Shown piece after piece: positions 1-64,000 of a stretch of 64,000 nt of DNA. Both the position numbers and the translations under genes were made by a program. Position 1 is the stretch's first letter, and each line of letters begins with the position of its first letter. The notes beneath the pieces were generated by a model. It was not told where the DNA came from and ran no database searches. It saw only the letters and a list, made by a program, of their open reading frames with translations. Origin of the DNA: Anaerolineales bacterium (GTDB lineage Bacteria; Chloroflexota; Anaerolineae; Anaerolineales; Villigracilaceae); assembly GCA_016934715.1 (NCBI GenBank), contig JAFGSI010000038.1:1-64000 (forward strand), in the 5' to 3' direction.

Positions 1-275
1 CCGACATACTGCACGGCGAAGCCCTCGGGCGTCAGCGCCAGGCGCGGCAGATCCATATACGCCAGGCGGCAGTCGCCGGCGCTTCCAAGCTGCAAATTGC
101 GGCGCAGGAACTCTTTGAGCACCACGGTTTTGCCCACGCGGCGAAATCCGCTCAAAGCCAGGTGCTTGCGCACCCCCTGGGCCAGCAAGTCGCGGCTCAA
201 CCGTAACACGGCCAGGGTATGTTCGCGATTGGTGAAAAAACGCTGCTCTTCTTCGGGGTAGATGTAATCCAACAT
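1..275 (-). CDS. AAA/archaeal-type ATPase, N-terminal part (runs off left edge)
   Basis: The 5' end of a gene on the minus strand; about 91 codons are visible and the rest lies outside the window. The start is the ATG at 275. The protein begins MLDYIYPEEEQRFF and has a P-loop, GFRRVGKT, at about residues 43-50, as in the archaeal ATPase (Arch_ATPase) family found in many bacterial genomes as stand-alone NTPases of unclear role. A perfect 10-bp inverted repeat lies just upstream (291-328). The family is clear from the P-loop context; the cellular role is unknown. Confidence 0.7.
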   Translation of the reverse strand, partial: MLDYIYPEEEQRFFTNREHTLAVLRLSRDLLAQGVRKHLALSGFRRVGKTVVLKEFLRRNLQLGSAGDCRLAYMDLPRLALTPEGFAVQYV

Positions 276-290
276 GGCGGCCTCCGCAAA

Positions 291-328
291 ATACTAGCCA
301 AATGACACACTAGCTATATGGCTAGTAT
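291..328. promoter_or_regulatory. Inverted repeat upstream of the AAA ATPase gene
   Basis: ATACTAGCCA (291-300) and TGGCTAGTAT (319-328) are perfect 10-bp inverted arms separated by 18 bp. A further partial copy, CTAGCTATATGGCTAG, lies in the spacer side. It sits 16 bp upstream of the ATPase start codon in an AT-rich stretch, the usual place for an operator. The repeat is seen directly; the operator role is inferred. Confidence 0.45.
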
Positions 329-639
329 AGCAGAAAAAGGCAGGATGACAAAGCGTCATTTATTAGGGCACAAGATGATCGGGGTAATTAACTCTCGCCT
401 TGATGCGTCGAAGACCAACCGAACAAGGCGCGCCATTTCTGGCAGGGGTTGAACTTGAACACCCAGCTTTCGCGTTCTGGGCGAACGAAGAAACCGCCAA
501 AACCTTTGAGCGTGACGCCCTGGCCGCGTTTGAGCGCGAAGAGTCCGAACCGTTGCGAAACAGTGAATTGGCGCCTGGTGTTCCCCGGCGTATTGTTAAG
601 GTTTGCAGTTCTCCCGACGTTTCCGAAGGGGGAAAACGG
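329..639. other. Intergenic stretch with no assignable gene
   Basis: Between the ATPase operator and the 3' end of rnpB. Open frames exist on both strands (for example 400-768 plus), but the plus frame runs into the RNase P RNA and I recognise no protein family in any of them. It could hold a decayed gene; nothing firm is visible. Confidence 0.4.
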
Positions 640-1134
640 TCCTCAGGCCGGCTTATAAGCCGCATTCTGTCCAATGGGGGGTGTGGGTTTACGCCTCCCC
701 GGATTGCCCGAAGGCGCACCGCGAAGGTTTCATCCCGACCTCTCCATCTGGGCGATTATCTCTCTTGACGGCACGTTGCCGTACCGTTCTAGCGGCCTAC
801 CCGGGACTGGCTCCCCCACCTTAGGGGGAGCGCATAAGGAGACGAGCAGCCTCCCGCCGTCCTCAGACGACTTCGTCCCTGCTTGGCCTTGCTCCCAGCG
901 GGGGTTACCTGGCCGCCCGCATTACTGCGGACGCCGGTGGTCCCTTACACCACCTTTTCACCATCACCCGCGCCCTCGCGGGCGGGGCTGTTTGTTTCTG
1001 TGGCCCTGGTCCGGCAGGTTAACGCCTCACGGCGGTCTCCCCGCCCCGGGTGCTATCCGACGCTGTGCTCTGTGGAGTGCGGACTTTCCTCAGCTCCGCG
1101 TCGCGGAGCCGCAACCGCCCAGCCAGCCTGAGGA
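640..1134 (-). ncRNA. rnpB: RNase P RNA, bacterial type A
   Basis: Catalytic RNA of RNase P, which matures tRNA 5' ends. On the minus strand the 5' end carries the universal GAGGAAAGTCCG block (plus 1080-1091) and the 3' end carries the ACAGAA..GGCTTATAAGCC block (plus 648-672). Helix P1 closes the molecule: TCCTCAGGC at the 5' end (1134-1126) pairs with GCCTGAGGA at the 3' end (648-640). The roughly 495-nt length is on the large side for type A, which suggests extended peripheral helices. A promoter is placed correctly just upstream. Confidence 0.93.
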
Positions 1135-1141
1135 TGCTGTC

Positions 1142-1170
1142 ATCATAACCGCTTAAGAGGCGCGAGTCAA
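1142..1170 (-). promoter_or_regulatory. Sigma70-type promoter of rnpB
   Basis: On the minus strand, TTGACT (1170-1165), a 17-bp spacer, then TATGAT (1147-1142). Transcription would begin close to 1135, which coincides with the first base of helix P1 of the RNase P RNA. That agreement supports both calls. Confidence 0.7.
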
Positions 1171-1219
1171 CTCCTGCCGGCGGTGGCTGCAGGAGGCCTG
1201 AATCAAGGCCGGATGGGGG

Positions 1220-1269
1220 TTGACAGACCTCGCGACCCCTGATATTATAGGACGTATACCATATAGGAC
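1220..1269 (+). promoter_or_regulatory. Promoter and direct-repeat operator of the PadR operon
   Basis: TTGACA (1220-1225), a 17-bp spacer and TATTAT (1243-1248) make a near-consensus sigma70 promoter. TATAGGAC occurs twice, at 1246-1253 and 1262-1269, 16 bp apart, covering the end of the -10 box and the start site. A bound regulator would block RNA polymerase. PadR regulators usually control their own operon, so this is the likely PadR site (inference). Confidence 0.65.
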
Positions 1270-1294
1270 TAATATAATATAAGAAAGGTCCAAT

Positions 1295-1852
1295 ATGTCC
1301 CTGGAGCATGCCATTCTTGGCTTCCTCAACTACCACCCTTACACCGGCTACGACCTGAAGAAGATCTTCGATACTTCCATCCGCCACTTCTGGTCGGCCG
1401 ATCAGAGCCAGATCTACCGCACCCTGACGCGCCTGACAGAGAGGGGTTTTGTTGAAATGGAGAAGGTCCCCCAGCAGGACCGCCCCGATCGCAAGGTCTA
1501 CCACATCACCGAGGGCGGGCGGGGAGAACTGCTGAATTGGCTGGCTGGCCCGCCGCCGATGGATGAGCCGCGCAGCGCCCCGCTGGTGCAGGTCTTTTTC
1601 GCCGGGCAGCTCTCCGACGAACAGGTCCTGGCCAAGTTCGAAGGCTTCGCCGCCCTGATGCGGGCCTTCCTGGCCATGTACGACCAGGTCCCGGATCAGC
1701 TCGGTCCCTACCAGGAAGATATTTCCTCGCCGCGCGAACATTTTTTCTGGTTGCTGACCCTCGAGAACGGCCTGTGCAGCATGCGCGCCAACCTGGCGTG
1801 GGCCGAGAGCATCGTGGAACGCATCAAGGCCGGAAAGGTACCCCCGAAATGA
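1295..1852 (+). CDS. PadR family transcriptional regulator
   Basis: 185 aa. Residues 1-85 form a PadR winged helix (MSLEHAILGFLNYHPYTGYD, then QIYRTLTRLTERGFVEME and a basic wing). Residues 90-180 form the alpha-helical dimerisation domain (Vir_act_alpha_C type). PadR proteins are ligand-sensing repressors, often of genes for detoxification or efflux. It is the first gene of an operon with a polyferredoxin, a CPBP protease and a flavoprotein; its TGA overlaps the next ATG. A direct-repeat site over its promoter suggests autoregulation. Confidence 0.9.
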   Translation: MSLEHAILGFLNYHPYTGYDLKKIFDTSIRHFWSADQSQIYRTLTRLTERGFVEMEKVPQQDRPDRKVYHITEGGRGELLNWLAGPPPMDEPRSAPLVQVFFAGQLSDEQVLAKFEGFAALMRAFLAMYDQVPDQLGPYQEDISSPREHFFWLLTLENGLCSMRANLAWAESIVERIKAGKVPPK

Positions 1853-2613
1853 ATCACCCACTTCCCCTTCGCCAGCGGTTCCGCAAAGCCCTGGTCATCC
1901 TGGCCTTTCTTTCCTTCCCGGTCACCATGAATTTCTTATCGCCCTATGTGATTATCGACGGGGCGGCCAACGCGATCGTCAACGGCAGCCTGGTCATGTT
2001 CGGGCTGATGTTCCTGGCCTCGCTTTTCCTCGGCCGGGCCTGGTGCGGCTGGGTCTGCCCCGGCGGTGGAATGCAGGAGATCGTCGAACCGGTCAACAAC
2101 AAACCCATCCAGACCAGGAAGGTGGACTGGATCAAGTGGCTGATCTGGATCCCGTGGATCTCCCTGATCGTCTTCCTGGCCGTGCAGTCGGGCGGCTACC
2201 GGACCGTCGATCTGCTTTACCACACCCAGGGCGGGATCTCGGTCGCCGGTTCACCTGACCGCCCGATCCTGTTTGCCTACTTCATTTACTACATTGTCAT
2301 CGGCCTGTTCGTCGGGCTGGCGGTCGCCGCCGGCCGGCGGGCCGCCTGCCACACCGTTTGCTGGATGGCGCCATTCATGATGATCGGTCGCTGGATCCGC
2401 AATCGCTTTGGCTGGCCAGCACTGCGTCTCAAGTCCGACGCTGACGCCTGCGCGGACTGCAAGAAATGCACTTCCAACTGCCCGATGAGTCTGGACGTCA
2501 ACGCCATGGTCCAGGCCGGGGAAATGGAGAACAGTGAGTGCATCCTGTGCGGCACCTGCGTGGACAACTGCGCCAAGCACGCCATCCGCTACTCGTTCAG
2601 CAGCGGAAAGTAG
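1849..2613 (+). CDS. NapH/CcoG-like 4Fe-4S membrane ferredoxin
   Basis: 254 aa. Translation is coupled to padR by an ATGA overlap at 1849-1852. About four to five membrane helices carry the cysteine motif GRAWCGWVCPGG near the second helix and CHTVCW after the fourth. The soluble C-terminus has two ferredoxin-type clusters, CADCKKCTSNCPM and CILCGTCVDNCAK. This is the layout of NapH/RdxA-type polyferredoxins, which move electrons between the quinone pool and a periplasmic or membrane acceptor. The partner may be the flavoprotein two genes downstream (inference). Confidence 0.85.
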   Translation: MNHPLPLRQRFRKALVILAFLSFPVTMNFLSPYVIIDGAANAIVNGSLVMFGLMFLASLFLGRAWCGWVCPGGGMQEIVEPVNNKPIQTRKVDWIKWLIWIPWISLIVFLAVQSGGYRTVDLLYHTQGGISVAGSPDRPILFAYFIYYIVIGLFVGLAVAAGRRAACHTVCWMAPFMMIGRWIRNRFGWPALRLKSDADACADCKKCTSNCPMSLDVNAMVQAGEMENSECILCGTCVDNCAKHAIRYSFSSGK

Positions 2614-2669
2614 TTGTGCGGCGCCGGGCTTCGCTCGAACGATACCAACCCATGCTTTAAGGAGATCGA

Positions 2670-3452
2670 ATGGGAACAAACTCTTTTGAATGGAAAAACG
2701 CGCCACAGTTTTCGGTCGGAAAACTACTCCTGGCGACTTTCATCCCCAGCGGGGTCGCTTATGCAGGATTTCACTTCATCCTGCCGGGCCTGGTTGCCGG
2801 CGGCATGCCGATCATGGTCGCCTGGCCGGCCATCGCCAGCTTGATGCTGCTTGGGCTGGTGATCTTCACCTTGGTGGTTTTGAAACGCGAATCCCTGAGC
2901 ATGGGGATCACCCTGGTGGAGCGCCTGTGCATGAAGCGCTTGCCGTGGAAGGAATGGCTGCTCGCCATCGCCGTTCTGGTGGGCGTGGTCCTCATCGTGA
3001 TGCTCGTGCAAGGCTTGATGCCCGGATGGATGCAGCTCACCGGCTTTGAAGTTCCGGAATACATGCCTTTCTTCCTGAACCCGTCCATCAACGCCAGTAC
3101 GGCGGAGATGTCGGTGATCTCACCGGGACTCCCGCTCACCGGCCGTTACGAATTGTTACCCCTGCTGGCTGTTGCGCTCTTTCTCAACATCGTCACCGAG
3201 GAGCTCTACTTCCGGGCCTGGATGATGCCCAAAATGGCGCGCTTCGGCGCCTGGAGCTGGGTGCTCAACGGCGTTCTGTTCGCCTTCTACCATACTTTCC
3301 AGTTGTGGCTGCTGCCGATCTTGCTGGCAGGCAGCCTGGGATTCGCCTTCCTCTTCTACCGCATCCGGAGCGTCTGGCCGCCTTTCGTGGGGCACTTCAT
3401 CGTCAATTTCCTGCTCTCGTTGGTGGGAATTCTGGCCTTGATCATCCGGTAA
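2670..3452 (+). CDS. CPBP family intramembrane glutamic endopeptidase
   Basis: 260 aa with about seven to eight hydrophobic segments. It carries the CAAX-protease/bacteriocin-processing signature: EELYFRAWMMP (motif EExxxR) at about residues 178-188, FAFYHTFQ (FxxxH) and HFIVNF near the C-terminus. The family cleaves proteins or peptides inside the membrane; the substrate is unknown. An AAGGAGA ribosome-binding site precedes the ATG. It is the third gene of the PadR operon. Confidence 0.85.
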   Translation: MGTNSFEWKNAPQFSVGKLLLATFIPSGVAYAGFHFILPGLVAGGMPIMVAWPAIASLMLLGLVIFTLVVLKRESLSMGITLVERLCMKRLPWKEWLLAIAVLVGVVLIVMLVQGLMPGWMQLTGFEVPEYMPFFLNPSINASTAEMSVISPGLPLTGRYELLPLLAVALFLNIVTEELYFRAWMMPKMARFGAWSWVLNGVLFAFYHTFQLWLLPILLAGSLGFAFLFYRIRSVWPPFVGHFIVNFLLSLVGILALIIR

Positions 3453-3507
3453 CCTCCCGCATTCGTCCACCGGACCCCTTCCAGGGACATGAGAAATGAG
3501 GCAAGCC

Positions 3508-4770
3508 ATGAAGATCACGCTTCTCAACGGCAGCCCTGCCGAATCGACCCTTGATCTGTTTCTACTCCAGGTCCAGGCTGCGCTTGAAGATGCCGGGCAC
3601 AGGGTGACCCGCCTCGACCTGCGCGATCTGCCCCTGCGCCACTGCGTTGGCTGCTGGGGCTGCTGGGTCAAAACCCCCGGCGAGTGCGTGGCGCGTGACG
3701 CCTCGCTCGAGATCGACCGGGCGGTGATCAACTCGGACTTCAGCCTGTGGGCCGCCCCGCTGAAGATGGGCTTTCCGGCCGCCCTGCTGAAGATGGCCCT
3801 GGACAAGCACCTGCCGCTGATCCACCCTTACATGGTGGTGGACCAGGGCGAGGCCCACCACCTCAAGCGCTACGCCCGTTCCCCGCGTCTGGGCCTCCTG
3901 TTGGAGAAGGAACCATCCACCGACGAGTGCGACCTGCAGATCGTGACTGCCATTTGCGCCCGCACGGCGCTCAATTTCAAGTCTCGCCTGGAGTTCAGCC
4001 TGACGACCGAGACGCCTGCCGATGCGATCGCCGCCCGGATCACTGCCCGGCCCCGGCGTCTGCTGCCGTTACCCGGTCCGCTTGCCGCCCGCGAAGGGAC
4101 GACCGTTCCCCCGCCCGGCCGATTGACGCTCTTCAACGGCTCGCCGCGCGGACAGCGCGGCAACACCCCGATCTTCCTGCGTGAGTTCGCCCGCGGCTTT
4201 GGCAGTGAGACCGAGATGCATCACCTGATCCAGCTGAAGCAGACCGAGCGCCATGTGCAGGCCTTCGCTGCGGCCGAGTGTGCCTGGATCGGCTTCCCGC
4301 TGTACACCGATGCCATGCCGGGGTCGGTCAAGCAGTTCTTCGAAGCCCTGGAACCGCTTGTGGGACGCAAGGGCAACCCACCGGTCGGCTTCGTCGTCCA
4401 ATCCGGTTTCCCGGAGGGGCTGCACTCGCGCTACGTCGAACGCTACCTGGAAAAACTGGCCGCCCGGTTGGGCAGCCCCTACCTGGGGACGATCGTCAAG
4501 GGGAATGGCGAGGGGGTGCGCATCATGCCGCCCGAGATGACCCGCAACCTGTTTGAAAACCTGCAGGCGCTGGGAGCCGGGTTCGCCCGGGAGGGGCGAC
4601 TCGCTCCCGGGATCCTGGCCCAGATCGCCAAGCCCGAGCGTTTCCCGGCCATCCTGGGACCCTTCTTCCGGGTCTTTCTGCGCCTGCCTGTCGCCCATTC
4701 CTATTTCGATAACATGCTCAAGCGGAACGGCGCCTACGGGCGGCGCTTTGCTCGCCCTTTCGTCGAATAA
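3508..4770 (+). CDS. Tandem flavodoxin-fold NAD(P)H oxidoreductase / iron-sulfur flavoprotein
   Basis: 420 aa. Two flavodoxin-like domains are fused: domain 1 starts MKITLLNGSP, domain 2 starts RLTLFNGSPRGQ at about residue 205. Domain 1 has CVGCWGCWVKTPGEC, a C-x2-C-x2-C-x7-C pattern like that of iron-sulfur flavoproteins, so it probably binds a 4Fe-4S cluster and FMN. Domain 2 lacks it but keeps the flavin phosphate loop. I chose ATG 3508 because TGAGG lies 6 nt upstream; an in-frame ATG at 3496 has no such site. The substrate is unknown; the polyferredoxin in the same operon could donate electrons. Confidence 0.8.
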   Translation: MKITLLNGSPAESTLDLFLLQVQAALEDAGHRVTRLDLRDLPLRHCVGCWGCWVKTPGECVARDASLEIDRAVINSDFSLWAAPLKMGFPAALLKMALDKHLPLIHPYMVVDQGEAHHLKRYARSPRLGLLLEKEPSTDECDLQIVTAICARTALNFKSRLEFSLTTETPADAIAARITARPRRLLPLPGPLAAREGTTVPPPGRLTLFNGSPRGQRGNTPIFLREFARGFGSETEMHHLIQLKQTERHVQAFAAAECAWIGFPLYTDAMPGSVKQFFEALEPLVGRKGNPPVGFVVQSGFPEGLHSRYVERYLEKLAARLGSPYLGTIVKGNGEGVRIMPPEMTRNLFENLQALGAGFAREGRLAPGILAQIAKPERFPAILGPFFRVFLRLPVAHSYFDNMLKRNGAYGRRFARPFVE

Positions 4771-4849
4771 CCCGGCGCCCTGAATCTCCAGAGATCGAGC
4801 AGGGGGGCCATCAAGACGTACGCCATCCGCACCCAGGGAGCGCACGCTC

Positions 4850-5290
4850 GCGCCGGACGATATTCGCCCGGCGGCACGCTTCATTCTCGTGGTGCCGCTG
4901 GCTCCGATCGATCCTGGATCGCGGTGCCCCGAACCGGACCACCATGACCGGTGGGCGGCGATTCGCCCAACTCTTCCGAACCTGAGAAGACCCAGAGCAC
5001 ATGCCTGCGGATCGTATTTTCCGCCACCCGGTCATCTTCATCATTGCTGCCAGGTCCACCCAACCGCCGTCGAGACGCTGCTGATCAGCGTTCGCATCGA
5101 CTTCTCCACCCCGGCCCAAAACGCGGCCCAGGACCTGCTGCCTCCCTGAACAACGGCCGGTACGTGATCATCGTCGCCAGGACCACACCAGCGACTTCTG
5201 GGGCTTCCAGCCCGAGGCGGCCGAGCGCCTGCTGCCGGGAATCCTTCTCCTGGCGCACAGGGGGGCGCAAGACCGAAGATCTCGCCCGGA
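4850..5290 (+). pseudogene. Decayed alpha/beta hydrolase, C-terminal part
   Basis: No intact frame, but recognisable alpha/beta-hydrolase pieces lie in order on the plus strand: RFILVVPLAPIDPGSR (from about 4876), RIDFSTPAQNAAQDLL (5092-5139), then NNGRYVIIVA in a shifted frame, then SDFWGFQPEAAERLL (5190-5236) in a third frame. In intact relatives these form one continuous C-terminal region around the acid and His of the triad. At least two single-base shifts separate them. The N-terminal half is missing. Confidence 0.55.
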
Positions 5291-5441
5291 GGAAGGGAAA
5301 AGTTCAGGCCGCGCACGGCGGGGCGGCGTAGGCGCTAACAAAAGTGGTAGGTCTTTAAAAAAGTAATTGGATTAGAATGGGTTAATTATCAGGCAGTTAA
5401 TTTTCAGTCTCCTGCAGGTCGAAGCCTTCCGAGGTTCTTGC

Positions 5442-7589
5442 ATGCACTTTCAGTACACCCCGTTCGTCATTCCCTTGGTGATCGCAGCTGCGATTTCGGG
5501 ATGGATGGCGTATTACACCTGGATGAGGCGCTCCATGCCTGGCGCAACGGCGCTCTCCGTGCTGGCCATGGCCATCGCCGGGTGGTCGCTGGGATATGCC
5601 CTGGAGATCGCCGGCGCGGATCTGGCGACCAAGATGATCTGGGGCAAGATCCAGTATGCCGGGATCGTCATCGTCCCCCTGCTGTGGTTCATCTTCGCCT
5701 TCAATCACACCAAGCAGGACCGCCGCCTGAATGTTGGCGGCATGTTGTTGATGGCCATTGTTCCGTTGATCACGTTTTTGCTGGTGGTGACCAATGAATG
5801 GCATGGCCTGATCTGGGCGGAAACCTCGATCATCCGGGCCGGGGCTTTGACTGTCCTGGGAGTCTCCTACGGTTTCTGGTTCTGGGCCCACTCGCTGTAT
5901 TCCTATGCCCTGCTGCTCGGGGGAGCCGTCATTATTATGCGTTCGCTCGGACGCCTGCAAGGCCTGTACCGCGGCCAGTCCATCGCCCTGATCATCGGCG
6001 TGATCGCGCCCTGGTTGGGAAATGCATTGTATCTTCTGAACCTCAGTCCGATCCCCAATCTTGACCTGACCCCCTTCGCGTTTACGATCACCGTGGTGGC
6101 GCTTACCTGGGGGATCTTCGGTTTCCGGTTGATCGATCTCTCGCCGGTGGCCCGCGAGATCGTCGTGGAAGAGATGCGGGACGGAATGATCGTGATCGAT
6201 ATGCAGGGGCGGGTGGCGGACATCAACCCGGCTGCCCGGAAACTGCTGGACCGGAATGCGAACCAGATGATCGGGCAGATGGCCCGGGATGTGTTTCACC
6301 AATGGCCGCATCTCACCGAGCTGTATCGCGACCAGATGGATACCCAGGAAGAGATCACGATCGGGGATGGTGAGGCCCAGCGCTGGTTCGAGTTGCGCCT
6401 GGCCCCCCTGTACGACCGGCGCCGGCGTCCGCTCGGGCGGGTGATCATCCTGCGGAACATCACCGCCCGGCGGCGTGCCGAGGAACAGCTGCGCCAGCTT
6501 TCCCGGGCCGTCGAGGCCAGCCCGACCTCGATCGTGATCACGGATACCGAAGGCCGGATCCAGTATGTCAATTCCAAATTCACCGAGGTCACCGGCTACG
6601 GCCTGGAGGAAGTGCTGGGGGAAAATCCCAGGATCCTCAAGACCGATCAGACGCCAGCCGGCACGCATGAAGAGCTCTGGAAGAATCTCGCCTCCGGACG
6701 TGAATGGCGTGGAGAATTCTGCAATCGCAAGAAGAGCGGTGAAATCTTTTGGGAGTCGGCCTCCATCTCGCCCATCATTGACTCGTCCGGAAAAACCGCC
6801 TCCTACGTCGCTGTCAAGGAGGATATCACCGATCGCAAGCGGGCTGAGCAGGAACTGGCCATCGCCCGCGACCTGGCTCTGGAGGCCAGTCGCGCAAAGA
6901 GTCAATTGCTGGCCAAGGTCAGCCACGAACTGCGCACCCCGCTGGGAGGCATCCTGGGATATGCAGAATTGCTCGAAACAGATGCCTTCGGGCCACTGGA
7001 CGACAGCCAGAAGAATGCGACTGCCCAGATCATCGACAGCGCCAGATATCTTGCCATCATGGTGAATGAATTGCTTGACGAAGCGCAGATCGAATCGAAA
7101 ACGGTCACCCTGCGCCGCGACGTCATTTCGCTCGCGGACATCTTGGAGAAGGTCGAAATCAGCATGGCCGTGCTGGCCAGGCATAAAGGCCTGGAGTTCA
7201 CTACCCACATCGCCGCGGACATGCCCGAGACCCTGGTCGGTGACAGCCACCGCCTGCAGCAGATCCTGATCAACCTGGTCGGGAATGCGATCAAGTTCAC
7301 TCCGAGCGGGGAGGTGCGCGTCAACATCTTCCTGCCCGACTTGAAGCATTGGGCTTTGGAAGTCAGTGACACCGGCGGCGGCATTCCCGAAGATGCGCAT
7401 ACTTACATTTTCGAACCATTCCGCCAGGTGGATAATGCCATCACGCGTGAAAATCGCGGCACCGGCCTGGGCCTGTCGATCACCAAAAGCCTGGTCGAAA
7501 TGATGGGCGGCCGGATCCACCTCAAAAGCGAGCTCGGGAAGGGCAGCACCTTTACCGTGCTCCTGCCCCTGATCCTCCCGCCGCAGTAA
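5442..7589 (+). CDS. 7TM sensor histidine kinase with two PAS domains
   Basis: 715 aa. Residues 1-220 hold seven hydrophobic helices of the His-kinase N-terminal 7TM type. A PAS-like domain follows (about 230-340), then a second PAS/PAC domain (about 350-465), HisKA with the H-box KVSHELRTPLGGILGYAELL (His495), and a HATPase_c domain with VGNAIKF (N-box) and GTGLGLSI (G2-box). It autophosphorylates on His495 and passes the phosphate to a response regulator, presumably the single-domain one 31 bp downstream. The signal is unknown. Confidence 0.92.
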   Translation: MHFQYTPFVIPLVIAAAISGWMAYYTWMRRSMPGATALSVLAMAIAGWSLGYALEIAGADLATKMIWGKIQYAGIVIVPLLWFIFAFNHTKQDRRLNVGGMLLMAIVPLITFLLVVTNEWHGLIWAETSIIRAGALTVLGVSYGFWFWAHSLYSYALLLGGAVIIMRSLGRLQGLYRGQSIALIIGVIAPWLGNALYLLNLSPIPNLDLTPFAFTITVVALTWGIFGFRLIDLSPVAREIVVEEMRDGMIVIDMQGRVADINPAARKLLDRNANQMIGQMARDVFHQWPHLTELYRDQMDTQEEITIGDGEAQRWFELRLAPLYDRRRRPLGRVIILRNITARRRAEEQLRQLSRAVEASPTSIVITDTEGRIQYVNSKFTEVTGYGLEEVLGENPRILKTDQTPAGTHEELWKNLASGREWRGEFCNRKKSGEIFWESASISPIIDSSGKTASYVAVKEDITDRKRAEQELAIARDLALEASRAKSQLLAKVSHELRTPLGGILGYAELLETDAFGPLDDSQKNATAQIIDSARYLAIMVNELLDEAQIESKTVTLRRDVISLADILEKVEISMAVLARHKGLEFTTHIAADMPETLVGDSHRLQQILINLVGNAIKFTPSGEVRVNIFLPDLKHWALEVSDTGGGIPEDAHTYIFEPFRQVDNAITRENRGTGLGLSITKSLVEMMGGRIHLKSELGKGSTFTVLLPLILPPQ

Positions 7590-7620
7590 AAAGGAATTCT
7601 ACCTGATACGAGAACGCCTG

Positions 7621-7983
7621 ATGCCAAAGCCGACTGCCCTGATTATCGAAGACGACCCGCAACTGAGCCAGGTCTTCTCGATCGCCCTGCTGACCGATTT
7701 CGCGGTAGAAGTCCTCACGGATGGGGATGCCGCCCTGGCCCGCCTGGCACTGGCCCCCCCTGCAGTCATCGTGCTTGACCTTAACCTGCCAGGCGCTTCA
7801 GGCAAGACGATCCTGGAACAGATCCGCGCCGACGAACGCCTGAAGGCGATTCCCGTCATCCTGGCCACCGCCGACGTGCGCCAGGCCGAGTATCTTCAAG
7901 AAGCGGCCGACATCGTCCTGGTCAAACCGATCAGCCCTGTCCAGCTGCGGGCGATCGCCATGCGCCTGCACCAGACGGATTGA
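7621..7983 (+). CDS. Single-domain response regulator
   Basis: 120 aa, a bare receiver domain. Acidic pair EDD near residue 12, phosphoacceptor Asp53 in VIVLDLNLPG, Thr in LATAD and Lys in LVKPIS are all present. There is no DNA-binding or enzymatic output domain, so it acts by protein contact or in a phosphorelay, as CheY/Spo0F-type proteins do. It directly follows the histidine kinase, its probable donor, and ends at a strong hairpin terminator. Confidence 0.9.
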   Translation: MPKPTALIIEDDPQLSQVFSIALLTDFAVEVLTDGDAALARLALAPPAVIVLDLNLPGASGKTILEQIRADERLKAIPVILATADVRQAEYLQEAADIVLVKPISPVQLRAIAMRLHQTD

Positions 7984-8013
7984 ATCACCTCGAAAAGCAT
8001 CCAGCTCGGTTCC

Positions 8014-8056
8014 CTGTAAAGAGGATCCCCGGTCTTGCCGGGGATCCTCTTTACAG
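8014..8056. terminator. Bidirectional hairpin between convergent genes
   Basis: A perfect 19-bp stem (8014-8032 with 8038-8056) closed by a 5-nt loop. It lies between the response regulator and the convergent MocR gene, and the MocR stop codon is inside the 3' arm. T-runs are short on both sides, so it may act partly as an RNA-stabilising 3' end. Confidence 0.7.
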
Positions 8057-9532
8057 TTCTCGGGTTGTGCCTTTCAGAGCCCGCTCAACGACTTTTGCCA
8101 GTCTGCGGATCGCCTCCTCGCCGATCGCAGGCGGCTGGCTGGCGAAGTTGAGCCGCAGGTAACCCTCCCCGTCGGGCGGATGGGGGAAGAACTGCGGCCC
8201 GGGGGCGAAGGCCACACCGGCCGCGGCCGCCCGGGCGAGCAGGTCGGCAGCGCGGATCCCTGCTGGCAGGCGCAGCCACAGGAACAAACCACCCATCGGC
8301 ACGTCCAGTGCCACCCCCTCCGGCAGATATTGCCGTACAGCGGCGACCAGCGCATCCCGCCGGCGGCGGTAGGTCAGGCAGGAACGCCGCAGGTGCATCT
8401 GGTAGCGTCCGACCGTTACGTAGGCCTCCAGGGCCCGCTGCAGCGGGTTGGCGGTGGCCAGGTCGGTCACCCGTTTGCACTCCACCAGGCGGCTGAAAAC
8501 CGGCCCCTCGGCGACCAGGAAGCCGACCCGCAGGCCGGGCATCAGCATCTTGGAAAAGGTGCTGACGTAGAGCACCTGCCCGCCCGGGTCGAGGGCCTTG
8601 AGCGCCGGCTGGGCCCGGCCCTCGTAGCGCAGGTCGCCGACGAAATCGTCCTCCAGGATGGGCAGGTTGTAGCGTCCGGCCAGGGCCAGCAGCTGGCGGC
8701 GGCGGCGTCCGCTCAGGCAGGTCCCGGTCGGGTTGTGGAAGTTGGGGATGGTGTAGAGCAGCCCGGGTTTGTGCTGTTCGATCAGGCCCGCCAGGGCCTC
8801 GACCTGCAGCCCGTCGCCGTCGAGCGGGATCCCGATGACCTGCAGGCCGCAGGCCCGGAACAGGTCCAGGCCTGCGGCGTAGGTGGGGCTTTCGACCAGG
8901 ATCGTGTCGCCCCGCTGCAGCAGGGTCTGGCAGACCAGGGCGATGGCCTGCTGCGAGCCAGAGGTGATCAGGATGTTCCCGGGACTGGTGATCAGTCCCT
9001 GGCTGGCCAGCACCCGGGCGATGCTCTCCCGCAGCCGGAGGTATCCGGCTCTTTCACCGTAGCCCTGAGCGGCGGCGCCATCCTGGCGCAGGACGGCGTT
9101 AAGCATCTTGCGGAAGGCTTCAGCCGGGACCAGGGCCGGGTCGCCGGTGCCGCTGGAGAGGTCGATCGGGTCCGGATAGCCGCCGGCCAGCAGCAGGTCG
9201 CTGGGGGACGGGCCGGTGGGGGACGAGTCGTTCAACCGGCCCTGCTGCCAGGCTGGCCAGCCCGTCTGCGGGGAGGGTGGCAGCACGGCCGGCAGCGGGC
9301 CGGCGACGTAGGTCCCGCTGCCGACCCGGGCCACCACCAGCCCATCGGACTCCAATGCGGCGTAGGCACTCTCGACTGTCAGGCGGTTGATGCCCAGGTC
9401 GCGCGCCAGGGCCCGGGTGGCGGGCAGGCGCGTCCCGGGAGGCAGGCCCCCGATCTGGATCGCCCGGCGCAGGTGTTCTTCGATCTGTGCGTAAAGCGGG
9501 ATGGCGCTGTCGCGCTCGAGGGGGATGCGCAT
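8051..9532 (-). CDS. MocR-type regulator (GntR helix-turn-helix fused to PLP aminotransferase domain)
   Basis: 493 aa. Residues 1-75 are a GntR winged helix (IPLYAQIEEHLRRAIQIGGL, TRLPATRALARDLGINRLTV). Residues 110-490 are a fold-type I aminotransferase domain with the PLP-binding lysine Lys328 in FSKMLMPGLRVGF. MocR proteins use the aminotransferase domain mainly as an effector sensor and usually control a neighbouring divergent gene; here that is an EamA exporter. An actual aminotransferase role (such as LysN-like) is possible but less likely given the HTH domain. Confidence 0.88.
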   Translation of the reverse strand: MRIPLERDSAIPLYAQIEEHLRRAIQIGGLPPGTRLPATRALARDLGINRLTVESAYAALESDGLVVARVGSGTYVAGPLPAVLPPSPQTGWPAWQQGRLNDSSPTGPSPSDLLLAGGYPDPIDLSSGTGDPALVPAEAFRKMLNAVLRQDGAAAQGYGERAGYLRLRESIARVLASQGLITSPGNILITSGSQQAIALVCQTLLQRGDTILVESPTYAAGLDLFRACGLQVIGIPLDGDGLQVEALAGLIEQHKPGLLYTIPNFHNPTGTCLSGRRRRQLLALAGRYNLPILEDDFVGDLRYEGRAQPALKALDPGGQVLYVSTFSKMLMPGLRVGFLVAEGPVFSRLVECKRVTDLATANPLQRALEAYVTVGRYQMHLRRSCLTYRRRRDALVAAVRQYLPEGVALDVPMGGLFLWLRLPAGIRAADLLARAAAAGVAFAPGPQFFPHPPDGEGYLRLNFASQPPAIGEEAIRRLAKVVERALKGTTREL

Positions 9533-9600
9533 GGCTGGCTCCTGTCGAAGTCCGCAAACTATACTCCCTCATCACTCCCCGGCACAGGGGCGAATACCCT

Positions 9601-9672
9601 AATTGGACTGGTAAAAATTAGCCAGAAGCGGACCTTGCATACATGCCAATCCCGGCCTACAATCCAGTCATG
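9601..9672 (+). promoter_or_regulatory. Promoter giving a probably leaderless eamA mRNA, with repeat half-sites
   Basis: TTGCAT (9635-9640), a 17-bp spacer and TACAAT (9658-9663). The predicted transcript start falls on or within a base or two of the ATG at 9670, so the mRNA would have no leader. TTGGACTGG and CCAGAAGCGGACC (9603-9633) flank a TAAAAATTAG core just upstream of the -35 box; this is a plausible MocR binding site in the divergent region. Confidence 0.5.
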
Positions 9673-10662
9673 AGCGACCTTTCCTCCCCTGCCCACCTGT
9701 CGCGCGGCTACCTGACCGGTTTGACCTGTGCCCTGGTCTTCTCCAGCACCGGGATCTTCATCCGCCACCTGACCCAGACCTACGGTCTGCCGGCACTGGT
9801 GCTGGCCTTCTGGCGGGATCTCTTCGTCGTCCTGAGCCTGATCCTGGTCCTGGGGCTGGTGCGGCCTGGCCTGCTGCGGGTCGCACCCTGCCAGCTGCCC
9901 TTCCTGGCCCTCTTCGGCCTGGTGCTGGCGGTCTACAACTCCCTGTGGACCCTGGCCGTGGCCCTGACCGGCGCGGCGGTGGCGACCGTACTGGTCTACT
10001 CGTCGGCGGCCTTCACTGCCCTGCTCGGGCGCTGGCTGCTCAAGGAACACCTGGATGCGGTCAAGTTGCTGGTGGTCACCGCCAGCCTGGGCGGCTGCCT
10101 GCTGGTTTCGGGCGCCCTGGACCCGGCGGCCTGGCAGGGCAACCTGCTGGGAATCTTCACCGGGATCTTCTCCGGCCTGGCCTACGCCGCCTACAGCCTG
10201 CTGGGCCGCTCGGCGGCCGGGCGCGGCCTGAACCCCTGGACGACCCTGACCTGGACCTTCGGCTGTGCGGCGCTCTTCCTGTTGGGCTTCAACCTGCTTG
10301 GAAGCGGCTTCCTGCCTGGCGCGGCCTCGCTTCCGGCCGATCTTTTCTGGCTCGGCGAGGCCCTGGCTGGCTGGGGGGTGCTCTTCCTGCTGGCCGCCGG
10401 GCCGACGCTGCTGGGTTACGGGCTGTACAATGTCACCCTGGGCTACCTGCCTTCGGGCGTGGCCAACCTGATCGTGACCACCGAGCCGGCCATCACCGCT
10501 GTGATCGCCTACTTCGTGCTGGGTGAGATCTTGACCGGGGTCCAGTTGGTCGGGGGGGCGCTGATCCTGGGCGGGGTGGCCGTCCTGCGCCTCCACGAAG
10601 GCCGCCTGGCCCGGGAGACAGAGCCGGGCTCAGGTACAGCGGTGGAAGCGCCTGCCTCATAA
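9670..10662 (+). CDS. EamA/DMT family transporter
   Basis: 330 aa, ten hydrophobic helices in two EamA repeats (SSTGIFIRHL... and GLAYAAYSLLGR...). The second repeat ends with the conserved TTEPAITAVIAYFVLGE signature of drug/metabolite exporters. The substrate is probably an amino acid or related metabolite, judged only from pairing with a MocR regulator. I prefer ATG 9670 over the in-frame ATG 9643, because 9643 lies inside the promoter spacer. Confidence 0.85.
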   Translation: MSDLSSPAHLSRGYLTGLTCALVFSSTGIFIRHLTQTYGLPALVLAFWRDLFVVLSLILVLGLVRPGLLRVAPCQLPFLALFGLVLAVYNSLWTLAVALTGAAVATVLVYSSAAFTALLGRWLLKEHLDAVKLLVVTASLGGCLLVSGALDPAAWQGNLLGIFTGIFSGLAYAAYSLLGRSAAGRGLNPWTTLTWTFGCAALFLLGFNLLGSGFLPGAASLPADLFWLGEALAGWGVLFLLAAGPTLLGYGLYNVTLGYLPSGVANLIVTTEPAITAVIAYFVLGEILTGVQLVGGALILGGVAVLRLHEGRLARETEPGSGTAVEAPAS

Positions 10663-10713
10663 AAGACGATGACCGGTACCTTTGTGAAGCGCCCCGGAGG
10701 GGAGCCGGGACGG

Positions 10714-11733
10714 TCAGAGCTTGAGCCTTGGGGGGGGGTGGGTTGGGGTGAGACCCGTCCAGCGCTTGAAGGCGTGGTTGAAGGCGCTCTGATCGGAATA
10801 CCCCAACAGAAAAGCGATCTCGCTGAGAGAGGTGCCTGGTTCCCTGAGATAGCGCAGCGCAAGTTCTTTCCTGACCCGGTCGAGAAGGACCTGGTAGGTT
10901 GTGCCCTCTGCTTTCAGCCTGTTCTGCAGCTGGCGGGGGCCGATGGCCAGTTCAGCGGCCACCGCCTGGAGGCCGGGTTTTCCGCCTTGCAGGAGAGTCT
11001 TCCCGATCGATTGGGAAACCTGCTCCGACAGGCTGCCGGGGCGGTTCAGCTCATCCAGCAACTCCCCGGCGACCGCCTCCAGGCGGCTGAGCACCCGCGG
11101 GTGGGCGAGCAGGATCGAGGTCTCGAGATCCTCCCGGCGGATGAGCAGCTCATCCCTGGCCTGCTCGAAGCGGATCGGGCAGTTGAAGATGCGCCGGTGT
11201 TCGCCGACCCGCCCAGGCCGCGGGTGGCGGAAATGGACCTGGCTGGCCGGGATTCTGCCTTCGGAAAGCCCCTTCAGGGTCATGAACAGCCGGCAGATCA
11301 CTGCTTCGGAGATCTGCCGGTCGATGTGCGGATCGTCGATCCTCAAGACCCCGGCATAGCCGGTGAGCTCACCCTGGTGGCGGATGTGCACCTGGACCAG
11401 GTCGGTGACCAGTCCATGGTAGCGGGACAGTTTTTCCATGGCAGCACCGACCGTCGGGCAGTTGAGCATGACCACCCCGAGCAGATCTCCGGCCGGCCGA
11501 TCCTGCAGTCGCTCGGCGAAATGCAGGCCGAAATCCGGGTCGGCGGTCCGCTCCACAACCTCCGTCCAGAGCTGGTGGAATTTCCGGGCCGAGAAACGCC
11601 TCTCGGCATCCCGGATCGTTTCCATGGGCAAGTCGACCGCCTGGCAGATCCCTGCCGGGTCGATGCCCAGATCGGCTGCGTATTTCAGCACAGCATGGAT
11701 GAGGGAGACGGAAACGGAAGGATTTTGTTCCAC
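10714..11733 (-). CDS. AraC family regulator (OruR-like, arabinose-binding-like N-domain)
   Basis: 339 aa, GTG start at 11733. Residues 15-200 match the N-terminal domain of OruR/ArgR-type AraC regulators (DLGIDPAGICQAVDLP, FGLHFAERL). Residues 240-335 are two helix-turn-helices, ending with LSEIAFLLGYSDQSAFNHAF, the classic second AraC helix. It is divergent from the MerB-like gene and is its most likely regulator. A TTGTAG-17-GATATT promoter on the minus strand (11783-11755) precedes it. Confidence 0.88.
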   Translation of the reverse strand: MEQNPSVSVSLIHAVLKYAADLGIDPAGICQAVDLPMETIRDAERRFSARKFHQLWTEVVERTADPDFGLHFAERLQDRPAGDLLGVVMLNCPTVGAAMEKLSRYHGLVTDLVQVHIRHQGELTGYAGVLRIDDPHIDRQISEAVICRLFMTLKGLSEGRIPASQVHFRHPRPGRVGEHRRIFNCPIRFEQARDELLIRREDLETSILLAHPRVLSRLEAVAGELLDELNRPGSLSEQVSQSIGKTLLQGGKPGLQAVAAELAIGPRQLQNRLKAEGTTYQVLLDRVRKELALRYLREPGTSLSEIAFLLGYSDQSAFNHAFKRWTGLTPTHPPPRLKL

Positions 11734-11754
11734 GCGCAGGCTCTCTGGGCGTAA

Positions 11755-11783
11755 AATATCAAAAATGCTTCGTCCTTCTACAA
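11755..11783 (-). promoter_or_regulatory. Promoter of the AraC-type regulator
   Basis: Minus-strand TTGTAG (11783-11778), a 17-bp spacer and GATATT (11760-11755) lie 22 bp from the GTG start. It sits in the 122-bp divergent region shared with the MerB-like gene. No clear consensus promoter was seen in the plus direction. Confidence 0.4.
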
Positions 11784-11855
11784 GACAATCCTCTGCTCTT
11801 ATTGTACCCTCGAAACACAGACATCCTGAAGACGTGCGTTGAGAGGAGAAAGTTT

Positions 11856-12590
11856 ATGGAAAATGAAATCCTGCTTGGGTTATGGCACTGCATACTGCCC
11901 ATCCCACCCTGGGTCTGGCAGCGGGTGATGAAGCCGGGCGGCGAACCGGACTTCATGGGCCGCGACCACCACCGGGTGCGCAACCTCGTCGTCCGGGAAT
12001 TGCCCAGGCAGGCAATCCCCCTGACCCCCGAATGGATCAGCCGGCAGCTGGACCTGCCGATTCCTGCAGTGGTGGCCATCCTGGACGAACTCGAACACAA
12101 CCTGACCTTCCTGTTCCGCAACCCGCAGGGTGCGGTCACCTGGGCCTATCCGGTGACGGTCGACCGGACCCCACACCAGGTCTCCTTCAGCACCGGTGAG
12201 CAGATCTACGCCGCTTGAGCCATCGACGCGATCGCGGTGCCCTTCGTGCAAGGGCGACTACGGTATGAGAACCTGTCCTTCACCGTCAAAACGGAATGCG
12301 GACACTGCGGCTGGCCGATCACGCTCGAGATCGACAGCGACCTGCAGTACCGGGTCCTGGAGGCCAACGCCGAGCCGTTGGTCTATGCCCCGATGCTGGA
12401 CATCTCCAGGCTCGAAGATCCCAGCATCATCGATGGTTTCTGACGGAAGTCGATCTTCTTCTGGTCAGAAGAACACGCCCGGGATTACCGCCGTAAAACC
12501 GGCGGTCAGCGCGGGGTTTTTGCCAGCCTCGATCAAAGTATCTATATCACCCGGAAGATCCAGAGCGCATTATTCGGGTTCAAACCCTGA
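11856..12590 (+). CDS. MerB-like organomercurial lyase homologue with two selenocysteine (UGA) codons
   Basis: 244 aa if UGA at 12216-12218 and 12441-12443 are read as Sec (Sec121, Sec196); read normally it would stop at 120 aa. The start ATG has GAGAGGAG upstream. The fold follows MerB: an N-terminal helical region (WISRQLDLPIPAVVAILDEL), then TPHQVSFSTGEQIYAA-U-AIDAI, a C-x-x-C (C148, C151), then IIDGF-U-RKSIFFWSEEHARDY. In MerB, Cys96, Asp99 and Cys159 break carbon-mercury bonds; Sec121, Asp124 and Sec196 fall at these three positions. Homology continues without a gap across both UGAs to the final TGA. A SECIS-like hairpin follows each UGA. The substrate could be organomercury or another carbon-metal(loid) bond. 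Confidence 0.85.
12219..12255 (+). promoter_or_regulatory. SECIS-like hairpin for the first UGA
   Basis: Stem GCCCTT (12239-12244) with AAGGGC (12250-12255), loop CGTGC containing the G-U pair that bacterial SelB binding favours. The loop starts 26 nt after the UGA at 12216-12218, inside the 16-37 nt window given for bacterial SECIS elements. Seen by eye; not folded by software. Confidence 0.65.
12444..12473 (+). promoter_or_regulatory. SECIS-like hairpin for the second UGA
   Basis: Stem TTCTTCT (12456-12462) with AGAAGAA (12467-12473), loop GGTC. The loop is close to the GGUC core of the E. coli fdhF SECIS loop and begins 19 nt after the UGA at 12441-12443. The arms also encode conserved MerB-family residues (IFFWSEEH), so the coding sequence and hairpin constrain each other. 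Confidence 0.7.
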
Positions 12591-12596
12591 CACTCC

Positions 12597-12620
12597 CCCT
12601 GCTGGCCCGCGCCAGCAGGG
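12597..12620. terminator. Hairpin between the MerB-like gene and bioY
   Basis: CCCTGCTGGC (12597-12606), 4-nt loop, GCCAGCAGGG (12611-12620): a 10-bp perfect stem 7 bp after the final TGA of the MerB-like frame. Its position supports 12590, not 12218 or 12443, as the true end of that gene. It lies between convergent genes and can serve both. Confidence 0.6.
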
Positions 12621-12637
12621 CAGCTGGGGGAGAAGGA

Positions 12638-13240
12638 TTACGATTGTTTCGATAAATGGCCTTGCCGCTGCCCGGCCAGCTTCCAGGCCGCCGGCAGGGC
12701 CAGGGCAGCCAGGGCGGTCTTGAGGGCGTCCCCGACAAGGAATGGCAGCACCCCCAGCTCCAGGGCCTTTTCGATCCCCAGCGAGACGGCCAGCCAGCCG
12801 GCCCCGCACAGGTAGATGACGGCCGTCCCGGCCAGGAAGGGCAGCAGCGAAGTGCGGACCGTCCGCTCGAGGCCGCGTTCGGCCAGCCGGCCAACAGCCC
12901 AGGCCGCCAGGATGAAGCCGAGCAGGTAGCCGCCGGTCGGACCCAGGGCATAGGCCAGCCCGGCCGCCCCGCCGGCGAAAACCGGCAGCCCGGCCAGCCC
13001 GAGGAGCGCGTACAGCCCGAGCGAGGCCGCACCGCGCCGGGCGCCGAGCGCCGCCCCGACCAGCAGCACGGCGAAGGTCTGCCCGGTCAGGGGCACGGGG
13101 CTGAAGGGCAGCGCCAGGCGTACCTGCGCCAGGGCGGCGACGAGCAGCGTCCCGGCCAGGACCAGGCCCAGTTCACGGATCCTTCTCCGGGAGCGGGGCA
13201 AGAGGCGGGCCGACAGGGTGGGGGCAAGCGTCGAGAGCAT
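12638..13240 (-). CDS. bioY: Biotin transporter BioY (S component)
   Basis: 200 aa, about six hydrophobic helices with the BioY signature ALAQVRLALPFSPVPLTGQT and later ALGPTGGYLLGF. BioY binds and imports biotin, alone or with the ECF module EcfA/T, which is not in this window. A TAGGAGAA site precedes the ATG. A BirA-like palindrome lies in the divergent region upstream, consistent with biotin repression. Confidence 0.92.
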   Translation of the reverse strand: MLSTLAPTLSARLLPRSRRRIRELGLVLAGTLLVAALAQVRLALPFSPVPLTGQTFAVLLVGAALGARRGAASLGLYALLGLAGLPVFAGGAAGLAYALGPTGGYLLGFILAAWAVGRLAERGLERTVRTSLLPFLAGTAVIYLCGAGWLAVSLGIEKALELGVLPFLVGDALKTALAALALPAAWKLAGQRQGHLSKQS

Positions 13241-13269
13241 GCGGTTCTCCTAGGGTGGACTTCGAGGAG

Positions 13270-13298
13270 GTTAACCCCGCCGGGATCGGTTTGGTTAT
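13270..13298. promoter_or_regulatory. Candidate BirA (biotin repressor) operator
   Basis: GTTAACC (13270-13276), a 16-bp spacer and GGTTATG (13293-13299) resemble the BirA consensus half-sites AACC and GGTT separated by 14-16 bp. It is 30 bp upstream of bioY. The right arm is imperfect. It requires a BirA with an N-terminal HTH, not visible here. Confidence 0.4.
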
Positions 13299-13355
13299 GG
13301 AACTGGAAAAAATCCAGATTCATGCCTATAATCAGGCCGAAAGGAAGGGTCAATT

Positions 13356-14345
13356 ATGAAAAGAACACTTGGACGTAGCGGGATCGAGGTCTCGGCGGTC
13401 GGGATGGGCTGTTGGGCGATCGGCGGGCCGTGGAACATGAGCGGTTCGCCGGCCGGCTGGAGCGCGGTCGACGACGGCGAGTCGATCCGCGCCATCCACG
13501 CCGCCCTGGACCTGGGGGCGGACTTCTTCGACACCGCCGCCAACTACGGCTGCGGTCACAGCGAGACCATCCTCGGGCAGGCGCTCCAGGGCCGCCGGGA
13601 GAAGGTCGTCCTCGCCACCAAGTTCGGCTACGATGTCGACGAGGCGAACAAGGATGTCCGCCCGTACGGGCCGAGCGAGGAGCAGAGCGACGCTGCCGCC
13701 CACGTCCGCCAGGACCTGGAGAACAGCCTGCGCCGCCTGGGCACCGACTACGTCGACGTCTACCAGTTGCACATCTGGGGCCTGTCGATCGAGCGGGCGC
13801 TGGAGGTGCGCGACGTGCTGGAGGAGCTGGTGGGCGAGGGCAAGATACGCACCTACGGCTGGTCGACCGACCGGGAGGAGGCGGTCGAGGCCTTCTCGAC
13901 CTCACCCAACTGCGGCGTGGTCCAGCAACAGATGAACATCTTTACCTTCAACCCGGCCCTGCTGGCGTTGTGCGAGAAACTGGACCTGGCCAGCATCAAC
14001 CGCGGCCCGCTCGGCATGGGCATCCTGACCGGCAAGTTTACCCCCGAGTCGACCTTCCAGGCTGACGATGTGCGCGCCCACGCCACATGGTTCGCCGGCC
14101 TGAAGGACGGCCGTCCCAGCCCGGAGTGGCTGGACGACCTGGCCGCCATCCGTGAGGTGCTGACCTCCGGCGGCCGCACGCTGACGCAGGGCGCCCTGGC
14201 CTGGATCTGGGGTCGCAGCGAGAAGACCGTGCCCATCCCCGGCTTCAAGACCGTGAAGCAGGTGGAGGAGAACTGCAAGGCGATGGACTTTGGCCCGCTC
14301 ACGCCCGGGCAGATGGCGGAGGTAGAGCGGATTTTGGGCCGATAG
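13356..14345 (+). CDS. Aldo/keto reductase
   Basis: 329 aa, full-length TIM-barrel AKR. Catalytic residues: Asp in DFFDTAANYG, Tyr in the same motif, Lys in VVLATKFGY and His in DVYQLHIWG. The C-terminal NADPH site is seen as TVPIPGFKTVKQVEEN. It reduces carbonyls with NADPH; the substrate is unknown. An AAGGAAGGG site precedes ATG, and a TATAAT (13327-13332) lies upstream. It is divergent from bioY, with no obvious functional link. Confidence 0.9.
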   Translation: MKRTLGRSGIEVSAVGMGCWAIGGPWNMSGSPAGWSAVDDGESIRAIHAALDLGADFFDTAANYGCGHSETILGQALQGRREKVVLATKFGYDVDEANKDVRPYGPSEEQSDAAAHVRQDLENSLRRLGTDYVDVYQLHIWGLSIERALEVRDVLEELVGEGKIRTYGWSTDREEAVEAFSTSPNCGVVQQQMNIFTFNPALLALCEKLDLASINRGPLGMGILTGKFTPESTFQADDVRAHATWFAGLKDGRPSPEWLDDLAAIREVLTSGGRTLTQGALAWIWGRSEKTVPIPGFKTVKQVEENCKAMDFGPLTPGQMAEVERILGR

Positions 14346-14357
14346 CCCTGGAAAGCA

Positions 14358-14421
14358 GTGACGACGCGCCGCGTCGTCACCTGGGGAAATGTGACGGTCA
14401 CCTTCAAGGTGACCGTCACAT
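14358..14421. terminator. Two consecutive hairpins between convergent genes
   Basis: Hairpin 1: GTGACGACGC (14358-14367) / GCGTCGTCAC (14371-14380), 3-nt loop. Hairpin 2: a perfect 14-bp stem (14389-14402 / 14408-14421) with loop TTCAA. Together they separate the aldo/keto reductase and the convergent cDPGS-like gene and can end transcripts from both sides. Confidence 0.65.
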
Positions 14422-14430
14422 GGTGTGCTG

Positions 14431-15765
14431 CTATTTCTTCTTGCTGGTCTTCCCGAACCTGGCCTTCAGGATGTCCTCCAGCGTCGGCTGGCCGATCTCC
14501 TGCAGTTCGTAGCGTACGCGCTGCGACGGCTTGGTGATCTTGATGACCCGGGTCAGGTCGATCGGGGTGCCGATGACGACCAGGTCGACATCGGCCTTCT
14601 TGATGGTGGCTTCCAGGTCACGCATCTGGGCCGCGCCGTAGCCCATGGCCGGCAGGATCGGCCCGGTCTTGGGGTATTTCTTGTAGGTCTCGGCAATGGA
14701 TTTGACCGCGAACGGGCGCGGGTCGACGATCTCGGCTGCCCCGAAGCGCTGGGCGGCCACATAGCCAGCCCCATAGCCCATCTCGCCGTGGGTCAGGGTC
14801 GGGCCATCCTCGATCACCAGGACGCGCTTGCCCAGGATCTGGGATGGGTCGTCGACAAAGAGCGGGGAGGCCGCTTCGATGACGATCGCCTTGGGGTTCA
14901 GACGGCGCAGGTTCTCACGGACCTTGATCACCGCCTGCGGGTCGGCGGTGTCGACCTTGTTGATCACGATCACGTCGGCATTGCGGCTGTTGACCTCGCC
15001 GGGGTGGTAGCTGGACTCGTGCCCGGGACGGTGCGGGTCGGCGACGACGATCTTCAAGTCCGAAACGTAGAACGAGAAGTCGTTGTTGCCGCCGTCCCAC
15101 AGGATGATGTCGACTTCCTGCTCGGCCTGGCGCAGGATCTTCTCGTAGTCCACGCCGGCGTAGACGATCACGCCGTTGTCAATGTGCGGCTCGTATTCCT
15201 CGCGCTCCTCGATGGTGCACTCGTGCCGGTCGAGGTCGGCGTAGGTGGCGAAGCGCTGGACTTCCTGGCGGACCAGATCGCCGTAGGGCATCGGGTGGCG
15301 GATGGCGGCCACCTTGAAACCCATCTCGCGCAGGATCAGGGAAACCCGGCGGGTGGTCTGGGACTTGCCTGCCCCGGTACGCACCGCGCAGACCGAGACG
15401 ACCGGCTTGCTCGACTTGACCTGGGTGGTCGTCTCGCCCATCAGGCGGAAGTCGGCGCCGGCGGCCAGGACCATCGAGGCCTTGTGCATGACGTAATCGT
15501 AGGGCACGTCCGAGTAGGCGAAGATCACCTGTTCGACCTTGAGGTCCTTGATCAGCCTGATCAGGTCCTCTTCGGCGTGGATCGGGATGCCTTTGGGGTA
15601 TCGCTTGCCCGCCAGGGCAGCCGGATAAGTGCGGCCCTCGATGTCGGGGATCTGGGTCGCCGTGAAGGCCACGACCTCGTAATCCGGATTGTCGCGGTAG
15701 AAGACGTTGAAGTTGTGGAAGTCGCGCCCGGCGGCGCCCATGATAAGGGTACGAATGGGAGACAT
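14431..15765 (-). CDS. Cyclic 2,3-diphosphoglycerate synthetase-like GTPase
   Basis: 444 aa. It begins MSPIRTLIMGAAGRDFHNFN and has a P-loop-like VCAVRTGAGKSQTTRR at about residues 125-140, DIILWDGGNNDFSF and INKVDTAD (a GTPase-like NKxD). This matches the archaeal cyclic 2,3-diphosphoglycerate synthetase family, widespread in bacteria as uncharacterised GTPases. In archaea the product is a thermoprotective solute; the bacterial role is not established. A good AAGGAG site precedes the start. Confidence 0.82.
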   Translation of the reverse strand: MSPIRTLIMGAAGRDFHNFNVFYRDNPDYEVVAFTATQIPDIEGRTYPAALAGKRYPKGIPIHAEEDLIRLIKDLKVEQVIFAYSDVPYDYVMHKASMVLAAGADFRLMGETTTQVKSSKPVVSVCAVRTGAGKSQTTRRVSLILREMGFKVAAIRHPMPYGDLVRQEVQRFATYADLDRHECTIEEREEYEPHIDNGVIVYAGVDYEKILRQAEQEVDIILWDGGNNDFSFYVSDLKIVVADPHRPGHESSYHPGEVNSRNADVIVINKVDTADPQAVIKVRENLRRLNPKAIVIEAASPLFVDDPSQILGKRVLVIEDGPTLTHGEMGYGAGYVAAQRFGAAEIVDPRPFAVKSIAETYKKYPKTGPILPAMGYGAAQMRDLEATIKKADVDLVVIGTPIDLTRVIKITKPSQRVRYELQEIGQPTLEDILKARFGKTSKKK

Positions 15766-15939
15766 GCGGTTACTCCTTGAAGAAGATGTATTTCAGCGTG
15801 GTTCGTCTCCGGCCGCCCTGACTGCAAAGGCAAAGGAACTCCCGCGCTTTACAGGAGTGCCCCGGTTGATCCACTGCGGCCAACCTCAGGCGACAGGATG
15901 GGAAAACGCTGATTTTCGCGACGGCGAATGACCGTCACG

Positions 15940-17745
15940 TCACATCACTTCTGGGGCTGTGATGCCCAAAAGCGCCAAGGCATTGGCGAGGACTTGCTTC
16001 GCGGCCGCCACCAGCCGCAAGCGGGCAGAGCGCACCTGCTCCGATTCGGCCTGCAGCACGGGGCTGGCGTGATAGAAACTGTGGAAGGCGTTGGCCAGAT
16101 CGTAAGCATAGCTGGCGATCACCAGCGGACGGTACTCCGCCGCGGCCTGCTCGACCAGGGCCGGGAAGCGCGACATCAGGTCGATCAACTGGACCTCGTT
16201 CCCGTTCTGCGGGTAGGAGAAATCGGCCTGCTGCGGGACCTGGCCACCGGCCTTTTTCAGGATGCTGGTGGCCCGCACGTGGGCGTTCTGGATGTAGGGT
16301 CCGGTATGGCCTTCGAAACTCAAGGCTGCCTCGATGTCGAAGACGGTGTCCTTGTTGTTGTCTACCGAGAGCATGGCGTAGACCAGTGCCCCCAGGCCGA
16401 TCTGGCGGGCCACCTGGCGGCGTGTCTCCTCCGGCATGTCGGGGGTCCGTTTGCCCATCGCCGCAAGGGAACGGCGTTCGGCCTCCTCGATCACGTCCTT
16501 CATAAGAATCACATGCCCCCGGCGGGCGGACACAGCCCCCTCTGGCAGGCTGACGAACCCATACCCCAGGTGAAAGCACTTTTCTGCCTGCGGGAAGCCC
16601 ATCAGGCGCAGGATGGCGAAGGCCTGTTGCAGGTGCAGGCTCTGGCGCACGTCGACCACGTAGATCGAGCGGTCGACGTGGAATTCCTCGAATTTGACCC
16701 TGGCCAGGGCCAGGTCCTTGGTCAGGTAGAGGCTGGTTCCGTCGGCGCGCAGGATCACGTTGGTGCGGTACTTTTCCTTGGTCAGGCCGAGCTTCTCATC
16801 GATCTTGACGATCACTGCCCCGCCCTGCGGCCGCTCGTCGTCGGCGATGCCGCGCTGCACCAGTTCTTCGGCGATCCGCTTGGCATCCTTGTCCACGTCG
16901 CTTTCGAAGAACCATACATCGATCTTAATGGCGAGCGATCGCAGAATGTCGCGCAGTTCGTCCATGCTCCACTCGCGCGTCTCCAGCCACAATGCGCGCA
17001 CCTCGGGATCGCCGGCATCCCACTTGCGATACAGCTCGCGCCGCTCGGCCTCGTAGGCCTCGCGTTGGGCCTTCTGCCTGGCGGTCTCGTTCTCCTGTGG
17101 TTCGAGCAACCTGACCGCGTCGACGTAGATCTTGGCCAGCCATTGGCCGCGCTCGTGGATGCCCTGTGGTTCCTGGCCGCGGTGGAACTTGTTGTAGGCC
17201 CACAGGACCGTGATCACGCTCAGACCGATGTCGCCCGGGTAGGAGGCCCGCACGGTGTCGAACCCGGCGAACTGGGCAATGCGCGCCAGCGCCTCGCCCA
17301 GGATCAGGTTGCGGGCGTGGCCGATGTGGACCGAGTGATGGGTGTTGATGTTGGCATACTCGACCATCACCCGTTCGCCCTTCGGCGTCCCGGATCCGAA
17401 GCTGGCTCCCGCCTCGAGGACCGTATCCACGACCCGGCGGGTGTATTCGGCCGCATCGAAATACAGGTTCAGGTAACCCTTGACAGCCTCCCTGCGGCGG
17501 ATGCCGGGGATCTCCCCGATCTGAGAGGCGATCTGTTCGGCGATCTCCTGGGCGCGCTGCGGCACCGCTCCCTTGCCCTTCCCGGCCCGGGCCTCGTCGG
17601 CTGCAGCCTGGAAGAACGAGGTCGCTATTCCCCACTCCCCGCTGAAGGGGATCGGTTCCCACCTCAGCGCGGCCAGGGGAATGTCGTTTCGAGTACAGAA
17701 AGCGGCGATCTTCGTTTCGATCGATTCTCTTTCGACCAGGAACAT
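15940..17745 (-). CDS. argS: Arginyl-tRNA synthetase
   Basis: 601 aa class I synthetase. HIGH-like motif VHIGHARNL and a KMSKS-like VSARRGHVI are present. The N-terminal additional domain (Arg_tRNA_synt_N) and the C-terminal DALR anticodon-binding domain bracket them. It charges tRNA-Arg. I start it at ATG 17745 (MFLVERES) because GAGAGG is correctly placed; the frame is open further upstream, but a TATAAT (17773-17768 on the minus strand) occupies that stretch. It lies just downstream of rpsT. Confidence 0.93.
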   Translation of the reverse strand: MFLVERESIETKIAAFCTRNDIPLAALRWEPIPFSGEWGIATSFFQAAADEARAGKGKGAVPQRAQEIAEQIASQIGEIPGIRRREAVKGYLNLYFDAAEYTRRVVDTVLEAGASFGSGTPKGERVMVEYANINTHHSVHIGHARNLILGEALARIAQFAGFDTVRASYPGDIGLSVITVLWAYNKFHRGQEPQGIHERGQWLAKIYVDAVRLLEPQENETARQKAQREAYEAERRELYRKWDAGDPEVRALWLETREWSMDELRDILRSLAIKIDVWFFESDVDKDAKRIAEELVQRGIADDERPQGGAVIVKIDEKLGLTKEKYRTNVILRADGTSLYLTKDLALARVKFEEFHVDRSIYVVDVRQSLHLQQAFAILRLMGFPQAEKCFHLGYGFVSLPEGAVSARRGHVILMKDVIEEAERRSLAAMGKRTPDMPEETRRQVARQIGLGALVYAMLSVDNNKDTVFDIEAALSFEGHTGPYIQNAHVRATSILKKAGGQVPQQADFSYPQNGNEVQLIDLMSRFPALVEQAAAEYRPLVIASYAYDLANAFHSFYHASPVLQAESEQVRSARLRLVAAAKQVLANALALLGITAPEVM

Positions 17746-17789
17746 GATGATCCTCTCGTGAGGCCTGATTATATCAGCAGGTACCAGAA

Positions 17790-17819
17790 GCGGGAGCACC
17801 CATGTTCAGGCGCTCCCGC
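17790..17819 (-). terminator. Hairpin after rpsT
   Basis: GCGGGAGC (17790-17797) pairs with GCTCCCGC (17812-17819) with further partial pairing inside, 26 bp downstream of the rpsT stop. There is no long T-run. It separates rpsT from argS and precedes the argS -10 box. Confidence 0.5.
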
Positions 17820-17844
17820 GCAAGATTTGTGCAAGCCGCGAACG

Positions 17845-18351
17845 CTATTCTTTCTTGGCGCTCGTTTTTTTGGCCGCCGGTTTCTTCTCGGCCGGTTTCT
17901 TCTCGGCGGCCGGTTTCTTCTCAGCGGCTTTCTTCTCGGCGGCCGGCTTCTTCTCGGCAGCTTTCTTCTCAGCGGCTGGCTTGGCCTTCGAGGCGGCGGC
18001 AGCCTTTCTGGCGGCCGGTTTGGCCCTGGATTCTTCGACCTCGGCTGGAGCCTGGGCGACGGGCTCGACCTTGGCCTTGACTTCCTGCGGCTCCATGCGG
18101 GCCAGGGCCTTGATCAGGCGGCTCTTGCGCCGGGCAACGTTGTTCTTGTGCAGGACGCCCTGCTGGGCGGCCTTGTCCAGCCGGCTAATGGCGAACTTGA
18201 CCGCCTCGGCCGATTCCTCGGCCTGACCGACCGATATCGCCGCACGGGCGTCCTTGATCGCCGTGCGGGTGGCTCCCCGCACGACGCGGTTGCGCAGGCG
18301 GCGTTTTTCGTTCTGACGATTACGTTTGATTTGCGACTTGATATTAGCCAA
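17845..18351 (-). CDS. rpsT: Ribosomal protein bS20 with a long Lys/Ala/Pro-rich tail
   Basis: 168 aa, TTG start at 18351 with GGAGG 7 nt upstream; the sequence then reads like the normal N-terminus (ANIKSQIKRNRQNEKRR). Residues 1-88 are a standard S20, which binds 16S rRNA helix 44 and the 5' domain. Residues 89-168 are an extension made mostly of AAEKKPAAEKK-type repeats, with matching tandem DNA repeats. Ordinary S20 is about 85-90 aa. The tail is probably disordered and binds RNA or DNA (inference). Confidence 0.9.
   Translation of the reverse strand: MANIKSQIKRNRQNEKRRLRNRVVRGATRTAIKDARAAISVGQAEESAEAVKFAISRLDKAAQQGVLHKNNVARRKSRLIKALARMEPQEVKAKVEPVAQAPAEVEESRAKPAARKAAAASKAKPAAEKKAAEKKPAAEKKAAEKKPAAEKKPAEKKPAAKKTSAKKE
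17870..17990 (-). repeat. Tandem repeat encoding the S20 tail
   Basis: Repeats of about 15-30 bp (ttcttctcggcggccgg variants on the plus strand) encode AEKKPA units. Near-identical copies at the DNA level imply slippage-driven length change, so tail length probably varies between strains. Confidence 0.7.
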
Positions 18352-18510
18352 CTTGCTTCCTCCGAAGATCATTCCTGTACACGGGGGCCAATTTTACAGC
18401 ATGGCAGGGAATCTGTCCAGTCATTCCTGACACCCAAATACTGGCAAAAGGTGAAAACGCACGCAGGAAAATCCGCCTCCGCGCGCCTGTTGAAGGCAAC
18501 CCATCGCCGA

Positions 18511-19014
18511 TCAGGCAATCTTCTCGAACTTCTCGCCCGCCATGCCGCACACGGGGCATTTGTCGTTCAAGGGGCCCTCGTGGGTGTAGCCGCACACCGG
18601 GCAGACGTAGTAATCCGTCTCGGCGGAGGTCTCGCCTCCGGCCAGGGCCTCGGCGGCTTGGCGATAGAGCTCCTCATGGACCTTCTCGACCTGGATGGCC
18701 CACTTGAAGGACCGGGCGGCGCGCTTGTCCTCCTCGGCCTCCGCCTCGGCGATCATCGGCGGATACATCGACAGCACTTCGTAGTTTTCGCCTTCCACGC
18801 CTGCCTGCAGGTTCTCCGCCGTGGACAGGATGCCGCCCAGGGCCTTGAGATGATTGTGGGCGTGAATGGTCTCGGCGTGGGCCGCGGCGCGGAACAACTT
18901 GGCGATCTGGGGATAGCCATCCTCATCGGCCTTCTTGGCGAAGGCCAGGTACTTGTGGTTGGCCTGTGACTCACCGGCGAAGGCGGTTTTCAGGTTTTCA
19001 CTGGTCTTGGACAT
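18511..19014 (-). CDS. Rubrerythrin
   Basis: 167 aa. Residues 1-130 are a four-helix diiron domain with ExxH motifs (ESQANHKYLAFA, HAETIHAHNH, EVSxxY-like EKVHEELY). Residues 135-167 are a rubredoxin-like site with CPVCGYTHEG and CPVCGMAG. Rubrerythrin reduces H2O2 in anaerobes and microaerophiles, taking electrons through the rubredoxin iron. The AAAAGGAG site supports the start. Confidence 0.95.
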   Translation of the reverse strand: MSKTSENLKTAFAGESQANHKYLAFAKKADEDGYPQIAKLFRAAAHAETIHAHNHLKALGGILSTAENLQAGVEGENYEVLSMYPPMIAEAEAEEDKRAARSFKWAIQVEKVHEELYRQAAEALAGGETSAETDYYVCPVCGYTHEGPLNDKCPVCGMAGEKFEKIA

Positions 19015-19423
19015 GCTTTGCTCCTTTTGGGGATAATCGGTTCCAGGGATATTAAAACACAGGCGCCCGATTCCTTTGCTTGGACTTGGTCACCATTCCC
19101 GGGTGACAATGCTCCTCAATTGCCGCTTCGAGCGGGAAAATTTCCTGCCTCCTCGTCACGCTGATGCTTGCGTTGGCTCCCCGCGACTGCATGTCCGGTG
19201 AACGGACCGCCCTGCGATGCGTCGTTCACACCTGCCTGCTTTCGGGGCGCTGGCTGGGCACGGGGTGCCGACCGGCTCCTGGCCGCGCGGGGATCTCTAC
19301 CTCCCCTCGGGCATGGCCCGCTGAGAAGCCAGCAGTATTTTCAGCGTCCGGGCGAGGCCGCTGTGCCGGGTCCCCGGACCGTAAAAACCGTCCGGAGACG
19401 GTATAATCACTTTATGGAGAATC
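19015..19423. other. Intergenic region upstream of obg
   Basis: 409 bp between divergent rubrerythrin and obg. Next to obg there is TATAAT (19402-19407) with a weak -35, overlapped by ACCGTC-CGGA-GACGGT (19387-19402), a small palindrome that could be an operator. I see no gene in the remainder. Confidence 0.4.
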
Positions 19424-20689
19424 ATGTTTGTCGATACTGCTGAGATCGAGGTCAGATCGGGCAAGGGCGGCGACGGAATGGTCCACTTCCGGCGCGAGAA
19501 ATACGTGCCGCGCGGCGGCCCCGATGGGGGTGACGGTGGCCGGGGCGGGGATGTGATCCTGGAGGTCAGGCCCTCGCTGACCACCCTGTTCCCCTTCCGC
19601 AACCGCGCCCGGTACGTGGCCCAGGAAGGCAAGGGCGGTGGAAGCCAGGACCGCACTGGCCACGGCGGCGAGACGCTGGTCATCTATGTCCCGGCCGGGA
19701 CGATCGTCTATGATGCCGTCAGCGGCGAGTTGATCGGCGACCTGACTGCTCCGGGTCAGCGGCTGGTGGTCTGCAAGGGCGGGCGCGGCGGGCGCGGCAA
19801 CACCCGCTTCAAGAACGCCATCCATCAGGCCCCGCGCACTGCCGAACGCGGCGAACCGGGCGAGGAGAAGCGCCTGCGCCTGGAACTGAAGCTGATCGCC
19901 GACATCGGCATCGTCGGCGTGCCCAACGCCGGCAAGTCGACCCTGCTCTCGGTCCTGACCAATGCCCGGCCGAAGATCGCGGCCTACCCGTTCACGACCC
20001 TCGAGCCCAACCTGGGCGTCGCCGAGGTGGACGACGAGACGACCGTCGTCCTGGCCGACATCCCCGGGCTGATCGAGGGCGCCTCGCAGGGCGTTGGGCT
20101 GGGCTTCGAATTCCTGCGTCACGTCCAGCGGACCCGGGTCCTGATCCACCTGCTCGACGGTCTCTCCACCGATCCGCTGGCGGATTACTCGCAGATCAAC
20201 ACCGAGATGGCCCTCTTCGATCCGGCCCTGGCGCAGAAACCGCAGCTCGTGGCAGTCAACAAGGCTGACCAGCCCGAGGTGCAGGAACGCTGGATCGATT
20301 TTCAAAAGCAGTTCAAAAAGAAAAATGTCCCGGTGGTGCTGGTTTCGGCCCTGGCCCGGACAGGGGTGCGCGACTTGCTGCTTGCTGCGGCCGGGAAACT
20401 GGCCGAGACCCCGACGCTGGAAGAGGTTGCCCCGCCGATGCCGGTCTATCGTCCGGTCGAGGACCCGCGCCTCTTCCAGATCCGGCGTGAATCCGATGGC
20501 GGCTGGCGGGTCTCGGGTGTCTCGATCGAACGCGCCGCCGCCATGACCTTCTGGGAGCACGACGGCTCGGTGCGCCGCTTCCAGAAGCTGATGGAGCACC
20601 TCGGCGTGGACGCGGCCCTCGAGGATGCCGGGGCCCAGGAGGGCGACACGGTCTACGTCGGCGAGTTCGAACTGGAGTATCAGGAGTAG
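19424..20689 (+). CDS. obgE: Obg/CgtA GTPase
   Basis: 421 aa. The glycine-rich Obg fold (GDGMVHFRREKYVPRGGPDG) covers residues 1-158. The G domain has GVPNAGKSTLLS (G1), DIPGLIEG (G3) and NKADQP (G4). A C-terminal OCT domain ends at 421. ObgE binds the 50S subunit and links ribosome assembly to growth state and stress. The OCT domain is present only in some phyla, including firmicutes and relatives. Confidence 0.95.
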   Translation: MFVDTAEIEVRSGKGGDGMVHFRREKYVPRGGPDGGDGGRGGDVILEVRPSLTTLFPFRNRARYVAQEGKGGGSQDRTGHGGETLVIYVPAGTIVYDAVSGELIGDLTAPGQRLVVCKGGRGGRGNTRFKNAIHQAPRTAERGEPGEEKRLRLELKLIADIGIVGVPNAGKSTLLSVLTNARPKIAAYPFTTLEPNLGVAEVDDETTVVLADIPGLIEGASQGVGLGFEFLRHVQRTRVLIHLLDGLSTDPLADYSQINTEMALFDPALAQKPQLVAVNKADQPEVQERWIDFQKQFKKKNVPVVLVSALARTGVRDLLLAAAGKLAETPTLEEVAPPMPVYRPVEDPRLFQIRRESDGGWRVSGVSIERAAAMTFWEHDGSVRRFQKLMEHLGVDAALEDAGAQEGDTVYVGEFELEYQE

Positions 20690-20748
20690 CCCAAGTCTCT
20701 CGCAGGCCTGAAGTCTGCGGGAGGATGCCGATTACAGGTAGGTGAGCG

Positions 20749-21873
20749 ATGGTTTTGAAACCAGTCGACCGCCGAGCTTTCCTGCGCCTGGCAGGGTTGG
20801 CCGCCGGTTCGGCGCTCCTGGCGCCTCTCCTGAAGGCCTGCCAGGGCCTCGGCCTGACGCAGTCGCCCGAACCTTCCCCCTCGCCGTCCATCCCGGAACC
20901 TGCCCCGGCCGCCCCGCCGGCGGCTGCGCTTGATTCCCCGCTGCCTGTCTCGACGGCCACCCAGGGAACGGACCTGGCCCAGCTGGCCTTTGTCCGCACG
21001 CGCGACCGGGCGGCCGGGGTCCGGCAGGCGCTCGACCTGCTCGGCCTCGATCCCGTGCGCGACCGGGACGTCCTGCTCAAGCCCAACTTCAACTCCGCCG
21101 ACCCGGCCCCCGCCTCGACCCATCCCGAGACGATCCGGGCCCTGGTGGGCTGGCTGCAGGAGATGGGCGCGACGCGGATCACCGTCGCCGACCGCAGCGG
21201 GATGGGCCACTCGCGGGACGTCATGCAGCGCCTGGGCCTGTTTGCCATGGCCCAGGAACTGGGCTTCGAGATGTTGTCCTTCGAGGACCTGGCCGACGTC
21301 GATTGGGCGCTGGTCCGGCCTGCCGGAAGCCACTGGGCCGCCGGATTCCCTTTCGCCCGTCCGGTCCTGGAAGCCGGGGCGCTCGTCTCGACCTGCTGCC
21401 TGAAGCCGCACCGCTATGGCGGGCACTTCACCCTTTCGCTCAAGAACACGGTCGGGATGGTGGCCAGGTCCTACGGCGGCCGCAATTACATGACCGAACT
21501 GCACGACTCCCCGGACCAGCGCCTGATGATCGCTGAGGCCAACACCGCCTGCACTCCTGCCCTGGTCGTCCTGGACGGGGTCGAGGCCTTCATCGACCGC
21601 GGCCCGGACGTCGGGACGAAGGTCTGGGGCGAGGTCATCCTCGCCGGCTCGGACCGGGTTGCCGTCGACGCGGTCGGGCTGGCGCTGCTGCGCCTGTTGG
21701 GGTATCGCGGTGTGGCCGCGCAGGGACCGGTCTTTGGGCAGGAGCAGATCCGCCGGGCGGTCGAACTGGGGCTGGGCGTGACCGGCCCGGAGCAGATCCG
21801 CCTGCAGACGGCGGATGAGGCCAGCCGGGCCTATGCCGACCAGGTCCTGCAGGAACTGCTGGCAAGCGGGTGA
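20749..21873 (+). CDS. DUF362 domain protein, Tat-exported lipoprotein candidate
   Basis: 374 aa. The N-terminus has a twin-arginine motif (DRRAFLRLAG), a hydrophobic stretch and a lipobox-like LLKAC, followed by a Pro/Ser-rich linker (residues 40-65). The DUF362 domain (residues 80-360) contains VLLKPNFNS and CCLKPHRYGGHFTLSLKN. DUF362 proteins often bind iron-sulfur clusters, but this one lacks the ferredoxin motifs. The function is unknown. A terminator follows. Confidence 0.8.
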   Translation: MVLKPVDRRAFLRLAGLAAGSALLAPLLKACQGLGLTQSPEPSPSPSIPEPAPAAPPAAALDSPLPVSTATQGTDLAQLAFVRTRDRAAGVRQALDLLGLDPVRDRDVLLKPNFNSADPAPASTHPETIRALVGWLQEMGATRITVADRSGMGHSRDVMQRLGLFAMAQELGFEMLSFEDLADVDWALVRPAGSHWAAGFPFARPVLEAGALVSTCCLKPHRYGGHFTLSLKNTVGMVARSYGGRNYMTELHDSPDQRLMIAEANTACTPALVVLDGVEAFIDRGPDVGTKVWGEVILAGSDRVAVDAVGLALLRLLGYRGVAAQGPVFGQEQIRRAVELGLGVTGPEQIRLQTADEASRAYADQVLQELLASG

Positions 21874-21888
21874 GATTGGCCTTTCAGC

Positions 21889-21930
21889 AACCAACCTCTT
21901 GGAGGCTTCAGTCTCCAAGAGGTTGGTTTT
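21889..21930 (+). terminator. Intrinsic terminator after the DUF362 gene
   Basis: A perfect 16-bp stem (21889-21904 / 21913-21928), 8-nt loop, ending TTTT. It is followed by about 115 bp without genes before the convergent VWA gene. Confidence 0.75.
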
Positions 21931-22044
21931 CGGGCCGCGGTTCCAGCGGAGTGCGTCAGAATCCGAAACCCGATCTTCGTCTGCTCCCTGCTCTGGACCA
22001 ATCCGCTCGGACATTCATGCCGGGAGCAGAGGATGGGCGCGGGG

Positions 22045-23130
<1,086 letters not shown>

Positions 23131-23133
23131 CTC

Positions 23134-23991
23134 TCACCTCTTCTCGTAATAGACCATCTCGGTATTGCCCATCCGGATGACCTGGCGGTTGGCGAGCTCG
23201 GTCCGCTCGATGCGTTTCTTGTTGATGAAGGTGCCCGAGAGGCTCATGTCCTTGATCGTGAAGCGGGCGCCGTCGCCGGTCAGCATGGCATGCTGGGGGG
23301 CGATGTCCGGGTCGGGCAGGACGATCTCGGACTTGAGCGGGGAACTGCCGATGGCGATGGCCGGGCCGCCGGCGCGCACGAACTTGTCCAGGATGAACTC
23401 GGTGCCCTTGAGCTTGCCGGAGGTCACCTCCAGCCAGGCCCGCGAGAGCAGTGTGACGATCAGCGAGATGAACGCGCCGACCGAGGCGCCGAGCAGGATC
23501 AGGCCGACCAGCTTGCCGATCAGCGGGTCGGAAAAAAGGGTCCGGGAGCCTTCGAGCAGGGCGCCGCCCAGGCCGCCGCCGATCAGGCCGCCGAGCATGC
23601 CCTTCCAGGCCTGGCTCTTGCCAACCACCCCCTGCGCCAGACCGAGCAGCAGGCCGAACAGGGCCCAGGCCAGTGCGCGGCCAGCCAGGCCTCCTCCCAG
23701 GATCTGGAACAGGAACTCGCTCAGCGGCAGGCCGATCGCGCCGGCCGCAGCTCCGAGCAGGCCGCTGAACAGGCCGGATCTCAGGACCTGGATGAGGTTG
23801 CGGGTCAGGGCCCCCTCGGTGATGCCGATCAGCAGGCCGATGCACGCCCCGACTACGGCACCGACGAGGGCTTCGCTGACATACAGGTTCGAGCCGAATG
23901 ACAGGCCGAGGAGATTGCTGGCCTGCCAGCCGATGAGACCGCCGATGGCGCCGAAAATCGCATAGTAATACGTGCGCATTTGTCGTTTCAT
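23134..23991 (-). CDS. Multispanning membrane protein with C-terminal FHA domain
   Basis: 285 aa. Residues 1-185 hold several Gly/Ala-rich hydrophobic segments (LLGAAAGAIG, MLGGLIGGGLGGALLEG). Residues 195-285 form a cytoplasmic FHA domain with IGSSPLKSEIVL, HAMLTGDG, DMSLSGTFINKKRI and a final beta strand. FHA domains bind phosphothreonine, so this may recruit a phosphorylated partner to the membrane. No Ser/Thr kinase is in the operon. Spacing to neighbours is 3 bp on each side, which places it firmly in the ubiquitin-like operon. Confidence 0.82.
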   Translation of the reverse strand: MKRQMRTYYYAIFGAIGGLIGWQASNLLGLSFGSNLYVSEALVGAVVGACIGLLIGITEGALTRNLIQVLRSGLFSGLLGAAAGAIGLPLSEFLFQILGGGLAGRALAWALFGLLLGLAQGVVGKSQAWKGMLGGLIGGGLGGALLEGSRTLFSDPLIGKLVGLILLGASVGAFISLIVTLLSRAWLEVTSGKLKGTEFILDKFVRAGGPAIAIGSSPLKSEIVLPDPDIAPQHAMLTGDGARFTIKDMSLSGTFINKKRIERTELANRQVIRMGNTEMVYYEKR

Positions 23992-23994
23992 GGT

Positions 23995-24696
23995 TTACTC
24001 GCTTTCTTCTCCGGAACAGGACAGGTTCTGCCAGCGGACAGTGCTGTGCCCGAGACGGCCGTTCATTTCATAGAAGCCGAAGTAGCGCGCGGGGTCGAGC
24101 AGGCCGCCATTCTGGCGGATGAAGAATCCGCCGATGGATGTGTGTGGTTCCACCACCAGGGCGACCTGCCACGCCTCGGGGAAAAAGTTGTGGTGCAGCC
24201 AGGTATCGTAGTGGGAAAGGAAGATGCCCATACGGGGATGGGTATGGTACCAGCCTACGATCTGCTTGCCCTTGAAACGCCGTTCGATGATGCTGTGAAA
24301 ATGAACCAGGCTGTCCTGGGTGAACGTCAGATGGACGCCGCTCTGCCGCGTGTAGCGAGCCGGCAGGACGTTTTCGATGACCAGGAAATGGGATTCGGTC
24401 CCGGTGTCCAGACACCACTGACCCACCAGGATGCCGCCAACCTCGTTGTCCAGGTCGCTGGCCGCGTGGACGTAGATGCGGGCGTAGGCCGGCTGGGTCA
24501 GGAAGACGGTCGCGGAAGGCTGGATTTCGCCGTTTTCGTAGGGCGAATCCCAGCGCAGGGCGGAGTCCACCGGTGCCGGGGCCGGGCGCGGCAGGGCGTC
24601 GTTGGGGGGCGAGAGGCGGATGCGAGGTGTGGTGTCCATGGTGATGGCAGGAGGGGGTACCGCCCCGGGAGGGTCCCGGGGCGGTACGGACGGCAT
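23995..24696 (-). CDS. JAB/MPN (JAMM) metalloprotease, putative deubiquitinase
   Basis: 233 aa. JAMM zinc site intact: Glu85 in NEVGGIL, His151, His153, Ser161 and Asp164 in HTHPRMGIFLSHYD. This family removes ubiquitin-like proteins (Rpn11, AMSH) or trims their C-termini. It lies 4 bp after the free ubiquitin-like gene. Since that protein already ends in Gly, the enzyme more likely acts on conjugates, or on the internal Gly-Gly of the E2 fusion. The N-terminal 45 residues are Pro-rich and contain PRIRLS, like the tails of other operon members. Confidence 0.88.
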   Translation of the reverse strand: MPSVPPRDPPGAVPPPAITMDTTPRIRLSPPNDALPRPAPAPVDSALRWDSPYENGEIQPSATVFLTQPAYARIYVHAASDLDNEVGGILVGQWCLDTGTESHFLVIENVLPARYTRQSGVHLTFTQDSLVHFHSIIERRFKGKQIVGWYHTHPRMGIFLSHYDTWLHHNFFPEAWQVALVVEPHTSIGGFFIRQNGGLLDPARYFGFYEMNGRLGHSTVRWQNLSCSGEESE

Positions 24697-24700
24697 TCCG

Positions 24701-24967
24701 TTACCCGGCGGTGACGTCTGCCGTCATCATCAACCGATCATTCTCCGGGATCCCGGCCTGCGAGAGGGTTTCGTCCTCCTTCAGCTCGCGGCCCAGGGCC
24801 TTGCTGTCCAGGCGATAGGACATCGGGCGGCCGTCGGGCCCGGTGACCGGAAGTTCCAGCGAGGTGGTCAGTTCGGGGAGCAGGTCCTTGACCGGCACAT
24901 CATCGGGCACTTCGGCAGTCCGGGTGCCTCCGGAGGGGAGTACCAGGGTGACAGGAAGGTCAGACAT
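24701..24967 (-). CDS. Free ubiquitin-like protein (YukD-like beta-grasp)
   Basis: 88 aa beta-grasp domain, MSDLPVTLVLPSGG to a C-terminus ending TADVTAG. Strand and turn pattern (GPDGRPMSYRLDSKALG, ENDRLMMTAD) matches YukD/ubiquitin-like proteins. It ends with one exposed Gly and no processing tail, so it could be activated by the E1 as made. It is a close paralogue of residues 1-88 of the E2 fusion encoded 62 bp upstream. AAAGGAAA precedes the ATG. Confidence 0.87.
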   Translation of the reverse strand: MSDLPVTLVLPSGGTRTAEVPDDVPVKDLLPELTTSLELPVTGPDGRPMSYRLDSKALGRELKEDETLSQAGIPENDRLMMTADVTAG

Positions 24968-25029
24968 GGGATTTTTCCTTTCTGAATCGTCGGGCCTGGA
25001 GGCCCGTGGACGGGGTTGCTCGAGCGGGG

Positions 25030-25881
25030 TTACTTCAAACGGATCTTGGGCTTCGCCTTTTCGGTGCTCACCGGTTTGATCTTGACACGCTCCGGCCGGA
25101 GCAGTTCCTGCTTGTCAACCGGGAAGACTTCCGGATGTCTCTTGCGATAGTCACGCGACCAGCGGGCGGCTTCAACGTCCCAGGGGAAGGGCGCCTTGGT
25201 GGGGTCGTCGTGGAAGTTCTTGTACTGCAGCATCTCGCCCAGCATGATCACCAGGCGATCGAGTGAGCGGCTGGCCGTCCACCAGGCAGCATCGATGCAG
25301 ACCGAGCCGTTCAGGTGGTTGATATTGGGATGCCAGATGGGGGTCAGCCACCTCATCCCCGGCCAGCGCTGCGGGTATTGGTTATGCAGGTAGATCTCGA
25401 CCTGGTGGGTGCGGCTGTATTTCGGGTTGCCCTGGCGGTCCACATCGCAGATGCCCCGGCATTTGAAGGTCACGATGTAGCGTTCGGGCGGCAGGTTGGA
25501 GCGCGGGGCGTGCGCGGTGAAACTGATCACGTCGCTGCGGGCGGCCAGTTCCCGCATCAGTTCGTAATCAGCCCGCAGACGGCGCATACGCGGGCTCTCT
25601 GCCACGGCGATCTTGCCCCCGGCGGTGATGTCGGCCGTCAGCATCAGGCGGTCGTTCTCCGGTACGCCGGCCGTTGCCAGCGTTTCGTCCTCCTTGAGCT
25701 CGCGCCCGAGCGCCTTGCTGTCCAGGCGGTAGAACATCGGGCGGCCGTCCGGGCCGACGGTGGGCAGTTGCAGCAAGGAGGCCAGTTCAGCGAGCAGGTC
25801 GTGGGTGCTGAGGTCGTCGGGGATTTCGGCGGTGCGGGCCCCCCCGCTGGGCAGGACGATGGTAACGTTCAGGTCAGGCAT
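25030..25881 (-). CDS. Ubiquitin-like domain fused to an E2 (UBC) domain
   Basis: 283 aa. Residues 1-88 are a beta-grasp ubiquitin-like domain; the junction reads TAGG at 86-89. Residues 95-245 are an E2 fold with the HPNI motif (184-187) and the catalytic Cys195 in GSVCIDAAWW, in the canonical E2 order. The C-terminal tail is basic and ends KPKIRLK. An E2 accepts ubiquitin from E1 on its Cys and transfers it to lysines. The fused ubiquitin could be a permanent modifier, a regulator, or a precursor cleaved after Gly-Gly. GAGGAGAAG precedes the start. Confidence 0.88.
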   Translation of the reverse strand: MPDLNVTIVLPSGGARTAEIPDDLSTHDLLAELASLLQLPTVGPDGRPMFYRLDSKALGRELKEDETLATAGVPENDRLMLTADITAGGKIAVAESPRMRRLRADYELMRELAARSDVISFTAHAPRSNLPPERYIVTFKCRGICDVDRQGNPKYSRTHQVEIYLHNQYPQRWPGMRWLTPIWHPNINHLNGSVCIDAAWWTASRSLDRLVIMLGEMLQYKNFHDDPTKAPFPWDVEAARWSRDYRKRHPEVFPVDKQELLRPERVKIKPVSTEKAKPKIRLK

Positions 25882-25905
25882 GGGCTTCTCCTCGCAGGGG
25901 AACGC

Positions 25906-26781
25906 TTATGAGTTCAGGTGCGGCACCTGGCAGGTGCCGGTGATGGCCCAACAGTCGGCGTGATGCAGGGTGTGGCAGATCTTGCATTCGACGATGCCGC
26001 GCGGATCGCGCGGATGGACGATCTCCAGGCAATATGGGCAGCGGTGTTCCTCGGTGGAGACGAACTGGACCTCCGGCCGGCGCGCCCGGCGCCGCGGCCC
26101 GGATTTGGCCGGTCGAACAACCGGCGACTTCTTTGCCTGGGCGGCCCGCGATGCGGCTGGGCCCGGCGCGTCCTTGGTCCGGCCCCGGGAGGCGGAGCTG
26201 CCCGCCGGCTTTGGCTTGCGGCGTGCTGCCGGGCGCCTGGACTCCGCCACGTGCACCCCGCTGGGCGGCCTGGTCAGGTGGGGTTTCCCCGCCCGCGGGA
26301 GCCGTGACCGCTGCGGCAGCGGGTCGGCGTGCATGACCGGCTGGGAGGGCGGGGGCGGGACCGACTCGTGGACCCGCGGGACCGGTCTGCGCCAGGCGCG
26401 GGCTGCCAGCAGGGTAACCAGCAGGCCGGTGATCAATTGGATCGAACCGGCCGGGTCCAGGGCGTACACGTACTGGGGGCTGAGGCCATATCTCCAGGCG
26501 GAGAAAAGGCCGATGAGGAGCAGCCCGCCGAGCAAGGCTAGTGTGGCGGAGAGGAACCGCACCAGCCAGTGGCGTCTCTTCAGCAGGAGGCGGGTCCCCA
26601 GCCCGCAGACCAGGCCCAGCAGGGCCGCGGCAAGGAAGATCAGGGCCAGGTAGGGAAAGCCGGGTCTGACCCTGAGCAGGAGCACGATCCCCAGCGCAGC
26701 CGCGGCAGCCAGCAGGAAGAGCAGGATGAGCCGGCGCCCCAAGGGCGGTCGTTGAGCGTGGGAAGGGGAGGGGTCGGTCAT
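25906..26781 (-). CDS. Membrane protein with C-terminal prokaryotic RING-like zinc finger
   Basis: 291 aa. Residues 15-120 contain about four membrane helices. A basic, low-complexity linker follows (about 135-240, Arg/Lys/Pro-rich). The last 45 residues form a binuclear treble clef with CPYC, then CKICHTLHHADCW and GTC, the pattern of prokaryotic RING domains linked to E1/E2 operons. It may act as a membrane-bound E3 ligase that positions the E2. It is the second gene of the operon, 35 bp after E1 and 24 bp before E2. Confidence 0.78.
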   Translation of the reverse strand: MTDPSPSHAQRPPLGRRLILLFLLAAAAALGIVLLLRVRPGFPYLALIFLAAALLGLVCGLGTRLLLKRRHWLVRFLSATLALLGGLLLIGLFSAWRYGLSPQYVYALDPAGSIQLITGLLVTLLAARAWRRPVPRVHESVPPPPSQPVMHADPLPQRSRLPRAGKPHLTRPPSGVHVAESRRPAARRKPKPAGSSASRGRTKDAPGPAASRAAQAKKSPVVRPAKSGPRRRARRPEVQFVSTEEHRCPYCLEIVHPRDPRGIVECKICHTLHHADCWAITGTCQVPHLNS

Positions 26782-26816
26782 CGTCGCGGTCCGGGACAGC
26801 AGGGCGGATGGGGAGG

Positions 26817-28448
26817 CTAATCATGCAGTTTTACGCGTCCCTGGGTGGGGCGGTCGACGGGGCCCCGGGAACGCGGGCCGTTCTTCAGGCGGATTCGCCC
26901 GCGCACCTTGAGCGGTTCGGTTTGTTCGAAGTGACGGAAGTGGAGCGCCTCCGGCAGGTCGCCGGTCAACTCGTAGAAGCGGTACTCCTGGCCGTTGAGG
27001 GCCCGCAGGATGTGCAGGGGCGGCACGCCCACGCTGGTCAGGGTGCGGTGCAGGAAGTCCTCCTCGCCGGTGATGCTATGGGTCATGGTCGCCTCGCGCA
27101 ACACGCCGCAGGTGGGGCAGTGCCCGGCCTCGAAGCTGACCTCGTTCAGCGGGCGCAGGATCTCCTCCTTGGTGTGGCAGGTCGGGCATTCCAGGGAGGT
27201 GATCAGCTCCTGGTCAAGTTCGAGCATCGCCTCCGGCCCCAGGTCGACGCGGGCGATGCGCAGCAGGTCCTCAAGCGTGGTGCGCTCGGCGCGCGCCGGC
27301 AGCTCGGTGATCTCGCCGTAGGTCCAGTGGCTCTCGCAGTCTTCGCGCGGCACATAGGCTGTCGTGTGCATCCCATTGACCATCCCATTGAAATGGACCA
27401 CCTTGCCGGGCTCGACCGGCATGCCGTGGATCAACTTGAGCGCCTCCTGCGACTGCATCCCGCCGATGATCGAGGCGATGGTCGGGGTGGTAGGCACCTT
27501 GCCCAGCAGGATGTTCTGACGGGCGAGCAGCGGGCAGGAGTAGCGCAGCGACAGGTCGCGCAGGGCCTGCTCGGTCAGGGTGCACTCGTAGCAGGCGCCC
27601 TGGCCGGGGACGAAGACGCGCATCAGGCCGAGCAGTTCCTGGATGGCGCCGTCCACCCAGGGCTTGTTCACCCAGTAGCAGAAGCGGTTGATCGCCAGGC
27701 GGGCTTCGCGGTTATCCAGGCAACCGACCACCGCGTCCATGCGGCGCAGGATGCCCAGCCCCAGGCCGGTCGTCACGTCGCCGTGGAAGTACTGGACGTG
27801 GATCTGCGGGTTGATCGCCTTTGCACGTGCCGCGGCCACCTCGGCCTTGCTGCGCTTGTTGTCCGCTTCACGGAAGAGCACCGAGCGGCTCAGGTTGGCT
27901 GCCTCGATGTTGTCGAAATCCACGATGAACAGGTGCCCGACGCCCATCAGGGTCAGGTTCTTGATCACCTCGTTGCCCAGCGCCCCCGCCCCGACGATCA
28001 GCACCTTGGCATCCCGGACCTTGTCGCGCTCCCACCAGGAGATGAAGTCGAAGGTTCCCTGGCGGTCGGTCTGCAGGTTGGGGATGTGAAGCGGCTTGTC
28101 GGGGGCGATCGGCACGCGCAGGGGGGCAGTGTGTGGCTCGCTTGCGGCGGAGCGGCCCGCCGGGGGTGCCGCGGCTCCAGCGAGTTCCTTGGCCTGGGCC
28201 ATGTTCGACTCGTCCACGCTGCGGACGAACCAGCCGACGTTGGGTCGCGCCTCGATCAGCCTGTTCTGTTCCAGCGTCTTGAGCGCCTGGCGCAGGGTGG
28301 CCCGGCTGACACCAAGCTGGCTGATCAGTTCGCGCTCGGGCGGGAGCTGGGTACCGGTCTTCAGGCTGCCGTCCAGGATGGAGGCGGCCAGCTTGGCAGA
28401 GACGGTATCGGTCAGTGAGTGGTGGGTGACAGGAGGTATTTTGATCAT
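26817..28448 (-). CDS. E1/ThiF-type activating enzyme fused to a GntR winged helix
   Basis: 543 aa from ATG 28448. Residues 10-77 are a GntR/FadR-type winged helix (LPPERELISQLGVSRATLRQALKTLE). Residues 140-350 are an adenylating ThiF/E1 domain: VGAGALG (152-158), NLSR (185-188), Cys305 in RYSCPLLARQN as candidate catalytic Cys, and PTTPTIASIIGG. Zinc ligands CYEC and two CPTC pairs (421-424, 444-447) follow. The tail has RIRLK (518-522) and a similar GRVKLH. The frame is open to 28511, but -35 and -10 boxes occupy 28511-28483, so I use the downstream Met. It would activate the ubiquitin-like proteins and also repress its operon (inference). Confidence 0.87.
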   Translation of the reverse strand: MIKIPPVTHHSLTDTVSAKLAASILDGSLKTGTQLPPERELISQLGVSRATLRQALKTLEQNRLIEARPNVGWFVRSVDESNMAQAKELAGAAAPPAGRSAASEPHTAPLRVPIAPDKPLHIPNLQTDRQGTFDFISWWERDKVRDAKVLIVGAGALGNEVIKNLTLMGVGHLFIVDFDNIEAANLSRSVLFREADNKRSKAEVAAARAKAINPQIHVQYFHGDVTTGLGLGILRRMDAVVGCLDNREARLAINRFCYWVNKPWVDGAIQELLGLMRVFVPGQGACYECTLTEQALRDLSLRYSCPLLARQNILLGKVPTTPTIASIIGGMQSQEALKLIHGMPVEPGKVVHFNGMVNGMHTTAYVPREDCESHWTYGEITELPARAERTTLEDLLRIARVDLGPEAMLELDQELITSLECPTCHTKEEILRPLNEVSFEAGHCPTCGVLREATMTHSITGEEDFLHRTLTSVGVPPLHILRALNGQEYRFYELTGDLPEALHFRHFEQTEPLKVRGRIRLKNGPRSRGPVDRPTQGRVKLHD

Positions 28449-28462
28449 CTGCTTTGGTATGG

Positions 28463-28511
28463 TGGTCAGACCATATGCAATCATTATAGGGATTTTAAGC
28501 ACCTGAGTCAA
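28463..28511 (-). promoter_or_regulatory. Promoter and FadR-type operator of the ubiquitin-like operon
   Basis: On the minus strand, TTGACT (28511-28506), a 17-bp spacer and TATAAT (28488-28483) form a near-perfect promoter. Ten bases further, TGGTCTGACCA (28473-28463) is an 11-bp palindrome with the TGGTC-n-GACCA form bound by FadR-type GntR proteins. It falls at about the transcription start, ideal for repression, and 15 bp before the ATG of the GntR-E1 fusion. Confidence 0.75.
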
Positions 28512-28555
28512 GCGGTTTCCGTAGGAAAAAGGTCCTGGATCCGCCCCGCAGGCCG

Positions 28556-28590
28556 AAAAAACGACCTCCGGCAGGCCTGCCGGAGGTCGT
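28556..28590 (-). terminator. Intrinsic terminator of the clostripain-like gene
   Basis: A perfect 15-bp inverted repeat (28561-28575 / 28576-28590; the centre must open to form the loop) followed on the minus strand by TTTTT (28560-28556). It ends the upstream protease transcript before the promoter of the ubiquitin-like operon, so the two units are separate. Confidence 0.8.
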
Positions 28591-28617
28591 GCACACTACT
28601 GGTCGGTCGGGGTTGAC

Positions 28618-30939
28618 TCAGCGGGTATAGGTAATGTACACGTAGTTCTCGACCAGGTTCCCGTCGAAGTCGATGGCGATGATCCCCACCGCGTACTCGC
28701 CATCCGGGACATAGGCGGGATAGAATGAGAAACCGGCATCCCCCCAGGTCCAGACGTCCTGGCTGGGTTCATAATCGTAATACGGCTGGTCGTTATCGTC
28801 GAAGGCAACGTACTGGACGTAATCCGTGAAGTGGTCCCCGGGCTGGAGGGCGATCTCGACCGGGGAGCTGATGCCATCGTTGTCCGTGTCGGGGTAGGCA
28901 TAGGCATACAGGAAATTGCCGTAGGCGTCGAAGTAGAGCATGGCATCAAGCGGTCCACTGCTGTTCACGGCGGTGTACTGCCCGTAAGCTGCATAGACCA
29001 TCTGTCCCTCGGCGCTCAAGTATTCGGCCGGTTCGAAGAGCGCATAGGCCTCGTGCTCCCCGTCGGTGAGGATGTACAAGGTGGGGTTGAAATCGAATTG
29101 CACTTCAATCGGGCTCTCACCGTAATTGGGAAAATTGACACCATCGACCAGGACGTTCTCGCCGGTAATATAGTAGGTAATGTCCCCGATCCAGTACGAA
29201 TCGGCATCCGGAATGTGGTAGTACAGCGCGATCCATATGTAAGCGGGGTTGCCTTCAATGGTTGTGGAGATCGTCACCAGTTCATCCCCGTGGATATCCG
29301 GGTCGGAAATCTCGACCTCGCCAACGCTCAACTCGCTTGCGCCGGGTGCGAAGATCTCGGCTGCGCGCGGGGGAGTGAAGGCCTGCCCTTCCTGCGGGAT
29401 GAAAGCCAGATTCGTATAGTGGAAGGCCAGGTATTCGTCCCAGGAGGAGTGTTCGAGGAATAAACGCGAGGATTGGGCATAGGAGATCGGTGCGTTGTCA
29501 TTGACCTCGGTCAAAAAGTACAGTTCCGAGTTTGGGAAATGGAAGGAGATCCCGGTGGAGCCTTCCATGCGGGCCCCGTGTTTCTCGGCGATGACTGCCT
29601 GGGAGATCTCGGTCAACAATTGTTCGGCCGCCTGGCTGATATGCGAGTCCCCGGTCTGGTTGGCGATCAGGCGGGCGAAGTTGCCAAGGTCGATGAAGGG
29701 GTTGCCATAGCGCTCTCCAAAGACCGACTCGTAGGAGCGCGTATAGGTCCTGGCTTGTGCCACGATGCCCTGATCGGCTGTTGCTATCGCGGCCAGCAAC
29801 TGGTTCATTGCGTCGATCACGTAAGGAATGCGCGCGCTCTCGACGGCGCTCATCGTGGTGCTGGATTCTTCCTGGGCGATCTCATCTGGCGTGCTGCGCG
29901 TTTCGGTGAGCAGCGTATCGTTGATGACATAGGTCGAGACGATCGCCTGCGAGAGCCGCCTTCCATCCATGGATGGATCTTGAACGAGCAGATCCAACCA
30001 GGCTGCGTACGACCAGCCATAACCGGGAACGACTTCTTCGGAGGCCACGATGTAATTGGCATATGGATAAAGCGAGCCGAACACCTCGATCTGGGCCATC
30101 AGGCAGGCATCGAAGCCGAGCACTTCGTAGGTGTCGATATTCGTGTTGCGCTGGATCATCTCGAAGGCCTCGGCGATCTCAGGGATGGAGAGTTGGGAGT
30201 TCGAGGTCCCATCGCTGTAGCCGCCGGTCCAGCCGCCGCCGTGGTCAGACATGATCAGGATGTAGTTTTCGGCGGGGAAATTCGCGATTCCCCAGGTGAC
30301 GAAGTCCACCAGGGTCTGCGGGTCTCCCATGTCCGTTTCGCCGAGGTAGTCGACGATGGGTGAAGTGATCCTGTCGAGGTCTCTATCCTGCAGGATGTGC
30401 AATCTGCGCGTGTCGGTCCAATCGCCATCCCCCGTAAACCCGCCTGCATACCGGTCGAGTTGCACGACGATATTGACCTGCGGGCTGGATCCCACAATTT
30501 CCATTTCGTTCACATCGAACCACTGCATCTCTTCCAGCGCCCGGTCGTCGGCGGCCGAGTAGACGATCACGGTCCACGCGACCGTGGCGGAGGGCGTGAC
30601 CACCTGCGGGGGCAGAGTGAAGGTCGGTGTGTAGGCTACAGGGGTTGGCGGAAAGGGCGTGCTCGTCTGGCTGGTCCACCACCAGTAGCCCCCCAGGACG
30701 ACCGTGCCGACGACCAGCAGGGCGACCATCCCGCCGGCGGCCAGGAGACAGGCCAGGACGCACCCTGACCGGCGTTTCGGCGGCTGCCCCGGGGTGCCGA
30801 CCGGCCTCGGGGGGCGCCTCTGGACACGGACCGGCTGAGGGTGTGGTGACTGTCTCCGCAAAGGATGGCTGCAGAAACCGCACGTCTTGGCTGTATCGGG
30901 AATGATGTTGTGGCAGTTAGGGCATTGCATCATCCACAT
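28618..30939 (-). CDS. Clostripain (C11) family protease with zinc-ribbon and membrane anchor
   Basis: 773 aa. Residues 1-30 form a zinc ribbon (CPNCHNIIPD, CGFCSHPL). A membrane helix follows (about 60-85), then a Thr/Pro-rich linker. The C11 cysteine protease domain (about 120-480) has catalytic His in SDHGGGW and Cys in GFDACLMAQ. The remaining C-terminal part (about 520-773) is beta-rich. The topology suggests a cytoplasmic zinc ribbon and an extracellular protease cleaving after Arg or Lys as clostripains do. A promoter lies at 31029-31001. Confidence 0.85.
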   Translation of the reverse strand: MWMMQCPNCHNIIPDTAKTCGFCSHPLRRQSPHPQPVRVQRRPPRPVGTPGQPPKRRSGCVLACLLAAGGMVALLVVGTVVLGGYWWWTSQTSTPFPPTPVAYTPTFTLPPQVVTPSATVAWTVIVYSAADDRALEEMQWFDVNEMEIVGSSPQVNIVVQLDRYAGGFTGDGDWTDTRRLHILQDRDLDRITSPIVDYLGETDMGDPQTLVDFVTWGIANFPAENYILIMSDHGGGWTGGYSDGTSNSQLSIPEIAEAFEMIQRNTNIDTYEVLGFDACLMAQIEVFGSLYPYANYIVASEEVVPGYGWSYAAWLDLLVQDPSMDGRRLSQAIVSTYVINDTLLTETRSTPDEIAQEESSTTMSAVESARIPYVIDAMNQLLAAIATADQGIVAQARTYTRSYESVFGERYGNPFIDLGNFARLIANQTGDSHISQAAEQLLTEISQAVIAEKHGARMEGSTGISFHFPNSELYFLTEVNDNAPISYAQSSRLFLEHSSWDEYLAFHYTNLAFIPQEGQAFTPPRAAEIFAPGASELSVGEVEISDPDIHGDELVTISTTIEGNPAYIWIALYYHIPDADSYWIGDITYYITGENVLVDGVNFPNYGESPIEVQFDFNPTLYILTDGEHEAYALFEPAEYLSAEGQMVYAAYGQYTAVNSSGPLDAMLYFDAYGNFLYAYAYPDTDNDGISSPVEIALQPGDHFTDYVQYVAFDDNDQPYYDYEPSQDVWTWGDAGFSFYPAYVPDGEYAVGIIAIDFDGNLVENYVYITYTR

Positions 30940-31340
30940 CCTTACTCCGCATCGCGGGCAGAAAAGTTGCTTTCGGGGGGAAAATGGTCATACAGCCTCA
31001 CTATAACATGGTATCGATTGTGGATGCAAGGTGGATTGCTGAGGACTGCGTAAAGATCCGAACCGAAATCGTTGCTCCCCCCCGCTTGGCGGCAACTGCA
31101 GTTCCGCGTTTGCTGCAAGAAGCAGCAGGATCAGTGGATTTTGGTCCCATTGGATGTTCTCGCATCAATCTCCGGGCACGGTTCCACCAGGACCTTGATT
31201 TGCAGGTCTCCCTCAGCCTTGCCCTCCATCACGGAGCCTGGCTTGTGGTCCGGCGGGCGAAGATCCAGGGTCTGGAAAGAACCCTCCCGCAGGTTGCGGT
31301 CTCTGGCTTTGCTCAGGACCGAATCGGCGGGGGTGGGGGT
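30940..31340. other. Intergenic region holding a minus-strand promoter
   Basis: 401 bp between the C11 protease and the CarH-like gene, both on the minus strand. TTGCAT (31029-31024), a 17-bp spacer and TTATAG (31006-31001) form the likely protease promoter. I see no convincing gene or stable terminator in 31040-31340. Confidence 0.5.
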
Positions 31341-32264
31341 CTACTGCAGGATCTCCATCAGCCGTCGGATCCCCTCCTGCAGGCTGTCGCCCAGGTAGAT
31401 CCCTGGTACCTGGCCCTGCAGCTCGGGCTGGACGACGAAGGCCCGCCCGGCGTAGGCGACCTGCGGCCGGCTTCCCGCCTGGTGGAGCCACTGCGGCCAT
31501 TCGGCCAGTTGGCGCCCAGTTTCCGCGCGCATGGCCACCAGCACCACGACCGGCGGGCGTATCTCGGCGACGAAATCCGCCAGGTCGTGGAAGGGCACGT
31601 TCTGGCCGAGGTAGGCCACCGGCCAGCCCTGGCGGCGCAGCAGGACGCCCAGCATCAGCAGGCTGCCCTCGTGCCACTCGCCCGGGGCGCAGGCCAGCAC
31701 GATCGGGTTGCCCGGGCGGGGCATTGGCCCGGTGACCATCCACATCAAGAGGCGGTGGCGCAGGTAGTTGGAAGCCAGGTGTTCGGTGGCGACGGTGATG
31801 CGACCTTCTTCCCAGGCGGCACCGATCGCGTTGAGGGCCGGGCCGATCACCTCCAGGGTCAGGTCCTCGGGGGAGTGGAAGGCCAGCATCTCGCCCAGCA
31901 ACTGGTCCGCGCGGCGCAGGTCGTGGTTGAGCAGGGTGGCGATGATGGGTTGGCGCAGGGACGCCGGAGCGGCATCCGCCCCGGACCGGGATTCCTCCTC
32001 CGGGATGGCGGGCAGGAACAATCGTCCGTCGGCCTCGAGCGCACGGGCCGCGCGGATCGCCTGGCGGGTCTGCATGCCACTGTCCACCCGGGCCTTGATC
32101 CAACGCAGGCGGGCGATGTCCCCTTCCGAATACAGGCGGTGCCCGCCGGCCGTGCGGGCCGACTGCGGGAAGCCGTAGCGCCGCTCCCAGGCGCGCAGGG
32201 TGGGGATGGGCACGCCGGTGATGCGGGTCACCGCGCCGATGTTGTAGAGGGGTTCCTCGAACAT
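31341..32264 (-). CDS. CarH/LitR-like MerR regulator with B12-binding domain
   Basis: 307 aa. Residues 5-75 are a MerR HTH (YNIGAVTRITGVPIPTLRAWERRYGF, GGHRLYSEGD). Residues 105-185 are the helical B12-capping domain with WEEGRITVATEH, the W-x9-EH signature of light-sensing CarH. Residues 188-305 are a cobalamin-binding Rossmann domain with GEWHEG, where His is the candidate lower axial ligand. In CarH, adenosylcobalamin makes a dark tetramer that represses carotenoid genes and light breaks it. It is divergent from crtI, which fits this role exactly. Confidence 0.88.
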   Translation of the reverse strand: MFEEPLYNIGAVTRITGVPIPTLRAWERRYGFPQSARTAGGHRLYSEGDIARLRWIKARVDSGMQTRQAIRAARALEADGRLFLPAIPEEESRSGADAAPASLRQPIIATLLNHDLRRADQLLGEMLAFHSPEDLTLEVIGPALNAIGAAWEEGRITVATEHLASNYLRHRLLMWMVTGPMPRPGNPIVLACAPGEWHEGSLLMLGVLLRRQGWPVAYLGQNVPFHDLADFVAEIRPPVVVLVAMRAETGRQLAEWPQWLHQAGSRPQVAYAGRAFVVQPELQGQVPGIYLGDSLQEGIRRLMEILQ

Positions 32265-32424
32265 GCGTTCACCAGATCGACCGCTTCTTGCATAAATCTC
32301 TTAACTAGATGAAACCCAATTTCTCCATGAAACGAAAGGGGGTGGTGTAGATATTTACGCAGCACTCTTTAAACCTTGAGCCGCCGCAAAGGGGCACGGG
32401 CCCGACCGCAACACAGAAATAAGA

Positions 32425-32548
32425 CCATTGTGGTCTAAATTATTGTAATGGAAAAATGCTGATTTGTCAAGATAATCTATGCAAATACTGTACAAAACCT
32501 TGACAATATGTGCTATTGGAATATAATATCAGGTAATTCGGATAATCT
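32425..32548 (+). promoter_or_regulatory. crtI promoter with candidate CarH operators
   Basis: TTGACA (32500-32505), a 16-bp spacer and TATAAT (32522-32527) are perfect consensus boxes. TTGTCAAG (32464-32471) and CTTGACAA (32499-32506) form an inverted repeat, and the right arm contains the -35 box. TGTACA lies at 32489-32494. GATAATCT occurs at 32471-32478 and again at 32541-32548. CCATT...AATGG (32425-32451) is a further inverted repeat. The region is far more AT-rich than its surroundings and is the expected target of the divergent CarH-like repressor. Confidence 0.65.
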
Positions 32549-32562
32549 TAGGAGTGATACCC

Positions 32563-34044
32563 ATGGACACCATCGTAATAGGCGCAGGCATTGGCGGAAT
32601 CGCCACGGCTGCCCGGCTGGCCAAGGCCGGGCACAAGGTGACCGTCTTCGAGAAGGGGACCCGCCCAGGTGGGCGAGCCGATTTCATCCAGAAGGACGGC
32701 TACCGCTTCGACACCGGACCGACCCTGTTCCTGATGCCGGAGGTCTTCGCGGAGACCTACGCTGCACTGGGGGAGCGCATGGAGGACCACCTCGAACTGG
32801 TGCGCCTCGACCCGACCTACCGGGCCCACTTCCACAACGGCTCGAGCCTCGACCTGACCCCCTCGCTGGCGCGCATGCGCGAGCAGCTGGATGCCATCGA
32901 GCCGGGCTCGTTCGGGCGCTTTCTGAAATTCCTGGCCGAGGGCTACCGGCACTACAACCTGTCGCTGGAGAAGTTCGTCGGGCGCAACTTTCACTCCTAC
33001 CGGGAGTATTTTGCCCTCAAGAACCTGCCGCTGCTCTTCCAGGTCAAGGCCCTGGTCAAACATGCTGCCAACACCGCGACCTACTTCAAGGATCCGCGCC
33101 TGCTGGCGGCCTTCTCGTTCCAGAACATGTACCTGGGCCTGAGCCCTTACGACGCCCCGGCGACCTTCTCGCTGCTGCAGTACACCGAACTGGCCGACGG
33201 GGTCTGGTTCCCGAAGGGCGGGTTGTACCGGCCGATCGAGAGCCTGGCCCAGATCGCGGCCGGGCTGGGGGTCCGCTTCGAATACGGGACGCCCGTGGCC
33301 CGGATCGAGGTCGCCGGAAGCCGCGCCGAGGGCGTCATCCTGGCCGATGGAAAGTTGGTCAGGGCGGAGGCGGTCGTCGCCAACGCCGACCTGCCCTATG
33401 TCTACGCCAGCCTGCTGCCTGACGACGGAAGCGCGGCGAAACTTGCCCGCAAGAAGTACACCTCTTCGGCGCTGATGTTCTACTGGGGTGTGCGGGGCGA
33501 GAAGTCGCCCGAACTGCTGCACCATAATGTCTTTCTGGCCGATGACGAATACCGGGCCTCGTTCGAGAAGATCTTCGATGAACTGACCCTGCCTGAGAAT
33601 CCGTCGTTCTACATCAACGCCCCGGCCCGCACGGATCCCTCGTTCGCTCCGCCGGACGGCGACGCCTTGATGGCCCTGGTCCCGGTCGGGCACATTGATG
33701 AGCGCAGGCCCCAGGATTGGGCCGCCCTGCGCCAGCGCGCCCGCGCATTTGTCCTCGAACGCCTGGAGCGGATCGGGGTTTGTGACCTTGGCAGCCGCAT
33801 CGTGTTCGAAGAGACCCTCGGCCCGCCCGAGTATCTGCAGGCCCTCAACCTGGCCAAGGGCTCGGCTTTCGGCCTGAGCCACAACTTCACCCAGGTCGGC
33901 TACCTGCGCCCGCACAACCGCCACCCGCGCTACCACAACCTGTACTTCGCCGGGGCGAGCACGCATCCTGGCACGGGACTGCCGATTGTCCTGCTTTCAG
34001 CCAGGTTGACGGTCGAACGGCTGTTGAAGGAACAGGCTGCTTGA
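32563..34044 (+). CDS. crtI: Phytoene desaturase (CrtI type)
   Basis: 493 aa FAD enzyme. Dinucleotide-binding motif VIGAGIGGIATAARLAKAG at the N-terminus, GRADFIQKDGYRFDTGPTLF, and the C-terminal bacterial desaturase signature NLYFAGASTHPGTGLPIVLL. It converts phytoene to lycopene or a related polyene by successive dehydrogenations at the membrane. The ATG has TTAGGAG 8 nt upstream. It is first in the operon with crtB, 39 bp later. Confidence 0.92.
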   Translation: MDTIVIGAGIGGIATAARLAKAGHKVTVFEKGTRPGGRADFIQKDGYRFDTGPTLFLMPEVFAETYAALGERMEDHLELVRLDPTYRAHFHNGSSLDLTPSLARMREQLDAIEPGSFGRFLKFLAEGYRHYNLSLEKFVGRNFHSYREYFALKNLPLLFQVKALVKHAANTATYFKDPRLLAAFSFQNMYLGLSPYDAPATFSLLQYTELADGVWFPKGGLYRPIESLAQIAAGLGVRFEYGTPVARIEVAGSRAEGVILADGKLVRAEAVVANADLPYVYASLLPDDGSAAKLARKKYTSSALMFYWGVRGEKSPELLHHNVFLADDEYRASFEKIFDELTLPENPSFYINAPARTDPSFAPPDGDALMALVPVGHIDERRPQDWAALRQRARAFVLERLERIGVCDLGSRIVFEETLGPPEYLQALNLAKGSAFGLSHNFTQVGYLRPHNRHPRYHNLYFAGASTHPGTGLPIVLLSARLTVERLLKEQAA

Positions 34045-34083
34045 GGAGTGCCGGGCTGATTTACCGGTAGAGGAGACAAGAGG

Positions 34084-35055
34084 ATGCTGCCCACCACCCT
34101 GAACTGGGAATCGCGCCTGCTGGCGCGTGCCCAGGCTGCTCTGGAATATCCTTCACGCCCTGGAATTGCGCCTATGGAACCCACCCTGCTCAAGCGAGCC
34201 TACCACACCTGTGACCGGATCACCCGCCAGCACAGCCGGACCTTCTACCTGGCGTCCGGCCTGCTGCCGGTGGACAAGTGCCGGGCGGCGCGCGCTCTGT
34301 ACGCCTTCTGCCGGGTCAGCGACGATATCGTCGATCGCGCCGGGCAGGCAAATCCCGCCCGATCCCTTGCCGACTGGCGCAGGCGGGCCCTCGGTTCGGA
34401 CCCTCCCGAAAGGGACCTGGTCGCCGTTGCCTGGGCTGATGCCCGAGCCCGCTACGCCATCCCGGTCCGCTACGCCGAGGAACTGCTCGACACGGTGGCC
34501 ACCGACCTGAGCTGCAGCCGTTTCACCAGTTTCGATGAGCTGGCGGGCTATTCCTACGGTGTGGCCTCCACGGTCGGGCTGATGGCGATGCACATCATCG
34601 GTTTCACCAGCCAGGATGCGATCCCCTACGCCATCCGGATGGGGATCGGCCTGCAGCTGACCAACATCCTGCGCGACGTCGGCGAGGACTGGCACCGCGG
34701 CCGGCTCTACCTGCCCACGGACGAACTTCAGCGCTTCGGCCTGACGGAGGCCGACATCGCCGCCGGAAAGGTGACCCCTGCCTGGCGTTCCTTCATGCGC
34801 TACCAGATCCGCCGGGTCCGCCGGCTGTACGCCGAGTCCTGGCCGGGGATCGCCCTGCTCAAGGCCGATGGGCGTTTCGCCATCGCCGCCGCGGCCGACC
34901 TGTATGAGGCCATCCTGGAGGACATCGAGGGGCATGATTACGACGTCTTCTCCCGGCGGGCCCACCTGACCGGTTGGGGCAAGCTGCGCCGCCTGCCGGG
35001 CATCTGGCGCAGGGTCCAGGCGGCGGAGGATGCGACCGTCTGGTTCGACAGATGA
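34084..35055 (+). CDS. crtB: Phytoene synthase
   Basis: 323 aa squalene/phytoene synthase. The two Asp-rich motifs are RVSDDIVD (about residues 78-85) and NILRDVGEDWHRGR (about 197-210); substrate signature YSYGVASTVGLM is present. It condenses two geranylgeranyl diphosphates into phytoene, the substrate of CrtI encoded upstream. GAGGAG lies 8 nt before the ATG; a later in-frame Met (MEPTLLKRAYHTC) is a possible alternative start. Confidence 0.92.
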   Translation: MLPTTLNWESRLLARAQAALEYPSRPGIAPMEPTLLKRAYHTCDRITRQHSRTFYLASGLLPVDKCRAARALYAFCRVSDDIVDRAGQANPARSLADWRRRALGSDPPERDLVAVAWADARARYAIPVRYAEELLDTVATDLSCSRFTSFDELAGYSYGVASTVGLMAMHIIGFTSQDAIPYAIRMGIGLQLTNILRDVGEDWHRGRLYLPTDELQRFGLTEADIAAGKVTPAWRSFMRYQIRRVRRLYAESWPGIALLKADGRFAIAAAADLYEAILEDIEGHDYDVFSRRAHLTGWGKLRRLPGIWRRVQAAEDATVWFDR

Positions 35056-35408
35056 CCTCTCGTCAGGGACGGTCTGCGTGTCGGCCTGGATCTCCGGGCT
35101 GGCGCGCAGTTCTTTCTCCTTCGGCCCGAGCCGCTGACCGAGGAAGGCCGGCGTGAGGTGGGTGAAGGTCGGCGTCCTCTTTTCCCGCCCCGAGCGTTGC
35201 CGCAGCATTCCTTTGCTCCGGCAGGGAGCCAGCGTTGGTCTCGGTCTGGGATCGACAGGGACATCAAAACCGGGCTGAACGCCAGGGCGCTTAACTTTCA
35301 TCTACATGGTTTTTACCGGTCTCTGAAACAACGTTAACACTCAGTCAGTATAATCAGGATACCATTAGCCCAAAAATATTCGTGGTCACTGATTTTGGAG
35401 GTAGAAAG
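35056..35408. other. Intergenic region upstream of the site-2 protease gene
   Basis: 353 bp after crtB. TATAAT at 35349-35354, without a good -35 box, probably serves the protease-photolyase unit. A minus-strand frame across 35060-35300 shows no recognisable domain. No hairpin terminator is obvious after crtB, so read-through is possible. Confidence 0.4.
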
Positions 35409-36512
35409 ATGAAATGGTCCTGGAAACTTGGTCGTTTTGCCGGCATTGATGTCTACATCCACACCACCTTCCTGCTGCTGGTCGGCTTTCTGGGCTTCAG
35501 CTACTGGGTCCAGACCCGCACCGTCACGGGGACGCTGGAAGGCCTGGGTTTCCTGCTGGCGTTGTTCGCATCGGTGGTCCTGCACGAGTACGGTCACGCC
35601 CTGACCGCCCGCCGCTACGGCATCAAGACCCGTGACATCACCCTGCTGCCGATCGGTGGCGTGGCCCGCCTGGAACGCATGCCCGACAAGCCCTTGCAGG
35701 AACTGTGGGTGGCCCTGGCCGGGCCGGCGGTCAACGTGGTCATCGCCCTGGTTTTGCTTCTCTACTTGCTTGTCACCCAAACGTTTGCCCCGCTGACTGG
35801 CCTGACCCTGACCGCCGGGCCCTTCATCGAGCGCCTGATGACCGTCAACCTGGTCCTGGTCGGTTTCAACCTGCTGCCGGCCTTCCCGATGGACGGCGGG
35901 CGCGTCCTGCGGGCCCTGCTGGCCCTGCGCCTGGAATACACCCGGGCCACCCAGATCGCCGCCAGCATCGGCCAGGGGATGGCCTTCGTATTCGGCTTCG
36001 TCGGCCTGTTCATTAACCCTTTCCTGGTCTTCATCGCCTTCTTCGTCTACATCGGCGCCCAGCAGGAAGCCAGTATGGTCCAGATGAAGTCGGCCCTGGC
36101 AGGCATCCCGGTCGAACGGGCGATGCTGACCGAGTTCGTGAGCCTCTCGACCGCCGATCCCCTGCGCCGGGCGGTCGAGCACATCCTGGCCGGGACGCAG
36201 CAGGATTTTCCGATCCGCAACGGGGATCAGGTGGTCGGAATCCTGACCCGCGCCGACCTGCTCTCGGGTCTCTCCCGCCTGGGCGACCAGACCCCGGTGG
36301 TGGAGGTCATGCGCACTGATTTCGACACGGTCCATCCCGGGGACATGCTCGAGCCCGTTTTCGCCCGCCTGCAAGCCTGCGAGTGCCACATCTTTCCGGT
36401 GGTTCAGGACGGCCGGCTGGTCGGTCTGCTCTCGTCCGAGAACATCGGTGAGTTCATGATGTTCCAGTCGGCCTTTAAACGCCGCCGGCGCCTGCAGCAG
36501 GGTTCTTTTTAA
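35409..36512 (+). CDS. Site-2 protease family (M50) with two CBS domains
   Basis: 367 aa. Six or so membrane helices contain the zinc motif HEYGH (in [16 protein letters not shown]) and the second motif [16 protein letters not shown]. Residues 235-355 form a CBS pair. Such proteases cleave membrane-tethered regulators; CBS domains sense adenine nucleotides. ATG 35409 is chosen because GGAGG lies 7 nt upstream. The photolyase follows after 10 bp, so the two are co-transcribed. Confidence 0.9.
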
Positions 36513-36522
36513 CTGGAATGAC

Positions 36523-37902
36523 ATGGCGACAACGATCTGGTGGATCCGGCGCGACCTGCGCCTGGGCGACAACCAGGCGCTGGCCGCCGCCAGGGCGGGC
36601 GGGGACCGGGTGCTCCCGGTCTTCGTCCTCGACCCGCGCCTGCTGGCTGCCGCCCGGGACGGGAGACGCCGCCTGGGCTTCCTCTTCGCTGGCCTGCGGG
36701 CCCTCGACGCCGACCTGCGCAGGTGCGGCAACCGCCTGCTTGTCCGGCGCGGCGACCCGGCCAGGGTCCTGTCCGGGCTGGTTGCGGAGAGCGGGGCGGG
36801 GGCGGTCTACGCTGAAGCCGACCATAGCCCCTACGCCCGGCGGCGCGATGCCCGGGTCGCGCAGGCCGTCCCCCTGACCCTGGCCGGGGGCCTGACCGTC
36901 CACCCGCTCGAAGCGGTTCGAAAGGCCGACAGCAGTCCCTACACGGTCTTCACGCCTTACAGCCGGGCCTGGAGGGCACTGCCTTTCCCGGGTGTCCCGC
37001 TGCCGGCCCCCGAACATCTCCCGGGCCCGGCCGGACTTCCAGGAGAGGGCCTGCCGTCCAGCCCCGGGCATGCCCTGGCCGACCTCTTTCCGGCCGGGGA
37101 GGCAGAGGCCCATCGGCGGCTGGAGGCCTTCGTCCGAACGGCCATCGACGATTACCATGACACCCGCAACCGGATGGACCTGGCCGGGACGTCGGTGCTC
37201 TCGCCTTACCTGCGCTTCGGGATGATCTCGGCCCTCCAGGCGGTCTGGGCGGCGCGCCAGGCCGGGGGCCAGGGGGCGGAGGCCTGGCTGAACGAGCTGA
37301 TCTGGCGTGAGTTCTACGTTTCCATCCTTCATCACTTCCCGCACGTACAGCGCGAATCCTTTCATCCCGGGCTGCGGGGCATCGTCTGGCGGGAGGCGCC
37401 TGGCGAGTTCGCCGACTGGACTGCAGGCCGCACCGGCTACCCTGTCGTCGACGCGGCCATGCGTCAGCTCCTGGCGACCGGCTGGATGCACAACCGGGCG
37501 CGCATGATCGCCGCCTCGTTCCTGGTCAAGGATTTGCTGGTCGACTGGCGCCGGGGGGAGCAGTTCTTCCGGCAGCACCTGCTCGATGGAGACCTGGCGG
37601 CCAACCACGGCGGCTGGCAGTGGACCGCCGGCACCGGCACCGACGCGGCCCCCTACTACCGGGTCTTCAACCCGGTCCTGCAGGGAAGGAAATTCGACCC
37701 GCAGGGCGATTATGTCCATCGCTGGGTGCCCGAGCTGGCCGGTGTGCCAGGTGAGTTCCTCCACGAGCCCTGGTGCATGTCGGTGGAACAACAGAAGCAG
37801 TTTCATTGTATGATAGGGAAGGACTACCCGGCGCCGATCGTTGACCATGCCCTGGCGCGCCGGCGTGCCCTGGAAGCCTATCGAGCCGGCGTTGGCCGGT
37901 AG
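36523..37902 (+). CDS. phr: Deoxyribodipyrimidine photolyase
   Basis: 459 aa. N-terminal antenna domain ([19 protein letters not shown]) and C-terminal FAD domain with [21 protein letters not shown], the photolyase signature [20 protein letters not shown] and [15 protein letters not shown]. It repairs cyclobutane pyrimidine dimers using blue light. It belongs functionally with the light-controlled carotenoid genes nearby, although its promoter appears to be shared with the M50 gene instead. Confidence 0.93.
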
Positions 37903-37917
37903 ATCAAGGAGGAACGC

Positions 37918-38220
37918 GTGGGCTGTTTTGGACAGATCAAGCGGCAGGAATCTCTGCCCCTCGAAACCTTTCGCAGGCGCGGTGTGGCGGTCGGGATTGC
38001 CGTGGGTGGCAGGAAGGGACAACGGCTCGGCGACTGGGCCTCGTCAGCGACGAGGATCGTCCGCCGCGCTCCGGCCAGCGGGATGTGGATCGACCCATTG
38101 CTGGACGAGCCCCATGGCCAGGACAGTCGTCGGATGGCCGCCGGGCCGGCGGGGCGGGGTCGGCAGGACGCGCCTGTGGAGAGGGCAAGGCTTTATAATG
38201 GAAATCAACAATTCCACTGA
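37918..38220 (+). CDS. Doubtful small ORF with a strong ribosome-binding site
   Basis: 100 codons from a GTG start with AAGGAGG at ideal spacing, 15 bp after phr. The predicted peptide is Arg/Gly-rich with no family I recognise, and it overlaps the start of the next gene by 23 bp. The ribosome-binding site is the only real support. It could be a decayed gene or a short leader; low confidence. Confidence 0.2.
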   Translation: MGCFGQIKRQESLPLETFRRRGVAVGIAVGGRKGQRLGDWASSATRIVRRAPASGMWIDPLLDEPHGQDSRRMAAGPAGRGRQDAPVERARLYNGNQQFH

Positions 38221-38653
38221 CGTGTGGTCCTTCCAGAAGACACTCACTCGCCGCCTGGTCGGCTGGGCGGGGATCAGCACCGCCCTCGGGCTGGCCATGC
38301 TGCTCTTCAAGGCGCAGCTCTGGAACGGGATCGCCTTCCAGTTCGTCGGCTGGGCGCTGGTCAATTGGGCGATCGCCCTGCTTGGCGGCTGGTCGACCCG
38401 CCGGCGTCGGGCCGGGTTGACCCCCGAGCAGGCCGCCTCCCGCGGTCCGCAGGAGGCCGGTAAGCTGAGGCGCATCCTGTGGGTCAACACCGGGCTGGAC
38501 GTTGTCTACATGCTTGCCGGGCTGGTGGTGGCGGTCCTTTTAAGTGAAAACCACCCTCTCTGGCTTGGTACCGGGATCGGGATCATCCTGCAGGGTGCCT
38601 TTCTGTTCGGCTTCGACTGGATCCATGCCGTGCAGGTCCAAAAATTCATGTGA
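38198..38653 (+). CDS. Four-helix membrane protein of unknown function (DUF6992-like)
   Basis: 151 aa with four hydrophobic helices: residues 20-38, 45-62, 95-115 and 120-140. Tryptophans and TGLDVVYMLAG in the third helix resemble a small conserved family sometimes found near stress genes. It starts at ATG 38198 and is followed, 18 bp later, by the TspO-like gene. No catalytic residues are visible; the function is unknown. Confidence 0.65.
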   Translation: MEINNSTDVWSFQKTLTRRLVGWAGISTALGLAMLLFKAQLWNGIAFQFVGWALVNWAIALLGGWSTRRRRAGLTPEQAASRGPQEAGKLRRILWVNTGLDVVYMLAGLVVAVLLSENHPLWLGTGIGIILQGAFLFGFDWIHAVQVQKFM

Positions 38654-38671
38654 ATGAAGGAGAGAATACGT

Positions 38672-39421
38672 ATGAAGAATACCTTGCGTCAAATCGTCGT
38701 TGTTGTGACAATCCTGGCCACGATCACCATCAACATCCTGGCCAACGCCCTGCCGATCAACGGCCTGAACACCGGCGCGATCTCGGACCGGTTCCAGGTC
38801 TACTTTGTCCCGGCCGGGTACGTTTTCTCGATCTGGGGCCTGATCTACATTGGCCTGATCGCCTACGCGGTCTACCAGGTCCTGCCGTCCCAGCGCGAGA
38901 ACCCGCGCCTGCAGGTCACTGGCTGGTGGGTGGTCCTGGGCGGGCTGGCCAACAGCATCTGGATCTTCCTGTGGCACTACGAACAATTCATCGGCACCCT
39001 GGGAGCGATGCTGATCCTGCTCACCACCCTGATCCTGGTCTACCTGCAGCTGGGCATCGGCCGGACGAAGGCCTCCGCCGCCGAGACCTGGCTGGCGCGG
39101 GTGCCGTTCAGTATCTACCTGGGCTGGATCACGGTCGCCACGGTGGCCAACGTCACTTCGCTGCTGGACTTCCTGCAGTGGGACCAGTTCGGCCTGAGCG
39201 ACGGGACCTGGATGATCCTCGTCCTGGGCGCGGTGCTGGTGATTGCCGTCCTGATGAACTTCACCCGTCGCGACCTCGCCTACACGGCGGTCATCCTGTG
39301 GGCCCTGGCCGGGATCGGGGTCAAGTTTCCCGCCTCGGGCATTGTCACGACTGCCGTCTGGGTGAGCTTCGGGATCGTCCTGCTGACGATGGTGATGGCC
39401 CTCCTGCTCAAGAAGAAATAG
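38672..39421 (+). CDS. TspO/MBR-like tryptophan-rich sensory protein
   Basis: 249 aa, about seven hydrophobic helices, Trp-rich, with the TspO-family stretch FVPAGYVFSIWGLIYIGLIA and later WITVATVANVTSLLD. TspO proteins bind porphyrins and modulate tetrapyrrole or carotenoid gene expression in response to light and oxygen. This one is longer than classical five-helix TspO (about 160 aa), as in the related bacterial subfamily. ATG 38672 has AAGGAGA 8 nt upstream, better than the in-frame ATG at 38654. Confidence 0.8.
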   Translation: MKNTLRQIVVVVTILATITINILANALPINGLNTGAISDRFQVYFVPAGYVFSIWGLIYIGLIAYAVYQVLPSQRENPRLQVTGWWVVLGGLANSIWIFLWHYEQFIGTLGAMLILLTTLILVYLQLGIGRTKASAAETWLARVPFSIYLGWITVATVANVTSLLDFLQWDQFGLSDGTWMILVLGAVLVIAVLMNFTRRDLAYTAVILWALAGIGVKFPASGIVTTAVWVSFGIVLLTMVMALLLKKK

Positions 39422-39427
39422 CTGGGC

Positions 39428-40453
39428 ATGAAGAAACGACGCTTGTTGCGTGGCCTGGGCGTTGCCCTGGGCGTCGTGTTGCTGGTCGTGCTGGTCGTCC
39501 CGTTGCTGGTCCCGGTCCCGCCGCTGGAGGGCAGCGTTCCATCGGAACAACTGGCCGACTCTGACAGCCAGTTCGTCGAAATCAACGGGCTGACCGTCCA
39601 TGTCAAGACGCTGGGGCAGGGCGAGCCGGTCTTCGTCCTGCTGCATGGCTTCGGGGCCAGCCTGTATTCCTGGCATGCCATCATGGAACCGCTCGGCCGG
39701 GCCGGGACGGTCATCGCCTACGACCGGGTCGCGTTTGGCCTGACCGAGCGCCCGATGGAATGGGATGGCCAGAACCCCTACAGCCCGCAGGCCAGGATCG
39801 ACCTGCTGCTTGGCCTGCTCGACCATTTCGATGTCGCCCGGGCCATCCTGGTCGGCAACTCGGCCGGCGGGACGGTTTCGATGCAGTTCACCCTGCAGCA
39901 TCCTGAGCGGGTCGAGGCCCTGATCCTGGTCGCTCCGGCGGTCTACCAGGACGGAGGGTCCGCATGGGTCGGTCTGCTCGGCCGGACCCCGCAGGGGCAG
40001 CGCCTGGGTCCGCTGCTGGTGCGCTCGATCCAGAGCAGGGGCCTGGAGATCCTTGACACGGCCTGGTACGATCCGTCCCGGGTCACCCCGGAGGTCCTGG
40101 CCGGCTACACCCGCCCGCTGCAGGCCGAGAACTGGGACCGGGCGCTGTGGTACTACACCATCTACAGCCAGCCCTCCGGGCTGTCCGGACGCTTGGACGA
40201 GTTCCACCTGCCGGTGCTGGTCATCAGCGGGGAGGCTGACCGCATCGTCCCGGCCGAGAGCTCGATCCGCCTGGCGGGGGAACTGCCGGAGGCGGTCCTG
40301 GTCGTGATCCCCCGGGCCGGGCACGTACCCCACGAGGAACAGCCCGACCTCTTCCTGCAGGCGGTCGAGGCGTTCCTGGCCCCGATTCGTTCCCTGCCCG
40401 CAGGCGGTGAGCGCCAGGGACCGTTGGGACCGCGCAAGAACGTATTTCAGTGA
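39428..40453 (+). CDS. Alpha/beta hydrolase, membrane-anchored
   Basis: 341 aa. An N-terminal membrane helix (residues 9-28) precedes an alpha/beta hydrolase fold with FVLLHGFGASLYSW (oxyanion hole), nucleophile Ser in VGNSAGGTVSM, acid in VISGEADRIVP and His in RAGHVPHEEQ. Likely an esterase or haloperoxidase-type hydrolase; the substrate is unknown. It is 6 bp after the TspO-like gene and 12 bp before the selenoprotein gene, so all are probably on one mRNA. Confidence 0.87.
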   Translation: MKKRRLLRGLGVALGVVLLVVLVVPLLVPVPPLEGSVPSEQLADSDSQFVEINGLTVHVKTLGQGEPVFVLLHGFGASLYSWHAIMEPLGRAGTVIAYDRVAFGLTERPMEWDGQNPYSPQARIDLLLGLLDHFDVARAILVGNSAGGTVSMQFTLQHPERVEALILVAPAVYQDGGSAWVGLLGRTPQGQRLGPLLVRSIQSRGLEILDTAWYDPSRVTPEVLAGYTRPLQAENWDRALWYYTIYSQPSGLSGRLDEFHLPVLVISGEADRIVPAESSIRLAGELPEAVLVVIPRAGHVPHEEQPDLFLQAVEAFLAPIRSLPAGGERQGPLGPRKNVFQ

Positions 40454-40465
40454 CTGGAGGTGTTC

Positions 40466-40933
40466 ATGTCCAAAGTTGCCCTCAACACCCCTGCGCCCGA
40501 TTTCGAATTGGCCGACTACACCGGCAGGCCGGTGCGCCTGTCGGACCTCCTCGGCAGGAACGTGGTGCTGGTCTTCAACCGCACCTTCCTGTGACCGTTC
40601 TGCCGTGCGCATATGGCGCAGTTGCGCCGTGACCACGACGAATTTCAGCAGCGCCGGGCCGTGATCCTGGTCGTCGGCCCTGAGAACGCCGATGCCTTCC
40701 GAAGCTACTTCAGTGAGAACAGCCTGCCTTTTATCGGACTGCCGGACCCCGAGAAGTCGGTGCTCAAGCTCTACGGGCAGGAGGTCAACCTGTTCAGGCT
40801 GGGACGCATGCCGGCCCAGGTGCTGATCGACCGCCAGGGGATCGTCCGCTACGTCCACTACGGGCACTCGATGTCCGACATCCCCGAGAACGCTGAGCTG
40901 CTGACCCTGCTGGATGAAATGAACCTGGATTAG
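40466..40933 (+). CDS. Peroxiredoxin-like (AhpC/TSA) selenoprotein, U-x-x-C
   Basis: 155 aa if the in-frame UGA at 40592-40594 is read as Sec43; otherwise the frame ends after 42 residues. Residues 1-150 are a thioredoxin-fold peroxiredoxin-like domain (NTPAPDFELADYTGRPVRLS). The active site reads NRTFL-U-PFC-RAHMAQL, where relatives have CPFC. Homology continues beyond the UGA to the TAG. TGGAGG lies 5 nt before the ATG. A SECIS-like hairpin follows the UGA. It probably reduces peroxides, with Sec43 as nucleophile and Cys46 resolving. Confidence 0.87.
40595..40630 (+). promoter_or_regulatory. SECIS-like hairpin of the peroxiredoxin-like gene
   Basis: Stem GGCGC (40615-40619) with GCGCC (40624-40628), extended by U-G (40614/40629) and A-U (40613/40630) pairs; loop AGTT carrying G-U. 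The loop starts 25 nt after the UGA at 40592-40594, within the bacterial SECIS range. Found by eye. Confidence 0.65.
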
Positions 40934-41004
40934 CCGCGGAGAGCCAGAGATCTTCCTGCCTGTTTCCGGATGATTCCCCAAGCAGGCCCTGGCCTCAGTC
41001 GCCC

Positions 41005-41607
41005 ATGAATATTCTCACCTGGACCCTGCTCGCCTTCCTGTGCGGCTCGCTGCCCTTCTCGCTCTGGGTCGGGAAGCTGGCCCTGCGCACCGACATCCGC
41101 CAGTATGGCGATGGCAACCCGGGCATGACCAATGTCGTGCGGGCCGGCGGCAGGGCTTGGGGCCTGGTCGCCATGCTGCTGGATGGCTTCAAGGGTGCCA
41201 TCCCGGTCGGGCTGGCCTACTGGCTATCCGGCCTGGGCGGCCCGGGGATGGCCCTGATCGCCATCGCCCCGATCCTCGGGCATGCCTTCTCACCCCTGCT
41301 CAAGTTCCGCGGCGGCAAGGCTGTGGCGGTCACCTTCGGGGTTTGGACCGGGCTGACCCTCTTCCAGGGGCCGATCCTGCTCGGGATCACCCTCGGGCTG
41401 ACCGTGGCGGTCAGCCCCTCGCCCGGCTGGCAGCTGTTCCCGGGCATGACTGTTGTGCTCCTCACCCTGCTGCTCGGCGCGGCCCCGGGCTGGATGCTGG
41501 CTGTCTGGGGGGTCAATCTGCTCGTCTTCCTGTGGAAGCACCGCCGCGAGCTGCGCAGGCCGCCGCGCCTGCAGCCTGGGCTGCGGCGGCTCTTCCGCCT
41601 GCCATGA
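41005..41607 (+). CDS. plsY: Glycerol-3-phosphate acyltransferase PlsY
   Basis: 200 aa, five or more membrane helices with the PlsY signatures GSLPFSLWVGK, DGNPGMTNVVRAGGRAWG, LLDGFKGAIPV, GHAFSPLLKFRGGKAVAVTFG. It acylates glycerol-3-phosphate from acyl-phosphate, the first step of phospholipid synthesis. It starts 71 bp after the selenoprotein and overlaps the lycopene cyclase start by 4 bp (ATGA), which couples their translation. The C-terminal tail is Arg-rich. Confidence 0.9.
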   Translation: MNILTWTLLAFLCGSLPFSLWVGKLALRTDIRQYGDGNPGMTNVVRAGGRAWGLVAMLLDGFKGAIPVGLAYWLSGLGGPGMALIAIAPILGHAFSPLLKFRGGKAVAVTFGVWTGLTLFQGPILLGITLGLTVAVSPSPGWQLFPGMTVVLLTLLLGAAPGWMLAVWGVNLLVFLWKHRRELRRPPRLQPGLRRLFRLP

Positions 41608-42752
41608 AAGCATACGATTTCGCCATCCTGGGTGGTGGGGCCGCCGGGCTGAGCCTGGCGCTTGCGTTCGCCCGCAGCCCGCTCAAGGACCGCTCGATCC
41701 TGATCGTCGAGAAGGACGCCAAGGACAGCAACGACCGCACCTGGTGCTTCTGGACCGATGAACTCTCCCCCTATGAGGCGATTGCCCGCCACGTCTGGCC
41801 CCGCCTGCGCTTCCGCAGCCCTGGCCTCGATCGCACCTGGGACCTGGCGCCGTTCCGCTACGTCCTGCTGCGCGGCCTGGATTTCTACAATTTTGCCCGC
41901 GCAGAATTAAGAAAACAGCCGGTCACCTTTGTGCGCGCTGCAGGGGAGGTGGAGGACGGTGAGGAGCATGCCCGGGTCCTGGTGGACGGGGGGGAATTTC
42001 GGGCGGCCTGGGCTTTCGACAGCCGCATCCGCCCCTCGGACGTGGTCCCGCGGCCGCCCTACAACTATCTCAAACAGCATTTCCTCGGTTGGGAGGTCGA
42101 GACGGCGAATCCGGTCTTCGACCCGCAGGTGGTGACCCTCTTCGACCTGCGCACCCCCCAGCGCGGCGGGATCACCTTCTTTTATGTCCTGCCCTTCAGC
42201 CCGCGGCGGGCCCTGGTCGAGTACACCCTCTTTTCGCCCGAACTGCTCCCGGGGGAGGAGTACCAGGCGGCCCTGGGCGGCCATCTGGCCGAGATCGGCG
42301 CAGGCGCGTACCGCATCCTGGAGGCCGAGCGCGGCGTCATCCCGATGAGCGACCATCCTCTCCCGCGCCGCCTCGGACGGCGGGTGCTGGCAATCGGGAC
42401 GCGCGGCGGGCGGGTCAAGCCATCCACCGGCTATGCCTTTGCCCGCATCCAGCGTGACTCTGCCCGCATCGTTGACTCGTTGATCCGCCTGGATCATCCT
42501 TTTGGGTTTCCCCCTGACCCCCTCCGTTTCCGACTGCATGATTCCATCCTGCTCGAACTGCTGGGAAGCGAGCCTGACCTGGGCCGGCCGGTCTTCGAGG
42601 CCATCTTCGCCAGGAACCCGGTCCAGCGGGTGCTTAAATTCCTGGACAACCGCTCTGCGCCGCTCGAGGACCTGGCGGTCATGAGTTCCTACGCCCCCTG
42701 GCCGTTCCTGCGGGCGATCGGGCGGCGTTTCTTTGGAAAGGCCCAGGGATGA
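41604..42752 (+). CDS. crtY: Lycopene cyclase (CrtY/CrtL-type flavoprotein)
   Basis: 382 aa. FAD-binding motif FAILGGGAAGLSLALAFARS, followed by RTWCFWTDE, DSRI, QHFLGWEVE, DLRTPQRGGITFFYVLPF and GVIPMSDHPLP. These are the hallmarks of the bacterial lycopene beta-cyclase family, which uses reduced FAD to close the ionone ring. Together with crtI and crtB it allows a cyclic carotene. It overlaps plsY upstream and the riboflavin-kinase-like gene downstream, both by ATGA. Confidence 0.88.
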   Translation: MKAYDFAILGGGAAGLSLALAFARSPLKDRSILIVEKDAKDSNDRTWCFWTDELSPYEAIARHVWPRLRFRSPGLDRTWDLAPFRYVLLRGLDFYNFARAELRKQPVTFVRAAGEVEDGEEHARVLVDGGEFRAAWAFDSRIRPSDVVPRPPYNYLKQHFLGWEVETANPVFDPQVVTLFDLRTPQRGGITFFYVLPFSPRRALVEYTLFSPELLPGEEYQAALGGHLAEIGAGAYRILEAERGVIPMSDHPLPRRLGRRVLAIGTRGGRVKPSTGYAFARIQRDSARIVDSLIRLDHPFGFPPDPLRFRLHDSILLELLGSEPDLGRPVFEAIFARNPVQRVLKFLDNRSAPLEDLAVMSSYAPWPFLRAIGRRFFGKAQG

Positions 42753-43201
42753 ACGAAGAATGGCAAACCGTTCCAGGGATCGTCGTCGCCGGTCACCGGG
42801 TCGCCTCGGGGCCGTCGCAGGAGTATCCTTATGGTTCCCTGGAGAGGCAAAGGCCGTTCTTTCAGGTCGGGGGCCTGGACCTGGACCGTTTCTTCCTCGG
42901 CACGCTGAACATCTCGATCGCCCCCCGGCGCTGGGAGATGGTCCGGCCGCAGTACACCTTTCGCGGCATCGCCTGGACCGACCTGCACCCGCCCGAGGAT
43001 TTTTCGTTCTCCGCCTGCCGGGTACGCTTTGATGGAAAAGAATATGAAGGCTGGGTCTACTACCCCCACCCGGAGACCAAGATCCGCCATTTCCAGGACC
43101 CGGCGATGATCGAGGTCATCGCCGAGAAGATCCCCGGCCTCGGCTACGGAGCGCGGTTGGAATTGGATTTAAACACGGGGGAAATCCGGATCCTTGCGTA
43201 G
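42749..43201 (+). CDS. RibK (CTP-dependent riboflavin kinase)-like protein
   Basis: 150 aa. A cradle-loop-like beta-barrel pattern: FFLGTLNISI (compare PGTLNV in archaeal RibK), then EDFSFSACRVRFDGKEYEGWVYYPHPETK, MIEVIAEKIPGLGYGARLEL. This order and spacing resemble archaeal CTP-dependent riboflavin kinases, but I do not recognise the subfamily and the nucleotide-binding residues are not certain. Overlap with the flavoenzyme gene crtY suggests a flavin or carotenoid-related role (inference). Confidence 0.45.
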   Translation: MNEEWQTVPGIVVAGHRVASGPSQEYPYGSLERQRPFFQVGGLDLDRFFLGTLNISIAPRRWEMVRPQYTFRGIAWTDLHPPEDFSFSACRVRFDGKEYEGWVYYPHPETKIRHFQDPAMIEVIAEKIPGLGYGARLELDLNTGEIRILA

Positions 43202-43316
43202 GGGGAGACCTGTATGTCCGCCCCTGGTTGGGTGTGGGTGAAAATCTCGGGATCCTGCGCCTGGCTCTCTTCCACCCCGGAGGGGATTCCCGCTTGAAAA
43301 TGGGGGCAGAAGGAAC

Positions 43317-43346
43317 CGTCGGGGCGCACAGTAGCACGCCCCGACG
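43317..43346. terminator. Hairpin between convergent RibK-like gene and ftsZ
   Basis: CGTCGGGGCG (43317-43326) / CGCCCCGACG (43337-43346), a perfect 10-bp GC-rich stem with a 10-nt loop. It lies between convergent operons; no T-run is visible. It probably ends the dcw transcript. Confidence 0.55.
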
Positions 43347-43374
43347 GCATTCTCTCAGGAGGAAGGACTGGCGC

Positions 43375-44523
43375 TCAGCGGCGGTTGCGCAGGAAGGTCG
43401 GGATGTCCAGATCCTCGGTGTTGAAGGTCTGAGTCTGGAACTCGCCGTTCAGGGTATGGCTGGTCTGCGCTTCCACGCTGACGGTCTCTTCCTGGCGGAT
43501 GCTCGGACGGATCTCGGCGGCGATTGGGCGCACCGTCGGCCGGACCTGGGCGACGCGCCGCGGCAGGCCGGAGCGTTCGAACCCGGTGGCGATGACTGTG
43601 ACCCGGATCATATCGCCCATTTCGGCGTCGATGACCGCCCCGAAGATCATGTTGACGTCGGGGTGGGCGGTCTCGCGGATGATCGCTGCCGCCTGGTTGA
43701 CCTCGAAGAGGGTCAGGCTGGGACCGCCGGTCACATTGAACAGGACGCCGCGCGCCCCGTCGATGGTGATATCGAGCAGCTGGCTGGAGATGGCCTGCTC
43801 AGCGGCCAGGCGGGCGCGATCGTCGCCCTCGGCCCGGCCGACAGCCATCAGCGCGGCCCCGCCTTCGCCCATGATCGTCCTGACGTCGGCGAAATCCAGG
43901 TTGATCAAGCCGGGGACGGTGATCAGCTCGGAGATCCCGGCAATGCCCTGGCGCAGGACCTCGTCGGCCACCTTGAAGGCATCCTGCAGGCTGGAGCGTT
44001 TGTCGACGATCTGCAGCAGGCGGTCGTTGGGGATGACGATCAGTGTGTCGGCCTGTTCTTTGAGTTTGGACATGCCGTCCTCGCAGGACTGCATCCGGCG
44101 GCTGCCTTCGAAGGTGAAGGGCCGGGTGACCACGCCGATGGTCAGGGCCCCGCATTCGCGGGCGATCTGGGCCACGATCGGGGCTGCGCCGGTGCCGGTC
44201 CCGCCGCCCAGACCGGCGGTCACGAAGACCATGTCCGACCCCTTGAGCACGGTGTACAGTTCCTCGGCCGACTCTTCGGCCGACTTCTCTCCGATCTCCG
44301 GTTTACCTCCGGCGCCCAGACCGCGGGTCAGCTTGTTGCCGATGCGCACCCGGGTGGAAGCCCGGGAAAGCAGCAGCGCCTGGGCATCCGTGTTGACGGC
44401 GACGAACTCGACGCCCTGGATGCCCTCTTCGATCATCCGGTTGACGGCGTTGCAACCGCCGCCGCCAACGCCGACGACCTTGATGTGGGCAAAACTTTCG
44501 GTCTGCATTTTCTTGGTATCCAT
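43375..44523 (-). CDS. ftsZ: Cell division protein FtsZ
   Basis: 382 aa tubulin homologue. GTP-binding [11 protein letters not shown]-terminal [14 protein letters not shown] and the T7 loop [11 protein letters not shown] are intact. The C-terminal conserved peptide [12 protein letters not shown], which binds FtsA and other partners, is present. It polymerises into the Z ring. Last gene of the dcw cluster; AGGAGG lies upstream of ATG. Confidence 0.97.
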
Positions 44524-44600
44524 CGTGATCCTCCTGAATGTGTCGTGCAGGTTCGATAATGTGTTCGGACGGACCGGCCGGGGCCGTCGCGGTGAGTTGT

Positions 44601-45839
44601 TCAGGGCAGCAACCTTTTGAGCCAGTTCTTTACGGCCGACAGGTCGAGGCGGCTGTCTTGCTTCGGGCGGCGGTTGCGCGCCCGGTGCCCGGGAGGGGCA
44701 TCTTCTTCCGCCAGGGCGGATGCGTAATGCAGCAGGCCAATGCTGGTCGAGTAGGCCGGCGATTGCAGCGCGTCGACCAGGCCGACCAGGTTCTCCGGCC
44801 GGGCGGTGCGCACCGGCATGCCGAGCACCTGGGCTGCCAGCTGGCGGATGCCTGGCAGGGCGCTCGTGCCGCCGGTCAGGACCATGCCAGCCGGCAGCAG
44901 ACCATCGTATCCCGAGCGCTTGATCTCCTGCAGGGTCAGGGCGAAGATCTCCTCGACCCGGGCCTCAATGATATGGGCCATGTCGTGGCGGCTGAACTCG
45001 ATCGGCCCTTCGGCTCCGAACGATTGCACCTTGAAGGTCTCTTCCGCGCCGACGCCCGACCGGAGGGCATAGCCGTGCTTCTTCTTGATCTCCTCAGCCT
45101 GCGGGATCGGCAGGCGCAGGCCGTGGGCGATGTCGTTGGTGACGTGGTTGCCGCCCACCGCCAGGACCATCGTGTGCCAGACGTGGCCCTCGACATACAG
45201 GGCCAGATCGGTCGTCCCGCCGCCGATATCGCAGACCGCCACGCCTTGCTGGCGCTCGGTCTCTCTCAGGACCACCTCGCCGGAGGCCAGCGGGTTGAGC
45301 ACGAACTGGATCACTTCCACGCCCGCTTCTCCGACCGACTGGCGCAGGTTCTCGACAGTGGCCTGGGCGGCGGTGATGATGTGGGCCTCGACCTCCAGCC
45401 GGTAGCCGTGCATCCCGACCGGCTGCTGGATGCCGTCCTGGCCGTCGACGCTGAAGCCGCGCTCGACGATGTGGATGATCTCGCGGTTGTGCGGGATGGC
45501 GACTGCCCGGGCGGCGTCCAGGGCCCGGGCGATGTCGACCTCGTCGATCGTATCGCCCGAGACCGCGGCCACGCCGCGGCTGTTGATCGAGGAGACATGC
45601 GCCCCGGCCAGGCTGACCACCGCCCCGGTGATTTCCACGCCCGAGGTCTGCTCGGCCTTGCGCACCGAGCGGGTGATGACCTGGGAGGCAGCCTTCAGGT
45701 CGACGATCACGCCCTTGCGGATGCCTTCCGACGGCTCGATGCCCACACCCAGGATGCGGATGCGTTCAGCCTCGACCCGCCCGACCAGGGTGCAGACTTT
45801 GGTGGTACCTACGTCGATTCCAACAACAATATCGTCCAT
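44601..45839 (-). CDS. ftsA: Cell division protein FtsA
   Basis: 412 aa actin-fold ATPase. [16 protein letters not shown] (phosphate 1), [16 protein letters not shown] (phosphate 2) and [12 protein letters not shown] (adenosine) are present. The SHS2/1C domain is seen as [12 protein letters not shown]. The C-terminus [16 protein letters not shown] is an amphipathic helix for membrane binding. It tethers FtsZ. The gene starts 2 bp after ftsQ ends. Confidence 0.96.
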
Positions 45840-45841
45840 GG

Positions 45842-46864
45842 CTACTTGTAGAAGGGGGCGTCCAGATATTCCATGCTGATCAGCGTGGGTTGGATGCCGC
45901 CAGAGGTAAGGGCGTCGACGATGGCCTGATAGGCCACCAGTTTCATCGGGATCTCATCCGTGTTCTGACCGAAATAGACGAACCAGCCGCGCGGGTCCTG
46001 CCAGCCCAGGCCGTACTGCGGGTCGTAGAGCATCTGCGTGCCAGCCGGGACGTAGAGAGCCAGGTCGAGCATCACCCGGACCATCTCCGGGGCCAGGTAA
46101 GGCCGGGCATGGGCGGGGGTGTCGATCGGCACCGCCACCGTCGGCGGGGTCCCGCCCGCATGGATCGTCACCAGGCCCTCGACCGTGCCGCGCGGCGGGA
46201 AGGCCACCCCGGTGGTGTCGATCCAGGTCAGGGCTCCGTCCTGGTACCAGGCGATGACCGGGGTCCGCTCGGCGAGCACCACCACGATCTTGTTGGGGAA
46301 GCCGATGTGTACTTCGGCGCTGGCCAGGTCGGGGTAGGAGGCTCGCAGGGCGGCCTCGGCCTGGGCCGGGACTGCTTCGAAGACCGGCCGTCCGGCCAGG
46401 CGGATGGCGGCGTTGACCTCGGGCGCCCCCAGGCGCTGGTTGCCGATGATCTCGGCCTCCCCGAGCGTGAAAGAGGCCGAGGTCCACAGCGTGTAGAGCA
46501 CGAAGGCCAGCAGGGCGGTCAGGGCTGCCGAGACCCAGCGCGGGCTGAACCTGGGCAGGCTGATGCCGGGGGCGCGCACATCGGCCTGGCCGAGCGTGAA
46601 GGCGATATCGAAACGCTGGCCCTTTTGCCTGGCCTGGCTTTTCGGTTGGGCCTGGCGCGGCTTGTGGCTCCTGGGCGGCTTCCTGTAGACCGGCTCCAGG
46701 TTCTGGTCCATGCGGCGGGAGCGCGGCTCGCCTGGCAGGGAAACGGTCTCCGGCCGGTAGGCGGTCCTGGAACGGGTCTCCGGGCGGCGCCTGGCGCCCT
46801 CGGGGCCCTTCTGGTGCGGGTTGCGAACGAAGCGATTGCCCTTGGACTGCGTCTTTGTGCTCAT
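45842..46864 (-). CDS. ftsQ: Cell division protein FtsQ/DivIB
   Basis: 340 aa. A long basic cytoplasmic N-terminus (residues 1-108), one membrane helix (about 113-135), the POTRA domain (about 138-208; FTLGEAEIIGNQRLGAPEV) and a FtsQ beta domain. It links FtsA/FtsW/FtsI steps through FtsL. The cytoplasmic part is longer than in E. coli (about 25 aa). The ATG overlaps the ddl stop (ATGA). Confidence 0.87.
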   Translation of the reverse strand: MSTKTQSKGNRFVRNPHQKGPEGARRRPETRSRTAYRPETVSLPGEPRSRRMDQNLEPVYRKPPRSHKPRQAQPKSQARQKGQRFDIAFTLGQADVRAPGISLPRFSPRWVSAALTALLAFVLYTLWTSASFTLGEAEIIGNQRLGAPEVNAAIRLAGRPVFEAVPAQAEAALRASYPDLASAEVHIGFPNKIVVVLAERTPVIAWYQDGALTWIDTTGVAFPPRGTVEGLVTIHAGGTPPTVAVPIDTPAHARPYLAPEMVRVMLDLALYVPAGTQMLYDPQYGLGWQDPRGWFVYFGQNTDEIPMKLVAYQAIVDALTSGGIQPTLISMEYLDAPFYK

Positions 46865-47963
46865 GATGTACTCCGAAAGCGGCGTTCGGTGCGGTCGCGC
46901 TCGGCCTTGCGTTCCAGGGCCAGGGTGATCAGGCGTTCGACCAGCTGCGGATAGGCCAGCCCGCTGGCCTCCCACAGCTTGGGGTACATGCTGATGCTGG
47001 TGAAGCCCGGGATGGTGTTGACCTCGTTCAGGTAGATCCGGCCGGTTTCCTTCTCGAGGAAGAAATCCACCCGGGCCATCCCGGCGCAGTCGATCGCCTG
47101 GAAGGCCTTCACGGCGGTGGCCCGGATCTCGGCGGAGGTCTCCGGGGGCAGGGGCGCCGGGATCAGCAGGCCGGAGGTCCCATCGACGTACTTCGACTCA
47201 TAGGAGTAGAACTCGCGACTGGGCACGACTTCGCCCGGTACGGAGGCCTGCGGCTCGTCGTTGCCGAGCACGCTGACCTCGATCTCGCGTGCCTCGACGC
47301 CGCGCTCGACCAGCACCCGCCGGTCGTAGGCGGCGGCTTCCAGCAGGCCCTCGCCCAGGTCGGCCCGGCTGTTGCACTTGGTGATCCCGACCGACGAGCC
47401 CAGATTGGCCGGCTTGATGAACAGCGGGTAGGGGCCGACCGCCTCAGACCGCTTTTGGACGGCCGGCATGTCCCGTTCGATCTCGCTGCGCAAGACGATG
47501 GCCGCCTCGACGACCGGGATGCCGTGGGCGCGCATCACGTCCTTGAACACGCCCTTGTCCATCCCGACCGCAGAGCCGGTCACCCCGGCGCCGACGTAAG
47601 CCACATCGGCCATCTCGAGCAGGCCCTGCAGGGTGCCGTCCTCGCCAAAGGTTCCGTGCAGCACCGGGAAGACCACGTCGATGGCGGCCAGCAGGCCCGG
47701 GGTCCCGTCCTGCAGGCTGTACAGGCCGGGGCGGGACGGGTCTGGCAGGATCGTACAGGGGGTCAGGCGGGTGCTCTCGCCCTGCTCCAGGGCTTCGCGG
47801 GCCTCCGCTCCGGTCAGCCAGGCGCCTTCGTGGGTAATGCCGACCTGGTGGACCTCGTAGCGGGCCGGGTCGAGCACGGACAGCAGCGAGCGGGCCGAGG
47901 CTAGCGAGACCTCGTGCTCACCCGATCTGCCACCGAAGAGGACGACCACGCGCATTTTCTCCA

Positions 47964-47964
<1 letters not shown>
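46861..47964 (-). CDS. ddl: D-alanine--D-alanine ligase
   Basis: 367 aa ATP-grasp ligase. FGGRSGEHEVSLASARSLL at the N-terminus, KPANLGSSVGITKC in the ATP site, and RVDFFLEKETGRIYLNEVNTIPGFT at the C-terminus. It makes the D-Ala-D-Ala terminus added by MurF. The insert GPYPLFIKPANLGSS is typical of the larger DdlB/VanA-like class. TAATG coupling with the murB stop sets the start at 47964; the frame is open upstream inside murB. Confidence 0.94.
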
Positions 47965-48881
<917 letters not shown>

Positions 48882-48900
48882 CGGGCCTCGGGAAGCCGGT

Positions 48901-49095
48901 CTACATGTAGCCGCTCTGGTTGTCTTCTTCCTTCAGGAACCCGATCAATTTGGTGACGGCTTCACGCGTCTCACGGCCGGGTCTGCGGATCGGGTGGCGG
49001 CTTTTCGGATCGGGGGAGGGGATCTCGCCCAGAACCATCTTGATCGGCGGCAGGGCCATCACTTCAGCCTTGTACACGTGCTTCTTTTCTGCCAT
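48901..49095 (-). CDS. Small conserved-looking protein inside the dcw cluster
   Basis: 64 aa, beginning MAEKKHVYKAEVMALPPI, Pro- and charge-rich, no membrane helix. It has a good GAGGAAA site and sits between murC (8 bp) and murB (19 bp) with no gap for another gene. That spacing argues that it is translated. I recognise no family; it may be a lineage-specific division accessory. Confidence 0.6.
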   Translation of the reverse strand: MAEKKHVYKAEVMALPPIKMVLGEIPSPDPKSRHPIRRPGRETREAVTKLIGFLKEEDNQSGYM

Positions 49096-49102
49096 CTTTT
49101 CC

Positions 49103-50485
49103 TCACTTTCCTTTCAACTGGTCGAGCACCTGGGTGCTGACCTGGTCAGCATCTCCGGCGGAGAGCACCAGCAGGACGTCGCCGGGATGGAGATGGTCAT
49201 TCAGATAATTGCTCACCGCCCTCAGGTCGGGGATGAACTGGACCGGCGGGCCCTGGATGGCCTCGGCGGCGCTGCGGGAGGAGAAATCCTGTTTGGCCTC
49301 CCGGGCGGCGTAGATCTCGGTGACGATGACCTGGTCGGCGTCGCCAAAGGCGGTCACGAACTCGTCGAACAGGGTCTGGGTGCGCGAGTAGGTGTGCGGC
49401 TGCCAGACGACCCACAGGCGGCGGCCCGGATAGCGGGCCCGGGCGGCCGAGAGGGTGGCCTGGATCTCGGTCGGGTGGTGGGCGTAGTCGTCGACCACGG
49501 TCACCCCGCCGACCTCGCCCCGGATCTCGAACCGGCGCCCGGTGCCCTGGAACGCCCCCAGTGCCCGGGCGGCTTCTTCGAGCGGCAGGCCGAGCAGGCC
49601 GGCGACCGTCAGGGCGGCCAGGGCGTTGCGTACGTTGTGCAGCCCGGGCACCTGCAGGTCGACGACCGCCGACTTGCCGATCACGTTGGCGCTGAAGGTG
49701 AAGCCGCCCTGGTCGTTGGATAGCAGCATGGTGGCGTAGGTGTCCAGTTTCTGCGGGCAGTCTTTGGCCTTGGGCCGCAGGCCGTAGGCCAGCAGGTTCT
49801 TGCCCAGGTCGTGGGCCTCGGCCAGCAGGGTGCAGGCCCCGGGGTCGTCGGCGCAGGCGATCAGGATGCCGTCCTCGGGCAGCCGGCGGACGAATTCCAG
49901 GAAGGCGGCATGGAAGTCGGCCGGGGTGGGGTAGCAGTCGGGGTGGTCGTGCTCGATGTTGGTGACCACTTCGATGACCGGCTTGAGGCCCAGGAACATG
50001 TGATCGTACTCGTCGGCCTCGATGACGAAGAAGTCGCCCTCGCCGGCCCGGGCGTTGACGCCCAGGTTGGTCAGCACCCCGCCGATGATAAAGGTCGGGT
50101 CGACCTTCAGATCGCTCAGCATCCAGGCGATCATCGCCGTGGTGGTGGTCTTGCCGTGCGTGCCGGCCACGGCGATGCCGGTCCGGCCGGTCATCAGTTC
50201 GCCGAGGAACTCGGCCCGCTTGAGGACCGGGATCCCGGCGGAGCGGGCGGCGACCACCTCGGGGTTGTCGTCGGGGATGGCCGATGAGCGCACCACTGCT
50301 TCGGCCTGGCCGAGGTTCTCCATGCGGTGTCCGATCGCGATCGTCGCCCCGGCCGCTGCCAGGTCTCGCGTGAAGGGGGACTCCTGGCAGTCTGAGCCGC
50401 TCACCACGTATCCCAGTTCGAGCAGGACACGGGCGATGGCCGACAGGCCGGTTCCGCCGATTCCGATCAGGTGGACGCGCTTCAT
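49103..50485 (-). CDS. murC: UDP-N-acetylmuramate--L-alanine ligase
   Basis: 460 aa Mur ligase. Rossmann start VHLIGIGGTGLSAIARVL, P-loop VAGTHGKTTTTAMIAW, EADEYDHMF, and VTNIEHDHPD in the central domain; the C-terminal domain has VVDDYAHHPTEI. It adds the first L-Ala to UDP-MurNAc. The order cvpA-murC-murB in transcription is compact. Confidence 0.96.
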   Translation of the reverse strand: MKRVHLIGIGGTGLSAIARVLLELGYVVSGSDCQESPFTRDLAAAGATIAIGHRMENLGQAEAVVRSSAIPDDNPEVVAARSAGIPVLKRAEFLGELMTGRTGIAVAGTHGKTTTTAMIAWMLSDLKVDPTFIIGGVLTNLGVNARAGEGDFFVIEADEYDHMFLGLKPVIEVVTNIEHDHPDCYPTPADFHAAFLEFVRRLPEDGILIACADDPGACTLLAEAHDLGKNLLAYGLRPKAKDCPQKLDTYATMLLSNDQGGFTFSANVIGKSAVVDLQVPGLHNVRNALAALTVAGLLGLPLEEAARALGAFQGTGRRFEIRGEVGGVTVVDDYAHHPTEIQATLSAARARYPGRRLWVVWQPHTYSRTQTLFDEFVTAFGDADQVIVTEIYAAREAKQDFSSRSAAEAIQGPPVQFIPDLRAVSNYLNDHLHPGDVLLVLSAGDADQVSTQVLDQLKGK

Positions 50486-50501
50486 GGATCTCTCGAATCT
50501 C

Positions 50502-51032
50502 CTAGATGAACACCACGATCACGAAGATGAAGGCCAGGACGACGGCAAAGTAAATCGCCGGGACGCCCAGCACGCGAGGCGGCAGGTACTGGACCAACTT
50601 GAGGGCTGCGTCGCCCATCGGGGTCCCGGCGATCGGGGCGCTGATCAGTGCAAAGGGGTACTGGGCTTCGTTCATGTAGAACCAGAGGGAGCCAGCAATC
50701 AGGTAGCCGTTCAGGGCACCCAGGAAGATGCCCAGCAGGGTGTCCTGCAGTTTCTCGCGCGTCAGCTTGGAGGCGAAGCGCGGGATGTTGGGGGTCTGGT
50801 ACCCGAAGAAGACCAGCACGATGATGATGATGGTCCGCAGCCAGAAGAGCGCCGGGCTGTTGGCCGGGATGGTGTCGCGTACGAACGAGACGTAGCGTTC
50901 GATCAGGTTGGTGAAGGTCAGAGCCAGGATGACGCTGAACGAGACCAGGAGCTCGCGTGCCCAGCCGCGCATGGCGCCGATCACCCCGAACAGGACGACG
51001 TACATCCAGAAGACGAAATTCAGGCTTATCAC
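50502..51032 (-). CDS. CvpA-like membrane protein
   Basis: 176 aa, GTG start at 51032 with GAGGAG upstream. Four hydrophobic segments, ending with VLAFIFVIVVFI, and the CvpA-like opening NFVFWMYVVLFGVIGAMRGWARELLV. CvpA proteins affect colicin V secretion and envelope stability; in this place the protein may support envelope synthesis. It is squeezed between murG and murC, an uncommon dcw member. Confidence 0.65.
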   Translation of the reverse strand: MISLNFVFWMYVVLFGVIGAMRGWARELLVSFSVILALTFTNLIERYVSFVRDTIPANSPALFWLRTIIIIVLVFFGYQTPNIPRFASKLTREKLQDTLLGIFLGALNGYLIAGSLWFYMNEAQYPFALISAPIAGTPMGDAALKLVQYLPPRVLGVPAIYFAVVLAFIFVIVVFI

Positions 51033-51037
51033 GGGTC

Positions 51038-52126
51038 TTAGCTCCTCTTTTCGGCCAGGGCCAGGATCTCCTGGCCGATGTCCTGGGCGGCCTCGGGGTG
51101 GGCCAGTTGGCGCATGGCGCTGCGCATCGAGTCCAGCCTGGCCGGATCCTGCAGGATCGCCCGGATGGTCGGCAGCAGGGTGCCACCCAGGTCCTGGTCG
51201 GCGATGGTCACAGCGGCTTCGCGATGGGTCAGGTAATCGGCGTTGACCTTCTGGTAGCGCCAGGCATACGGGTAGGGCACCAGGACCGCCGGCAGGCCGA
51301 AGAGCGGGTACTCGCCCAGGGCCGAAGCCCCGCCGCGTGAGACCGCCAAGTCGGCCGCCGCCAGGACGGCGCCCATCTCCTCGTGCAGGTATGGGAAGAC
51401 GAAGTACCGTCGCGCCTGGGTCTCGTTGAGGTCCCTGGTCCGCGCTTCCACCTCCGGCCAGTCCAGTTCGCCGGTGATGTGGACGACCTGGGTCAGCTCC
51501 AGCAGTTCGGGCAGGACGTCCAGAACGGCGTGGTTGATCGAGCGGGCGCCCTTTGAGCCGCCGGTGACGAGCAGAACGGGGAGCTCCTCGGCCAGGCCGA
51601 TCGCCTGGCGGCCGTTGGCCCGCGTCCAGCCGGTCAGCTGGCGGCGCACCGGGTAACCGGTCACGGCCAGGCGCTCGGGGCGGCGGAAGTAGCTGGTCGA
51701 CTCCTCGACCGTCAGGCAGATCCGGCTGGCGAAGCGGGCCAGGGTCTTGAGCGCCAGCCCGGGTTCGATATCGGGCACATACAGCACGCTCGGCACCCGC
51801 CTGCCGGCCAGGGCCATCGGTACGGCCACGTAGCCGCCGGTAAAGAGCAGCACATCGGGCTGGAAGTCGTCCAGGACGCGCCGGGCGGCAAACACCCCGC
51901 GCAGCAGCCGCCACAGGTTACCCGGCAGCCTGTGCAGGCCGACGCCGTGCAGCCCTGCGGCGGGGATGGCTTTAAACGGCACGCCAGCCCGCTCGACGAG
52001 CCGGGCTTCCATGCCGTCTTCGCCCCCCACCCACAGGGTTTCGGCCTTATCGGTCAGAGATTGCAGGACGGCGAGAGCGGGATTGACCCCGCCGCCGGTC
52101 CCGCCGGCGCAGATCAACAGACGCAC
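51038..52126 (-). CDS. murG: UDP-GlcNAc--lipid I GlcNAc transferase MurG
   Basis: 362 aa GT28 enzyme. The first glycine loop reads CAGGTGGGVNPALAV; most MurG have GGTGGH here, so the usual His is replaced by Gly. The second domain has VTGGSKGARSIN and SRGGASALGEYPLFGLPAVLVPYPYA. It makes lipid II at the membrane face. The GTG start at 52126 has GGAGG and lies inside ftsW, an 80-bp overlap. Confidence 0.92.
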   Translation of the reverse strand: MRLLICAGGTGGGVNPALAVLQSLTDKAETLWVGGEDGMEARLVERAGVPFKAIPAAGLHGVGLHRLPGNLWRLLRGVFAARRVLDDFQPDVLLFTGGYVAVPMALAGRRVPSVLYVPDIEPGLALKTLARFASRICLTVEESTSYFRRPERLAVTGYPVRRQLTGWTRANGRQAIGLAEELPVLLVTGGSKGARSINHAVLDVLPELLELTQVVHITGELDWPEVEARTRDLNETQARRYFVFPYLHEEMGAVLAAADLAVSRGGASALGEYPLFGLPAVLVPYPYAWRYQKVNADYLTHREAAVTIADQDLGGTLLPTIRAILQDPARLDSMRSAMRQLAHPEAAQDIGQEILALAEKRS

Positions 52127-53312
52127 TGGATTTCCTCCGTTCGTCGCTGGCCAGGGCAGGACGCTGCCCCGCCTGGCGGGAAACGCTGAGCAGAATTCCG
52201 ATGGCTGCCAGCGATGAGATCAAGCTCGAACCGCCGGCGCTGATGAAAGGCAGGGCGTTGCCGGCAAAGGGCAGCAGCCCGACCATGACGGACATGTTGA
52301 TGGTCGCATCGATGACGATCCAGAAGGTGGCGCCGCCGGCCAACAACGCCCCCAGCATGTCGGGGGCCCGGGCGGCGATCTTCAGGCCGCGCCACAGCAG
52401 CAATCCGTAAAGGCAGATCAGCATCAACGCGCCCATCAGGCCCATCTCCTCGACCACCACGGCGAAGATGCTGTCCGTGGGAGGTACGGGCAGACCGGTC
52501 AGTTTGGTGCTGGCGCGTCCCAGGCCGACCCCGAACCAGCCGCCGCGAATGATCGCTTCCAGGGAGCGGCGGACCTGGTAGTCCGAACTCAACGGGTCCT
52601 TCAACCCGGCCAGGTAGGAGACCAGCCGAACCCGTCCGGTGGTGCTGAACTGGACCACGAGCCAGCCGGCGGCCAGGGCCACGATCATGAACAGGACCAT
52701 CTGGCGCAGGTCACCACCCGCCAGGAAGAACAGCATCCCGCCCAGAAGGAAGATGGTGATCGTGGCACTCAGGTCGGGCTGGATGTAGATCAGGCCGCCG
52801 ACCGCGCCCAGGATCACCGCCAGCGGGATCAGGCCCAACTGGGCATCGTGCAGGTGCTCGCGTTTTGCGTACAACCAGACCGACAGGTAGATGATCGTCG
52901 CCAGCTTGGCCAACTCCGAAGGCTGGACCGATCCGCCGAAGAACGTGCGCACCGCCCCCAGCCGGACCTCGTTGTTGATCAGCACGCCGATCAGCAGGAG
53001 CATGGACACGGCCATCATCGGGATGGCCAGCCGCTGCCAGAGGTGGTAATCGATGCGGGCCAGCGCGACGGCCACCAGCGTGCCGATCACGATCCAGGCC
53101 AGCTGCTTGTTGAACATGTAGCCCGGCTCTCCGTAGACCAGCAGCGAGAAATCCGCACTGGCGGAGAAGAGCATCAGCAAGCCGAAGACACCCAGGGCGA
53201 TGATCACCAGCACCAGGGGGATATCCAGGCCGGCCGGAGCCTCCTGGCGGGAGATGCGGGGCGCCGCCGTGTCGGGGCGGGAGGGGCGGTTTACGAAAGA
53301 GTTGATACCCAT
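52047..53312 (-). CDS. ftsW: Septal glycosyltransferase FtsW (SEDS family)
   Basis: 421 aa, about ten membrane helices; SEDS motifs GSVQPSELAKL, LSATITIFLLGGMLF, RRSLEAIIRGGWFGVGLG, FAVVVEEMGLMGAL and GNALPFISAGGSSLISSLAAIG. It polymerises lipid II with the FtsI transpeptidase. A basic tail of about 30 residues runs over the start of murG. Its start lies inside murD (22 bp overlap). Confidence 0.95.
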   Translation of the reverse strand: MGINSFVNRPSRPDTAAPRISRQEAPAGLDIPLVLVIIALGVFGLLMLFSASADFSLLVYGEPGYMFNKQLAWIVIGTLVAVALARIDYHLWQRLAIPMMAVSMLLLIGVLINNEVRLGAVRTFFGGSVQPSELAKLATIIYLSVWLYAKREHLHDAQLGLIPLAVILGAVGGLIYIQPDLSATITIFLLGGMLFFLAGGDLRQMVLFMIVALAAGWLVVQFSTTGRVRLVSYLAGLKDPLSSDYQVRRSLEAIIRGGWFGVGLGRASTKLTGLPVPPTDSIFAVVVEEMGLMGALMLICLYGLLLWRGLKIAARAPDMLGALLAGGATFWIVIDATINMSVMVGLLPFAGNALPFISAGGSSLISSLAAIGILLSVSRQAGQRPALASDERRKSSASVDLRRRDRRRGQSRSRRPAISDR

Positions 53313-54667
53313 TTACAGTAAGCCTCTCCACGTTCTTCGAAGTCGGAGAATTGATCAAAGGATGTGCCGCCTGGCGAGAGCAGGACCACATCACCGGGCT
53401 GGGCGACGCGGGCCGCGGCCTGGACGGCTTCTTCCAGACCCGGGCAGCGTTCCAGCGACTGCGGGCCGGGACCGGAGGCCTGTTTCAGGGCGGCCTCGAT
53501 CTTCCCGGCCGCCTCGCCGAACAGGACCACGTGGTCCACCTGCCGGCTGACCAGTTCGGCCAGCTCCCCCCAGGGCAGATCCTTATCGCGCCCGCCGAGC
53601 AGCAGGATGATCGGTTCGCTGAACGAGCGGATGGCTGCGCTGGTCCGTTCGGGGGCGGTGGCGATCGAGTCGTTGTACCAGGTCACGCCGTGCAGGCTGC
53701 GCACGTATTCCAGACGGTGGGCCACGCCGTTGAAGCCCTCCACCCCGGCCTGGACGGCCCTGGCCGGCAAGCCGGCGGCACAGGCGATGGCGCAGGCCGC
53801 CAGGACGTTCAACTGGTTGTGCGCGCCGCGCAACCGGATGATCTCCAGCGGCAACAGGACGCTTTCCTGGTCCTCGGCCTGCAGGAGGATCTGGCCGTCA
53901 CGGACGAAGGTCCCCTGGCTGCCGGAGGGCAGGGGGGCCAGGCCAAAGGAGAACAACCGCCCGTGCACCTGTTCGCGCAGTCCCCAGGCGACCGGGTCGT
54001 CGTGTCCCAGGATGGCCGTGTCGCCTTCTGCCTGGAATTCGATCAGACGGGCCTTGGCGGCGGTGTAGGCCTCCATCGTCCCGTGGCGGTCGAGGTGGTT
54101 GGGCGTGATGTTCAGGATGGCGGCCACCTGAGGGGAGCGGGTCATCTGTTCCAGCTGGAAACTGGAGATCTCCAGCACGGCCAGGGCGTTGGTCGGCATT
54201 TCGTCCACGTAGTTGAGCAACGGGTCGCCGATGTTCCCGCCCACGTAGGCCTTGCGGCCCCGGGCGGCCTTGGCGATCCGCCCGACCAGGGTGGTGGTGG
54301 TTGTCTTGCCGGCCGAGCCAGTGATCCCGATCGTCTGGCAGGGGACGGCCTCCAGGAAGAGCTGGGTGTCGTTGGTCAGCGGGATGCCGCTTTGCTGCGC
54401 TGCGACCACCAGCGACAGGGTCAGTGGAATGCCGCCTGAGATGCAGAGCACATCGGTCTCGCCGAGCAGGTCGAGCGGGTGGTCGCCGAGCACCCAGCGG
54501 ACGGGCAGGCCGGCCAGGGCGGCCTGGGCGGCGACCATCTCCGCGGGCAGGCGGCGGTCGTTGATCGTCACGATCGCTCCGTGCCGCGCCAGCCAGCGCG
54601 CCGCCGCCTGTCCCTGGCGGGCGCCTCCGAGAATGGTCACGCGTTTGGCGTCCCAATGCATCATCAT
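53291..54667 (-). CDS. murD: UDP-N-acetylmuramoylalanine--D-glutamate ligase
   Basis: 458 aa. N-terminal Rossmann ILGGARQGQAAARWLARHG, P-loop ITGSAGKTTTTTLVG, NITPNHLDRHGTMEAY, and C-terminal YNDSIATAPERTSAAIRSF. It adds D-Glu to UDP-MurNAc-L-Ala. Transcribed between mraY and ftsW. Confidence 0.96.
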   Translation of the reverse strand: MMMHWDAKRVTILGGARQGQAAARWLARHGAIVTINDRRLPAEMVAAQAALAGLPVRWVLGDHPLDLLGETDVLCISGGIPLTLSLVVAAQQSGIPLTNDTQLFLEAVPCQTIGITGSAGKTTTTTLVGRIAKAARGRKAYVGGNIGDPLLNYVDEMPTNALAVLEISSFQLEQMTRSPQVAAILNITPNHLDRHGTMEAYTAAKARLIEFQAEGDTAILGHDDPVAWGLREQVHGRLFSFGLAPLPSGSQGTFVRDGQILLQAEDQESVLLPLEIIRLRGAHNQLNVLAACAIACAAGLPARAVQAGVEGFNGVAHRLEYVRSLHGVTWYNDSIATAPERTSAAIRSFSEPIILLLGGRDKDLPWGELAELVSRQVDHVVLFGEAAGKIEAALKQASGPGPQSLERCPGLEEAVQAAARVAQPGDVVLLSPGGTSFDQFSDFEERGEAYCKWVSTLS

Positions 54668-54671
54668 GGTC

Positions 54672-55664
54672 CTAGACCAGTGCCAATCCCACGCCCAGCA
54701 TGGCGGCCAGCAGGCTGATCAGCCAGAAGCGCTGGACGATCTGCGTCTCCGACCAGCCGAGCAGTTCAAAGTGCAGGTGGATGGGCGCCATCTTGAAGAA
54801 ACGGCGGCCCTTGGTCAATCGGAAGTAAACGATCTGGATCACATCGCTCAGCGCCTCGCTGACCGGGATGATGGCGATGATCGGGAACAGGGCCCACTGG
54901 CCGGTCATCAGGGCGATCACGGCGATGGTGGCGCCGAGCGAGAGCGAGCCGGTGTCGCCCATGAACAACTGGGCCGGGTGGACGTTGAACCACAGGAAAC
55001 CGAACAGGGCTCCGACCATCGTGAAACAGAACCGGGCGATGAAGATCTGGCCCTGCAACAGGGCGATCCCGCCGTAGGCGGCGAAGATGGTTACCGAGAT
55101 CAGTCCGGCCAGTCCGTCCAGCCCGTCGGTGAAGTTGACCGCGTTGCAGGCCGCGACGATGATGAAGGCCGCGATCGGCACATACCAGAAGCCCAGCTCG
55201 ATCTCGGTTTGGATCCCCGGCAGGAACATGTCGGGCACATCGAGCACGTACTTGAGCCCGATCGCCAGCCCGATGGCCAGCCCGATCTGGGCGATGAACT
55301 TGGTGCGGATGCGCATCCCCTCGCCCTTGCGCTTGCCGCGAATGCCTTCCCAATCATCCAGGGCACCGAGCAAGGCATAGCCGAGCATGGCAGCCAGCGG
55401 GACCAGTACCGAGCGGCCCAGGACCTTCATGCCGATCAGGCTGACGGCGTTGAGCAGCACGGTCAGCATGGTGACCGGGATGATGATCATCACGCCGCCC
55501 ATCGTCGGGGTGCCCATCTTGGTGAAGTGCTTGCCCGGCTCCTCGACGCGGATGATCTTGCCGATCTTGAAGTGGCGCAGGATGCGCAGCAGCGGCCCCC
55601 CCCAAATGACGGTCATCATGAAGGCCAGCCCGGCCAGGCTCAAGGCAAGCGCAGAATCTCTCAT
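54672..55664 (-). CDS. mraY: Phospho-MurNAc-pentapeptide transferase MraY
   Basis: 330 aa, about ten membrane helices. Catalytic and Mg sites: HFTKMGTPTMGGVMII, DDWEGIRGKRKG, NFTDGLDGLAG, FNVHPAQLFMGDTGSLSLG. It transfers phospho-MurNAc-pentapeptide to undecaprenyl phosphate, giving lipid I. Overlaps murF by 4 bp. Confidence 0.96.
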   Translation of the reverse strand: MRDSALALSLAGLAFMMTVIWGGPLLRILRHFKIGKIIRVEEPGKHFTKMGTPTMGGVMIIIPVTMLTVLLNAVSLIGMKVLGRSVLVPLAAMLGYALLGALDDWEGIRGKRKGEGMRIRTKFIAQIGLAIGLAIGLKYVLDVPDMFLPGIQTEIELGFWYVPIAAFIIVAACNAVNFTDGLDGLAGLISVTIFAAYGGIALLQGQIFIARFCFTMVGALFGFLWFNVHPAQLFMGDTGSLSLGATIAVIALMTGQWALFPIIAIIPVSEALSDVIQIVYFRLTKGRRFFKMAPIHLHFELLGWSETQIVQRFWLISLLAAMLGVGLALV

Positions 55665-57115
55665 GGCGAGGCCTCCAGGGCGGTGACGATGCGGTCCATG
55701 CGGATGCCGCGCGAGCCCTTGACCAGCACGGCATCCCGGCTGGTCAGGGACTCCTGCAGGTTGGCCACCGCCTGATCGGTGTCGTCACACTCGTATATCG
55801 CAGCCGCTCCGAGGCCGGCCCGCCGGGCGGCGGCGGCGATGATATGGCCGCGCTCCCCGACCGTGACCAGCCGGTCGGCCACCTGGGCGGCCCGTACGCC
55901 GACCATCTCGTGGCCTTCCTTCTCGTAAGGGCCCAGTTCGAGCATGTCGCCCAGCACGGCCACCTTGCGGCCGTCCAGGTCGGCCAGCAGGTTGAGGGCC
56001 GCCAGCATCGACTCGGGCGAAGCGTTGTAGGTGTCGTCGAGCACCAGCGCTCCGCTGGCGGTGCGGACGGCCACCAGACGCAGCTGGGGATGTCCCTGGC
56101 GCAGGCCGCTCAGGATCTCCTGCCAGGTCAAACCCTCGGCCAGGCCGACGGCGGCGGCCCGCAGGGCGGTGTGGACGGAGTGCTGGCCGATCATCGGGAC
56201 ACGCACGTGCAGGGTCTCCGTGCGATAATGCAGGCGGAAGCGGATGCCCTCCAGACCCAGACCATCGACCTGGTCAGCCCACAGGTCGGCTTGGGGATCG
56301 AGGCCGTAGTACAGGATGCGCGCCCTGGTCAGTTCGGCCATCGGACGGACCAGCGGATCGTCGTAGTTCAGCACCGCCACGCCCTGCGGGGCAGGGGGTA
56401 GGGCCTGGACCAGTTCGGATTTGCCCCGGGCGATCGCTTCCTGCGACCCGGCCCGCTCGGCGTGCACGGTGCCGATATTGGTCACCACGCCGACCGCCGG
56501 CAGGGCAATGTCACACAGGAAGGCGATCTCGCCGGGGACGTAGAAGCCCATCTCGAGCACGGCCCGTTCGTAGCCTGAGCCAAGGTGCAGGATGGTCAGC
56601 GGCAGGCCGATCTCGTTATTCAGGTTCCCCAGGCTCTTCAGAGTGTGATACCGAATCCCCAGGACTTCGGCGATCAGTTCCTTGGTCGTCGACTTGCCGA
56701 CCGAGCCGGTGATGCCGATCACCCGCAGATTCAGCTTGCGGCGCCAGAAGCGGGCGACCTGCTGCAGGGCGGTGAGCGTATTTTCGACCCGCAGGCACAG
56801 GGGAGGGCGATTCGACGATTCGAGCGAGGCGTGCGTGTCAAGCGAGACGGACGGGGAACGCAGGTCGAGGGTCGGGAAGGATTCGTCCAGTTCGCGCTGG
56901 ATCAGAGCGAACGAAGCCCCGCGCTGGAAGGCCTCGGCGACGAAGGTGTGCCCGTCCACATGTTCTCCCGGGATGGCGACGAACATTCCGCCGGGGATCA
57001 CCTGGCGCGAGTCGATCGCCGCCTCGGTGATGACCATGTCGGCCAGCGCGGGACGGGAATTCGTCAGGGCTTCGATCACATCTGCAAGAGTCAGCACGTT
57101 GGTCTCATTGTCCAT
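55661..57115 (-). CDS. murF: UDP-MurNAc-tripeptide--D-Ala-D-Ala ligase MurF
   Basis: 484 aa. P-loop ITGSVGKSTTKELIAEVL, NIGTVHAERAGSQEAIARGK, VLDDTYNASPESMLAALNLL and VLGDMLELG are MurF-specific. It adds D-Ala-D-Ala. murE, which normally precedes murF, is missing here: ftsI is directly upstream with an 11-bp overlap. Confidence 0.96.
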   Translation of the reverse strand: MDNETNVLTLADVIEALTNSRPALADMVITEAAIDSRQVIPGGMFVAIPGEHVDGHTFVAEAFQRGASFALIQRELDESFPTLDLRSPSVSLDTHASLESSNRPPLCLRVENTLTALQQVARFWRRKLNLRVIGITGSVGKSTTKELIAEVLGIRYHTLKSLGNLNNEIGLPLTILHLGSGYERAVLEMGFYVPGEIAFLCDIALPAVGVVTNIGTVHAERAGSQEAIARGKSELVQALPPAPQGVAVLNYDDPLVRPMAELTRARILYYGLDPQADLWADQVDGLGLEGIRFRLHYRTETLHVRVPMIGQHSVHTALRAAAVGLAEGLTWQEILSGLRQGHPQLRLVAVRTASGALVLDDTYNASPESMLAALNLLADLDGRKVAVLGDMLELGPYEKEGHEMVGVRAAQVADRLVTVGERGHIIAAAARRAGLGAAAIYECDDTDQAVANLQESLTSRDAVLVKGSRGIRMDRIVTALEASP

Positions 57116-58844
57116 TCGTTGCCAGACGGATCGCGTCGGGCGGGATGTTCATCAGGACGACCAGCCGCTCGACCATCTGACGGAAGACCGGGGCGGCGAC
57201 TTCGGAAGCCCACGGCGAGGCGGTCGGGCGTTCAAGCCAGATGTAGACCAGGAACTGCGGATCGTCCACGGGCCCCCAACCGACAAAGGAGGCGTTGGTC
57301 TGGTGCAGGTCGTAACCGCCGACGGTCGGGATCTGGGCCGTGCCGGTCTTGCCGGCCAGGCTGTACCCCGGCACCAGGGCCAGGGAGGATTCGCTTTGGA
57401 GCGAGACGGCCAGCATGGCGGTCAGGGTGCGGGCGGTCTCGGTGGAGATCGGCCGCCCGATGATCTGGGTGGACATGTTGTGCTGCTGGCCGTTCTGGAC
57501 CATGGCATACAGCACGTGGGGGGAAACCATCCGGCCCTGGTTGGCGATCGCCGAAGCGGCCGCGATCACCTGGATCGGGGTGGCGGCGATGCCCTGCCCG
57601 AAGGCGTTGGTGCCCAGGTCGACCTGGTACCAGTCACCGTCGCCGGGCCGCTTCAGCCGGCCGGGGGCCTCGCCGGCCAGGTCGATGCCGGTCAGGTGGC
57701 CGAAACCAAAGTTCTCGAAATAGGCGTAGAAGTTGTCATTGCCCATCTCGACGGCCACCCAGGCCAGGCAGACGTTAAGCGAGTGCTGCAGGCAGCCGGT
57801 CATGGTCTGGTAGCCCCAGGCGCCGCCGTCCCAATTGTGGATGTCCCAACCGCCGACCCAGATGACCCCCGAATCGAACATGGTCGTCTCGGGGGTGACG
57901 GTGCCGCTGTCCAGGGCGCCGGCCATGGTGAAGATCTTCATCACCGAACCGGGCTCGTAGGCCTGGCTGATGGCCCGGTTGTAAGGGGTCTCGCCGGGGA
58001 AGATGGTGGCGTAGTCGGAATAGTGATTGGGATCCATGCGCGGGGTGGTGGCCATCGAGAGGATCTCGCCGGTCTGGGGGTCCATGACGATGATCGTCCC
58101 GGAGTCGGCCCCATAGGTCTGGATGGAGCTGTCGAGGACATCCTCGGTGGCAGCCTGGATCTCGCGGTCGATGGTCAGGATCAGCGTCGCCCCGGGCGGA
58201 ATATCTGGCAGTTCCTCGGCCCGGTTGGGGTCGGAGGGAACCCAGACGGTCACCGGGACGCCGGCCAGCAGGTTGTTGTATTTCTCCTCGATCCCGTAGT
58301 AGCCGCGGCCTTCACGAGTGACGAAGCCGACCACGTTGGAGACCAGCGAGCCTTCGGGATAGCTGCGCTGCAGATGCGGCTGGAAGACCAGCCCGTCCAG
58401 GCTCTGACCGGAGGGGTCGTTCAGGAGCACCTCCTGCAGCTGGATGAGCTGGTCGGCCCGGTCGGGGGTGATGTAGTCGGTCAGGACAATGTAGAAGATG
58501 CCTTCCGGAGGATCGGTGATCTGTTCGTAGACTTCGTCGTAGTCCAGGCCCAGGTAGACACTGGTGGCCAGGGCGATGCTGTGCGGGTCATCGATCTCGC
58601 TGAGGGTCACGCCGACCTCGTAAACGGTCTGGTTGCCGGCCAGCAGGTTGCCGTTGCGGTCGTAGATCTCGCCGCGCGCCGGGTAGTAGGTCCGCCAGGC
58701 GCCGGTGTAGGGACCGACGTCGACCAGGATGGCCTGGGCCTCGGGGCTGGTCTGGATGCGTACCAGCTGGAAGATGATCCCGGTGCCGAAGATGCCCAGC
58801 AGGAAGGCGAGTGTCAGGTAACGCCCGGCGAACTGGCCCCTCAT
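57105..58844 (-). CDS. ftsI: Class B penicillin-binding protein, FtsI/PBP3-like
   Basis: 579 aa. One N-terminal membrane helix, a dimerisation domain, then the transpeptidase with SxxK EPGSVMKIFTMAG, SxN in HSLNVCLAW and KTGTAQI. No C-terminal PASTA domain. Position between an FtsL-like gene and murF indicates septal FtsI. Overlaps the FtsL-like gene by 4 bp. Confidence 0.93.
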   Translation of the reverse strand: MRGQFAGRYLTLAFLLGIFGTGIIFQLVRIQTSPEAQAILVDVGPYTGAWRTYYPARGEIYDRNGNLLAGNQTVYEVGVTLSEIDDPHSIALATSVYLGLDYDEVYEQITDPPEGIFYIVLTDYITPDRADQLIQLQEVLLNDPSGQSLDGLVFQPHLQRSYPEGSLVSNVVGFVTREGRGYYGIEEKYNNLLAGVPVTVWVPSDPNRAEELPDIPPGATLILTIDREIQAATEDVLDSSIQTYGADSGTIIVMDPQTGEILSMATTPRMDPNHYSDYATIFPGETPYNRAISQAYEPGSVMKIFTMAGALDSGTVTPETTMFDSGVIWVGGWDIHNWDGGAWGYQTMTGCLQHSLNVCLAWVAVEMGNDNFYAYFENFGFGHLTGIDLAGEAPGRLKRPGDGDWYQVDLGTNAFGQGIAATPIQVIAAASAIANQGRMVSPHVLYAMVQNGQQHNMSTQIIGRPISTETARTLTAMLAVSLQSESSLALVPGYSLAGKTGTAQIPTVGGYDLHQTNASFVGWGPVDDPQFLVYIWLERPTASPWASEVAAPVFRQMVERLVVLMNIPPDAIRLATNGQ

Positions 58845-59311
58845 CGAGGACCTCCAGTTACGCCGGACGGGGTCGTCAGCCTTTCCACCAGCCAGTCGAA
58901 AAGCGACTGGGTGTATTCGGGTGTCAAAGGGCTGTCGAACGTGTGCTCGGTCTCATCGGACATATCGACCGGGCTTTTCGGGACGTAGCCGGGAACCACC
59001 ACGTAGGTGATGTCTTCCGGCTGGACCGGCCGGAAGCCGAGTGCCAGGGCGCGCGCCTCCATGGCTTCGGTGGAGGTCAGGTCGGCCAGTTGCGTCTCCA
59101 GGTCGGCGTTGATGCGCTGGTTGTCGGAAATCTCATCCTTCAGCAACTGGATCGCACGCCCGGCCAGGGCCGCCTGGGCGGTGACGTTCAGGTAGATGCC
59201 CGCCACCATGGCCGACAGGACCAGGACAAGCAAAAAGAGGCCGATCCACTGGCGTTGTATCCGCCAGGGGGCCTGTCGCACGTTCTGAACGATATGGGTG
59301 ACATTGTTCAT
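58841..59311 (-). CDS. FtsL-like bitopic division protein
   Basis: 156 aa. Cytoplasmic N-terminus, one membrane helix (about residues 24-46), then a coiled coil (LLKDEISDNQRINADLETQL) and an acidic, Pro-rich C-terminus. Position between rsmH and ftsI is where ftsL always lies; sequence identity of FtsL is low in general, so position and topology make the call. The frame is open beyond 59311, but M at 59311 precedes the natural N-terminus. Confidence 0.75.
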   Translation of the reverse strand: MNNVTHIVQNVRQAPWRIQRQWIGLFLLVLVLSAMVAGIYLNVTAQAALAGRAIQLLKDEISDNQRINADLETQLADLTSTEAMEARALALGFRPVQPEDITYVVVPGYVPKSPVDMSDETEHTFDSPLTPEYTQSLFDWLVERLTTPSGVTGGPR

Positions 59312-59401
59312 GTTTGCCGGTCCGTTGAAAGAACTATGATCTGCTGTACGTGACGCTGCACCTCCGTTCGGAGCCAACACCCATTGGCATGGCCTTGCGG
59401 C

Positions 59402-60310
59402 CTAGTTTTTTTGTGCGATTCTGAGCTTCGCGCTGCGGGCGCGGGAGTTCCGTTTGATTTCGTCTTCCGTCGGCGTGATCGGCCGGCGGTTGACCTCCTT
59501 GAGGAGCGCTTGATGCTTGCAGGTGCACGCCGGCTGGCGGGGCGGGCACAGGCAGTCGCGGCTTTCGCGGCGGAAAAATTCCTTGACCAGCCGGTCTTCC
59601 AGCGAGTGGAAGGCGATGACCGCCAGCCGCCCACCCGGACCAAGCGCCTGCAGCGCCAGCGGTAGGACTTTCTCGATCGCCTCCAGTTCGCCGTTGACGG
59701 CGATGCGCAGGGCCTGGAAGGTCCGCGTGGCGGGGTGGTGAGGGCCTCTCCGGCCGAGGGCCCGCTCGATGACGGCCGCCAGGTCGCCGGTCCTGGAGAG
59801 CGGCCGGGCCTCGACGATGGCCCGGGCGATGCGCCGGCCGGCCGGGTCCTCGCCGTAACGGTAGATCAGGTCGGCCAGTTCCTGTTCGGGCCACTGGTTG
59901 ACGATCCCGGCGGCGGTCAGGAGGGCCTGGGGGTCGAAGCGCATGTCCAGCGGGCCGTCCGCCAGGAAGGAGAAGCCGCGCTCCGGGGTGTCGAACTGCA
60001 TGGACGAGGCTCCCAGATCGAGGAGGATCCCATCGACCGCCTCCCAGCCGAGCAGGGCGAGTTCTTCGTTCAGGCTGGTGTAGGAGGCCCTCTTTAACCG
60101 TGCACGCTCCCCGAAGGGAGCGAGTTTCCGGTTTGCCAGGGCAAGCGCCTGCGGGTCGACGTCCAGACCCAGGAGCATGCCGCCCGGTTCGCTGGTGGCC
60201 AGGATCCCGGCGGCGTGTCCACCGGCGCCCAGGGTTCCGTCCACGTAGCGCCCTCCGTCTCTGGGGCGTAAAGCGTGTATAATTTCATGGTAAAGTACAG
60301 GTTCGTGCAT
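59402..60310 (-). CDS. rsmH: 16S rRNA m4C1402 methyltransferase RsmH
   Basis: 302 aa. HEPVLYHEII start, SAM motif VDGTLGAGGHAAGIL, DGILLDLGASSMQFDTPERGFSF, AFHSLEDRLVKEFFR and the C-terminal cysteines CLCPPRQPACTC. It N4-methylates C1402 at the decoding site. ATG 60310 begins 2 bp before the mraZ stop at 60312-60314. Confidence 0.95.
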   Translation of the reverse strand: MHEPVLYHEIIHALRPRDGGRYVDGTLGAGGHAAGILATSEPGGMLLGLDVDPQALALANRKLAPFGERARLKRASYTSLNEELALLGWEAVDGILLDLGASSMQFDTPERGFSFLADGPLDMRFDPQALLTAAGIVNQWPEQELADLIYRYGEDPAGRRIARAIVEARPLSRTGDLAAVIERALGRRGPHHPATRTFQALRIAVNGELEAIEKVLPLALQALGPGGRLAVIAFHSLEDRLVKEFFRRESRDCLCPPRQPACTCKHQALLKEVNRRPITPTEDEIKRNSRARSAKLRIAQKN

Positions 60311-60311
60311 G

Positions 60312-60749
60312 TCAGCGGGTCGAGAGGTCGAGCGTGGCAAAGCGCTGGGCGTTGACGGCCGGGTCGTGCAGTTCGGTCTCCTGGTCCTTCCAGGGGACCG
60401 GGGCCCAGACTTCGAAGTAGTCGCCCTGGCCGACCAGCATGGCCTCGCTCTCCAGCCCGACCAGGCTGCGCAGATTCTGCGGGATCAGGATCCTCCCGGC
60501 GCTGTCGAGTTCGAGCGGGAAGGCGGTCCCCAGGATCAGGCGCCGCAGGGCACGGGCGGCCGGGTCGGTCAGGTTCATGGCCATCAGGCGCTGATAGACG
60601 ACTTCGAAGGCAGCCTGGGTCAGCACCATCAGGTTCTGGTCCAAACCCTGGACAACGACGGCGCCCTCGGCGAGCGAATCCCGGAAGCGGGCCGGGACCG
60701 TCAGGCGGCCTTTGTCATCGAAGGAGTGCAGATACTGCCCTAGGAACAT
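60312..60749 (-). CDS. mraZ: Division/cell-wall cluster regulator MraZ
   Basis: 145 aa with two SpoVT/AbrB-like repeats: MFLGQYLHSFDDKGRLTVPARFR and ELDSAGRILIPQNLRSLVG, each with the DxxGR motif. It binds repeated boxes upstream of itself and controls dcw transcription. The start is set by MFLGQY, the usual N-terminus; the frame is open 63 bp further. Three boxes are visible upstream. Confidence 0.95.
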   Translation of the reverse strand: MFLGQYLHSFDDKGRLTVPARFRDSLAEGAVVVQGLDQNLMVLTQAAFEVVYQRLMAMNLTDPAARALRRLILGTAFPLELDSAGRILIPQNLRSLVGLESEAMLVGQGDYFEVWAPVPWKDQETELHDPAVNAQRFATLDLSTR

Positions 60750-60797
60750 ACGTTCTACCTTTGCCTTTAAATCGGAACGCCGGATGGCTTCCGGCGC

Positions 60798-60822
60798 CCC
60801 ACATCGTCCCACTTTCTCCCAC
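60798..60822 (-). promoter_or_regulatory. Three MraZ boxes
   Basis: GTGGG occurs three times on the minus strand at 60822-60818, 60812-60808 and 60802-60798, exactly 10 bp apart (one helical turn). Direct GTGGG/TGGG repeats are the known target of MraZ. They lie just downstream of the predicted transcription start, so binding would repress. Confidence 0.75.
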
Positions 60823-60832
60823 GGACGTCTCT

Positions 60833-60862
60833 ATTTTAGCATGAATCCAGTCCAGATTGCAA
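60833..60862 (-). promoter_or_regulatory. Promoter of the dcw cluster
   Basis: TTGCAA (60862-60857), an 18-bp spacer and TAAAAT (60838-60833) on the minus strand. The start would be near 60826, immediately before the first MraZ box. Confidence 0.6.
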
Positions 60863-60913
60863 GTAGTACTTTTGCCTATCCCGACCTACATAAAAGACGC
60901 CCCTGGCACTCCC

Positions 60914-61792
60914 ATGACGATCGAAATTCGCCTGCTTGATTCCCCTCAGTGGACCGATTACGAACTGCTCGACAGCGGTGACGGGCAGAAGCTGGAACGC
61001 TTCGGCCCCTACCTCTTCATCCGCCCGGAGGTCCAGGCATTGTGGCCCAGGCGGCAGCCGGAGCTCTGGAAGGCGGCCCATGCCGTCTTCTGCCCGACCG
61101 GGGAGGAGAGCGGGGGCCATTGGGAGGTTAAAAAAAACGTGCCTGCGCAGTGGGAAGTGAGCTACGGGGGATTGCGGATGGCGGTCATGACAACGCCGGG
61201 CCGGCATCTGGGCGTCTTCCCGGAGTGCGCCGCCCAGTGGGACTGGATTGCGGACAAGATCCGAAAAGGAAAAGAGGCCAGCATCCTGAACCTGTTTGGC
61301 TACACAGGGCTGGCGACGCTGGCGGCGGCCGCGGCCGGGGCGAAGGTCACCCATGTGGACGCGTCCAGGAAGTCGGTGGCCTGGGCGCGCCAGAACCAGG
61401 CCCTGTCCGGGCTGGGCGGAAAGCCGGTGCGCTGGATCGTCGACGATGCGCTCAAGTTCGTCCAGCGCGAGGGCCGGCGGGGCGTCAAGTACGACGGCAT
61501 CCTGCTTGATCCCCCCAAGTTCGGACGCGGTCCGAAGGGCGAGGTCTGGGAGGTCTACAAGTCACTGCCGGTCCTGCTGGAGGCCTGCCAGGCCATTTTG
61601 AGCCCCCGGCCGCTCTTCGTGGTGCTGACGGTTTACGCGGTCAGGGCACCGGCGGTGCACCTGTATTTCTCCATGCAGGAGATGATGAAGAGTTTCGGGG
61701 GGACGATCGAATGCGGAGAACTGGTCACGGTCGAGAAGTCCGCCGAGCGAATGCTCAGCCAGGCGACCTATGCGCGCTGGGCGGCTGCGTAA
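60914..61792 (+). CDS. Class I SAM methyltransferase, RlmI/RlmK-like
   Basis: 292 aa. SAM motif LNLFGYTGLATLAAAAAGA, then VTHVDASRKSVAWARQN, and the catalytic DPPKFGRG (DPPxF, typical of rRNA methyltransferases that modify an exocyclic or ring atom). The N-terminal part is short and lacks a PUA domain. It probably methylates 23S rRNA at cytosine or guanine. Start at MTIEIRLLD (60914). Divergent from mraZ. Confidence 0.82.
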   Translation: MTIEIRLLDSPQWTDYELLDSGDGQKLERFGPYLFIRPEVQALWPRRQPELWKAAHAVFCPTGEESGGHWEVKKNVPAQWEVSYGGLRMAVMTTPGRHLGVFPECAAQWDWIADKIRKGKEASILNLFGYTGLATLAAAAAGAKVTHVDASRKSVAWARQNQALSGLGGKPVRWIVDDALKFVQREGRRGVKYDGILLDPPKFGRGPKGEVWEVYKSLPVLLEACQAILSPRPLFVVLTVYAVRAPAVHLYFSMQEMMKSFGGTIECGELVTVEKSAERMLSQATYARWAAA

Positions 61793-61874
61793 CATCAGTT
61801 ACCAATTCAAGTTAATACTAATCCACCCAAGCGGCGTTTTCTGCCGACGGAACCCCTGTAGGCTTTCCCCAACT

Positions 61875-62306
61875 CTACCACCGTCCACCAAATCGGGTCA
61901 ACTCCAGGATGGTGTCTTCAGGGCTGGCAAAGTTAGCGCTTATTTCCACGCCGAGGGAGAAGGTCTGCCGGTTGACATGAGCAAGTTGGGATCGGTAAAA
62001 AGGTGTTGGGAGCGGGATGAACACATCTACTTTGAACAGGCTGTTGCGGTGAATGATGTTGAAACTGGACTTGTGCTCGATGGACCCGGCGATCATTTCC
62101 TCGTCGATGTAGAACTCGTCTTGGAGCGCTGCTAGGAACGGCTGGATATGCTCTGGGTGCATTTCTGCAATGATGTCAGAATCCTGGGTGGTCCGTACCA
62201 TGCCGTAGAGTGTGCTGGCCAGCGAACCGCCAATGAGATAGGGAATGTTCAGCCTTTCAAGAACTCCCGTCACAAGAAGGGTGATCGAAATTGGATCATC
62301 TGACAT
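61875..62306 (-). CDS. Nucleotidyltransferase-like protein (AbiEii/DUF6036-type)
   Basis: 143 aa. IPYLIGGSLASTLYGMVRTTQDSDII matches the nucleotidyltransferase core (GGSxA...R.T.DxD), though the second Asp pattern is DSDI instead of DID. Such small proteins form toxin-antitoxin-like or modification modules. ATG 62306 has GGAGAAG 8 nt upstream and overlaps the previous gene by 11 bp. Confidence 0.7.
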   Translation of the reverse strand: MSDDPISITLLVTGVLERLNIPYLIGGSLASTLYGMVRTTQDSDIIAEMHPEHIQPFLAALQDEFYIDEEMIAGSIEHKSSFNIIHRNSLFKVDVFIPLPTPFYRSQLAHVNRQTFSLGVEISANFASPEDTILELTRFGGRW

Positions 62307-62601
62307 AGCCGGCTTCTCCAAAGACCTTTCGCGCCAGGTCCTGCCCCAGCAACAAGTCTGCCAGCTTGCGGTGCAATTCGGTTTCGGTCATCTGTGGGAA
62401 TCGCGAGCGTAAGCCGGCCAGCGCCAGGATCCGCGCCGAGGCGTTGAGCTGTGCCAGCATCTCCATTTTACGAGTCGGAGATACCTGCCGCAGCAGCTCG
62501 ATCTGCAGCGCTTCCATCTTGGGATGGGTGTCTGAGAAACGGCGGCCTGGTGCCGAGTTGACAGATCGAGCCTGCCGGGATCGTGTTGAAGTGTCACTCA
62601 T
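62296..62601 (-). CDS. Small partner protein of the nucleotidyltransferase
   Basis: 101 aa, mostly helical (THPKMEALQIELLRQVSPTRKMEMLAQLNAS), ending FPQMTETELHRKLADLLLGQDLARKVFGE. This type of protein recurs next to nucleotidyltransferase-like genes, which suggests a functional pair. It overlaps both neighbours (8 and 11 bp). The role is unknown; it could act as antitoxin. Confidence 0.6.
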   Translation of the reverse strand: MSDTSTRSRQARSVNSAPGRRFSDTHPKMEALQIELLRQVSPTRKMEMLAQLNASARILALAGLRSRFPQMTETELHRKLADLLLGQDLARKVFGEAGYVR

Positions 62602-63013
62602 CCCGATAATCCCCTATCCAAACGACCCAATCCAGTTTACCCTTGACCGCGCTGTACAGGTGCAGATCGCCGGTGACCAGCGTTTCACCGGCCCGCTGCG
62701 CCAGGGTCAGGTAGGCTGCATCATAGGCGCTGCGCTTGTACTGGCGTGCCAGGGGCAGCATTTCGCCCCAGTCCAACGGCAGCAATTCTATCTCCAGTCC
62801 TGCTACCGTTTGCATGATCTCGTCAGCCTGGGCGCTGGTGATCCGCCCGCGCCGCTCCGCCTGCCAGACCGCGTTGCTGACCTCGTACGCCACCAGCGTC
62901 GGAGCCTTCAGCCGTCCCTGGCCGGAGGCGTGGGCGTACAAGATCGCCTGCGCCTGGGCCTGGGCTTCATCGGGAAAGAACGCGCTCAGCAGGACGCTCG
63001 CGTCGATGATCAT
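62594..63013 (-). CDS. PIN domain toxin (VapC-like)
   Basis: 139 aa PIN-domain ribonuclease. Acidic residues: Asp4 in MIIDASVLLSAF, Glu in LVAYEVSNAVW, Asp in KRSAYDAAYLTLA and Asp in LVTGDLHLYS, all four expected. It cleaves tRNA or rRNA when freed from antitoxin. It overlaps the Phd-type antitoxin by 4 bp. Confidence 0.88.
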   Translation of the reverse strand: MIIDASVLLSAFFPDEAQAQAQAILYAHASGQGRLKAPTLVAYEVSNAVWQAERRGRITSAQADEIMQTVAGLEIELLPLDWGEMLPLARQYKRSAYDAAYLTLAQRAGETLVTGDLHLYSAVKGKLDWVVWIGDYRDE

Positions 63014-63264
63014 TGCCTGCCTTCCAGTTCGTCGCGTGAGGTTCGGTGGAGCTCAGATGCGCTCACGCCGCTCTCGCGCAGATTCTGTGAAAGCCGCAGG
63101 ACGCTGTGATACGCCTCGAACTGGCGCAGGCGTTCATATTCTTCGGGAGAAATGAGCACGCCGACCGCCTTGCCTCGCCGGGTGAGCGTGATGGGATTTT
63201 TCTGAACTTTCTTGAGCAGGGATGAAAGCCGGTTGTGCGCTTCGGCAATGGGGATGTTGACCAT
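63010..63264 (-). CDS. Phd/YefM-type antitoxin
   Basis: 84 aa. N-terminal Phd/YefM fold: VNIPIAEAHNRLSSLLKKVQ, TRRGKAVGVLISPEEYERL. The C-terminal helix neutralises the PIN toxin encoded next. It likely binds the palindrome in its own promoter. Confidence 0.87.
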   Translation of the reverse strand: MVNIPIAEAHNRLSSLLKKVQKNPITLTRRGKAVGVLISPEEYERLRQFEAYHSVLRLSQNLRESGVSASELHRTSRDELEGRQ

Positions 63265-63277
63265 ATCGCCTCCAACT

Positions 63278-63319
63278 GTCTATATGATATAGACATTATA
63301 CACGACAATTCGTCTATAT
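63278..63319 (-). promoter_or_regulatory. Operator and promoter of the Phd/PIN pair
   Basis: GTCTATAT-G-ATATAGAC (63278-63294) is a perfect 8-bp-arm palindrome. A half-site GTCTATAT recurs at 63312-63319. On the minus strand a TATAAT (63300-63295) lies between them, touching the palindrome, so antitoxin binding would block transcription. Confidence 0.7.
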
Positions 63320-63353
63320 TAGGCACATACCACTCACATGAACCTGTCCGATC

Positions 63354-63458
63354 TTACAGCCCCAGGATGTCGGCAGAGATCCTATAGAATGGCTCTCGCT
63401 TCTGGTGAACATCCAGGTAGTTGTTGATATGGATCAGCACAACGGGCTTTTCAACCAT
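63354..63458 (-). pseudogene. Truncated PIN toxin (VapC) remnant
   Basis: 34 codons: MVEKPVVLIHINNYLDVHQK, REPFYRISADILGL, then TAA. This is the N-terminus of a VapC with the fingerprint VLIDxNxYLDVxxxREPF, but the catalytic Asp is His (VLIHIN) and about 100 residues are missing. It overlaps the antitoxin gene as an intact toxin would. It is inactive on both counts. Confidence 0.65.
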
Positions 63459-63684
63459 ACTTCTCTTCCAAATATTGCCTGTGATCCTGAACGGTGGCAC
63501 CCGGCGGCAAGGTGCCACTCAGCCTGCGGACAATCGGGGCCTCCTCCAAAGGCTGCTGGGAGGGGATCCGGCGAAGGTAGGCTTCGATGAGGTTGGTGAG
63601 GGTGGTGTTATTCTGTGCGGCGTAGCGCTTGATGTTTTCCAGCAGATCACGCGGCACACGGACAGTCAGTTTGTCTTTTTGCAT
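63451..63684 (-). CDS. Antitoxin with ribbon-helix-helix N-terminus
   Basis: 77 aa: MQKDKLTVRVPRDLLENIKRYAAQ (strand plus helix), TTLTNLIEAYLRRIP (second helix), then a tail of about 30 residues to bind a toxin. GGAG precedes ATG 63684. Its toxin partner is reduced to a 34-codon remnant, so it may be an orphan antitoxin. Confidence 0.75.
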   Translation of the reverse strand: MQKDKLTVRVPRDLLENIKRYAAQNNTTLTNLIEAYLRRIPSQQPLEEAPIVRRLSGTLPPGATVQDHRQYLEEKYG

Positions 63685-63752
63685 GGCAGCTCTCCTGCTG
63701 GCAGTAATGGCATTTTCTTGTGCGGCTATCTGGCAAGGGGTTCGCATCGCTT

Positions 63753-64000
63753 TTATCGGGCCAGCAACCACTCCGCGGTGGAGCGAATTTCCACCGGAAC
63801 GCCATTGATCTCCAGGCTGTTCTCATTCTCATCTGAGAGGATCAGGGTATCTTTTACCTTGAGTGCCTGGCAAGCATCGGAAAGGGCGCGCAGCTCCCGA
63901 GCGCGCGTGGCTGGGGTATCCAGGTTCTGTGCAACCTGGACCAGTCGCTGTTGTTCGGGGAGATAAAAGTCCACTTCGTAACCGCCGGGTGTGGTGTAAT
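63753..64000 (-). CDS. C-terminal part of a DUF4143-type AAA ATPase (runs off right edge)
   Basis: The last 82 or so codons of a minus-strand gene; its start is outside the window. The sequence YTTPGGYEVDFYLPEQQRLVQVAQNL is the typical DUF4143 nuclease-like end (GxEVDF then a beta strand with Gln/Val), found C-terminal to AAA ATPases. The internal start suggested by MDFYL is a GTG codon inside this domain and is not a real start. Confidence 0.65.
   Translation of the reverse strand, partial: YTTPGGYEVDFYLPEQQRLVQVAQNLDTPATRARELRALSDACQALKVKDTLILSDENENSLEINGVPVEIRSTAEWLLAR

Follow-up and report, generated by a model that had tools for sequence, protein, structure and literature searches.

The double-UGA reading frame

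Is a merB-like frame that is interrupted by two in-frame UGA codons a decayed gene, or does it encode one protein with selenocysteine (Sec) at the two positions where MerB carries its catalytic cysteines? The question is raised by positions 11856–12590 on the forward strand of a 64,000 nt stretch of an Anaerolineales genome (contig JAFGSI010000038.1, positions 1–64,000; the whole stretch is from here on referred to as the window), where standard ORF finding ends the gene at the first UGA. Read through both UGA codons, 12216–12218 (residue 121) and 12441–12443 (residue 196), the frame gives a single protein of 244 residues with a MerB fold, starting with ATG and ending with a terminal TGA at 12588–12590. 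A Shine-Dalgarno-like purine run (AGGAGA region, 11843–11850, same strand, judged by eye) is located shortly upstream of the ATG, and the surroundings of the two proposed Sec residues read A-U121-A and F-U196-R. The original prediction, made from the sequence alone, had claimed this frame with its coordinates, both TGA codons and a 244 aa MerB-like read-through product, all of which held.

Fold and active site residues

The read-through protein matches the Pfam family MerB (PF03243) with an E-value of 4.9e-14 and 52.8 bits, compared to a gathering cut-off of 27, and the match is found in all 55 aligned members of the family. The AlphaFold model (pLDDT 92.5, pTM 0.89) retrieved MerB structures when compared with the PDB using Foldseek (E about 1e-12, identity to MerB ~20%); eleven PDB matches had an E-value below 0.001, all of them MerB, ten with TM-scores of 0.73–0.79 by target. 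A phmmer search of the PDB with the single sequence gave chance matches only and MerB was instead found by profile search, using a profile made from the 55-member alignment and aligned to solved MerB chains. This alignment places residue 121 at Cys96 of MerB, 124 at Asp99, 148 at Cys117 and 196 at Cys159, confirming the earlier claim that the UGAs fall at Cys96 and Cys159 with Asp99 kept. Asp124 (12225–12227, forward strand), the counterpart of the catalytic Asp99, is invariant. Further downstream on the same strand is the motif Cys148-x-x-Cys151 (12297–12308), in which Cys148, the equivalent of Cys117, is kept in the Sec family while Cys151 is an additional cysteine, present in 93% of Sec-family proteins as well as in several Cys-type relatives; that the pair forms a metal hand-off site is a possibility.

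Conservation of the UGA codons

A protein search through 396 genomes of the class revealed a gene with two or more internal TGA codons in 15 of them, the genome of the window counted, together with one remote Cys-type protein. A scan of genome contigs added 80 further loci and, after removal of identical proteins, 84 distinct homologues remained. Of the six back-translated patterns used for searching, two carried Cys codons, in one case at site 196, and TGA was therefore not favoured by the search. Codon 196 is TGA in 84/84 homologues and codon 121 in 82/84, the remaining two (L088 and L101, placed apart in the tree) having TGC, and no internal in-frame TGA beyond these two codons occurs in any of the 84. 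When analysing changes by codon position, the second position showed the fewest and the third the most, with first and second positions well under the third in all three segments, i.e. before, between and after the UGAs, and the whole frame is therefore selected as protein.

The contigs harbouring homologues are titled to about 11 phyla: Chloroflexota, Desulfobacterota/Deltaproteobacteria and Acidobacteriota and, each represented by a single record or a few, Pseudomonadota, Nitrospirota, Rokuibacteriota, Binatota, Bacteroidota, Actinomycetota and Hydrogenedentota. Most of the loci are metagenome bins, and the phyla with a single record may therefore be misbinned. A search for the MerB-like gene in a plasmid collection gave a single remote match only.

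SECIS-like hairpins downstream of both UGA codons

A hairpin was identified shortly 3' of each UGA on the forward strand. The first, CCCUU-CGUGC-AAGGG (12240–12254), has a loop starting 27 nt after UGA 121 while in the second, UUCUUCU-GGUC-AGAAGAA (12456–12473), the loop starts 20 nt after UGA 196 and the hairpin doubles as coding sequence for FFWSEE. Both apical loops (CGUGC, GGUC) have a G close to their start, as required of a bacterial SECIS element, and the GGUC loop of the second resembles the loop of E. coli fdhF.

All five pairs of the first hairpin form in 82/82 distinct sequences, three of which show a compensatory change from C-G to U-A in the basal pair, and all seven pairs of the second form in 84/84. 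The codons of the second hairpin, TTC TTC TGG TCA GAA GAA, are almost fixed across the family. Within the hairpin regions serine is encoded by TCA in 80/84 cases, compared to a usage of 17% in the family's own genes, proline by CCC in 79/79 (33%) and glycine by GGG in 79/82 (29%), whereas the first codon past the second hairpin (His) shows ordinary usage (G = 0.1). Synonymous choice is thus frozen within both hairpins and free directly outside them, so that the invariant FFWSEE motif partly reflects a constraint on the nucleic acid.

SECIS-like hairpin energies were stronger 3' of the UGAs than at control codons. Compared with shuffled sequences, the window's own two hairpins were unremarkable (folding-energy z of 0.31 and -0.36), and the case for the hairpins therefore rests on their conservation. 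In the two members with TGC at codon 121 the first hairpin has decayed in L101 and is still present in L088, as expected for an older and a younger reversal of Sec121, respectively.

Selenocysteine machinery of the genome

The genome of the window contains selA (527 bits), selB (357 bits, cut-off 242), selD (367 bits) and a tRNA-Sec with anticodon UCA (selC); the original prediction had proposed a search for these genes as a check, and all were found. The selD gene is itself that of a selenoprotein with one in-frame UGA and the motif AGUASK (L113, G000:C14:882-1811). Among the UGA-carrying genomes of the class selB is over cut-off in 15/15, compared to 314/396 overall (p 0.03), an association that is weak given how widespread Sec use is in this class. 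The UGA conservation, the Cys homologues, the machinery and the frozen hairpins together bring Sec at both sites close to certainty; the assignment, which we consider very likely, is inferred from sequence and no selenium label has been measured.

Relation to MerB, SaoL and Cys-type relatives

The family shares its fold with MerB (PF03243; structures 3f0o, 1s6l and 5c17), and Sec121, Asp124 and Sec196 follow the order of Cys96, Asp99 and Cys159, with two Sec in place of the two catalytic cysteines. In contrast to MerB, the position of Cys160 is mostly occupied by Arg, Lys or His, and the Sec proteins are ~30 residues longer and have a short insert and an extended N-terminus. The window protein does not reach the cut-offs of the canonical MerB models NF009710 (37.3 vs 193 bits) and NF033555 (35.4 vs 200 bits), and while canonical MerB is located in a mer operon the window gene is not.

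SaoL (NF040728) is also a MerB-related selenoprotein, for which the catalogue gives a single Sec, located in a CU motif (PMC13188914). In SaoL the single Sec is situated beside a Cys, whereas the window protein has two Sec, neither beside a Cys; the window protein scores 42.5 bits against the SaoL cut-off of 140, and SaoL belongs to an SAO operon while no SAO genes adjoin the window gene. No SaoL over cut-off was found in 370 genomes of the phylum. When scanned with NCBIfam, the 55 aligned members matched only the two MerB models and SaoL, and no NCBIfam model was matched over cut-off by the window protein, the only one for which cut-offs were compared. MbdU (NF045648) and the UxxU metal-binding protein NF041115 also have two Sec and putative roles in metal handling, but showed no sequence match to the Sec family in the NCBIfam scans. 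The window protein is thus neither canonical MerB nor single-Sec SaoL, and represents a variant of the MerB superfamily with two Sec.

An inventory of 119 prokaryotic selenoprotein families from May 2026 has SaoL as its sole MerB-related entry (PMC13188914) and lacks a double-Sec MerB-like family, and in the older selenoproteome papers searched MerB is absent from the main text. No report of a double-Sec MerB was found in the literature searched, though many subscription papers were not covered and prior notice is not excluded.

Cys-type MerB-like proteins of Chloroflexota (L030 and L120–L129) have the catalytic Cys and Asp in the same order and no UGA. The first cysteine and the Asp are kept in 11/11 of them, and the second cysteine lines up in most, with a shift of one alignment column in four, so that the homologues with Cys at both positions proposed as a check by the original prediction do exist (L030 and most of L120–L129). 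Many of these proteins share the second CxxC cysteine with the Sec family. In the tree a long branch separates the Sec family from the Cys-type relatives, and the usual warnings about long branches apply. L030 (G171:C140), a Cys-type MerB of the same class, belongs to an ordinary mer operon that also has merA and a gene for a MerR-family regulator, while the window gene stands alone. Four other Cys-type proteins (L123–L125 and L129; G414, G431 and G469) form a separate MerB-like group whose C-terminal tail is conserved and ends near MGLTGxYWKL; one genome has two copies ~22 kb apart.

Genomic context

The window gene is located alone between a divergent gene for an AraC-type regulator (10714–11733, reverse strand; Pfam Arabinose_bd and HTH_18) and a convergent BioY gene. 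The AraC-family protein may regulate the MerB-like gene, a possibility that is inferred. No mer or SAO genes adjoin the gene in the window and across the family no recurrent operon partner was found, the downstream genes being without a common theme. Upstream genes are MerR-type in 8/70 cases (one being the Cys-type L030) and MarR-type in 6/70, and several loci from deltaproteobacterial groups have a MerR-like or MarR-like regulator directly 5' of the gene. For the three MerR-like regulators scanned next to Sec-type genes a mercury MerR was rejected, the scores being at most 44 bits compared to 151.

The best MerA matches in the window's own genome are under cut-off (340 vs 454 bits), leaving no evident partner to reduce released Hg(II). 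The gene hgcA occurs in 3/15 carriers of the class compared to 19/377 other genomes (one-sided Fisher p = 0.045, uncorrected and confounded by habitat).

Putative function and alternative explanations

The product is likely to be a stand-alone MerB-superfamily selenoenzyme whose active site is made up of Sec121, Asp124 and Sec196. Cleavage of a metal-carbon bond as in MerB is the probable activity, inferred from the fold and the intact catalytic set without activity data, and the balance of evidence tips slightly towards mercury as the main metal, a substrate that is likewise inferred as there are no data on metal content. As in MerB, an organometal would be captured by the two selenolates of Sec121 and Sec196 and its metal-carbon bond broken as a proton is transferred to the carbon via a selenol/Asp124, after which the hydrocarbon would be released with the metal remaining between the selenolates until handed over to sulfide, a cellular thiol or Cys148/Cys151 close by. 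As substrate, methylmercury or another organomercurial would be most likely, at trace, sulfide-bound levels in anoxic sediments, where the higher affinity of selenium for mercury would help. With selone model compounds mimicking organomercurial lyases, Hg-C cleavage is faster than with thiones (PMC11639659), which makes a gain from selenium chemically plausible. Speaking against this reading are the low identity to MerB (~20%) and the lack of adjacent mer or SAO genes and of an evident MerA partner, and a very tight Hg-selenolate product might fail to turn over. Product handling and the in vivo role of the Sec family are inferred, and the earlier suggestion that a pair of selenols is a stronger nucleophile for mercury, or marks another substrate, remains an inference.

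The alternative that survives best is MerB-like chemistry on a non-mercury substrate, such as an organotin, -lead, -arsenic, -selenium or -tellurium compound or an SAO-type organometal, which we consider possible but clearly less likely than mercury. It is supported by the lack of a surrounding mer operon, by adjacent regulators that differ (AraC in the window, MerR-like and MarR-like elsewhere), with no regulator scanned next to a Sec-type gene reaching the mercury MerR cut-off, and by the nearest selenoprotein relative, SaoL, being filed under organometallic metabolism (PMC13188914). Against it, the catalytic triad of the mercury lyase is exactly kept, selenium favours mercury, and hgcA is more frequent among the class carriers (with the uncorrected p-value given above).

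A metal scavenger or sensor, in which the two selenolates sequester mercury or another metal without catalysis, is unlikely. The two selenolates and the CxxC (148/151) would make a very tight site for soft metals, and turnover at a bis-selenolate is perhaps slow (an inference), but catalysis is suggested by the complete MerB fold and by Asp124, which is invariant where MerB has its catalytic Asp99.

An ordinary merB carrying two nonsense changes, through decay or sequencing error, agrees with the ORF ending at the first UGA in standard gene finding but is all but excluded by the UGAs kept at both codons without any other, the purifying constraint continuing past both and the frozen synonymous sites of the hairpins; since the same two codons are TGA in independent genomes sequencing error is ruled out, and the original claim that two chance nonsense mutations are very unlikely held. 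A genome-wide reassignment of UGA, e.g. to Trp or Gly, would equally give read-through but is virtually excluded as well, as neighbouring genes terminate normally at TGA, the alternative residue in homologues is Cys, neither Trp nor Gly, and the genome has the Sec machinery, tRNA-Sec(UCA) included.

Implications

With organometal cleavage by a double-Sec enzyme as the preferred reading, Sec at both metal-binding catalytic sites, in many phyla and with reversal at one site in only 2/84 homologues, is unusual and offers a natural test of the contribution of selenium to mercury-carbon cleavage. Methylmercury degraders are surveyed by counting merB genes, and since ordinary gene calling stops Sec-type genes at their first UGA, carriers among Anaerolineae, deltaproteobacterial groups and Acidobacteriota would score as lacking merB. 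A bolder reading, for which we find about as much to say against as in favour, is that uncatalogued, widespread double-Sec organometal lyases constitute a route of anaerobic methylmercury breakdown that has escaped notice, standard annotation cutting off each member ahead of the first catalytic residue. In addition, the two conserved hairpins, both short, provide a clean system for studies of double Sec insertion.

Other features of the window

Elsewhere in the window, a bacterial RNase P RNA of class A is located at 640–1130 on the reverse strand, and a large ORF at 14431–15765, also on the reverse strand, has by eye only the look of a cyclic 2,3-diphosphoglycerate synthetase-type protein.
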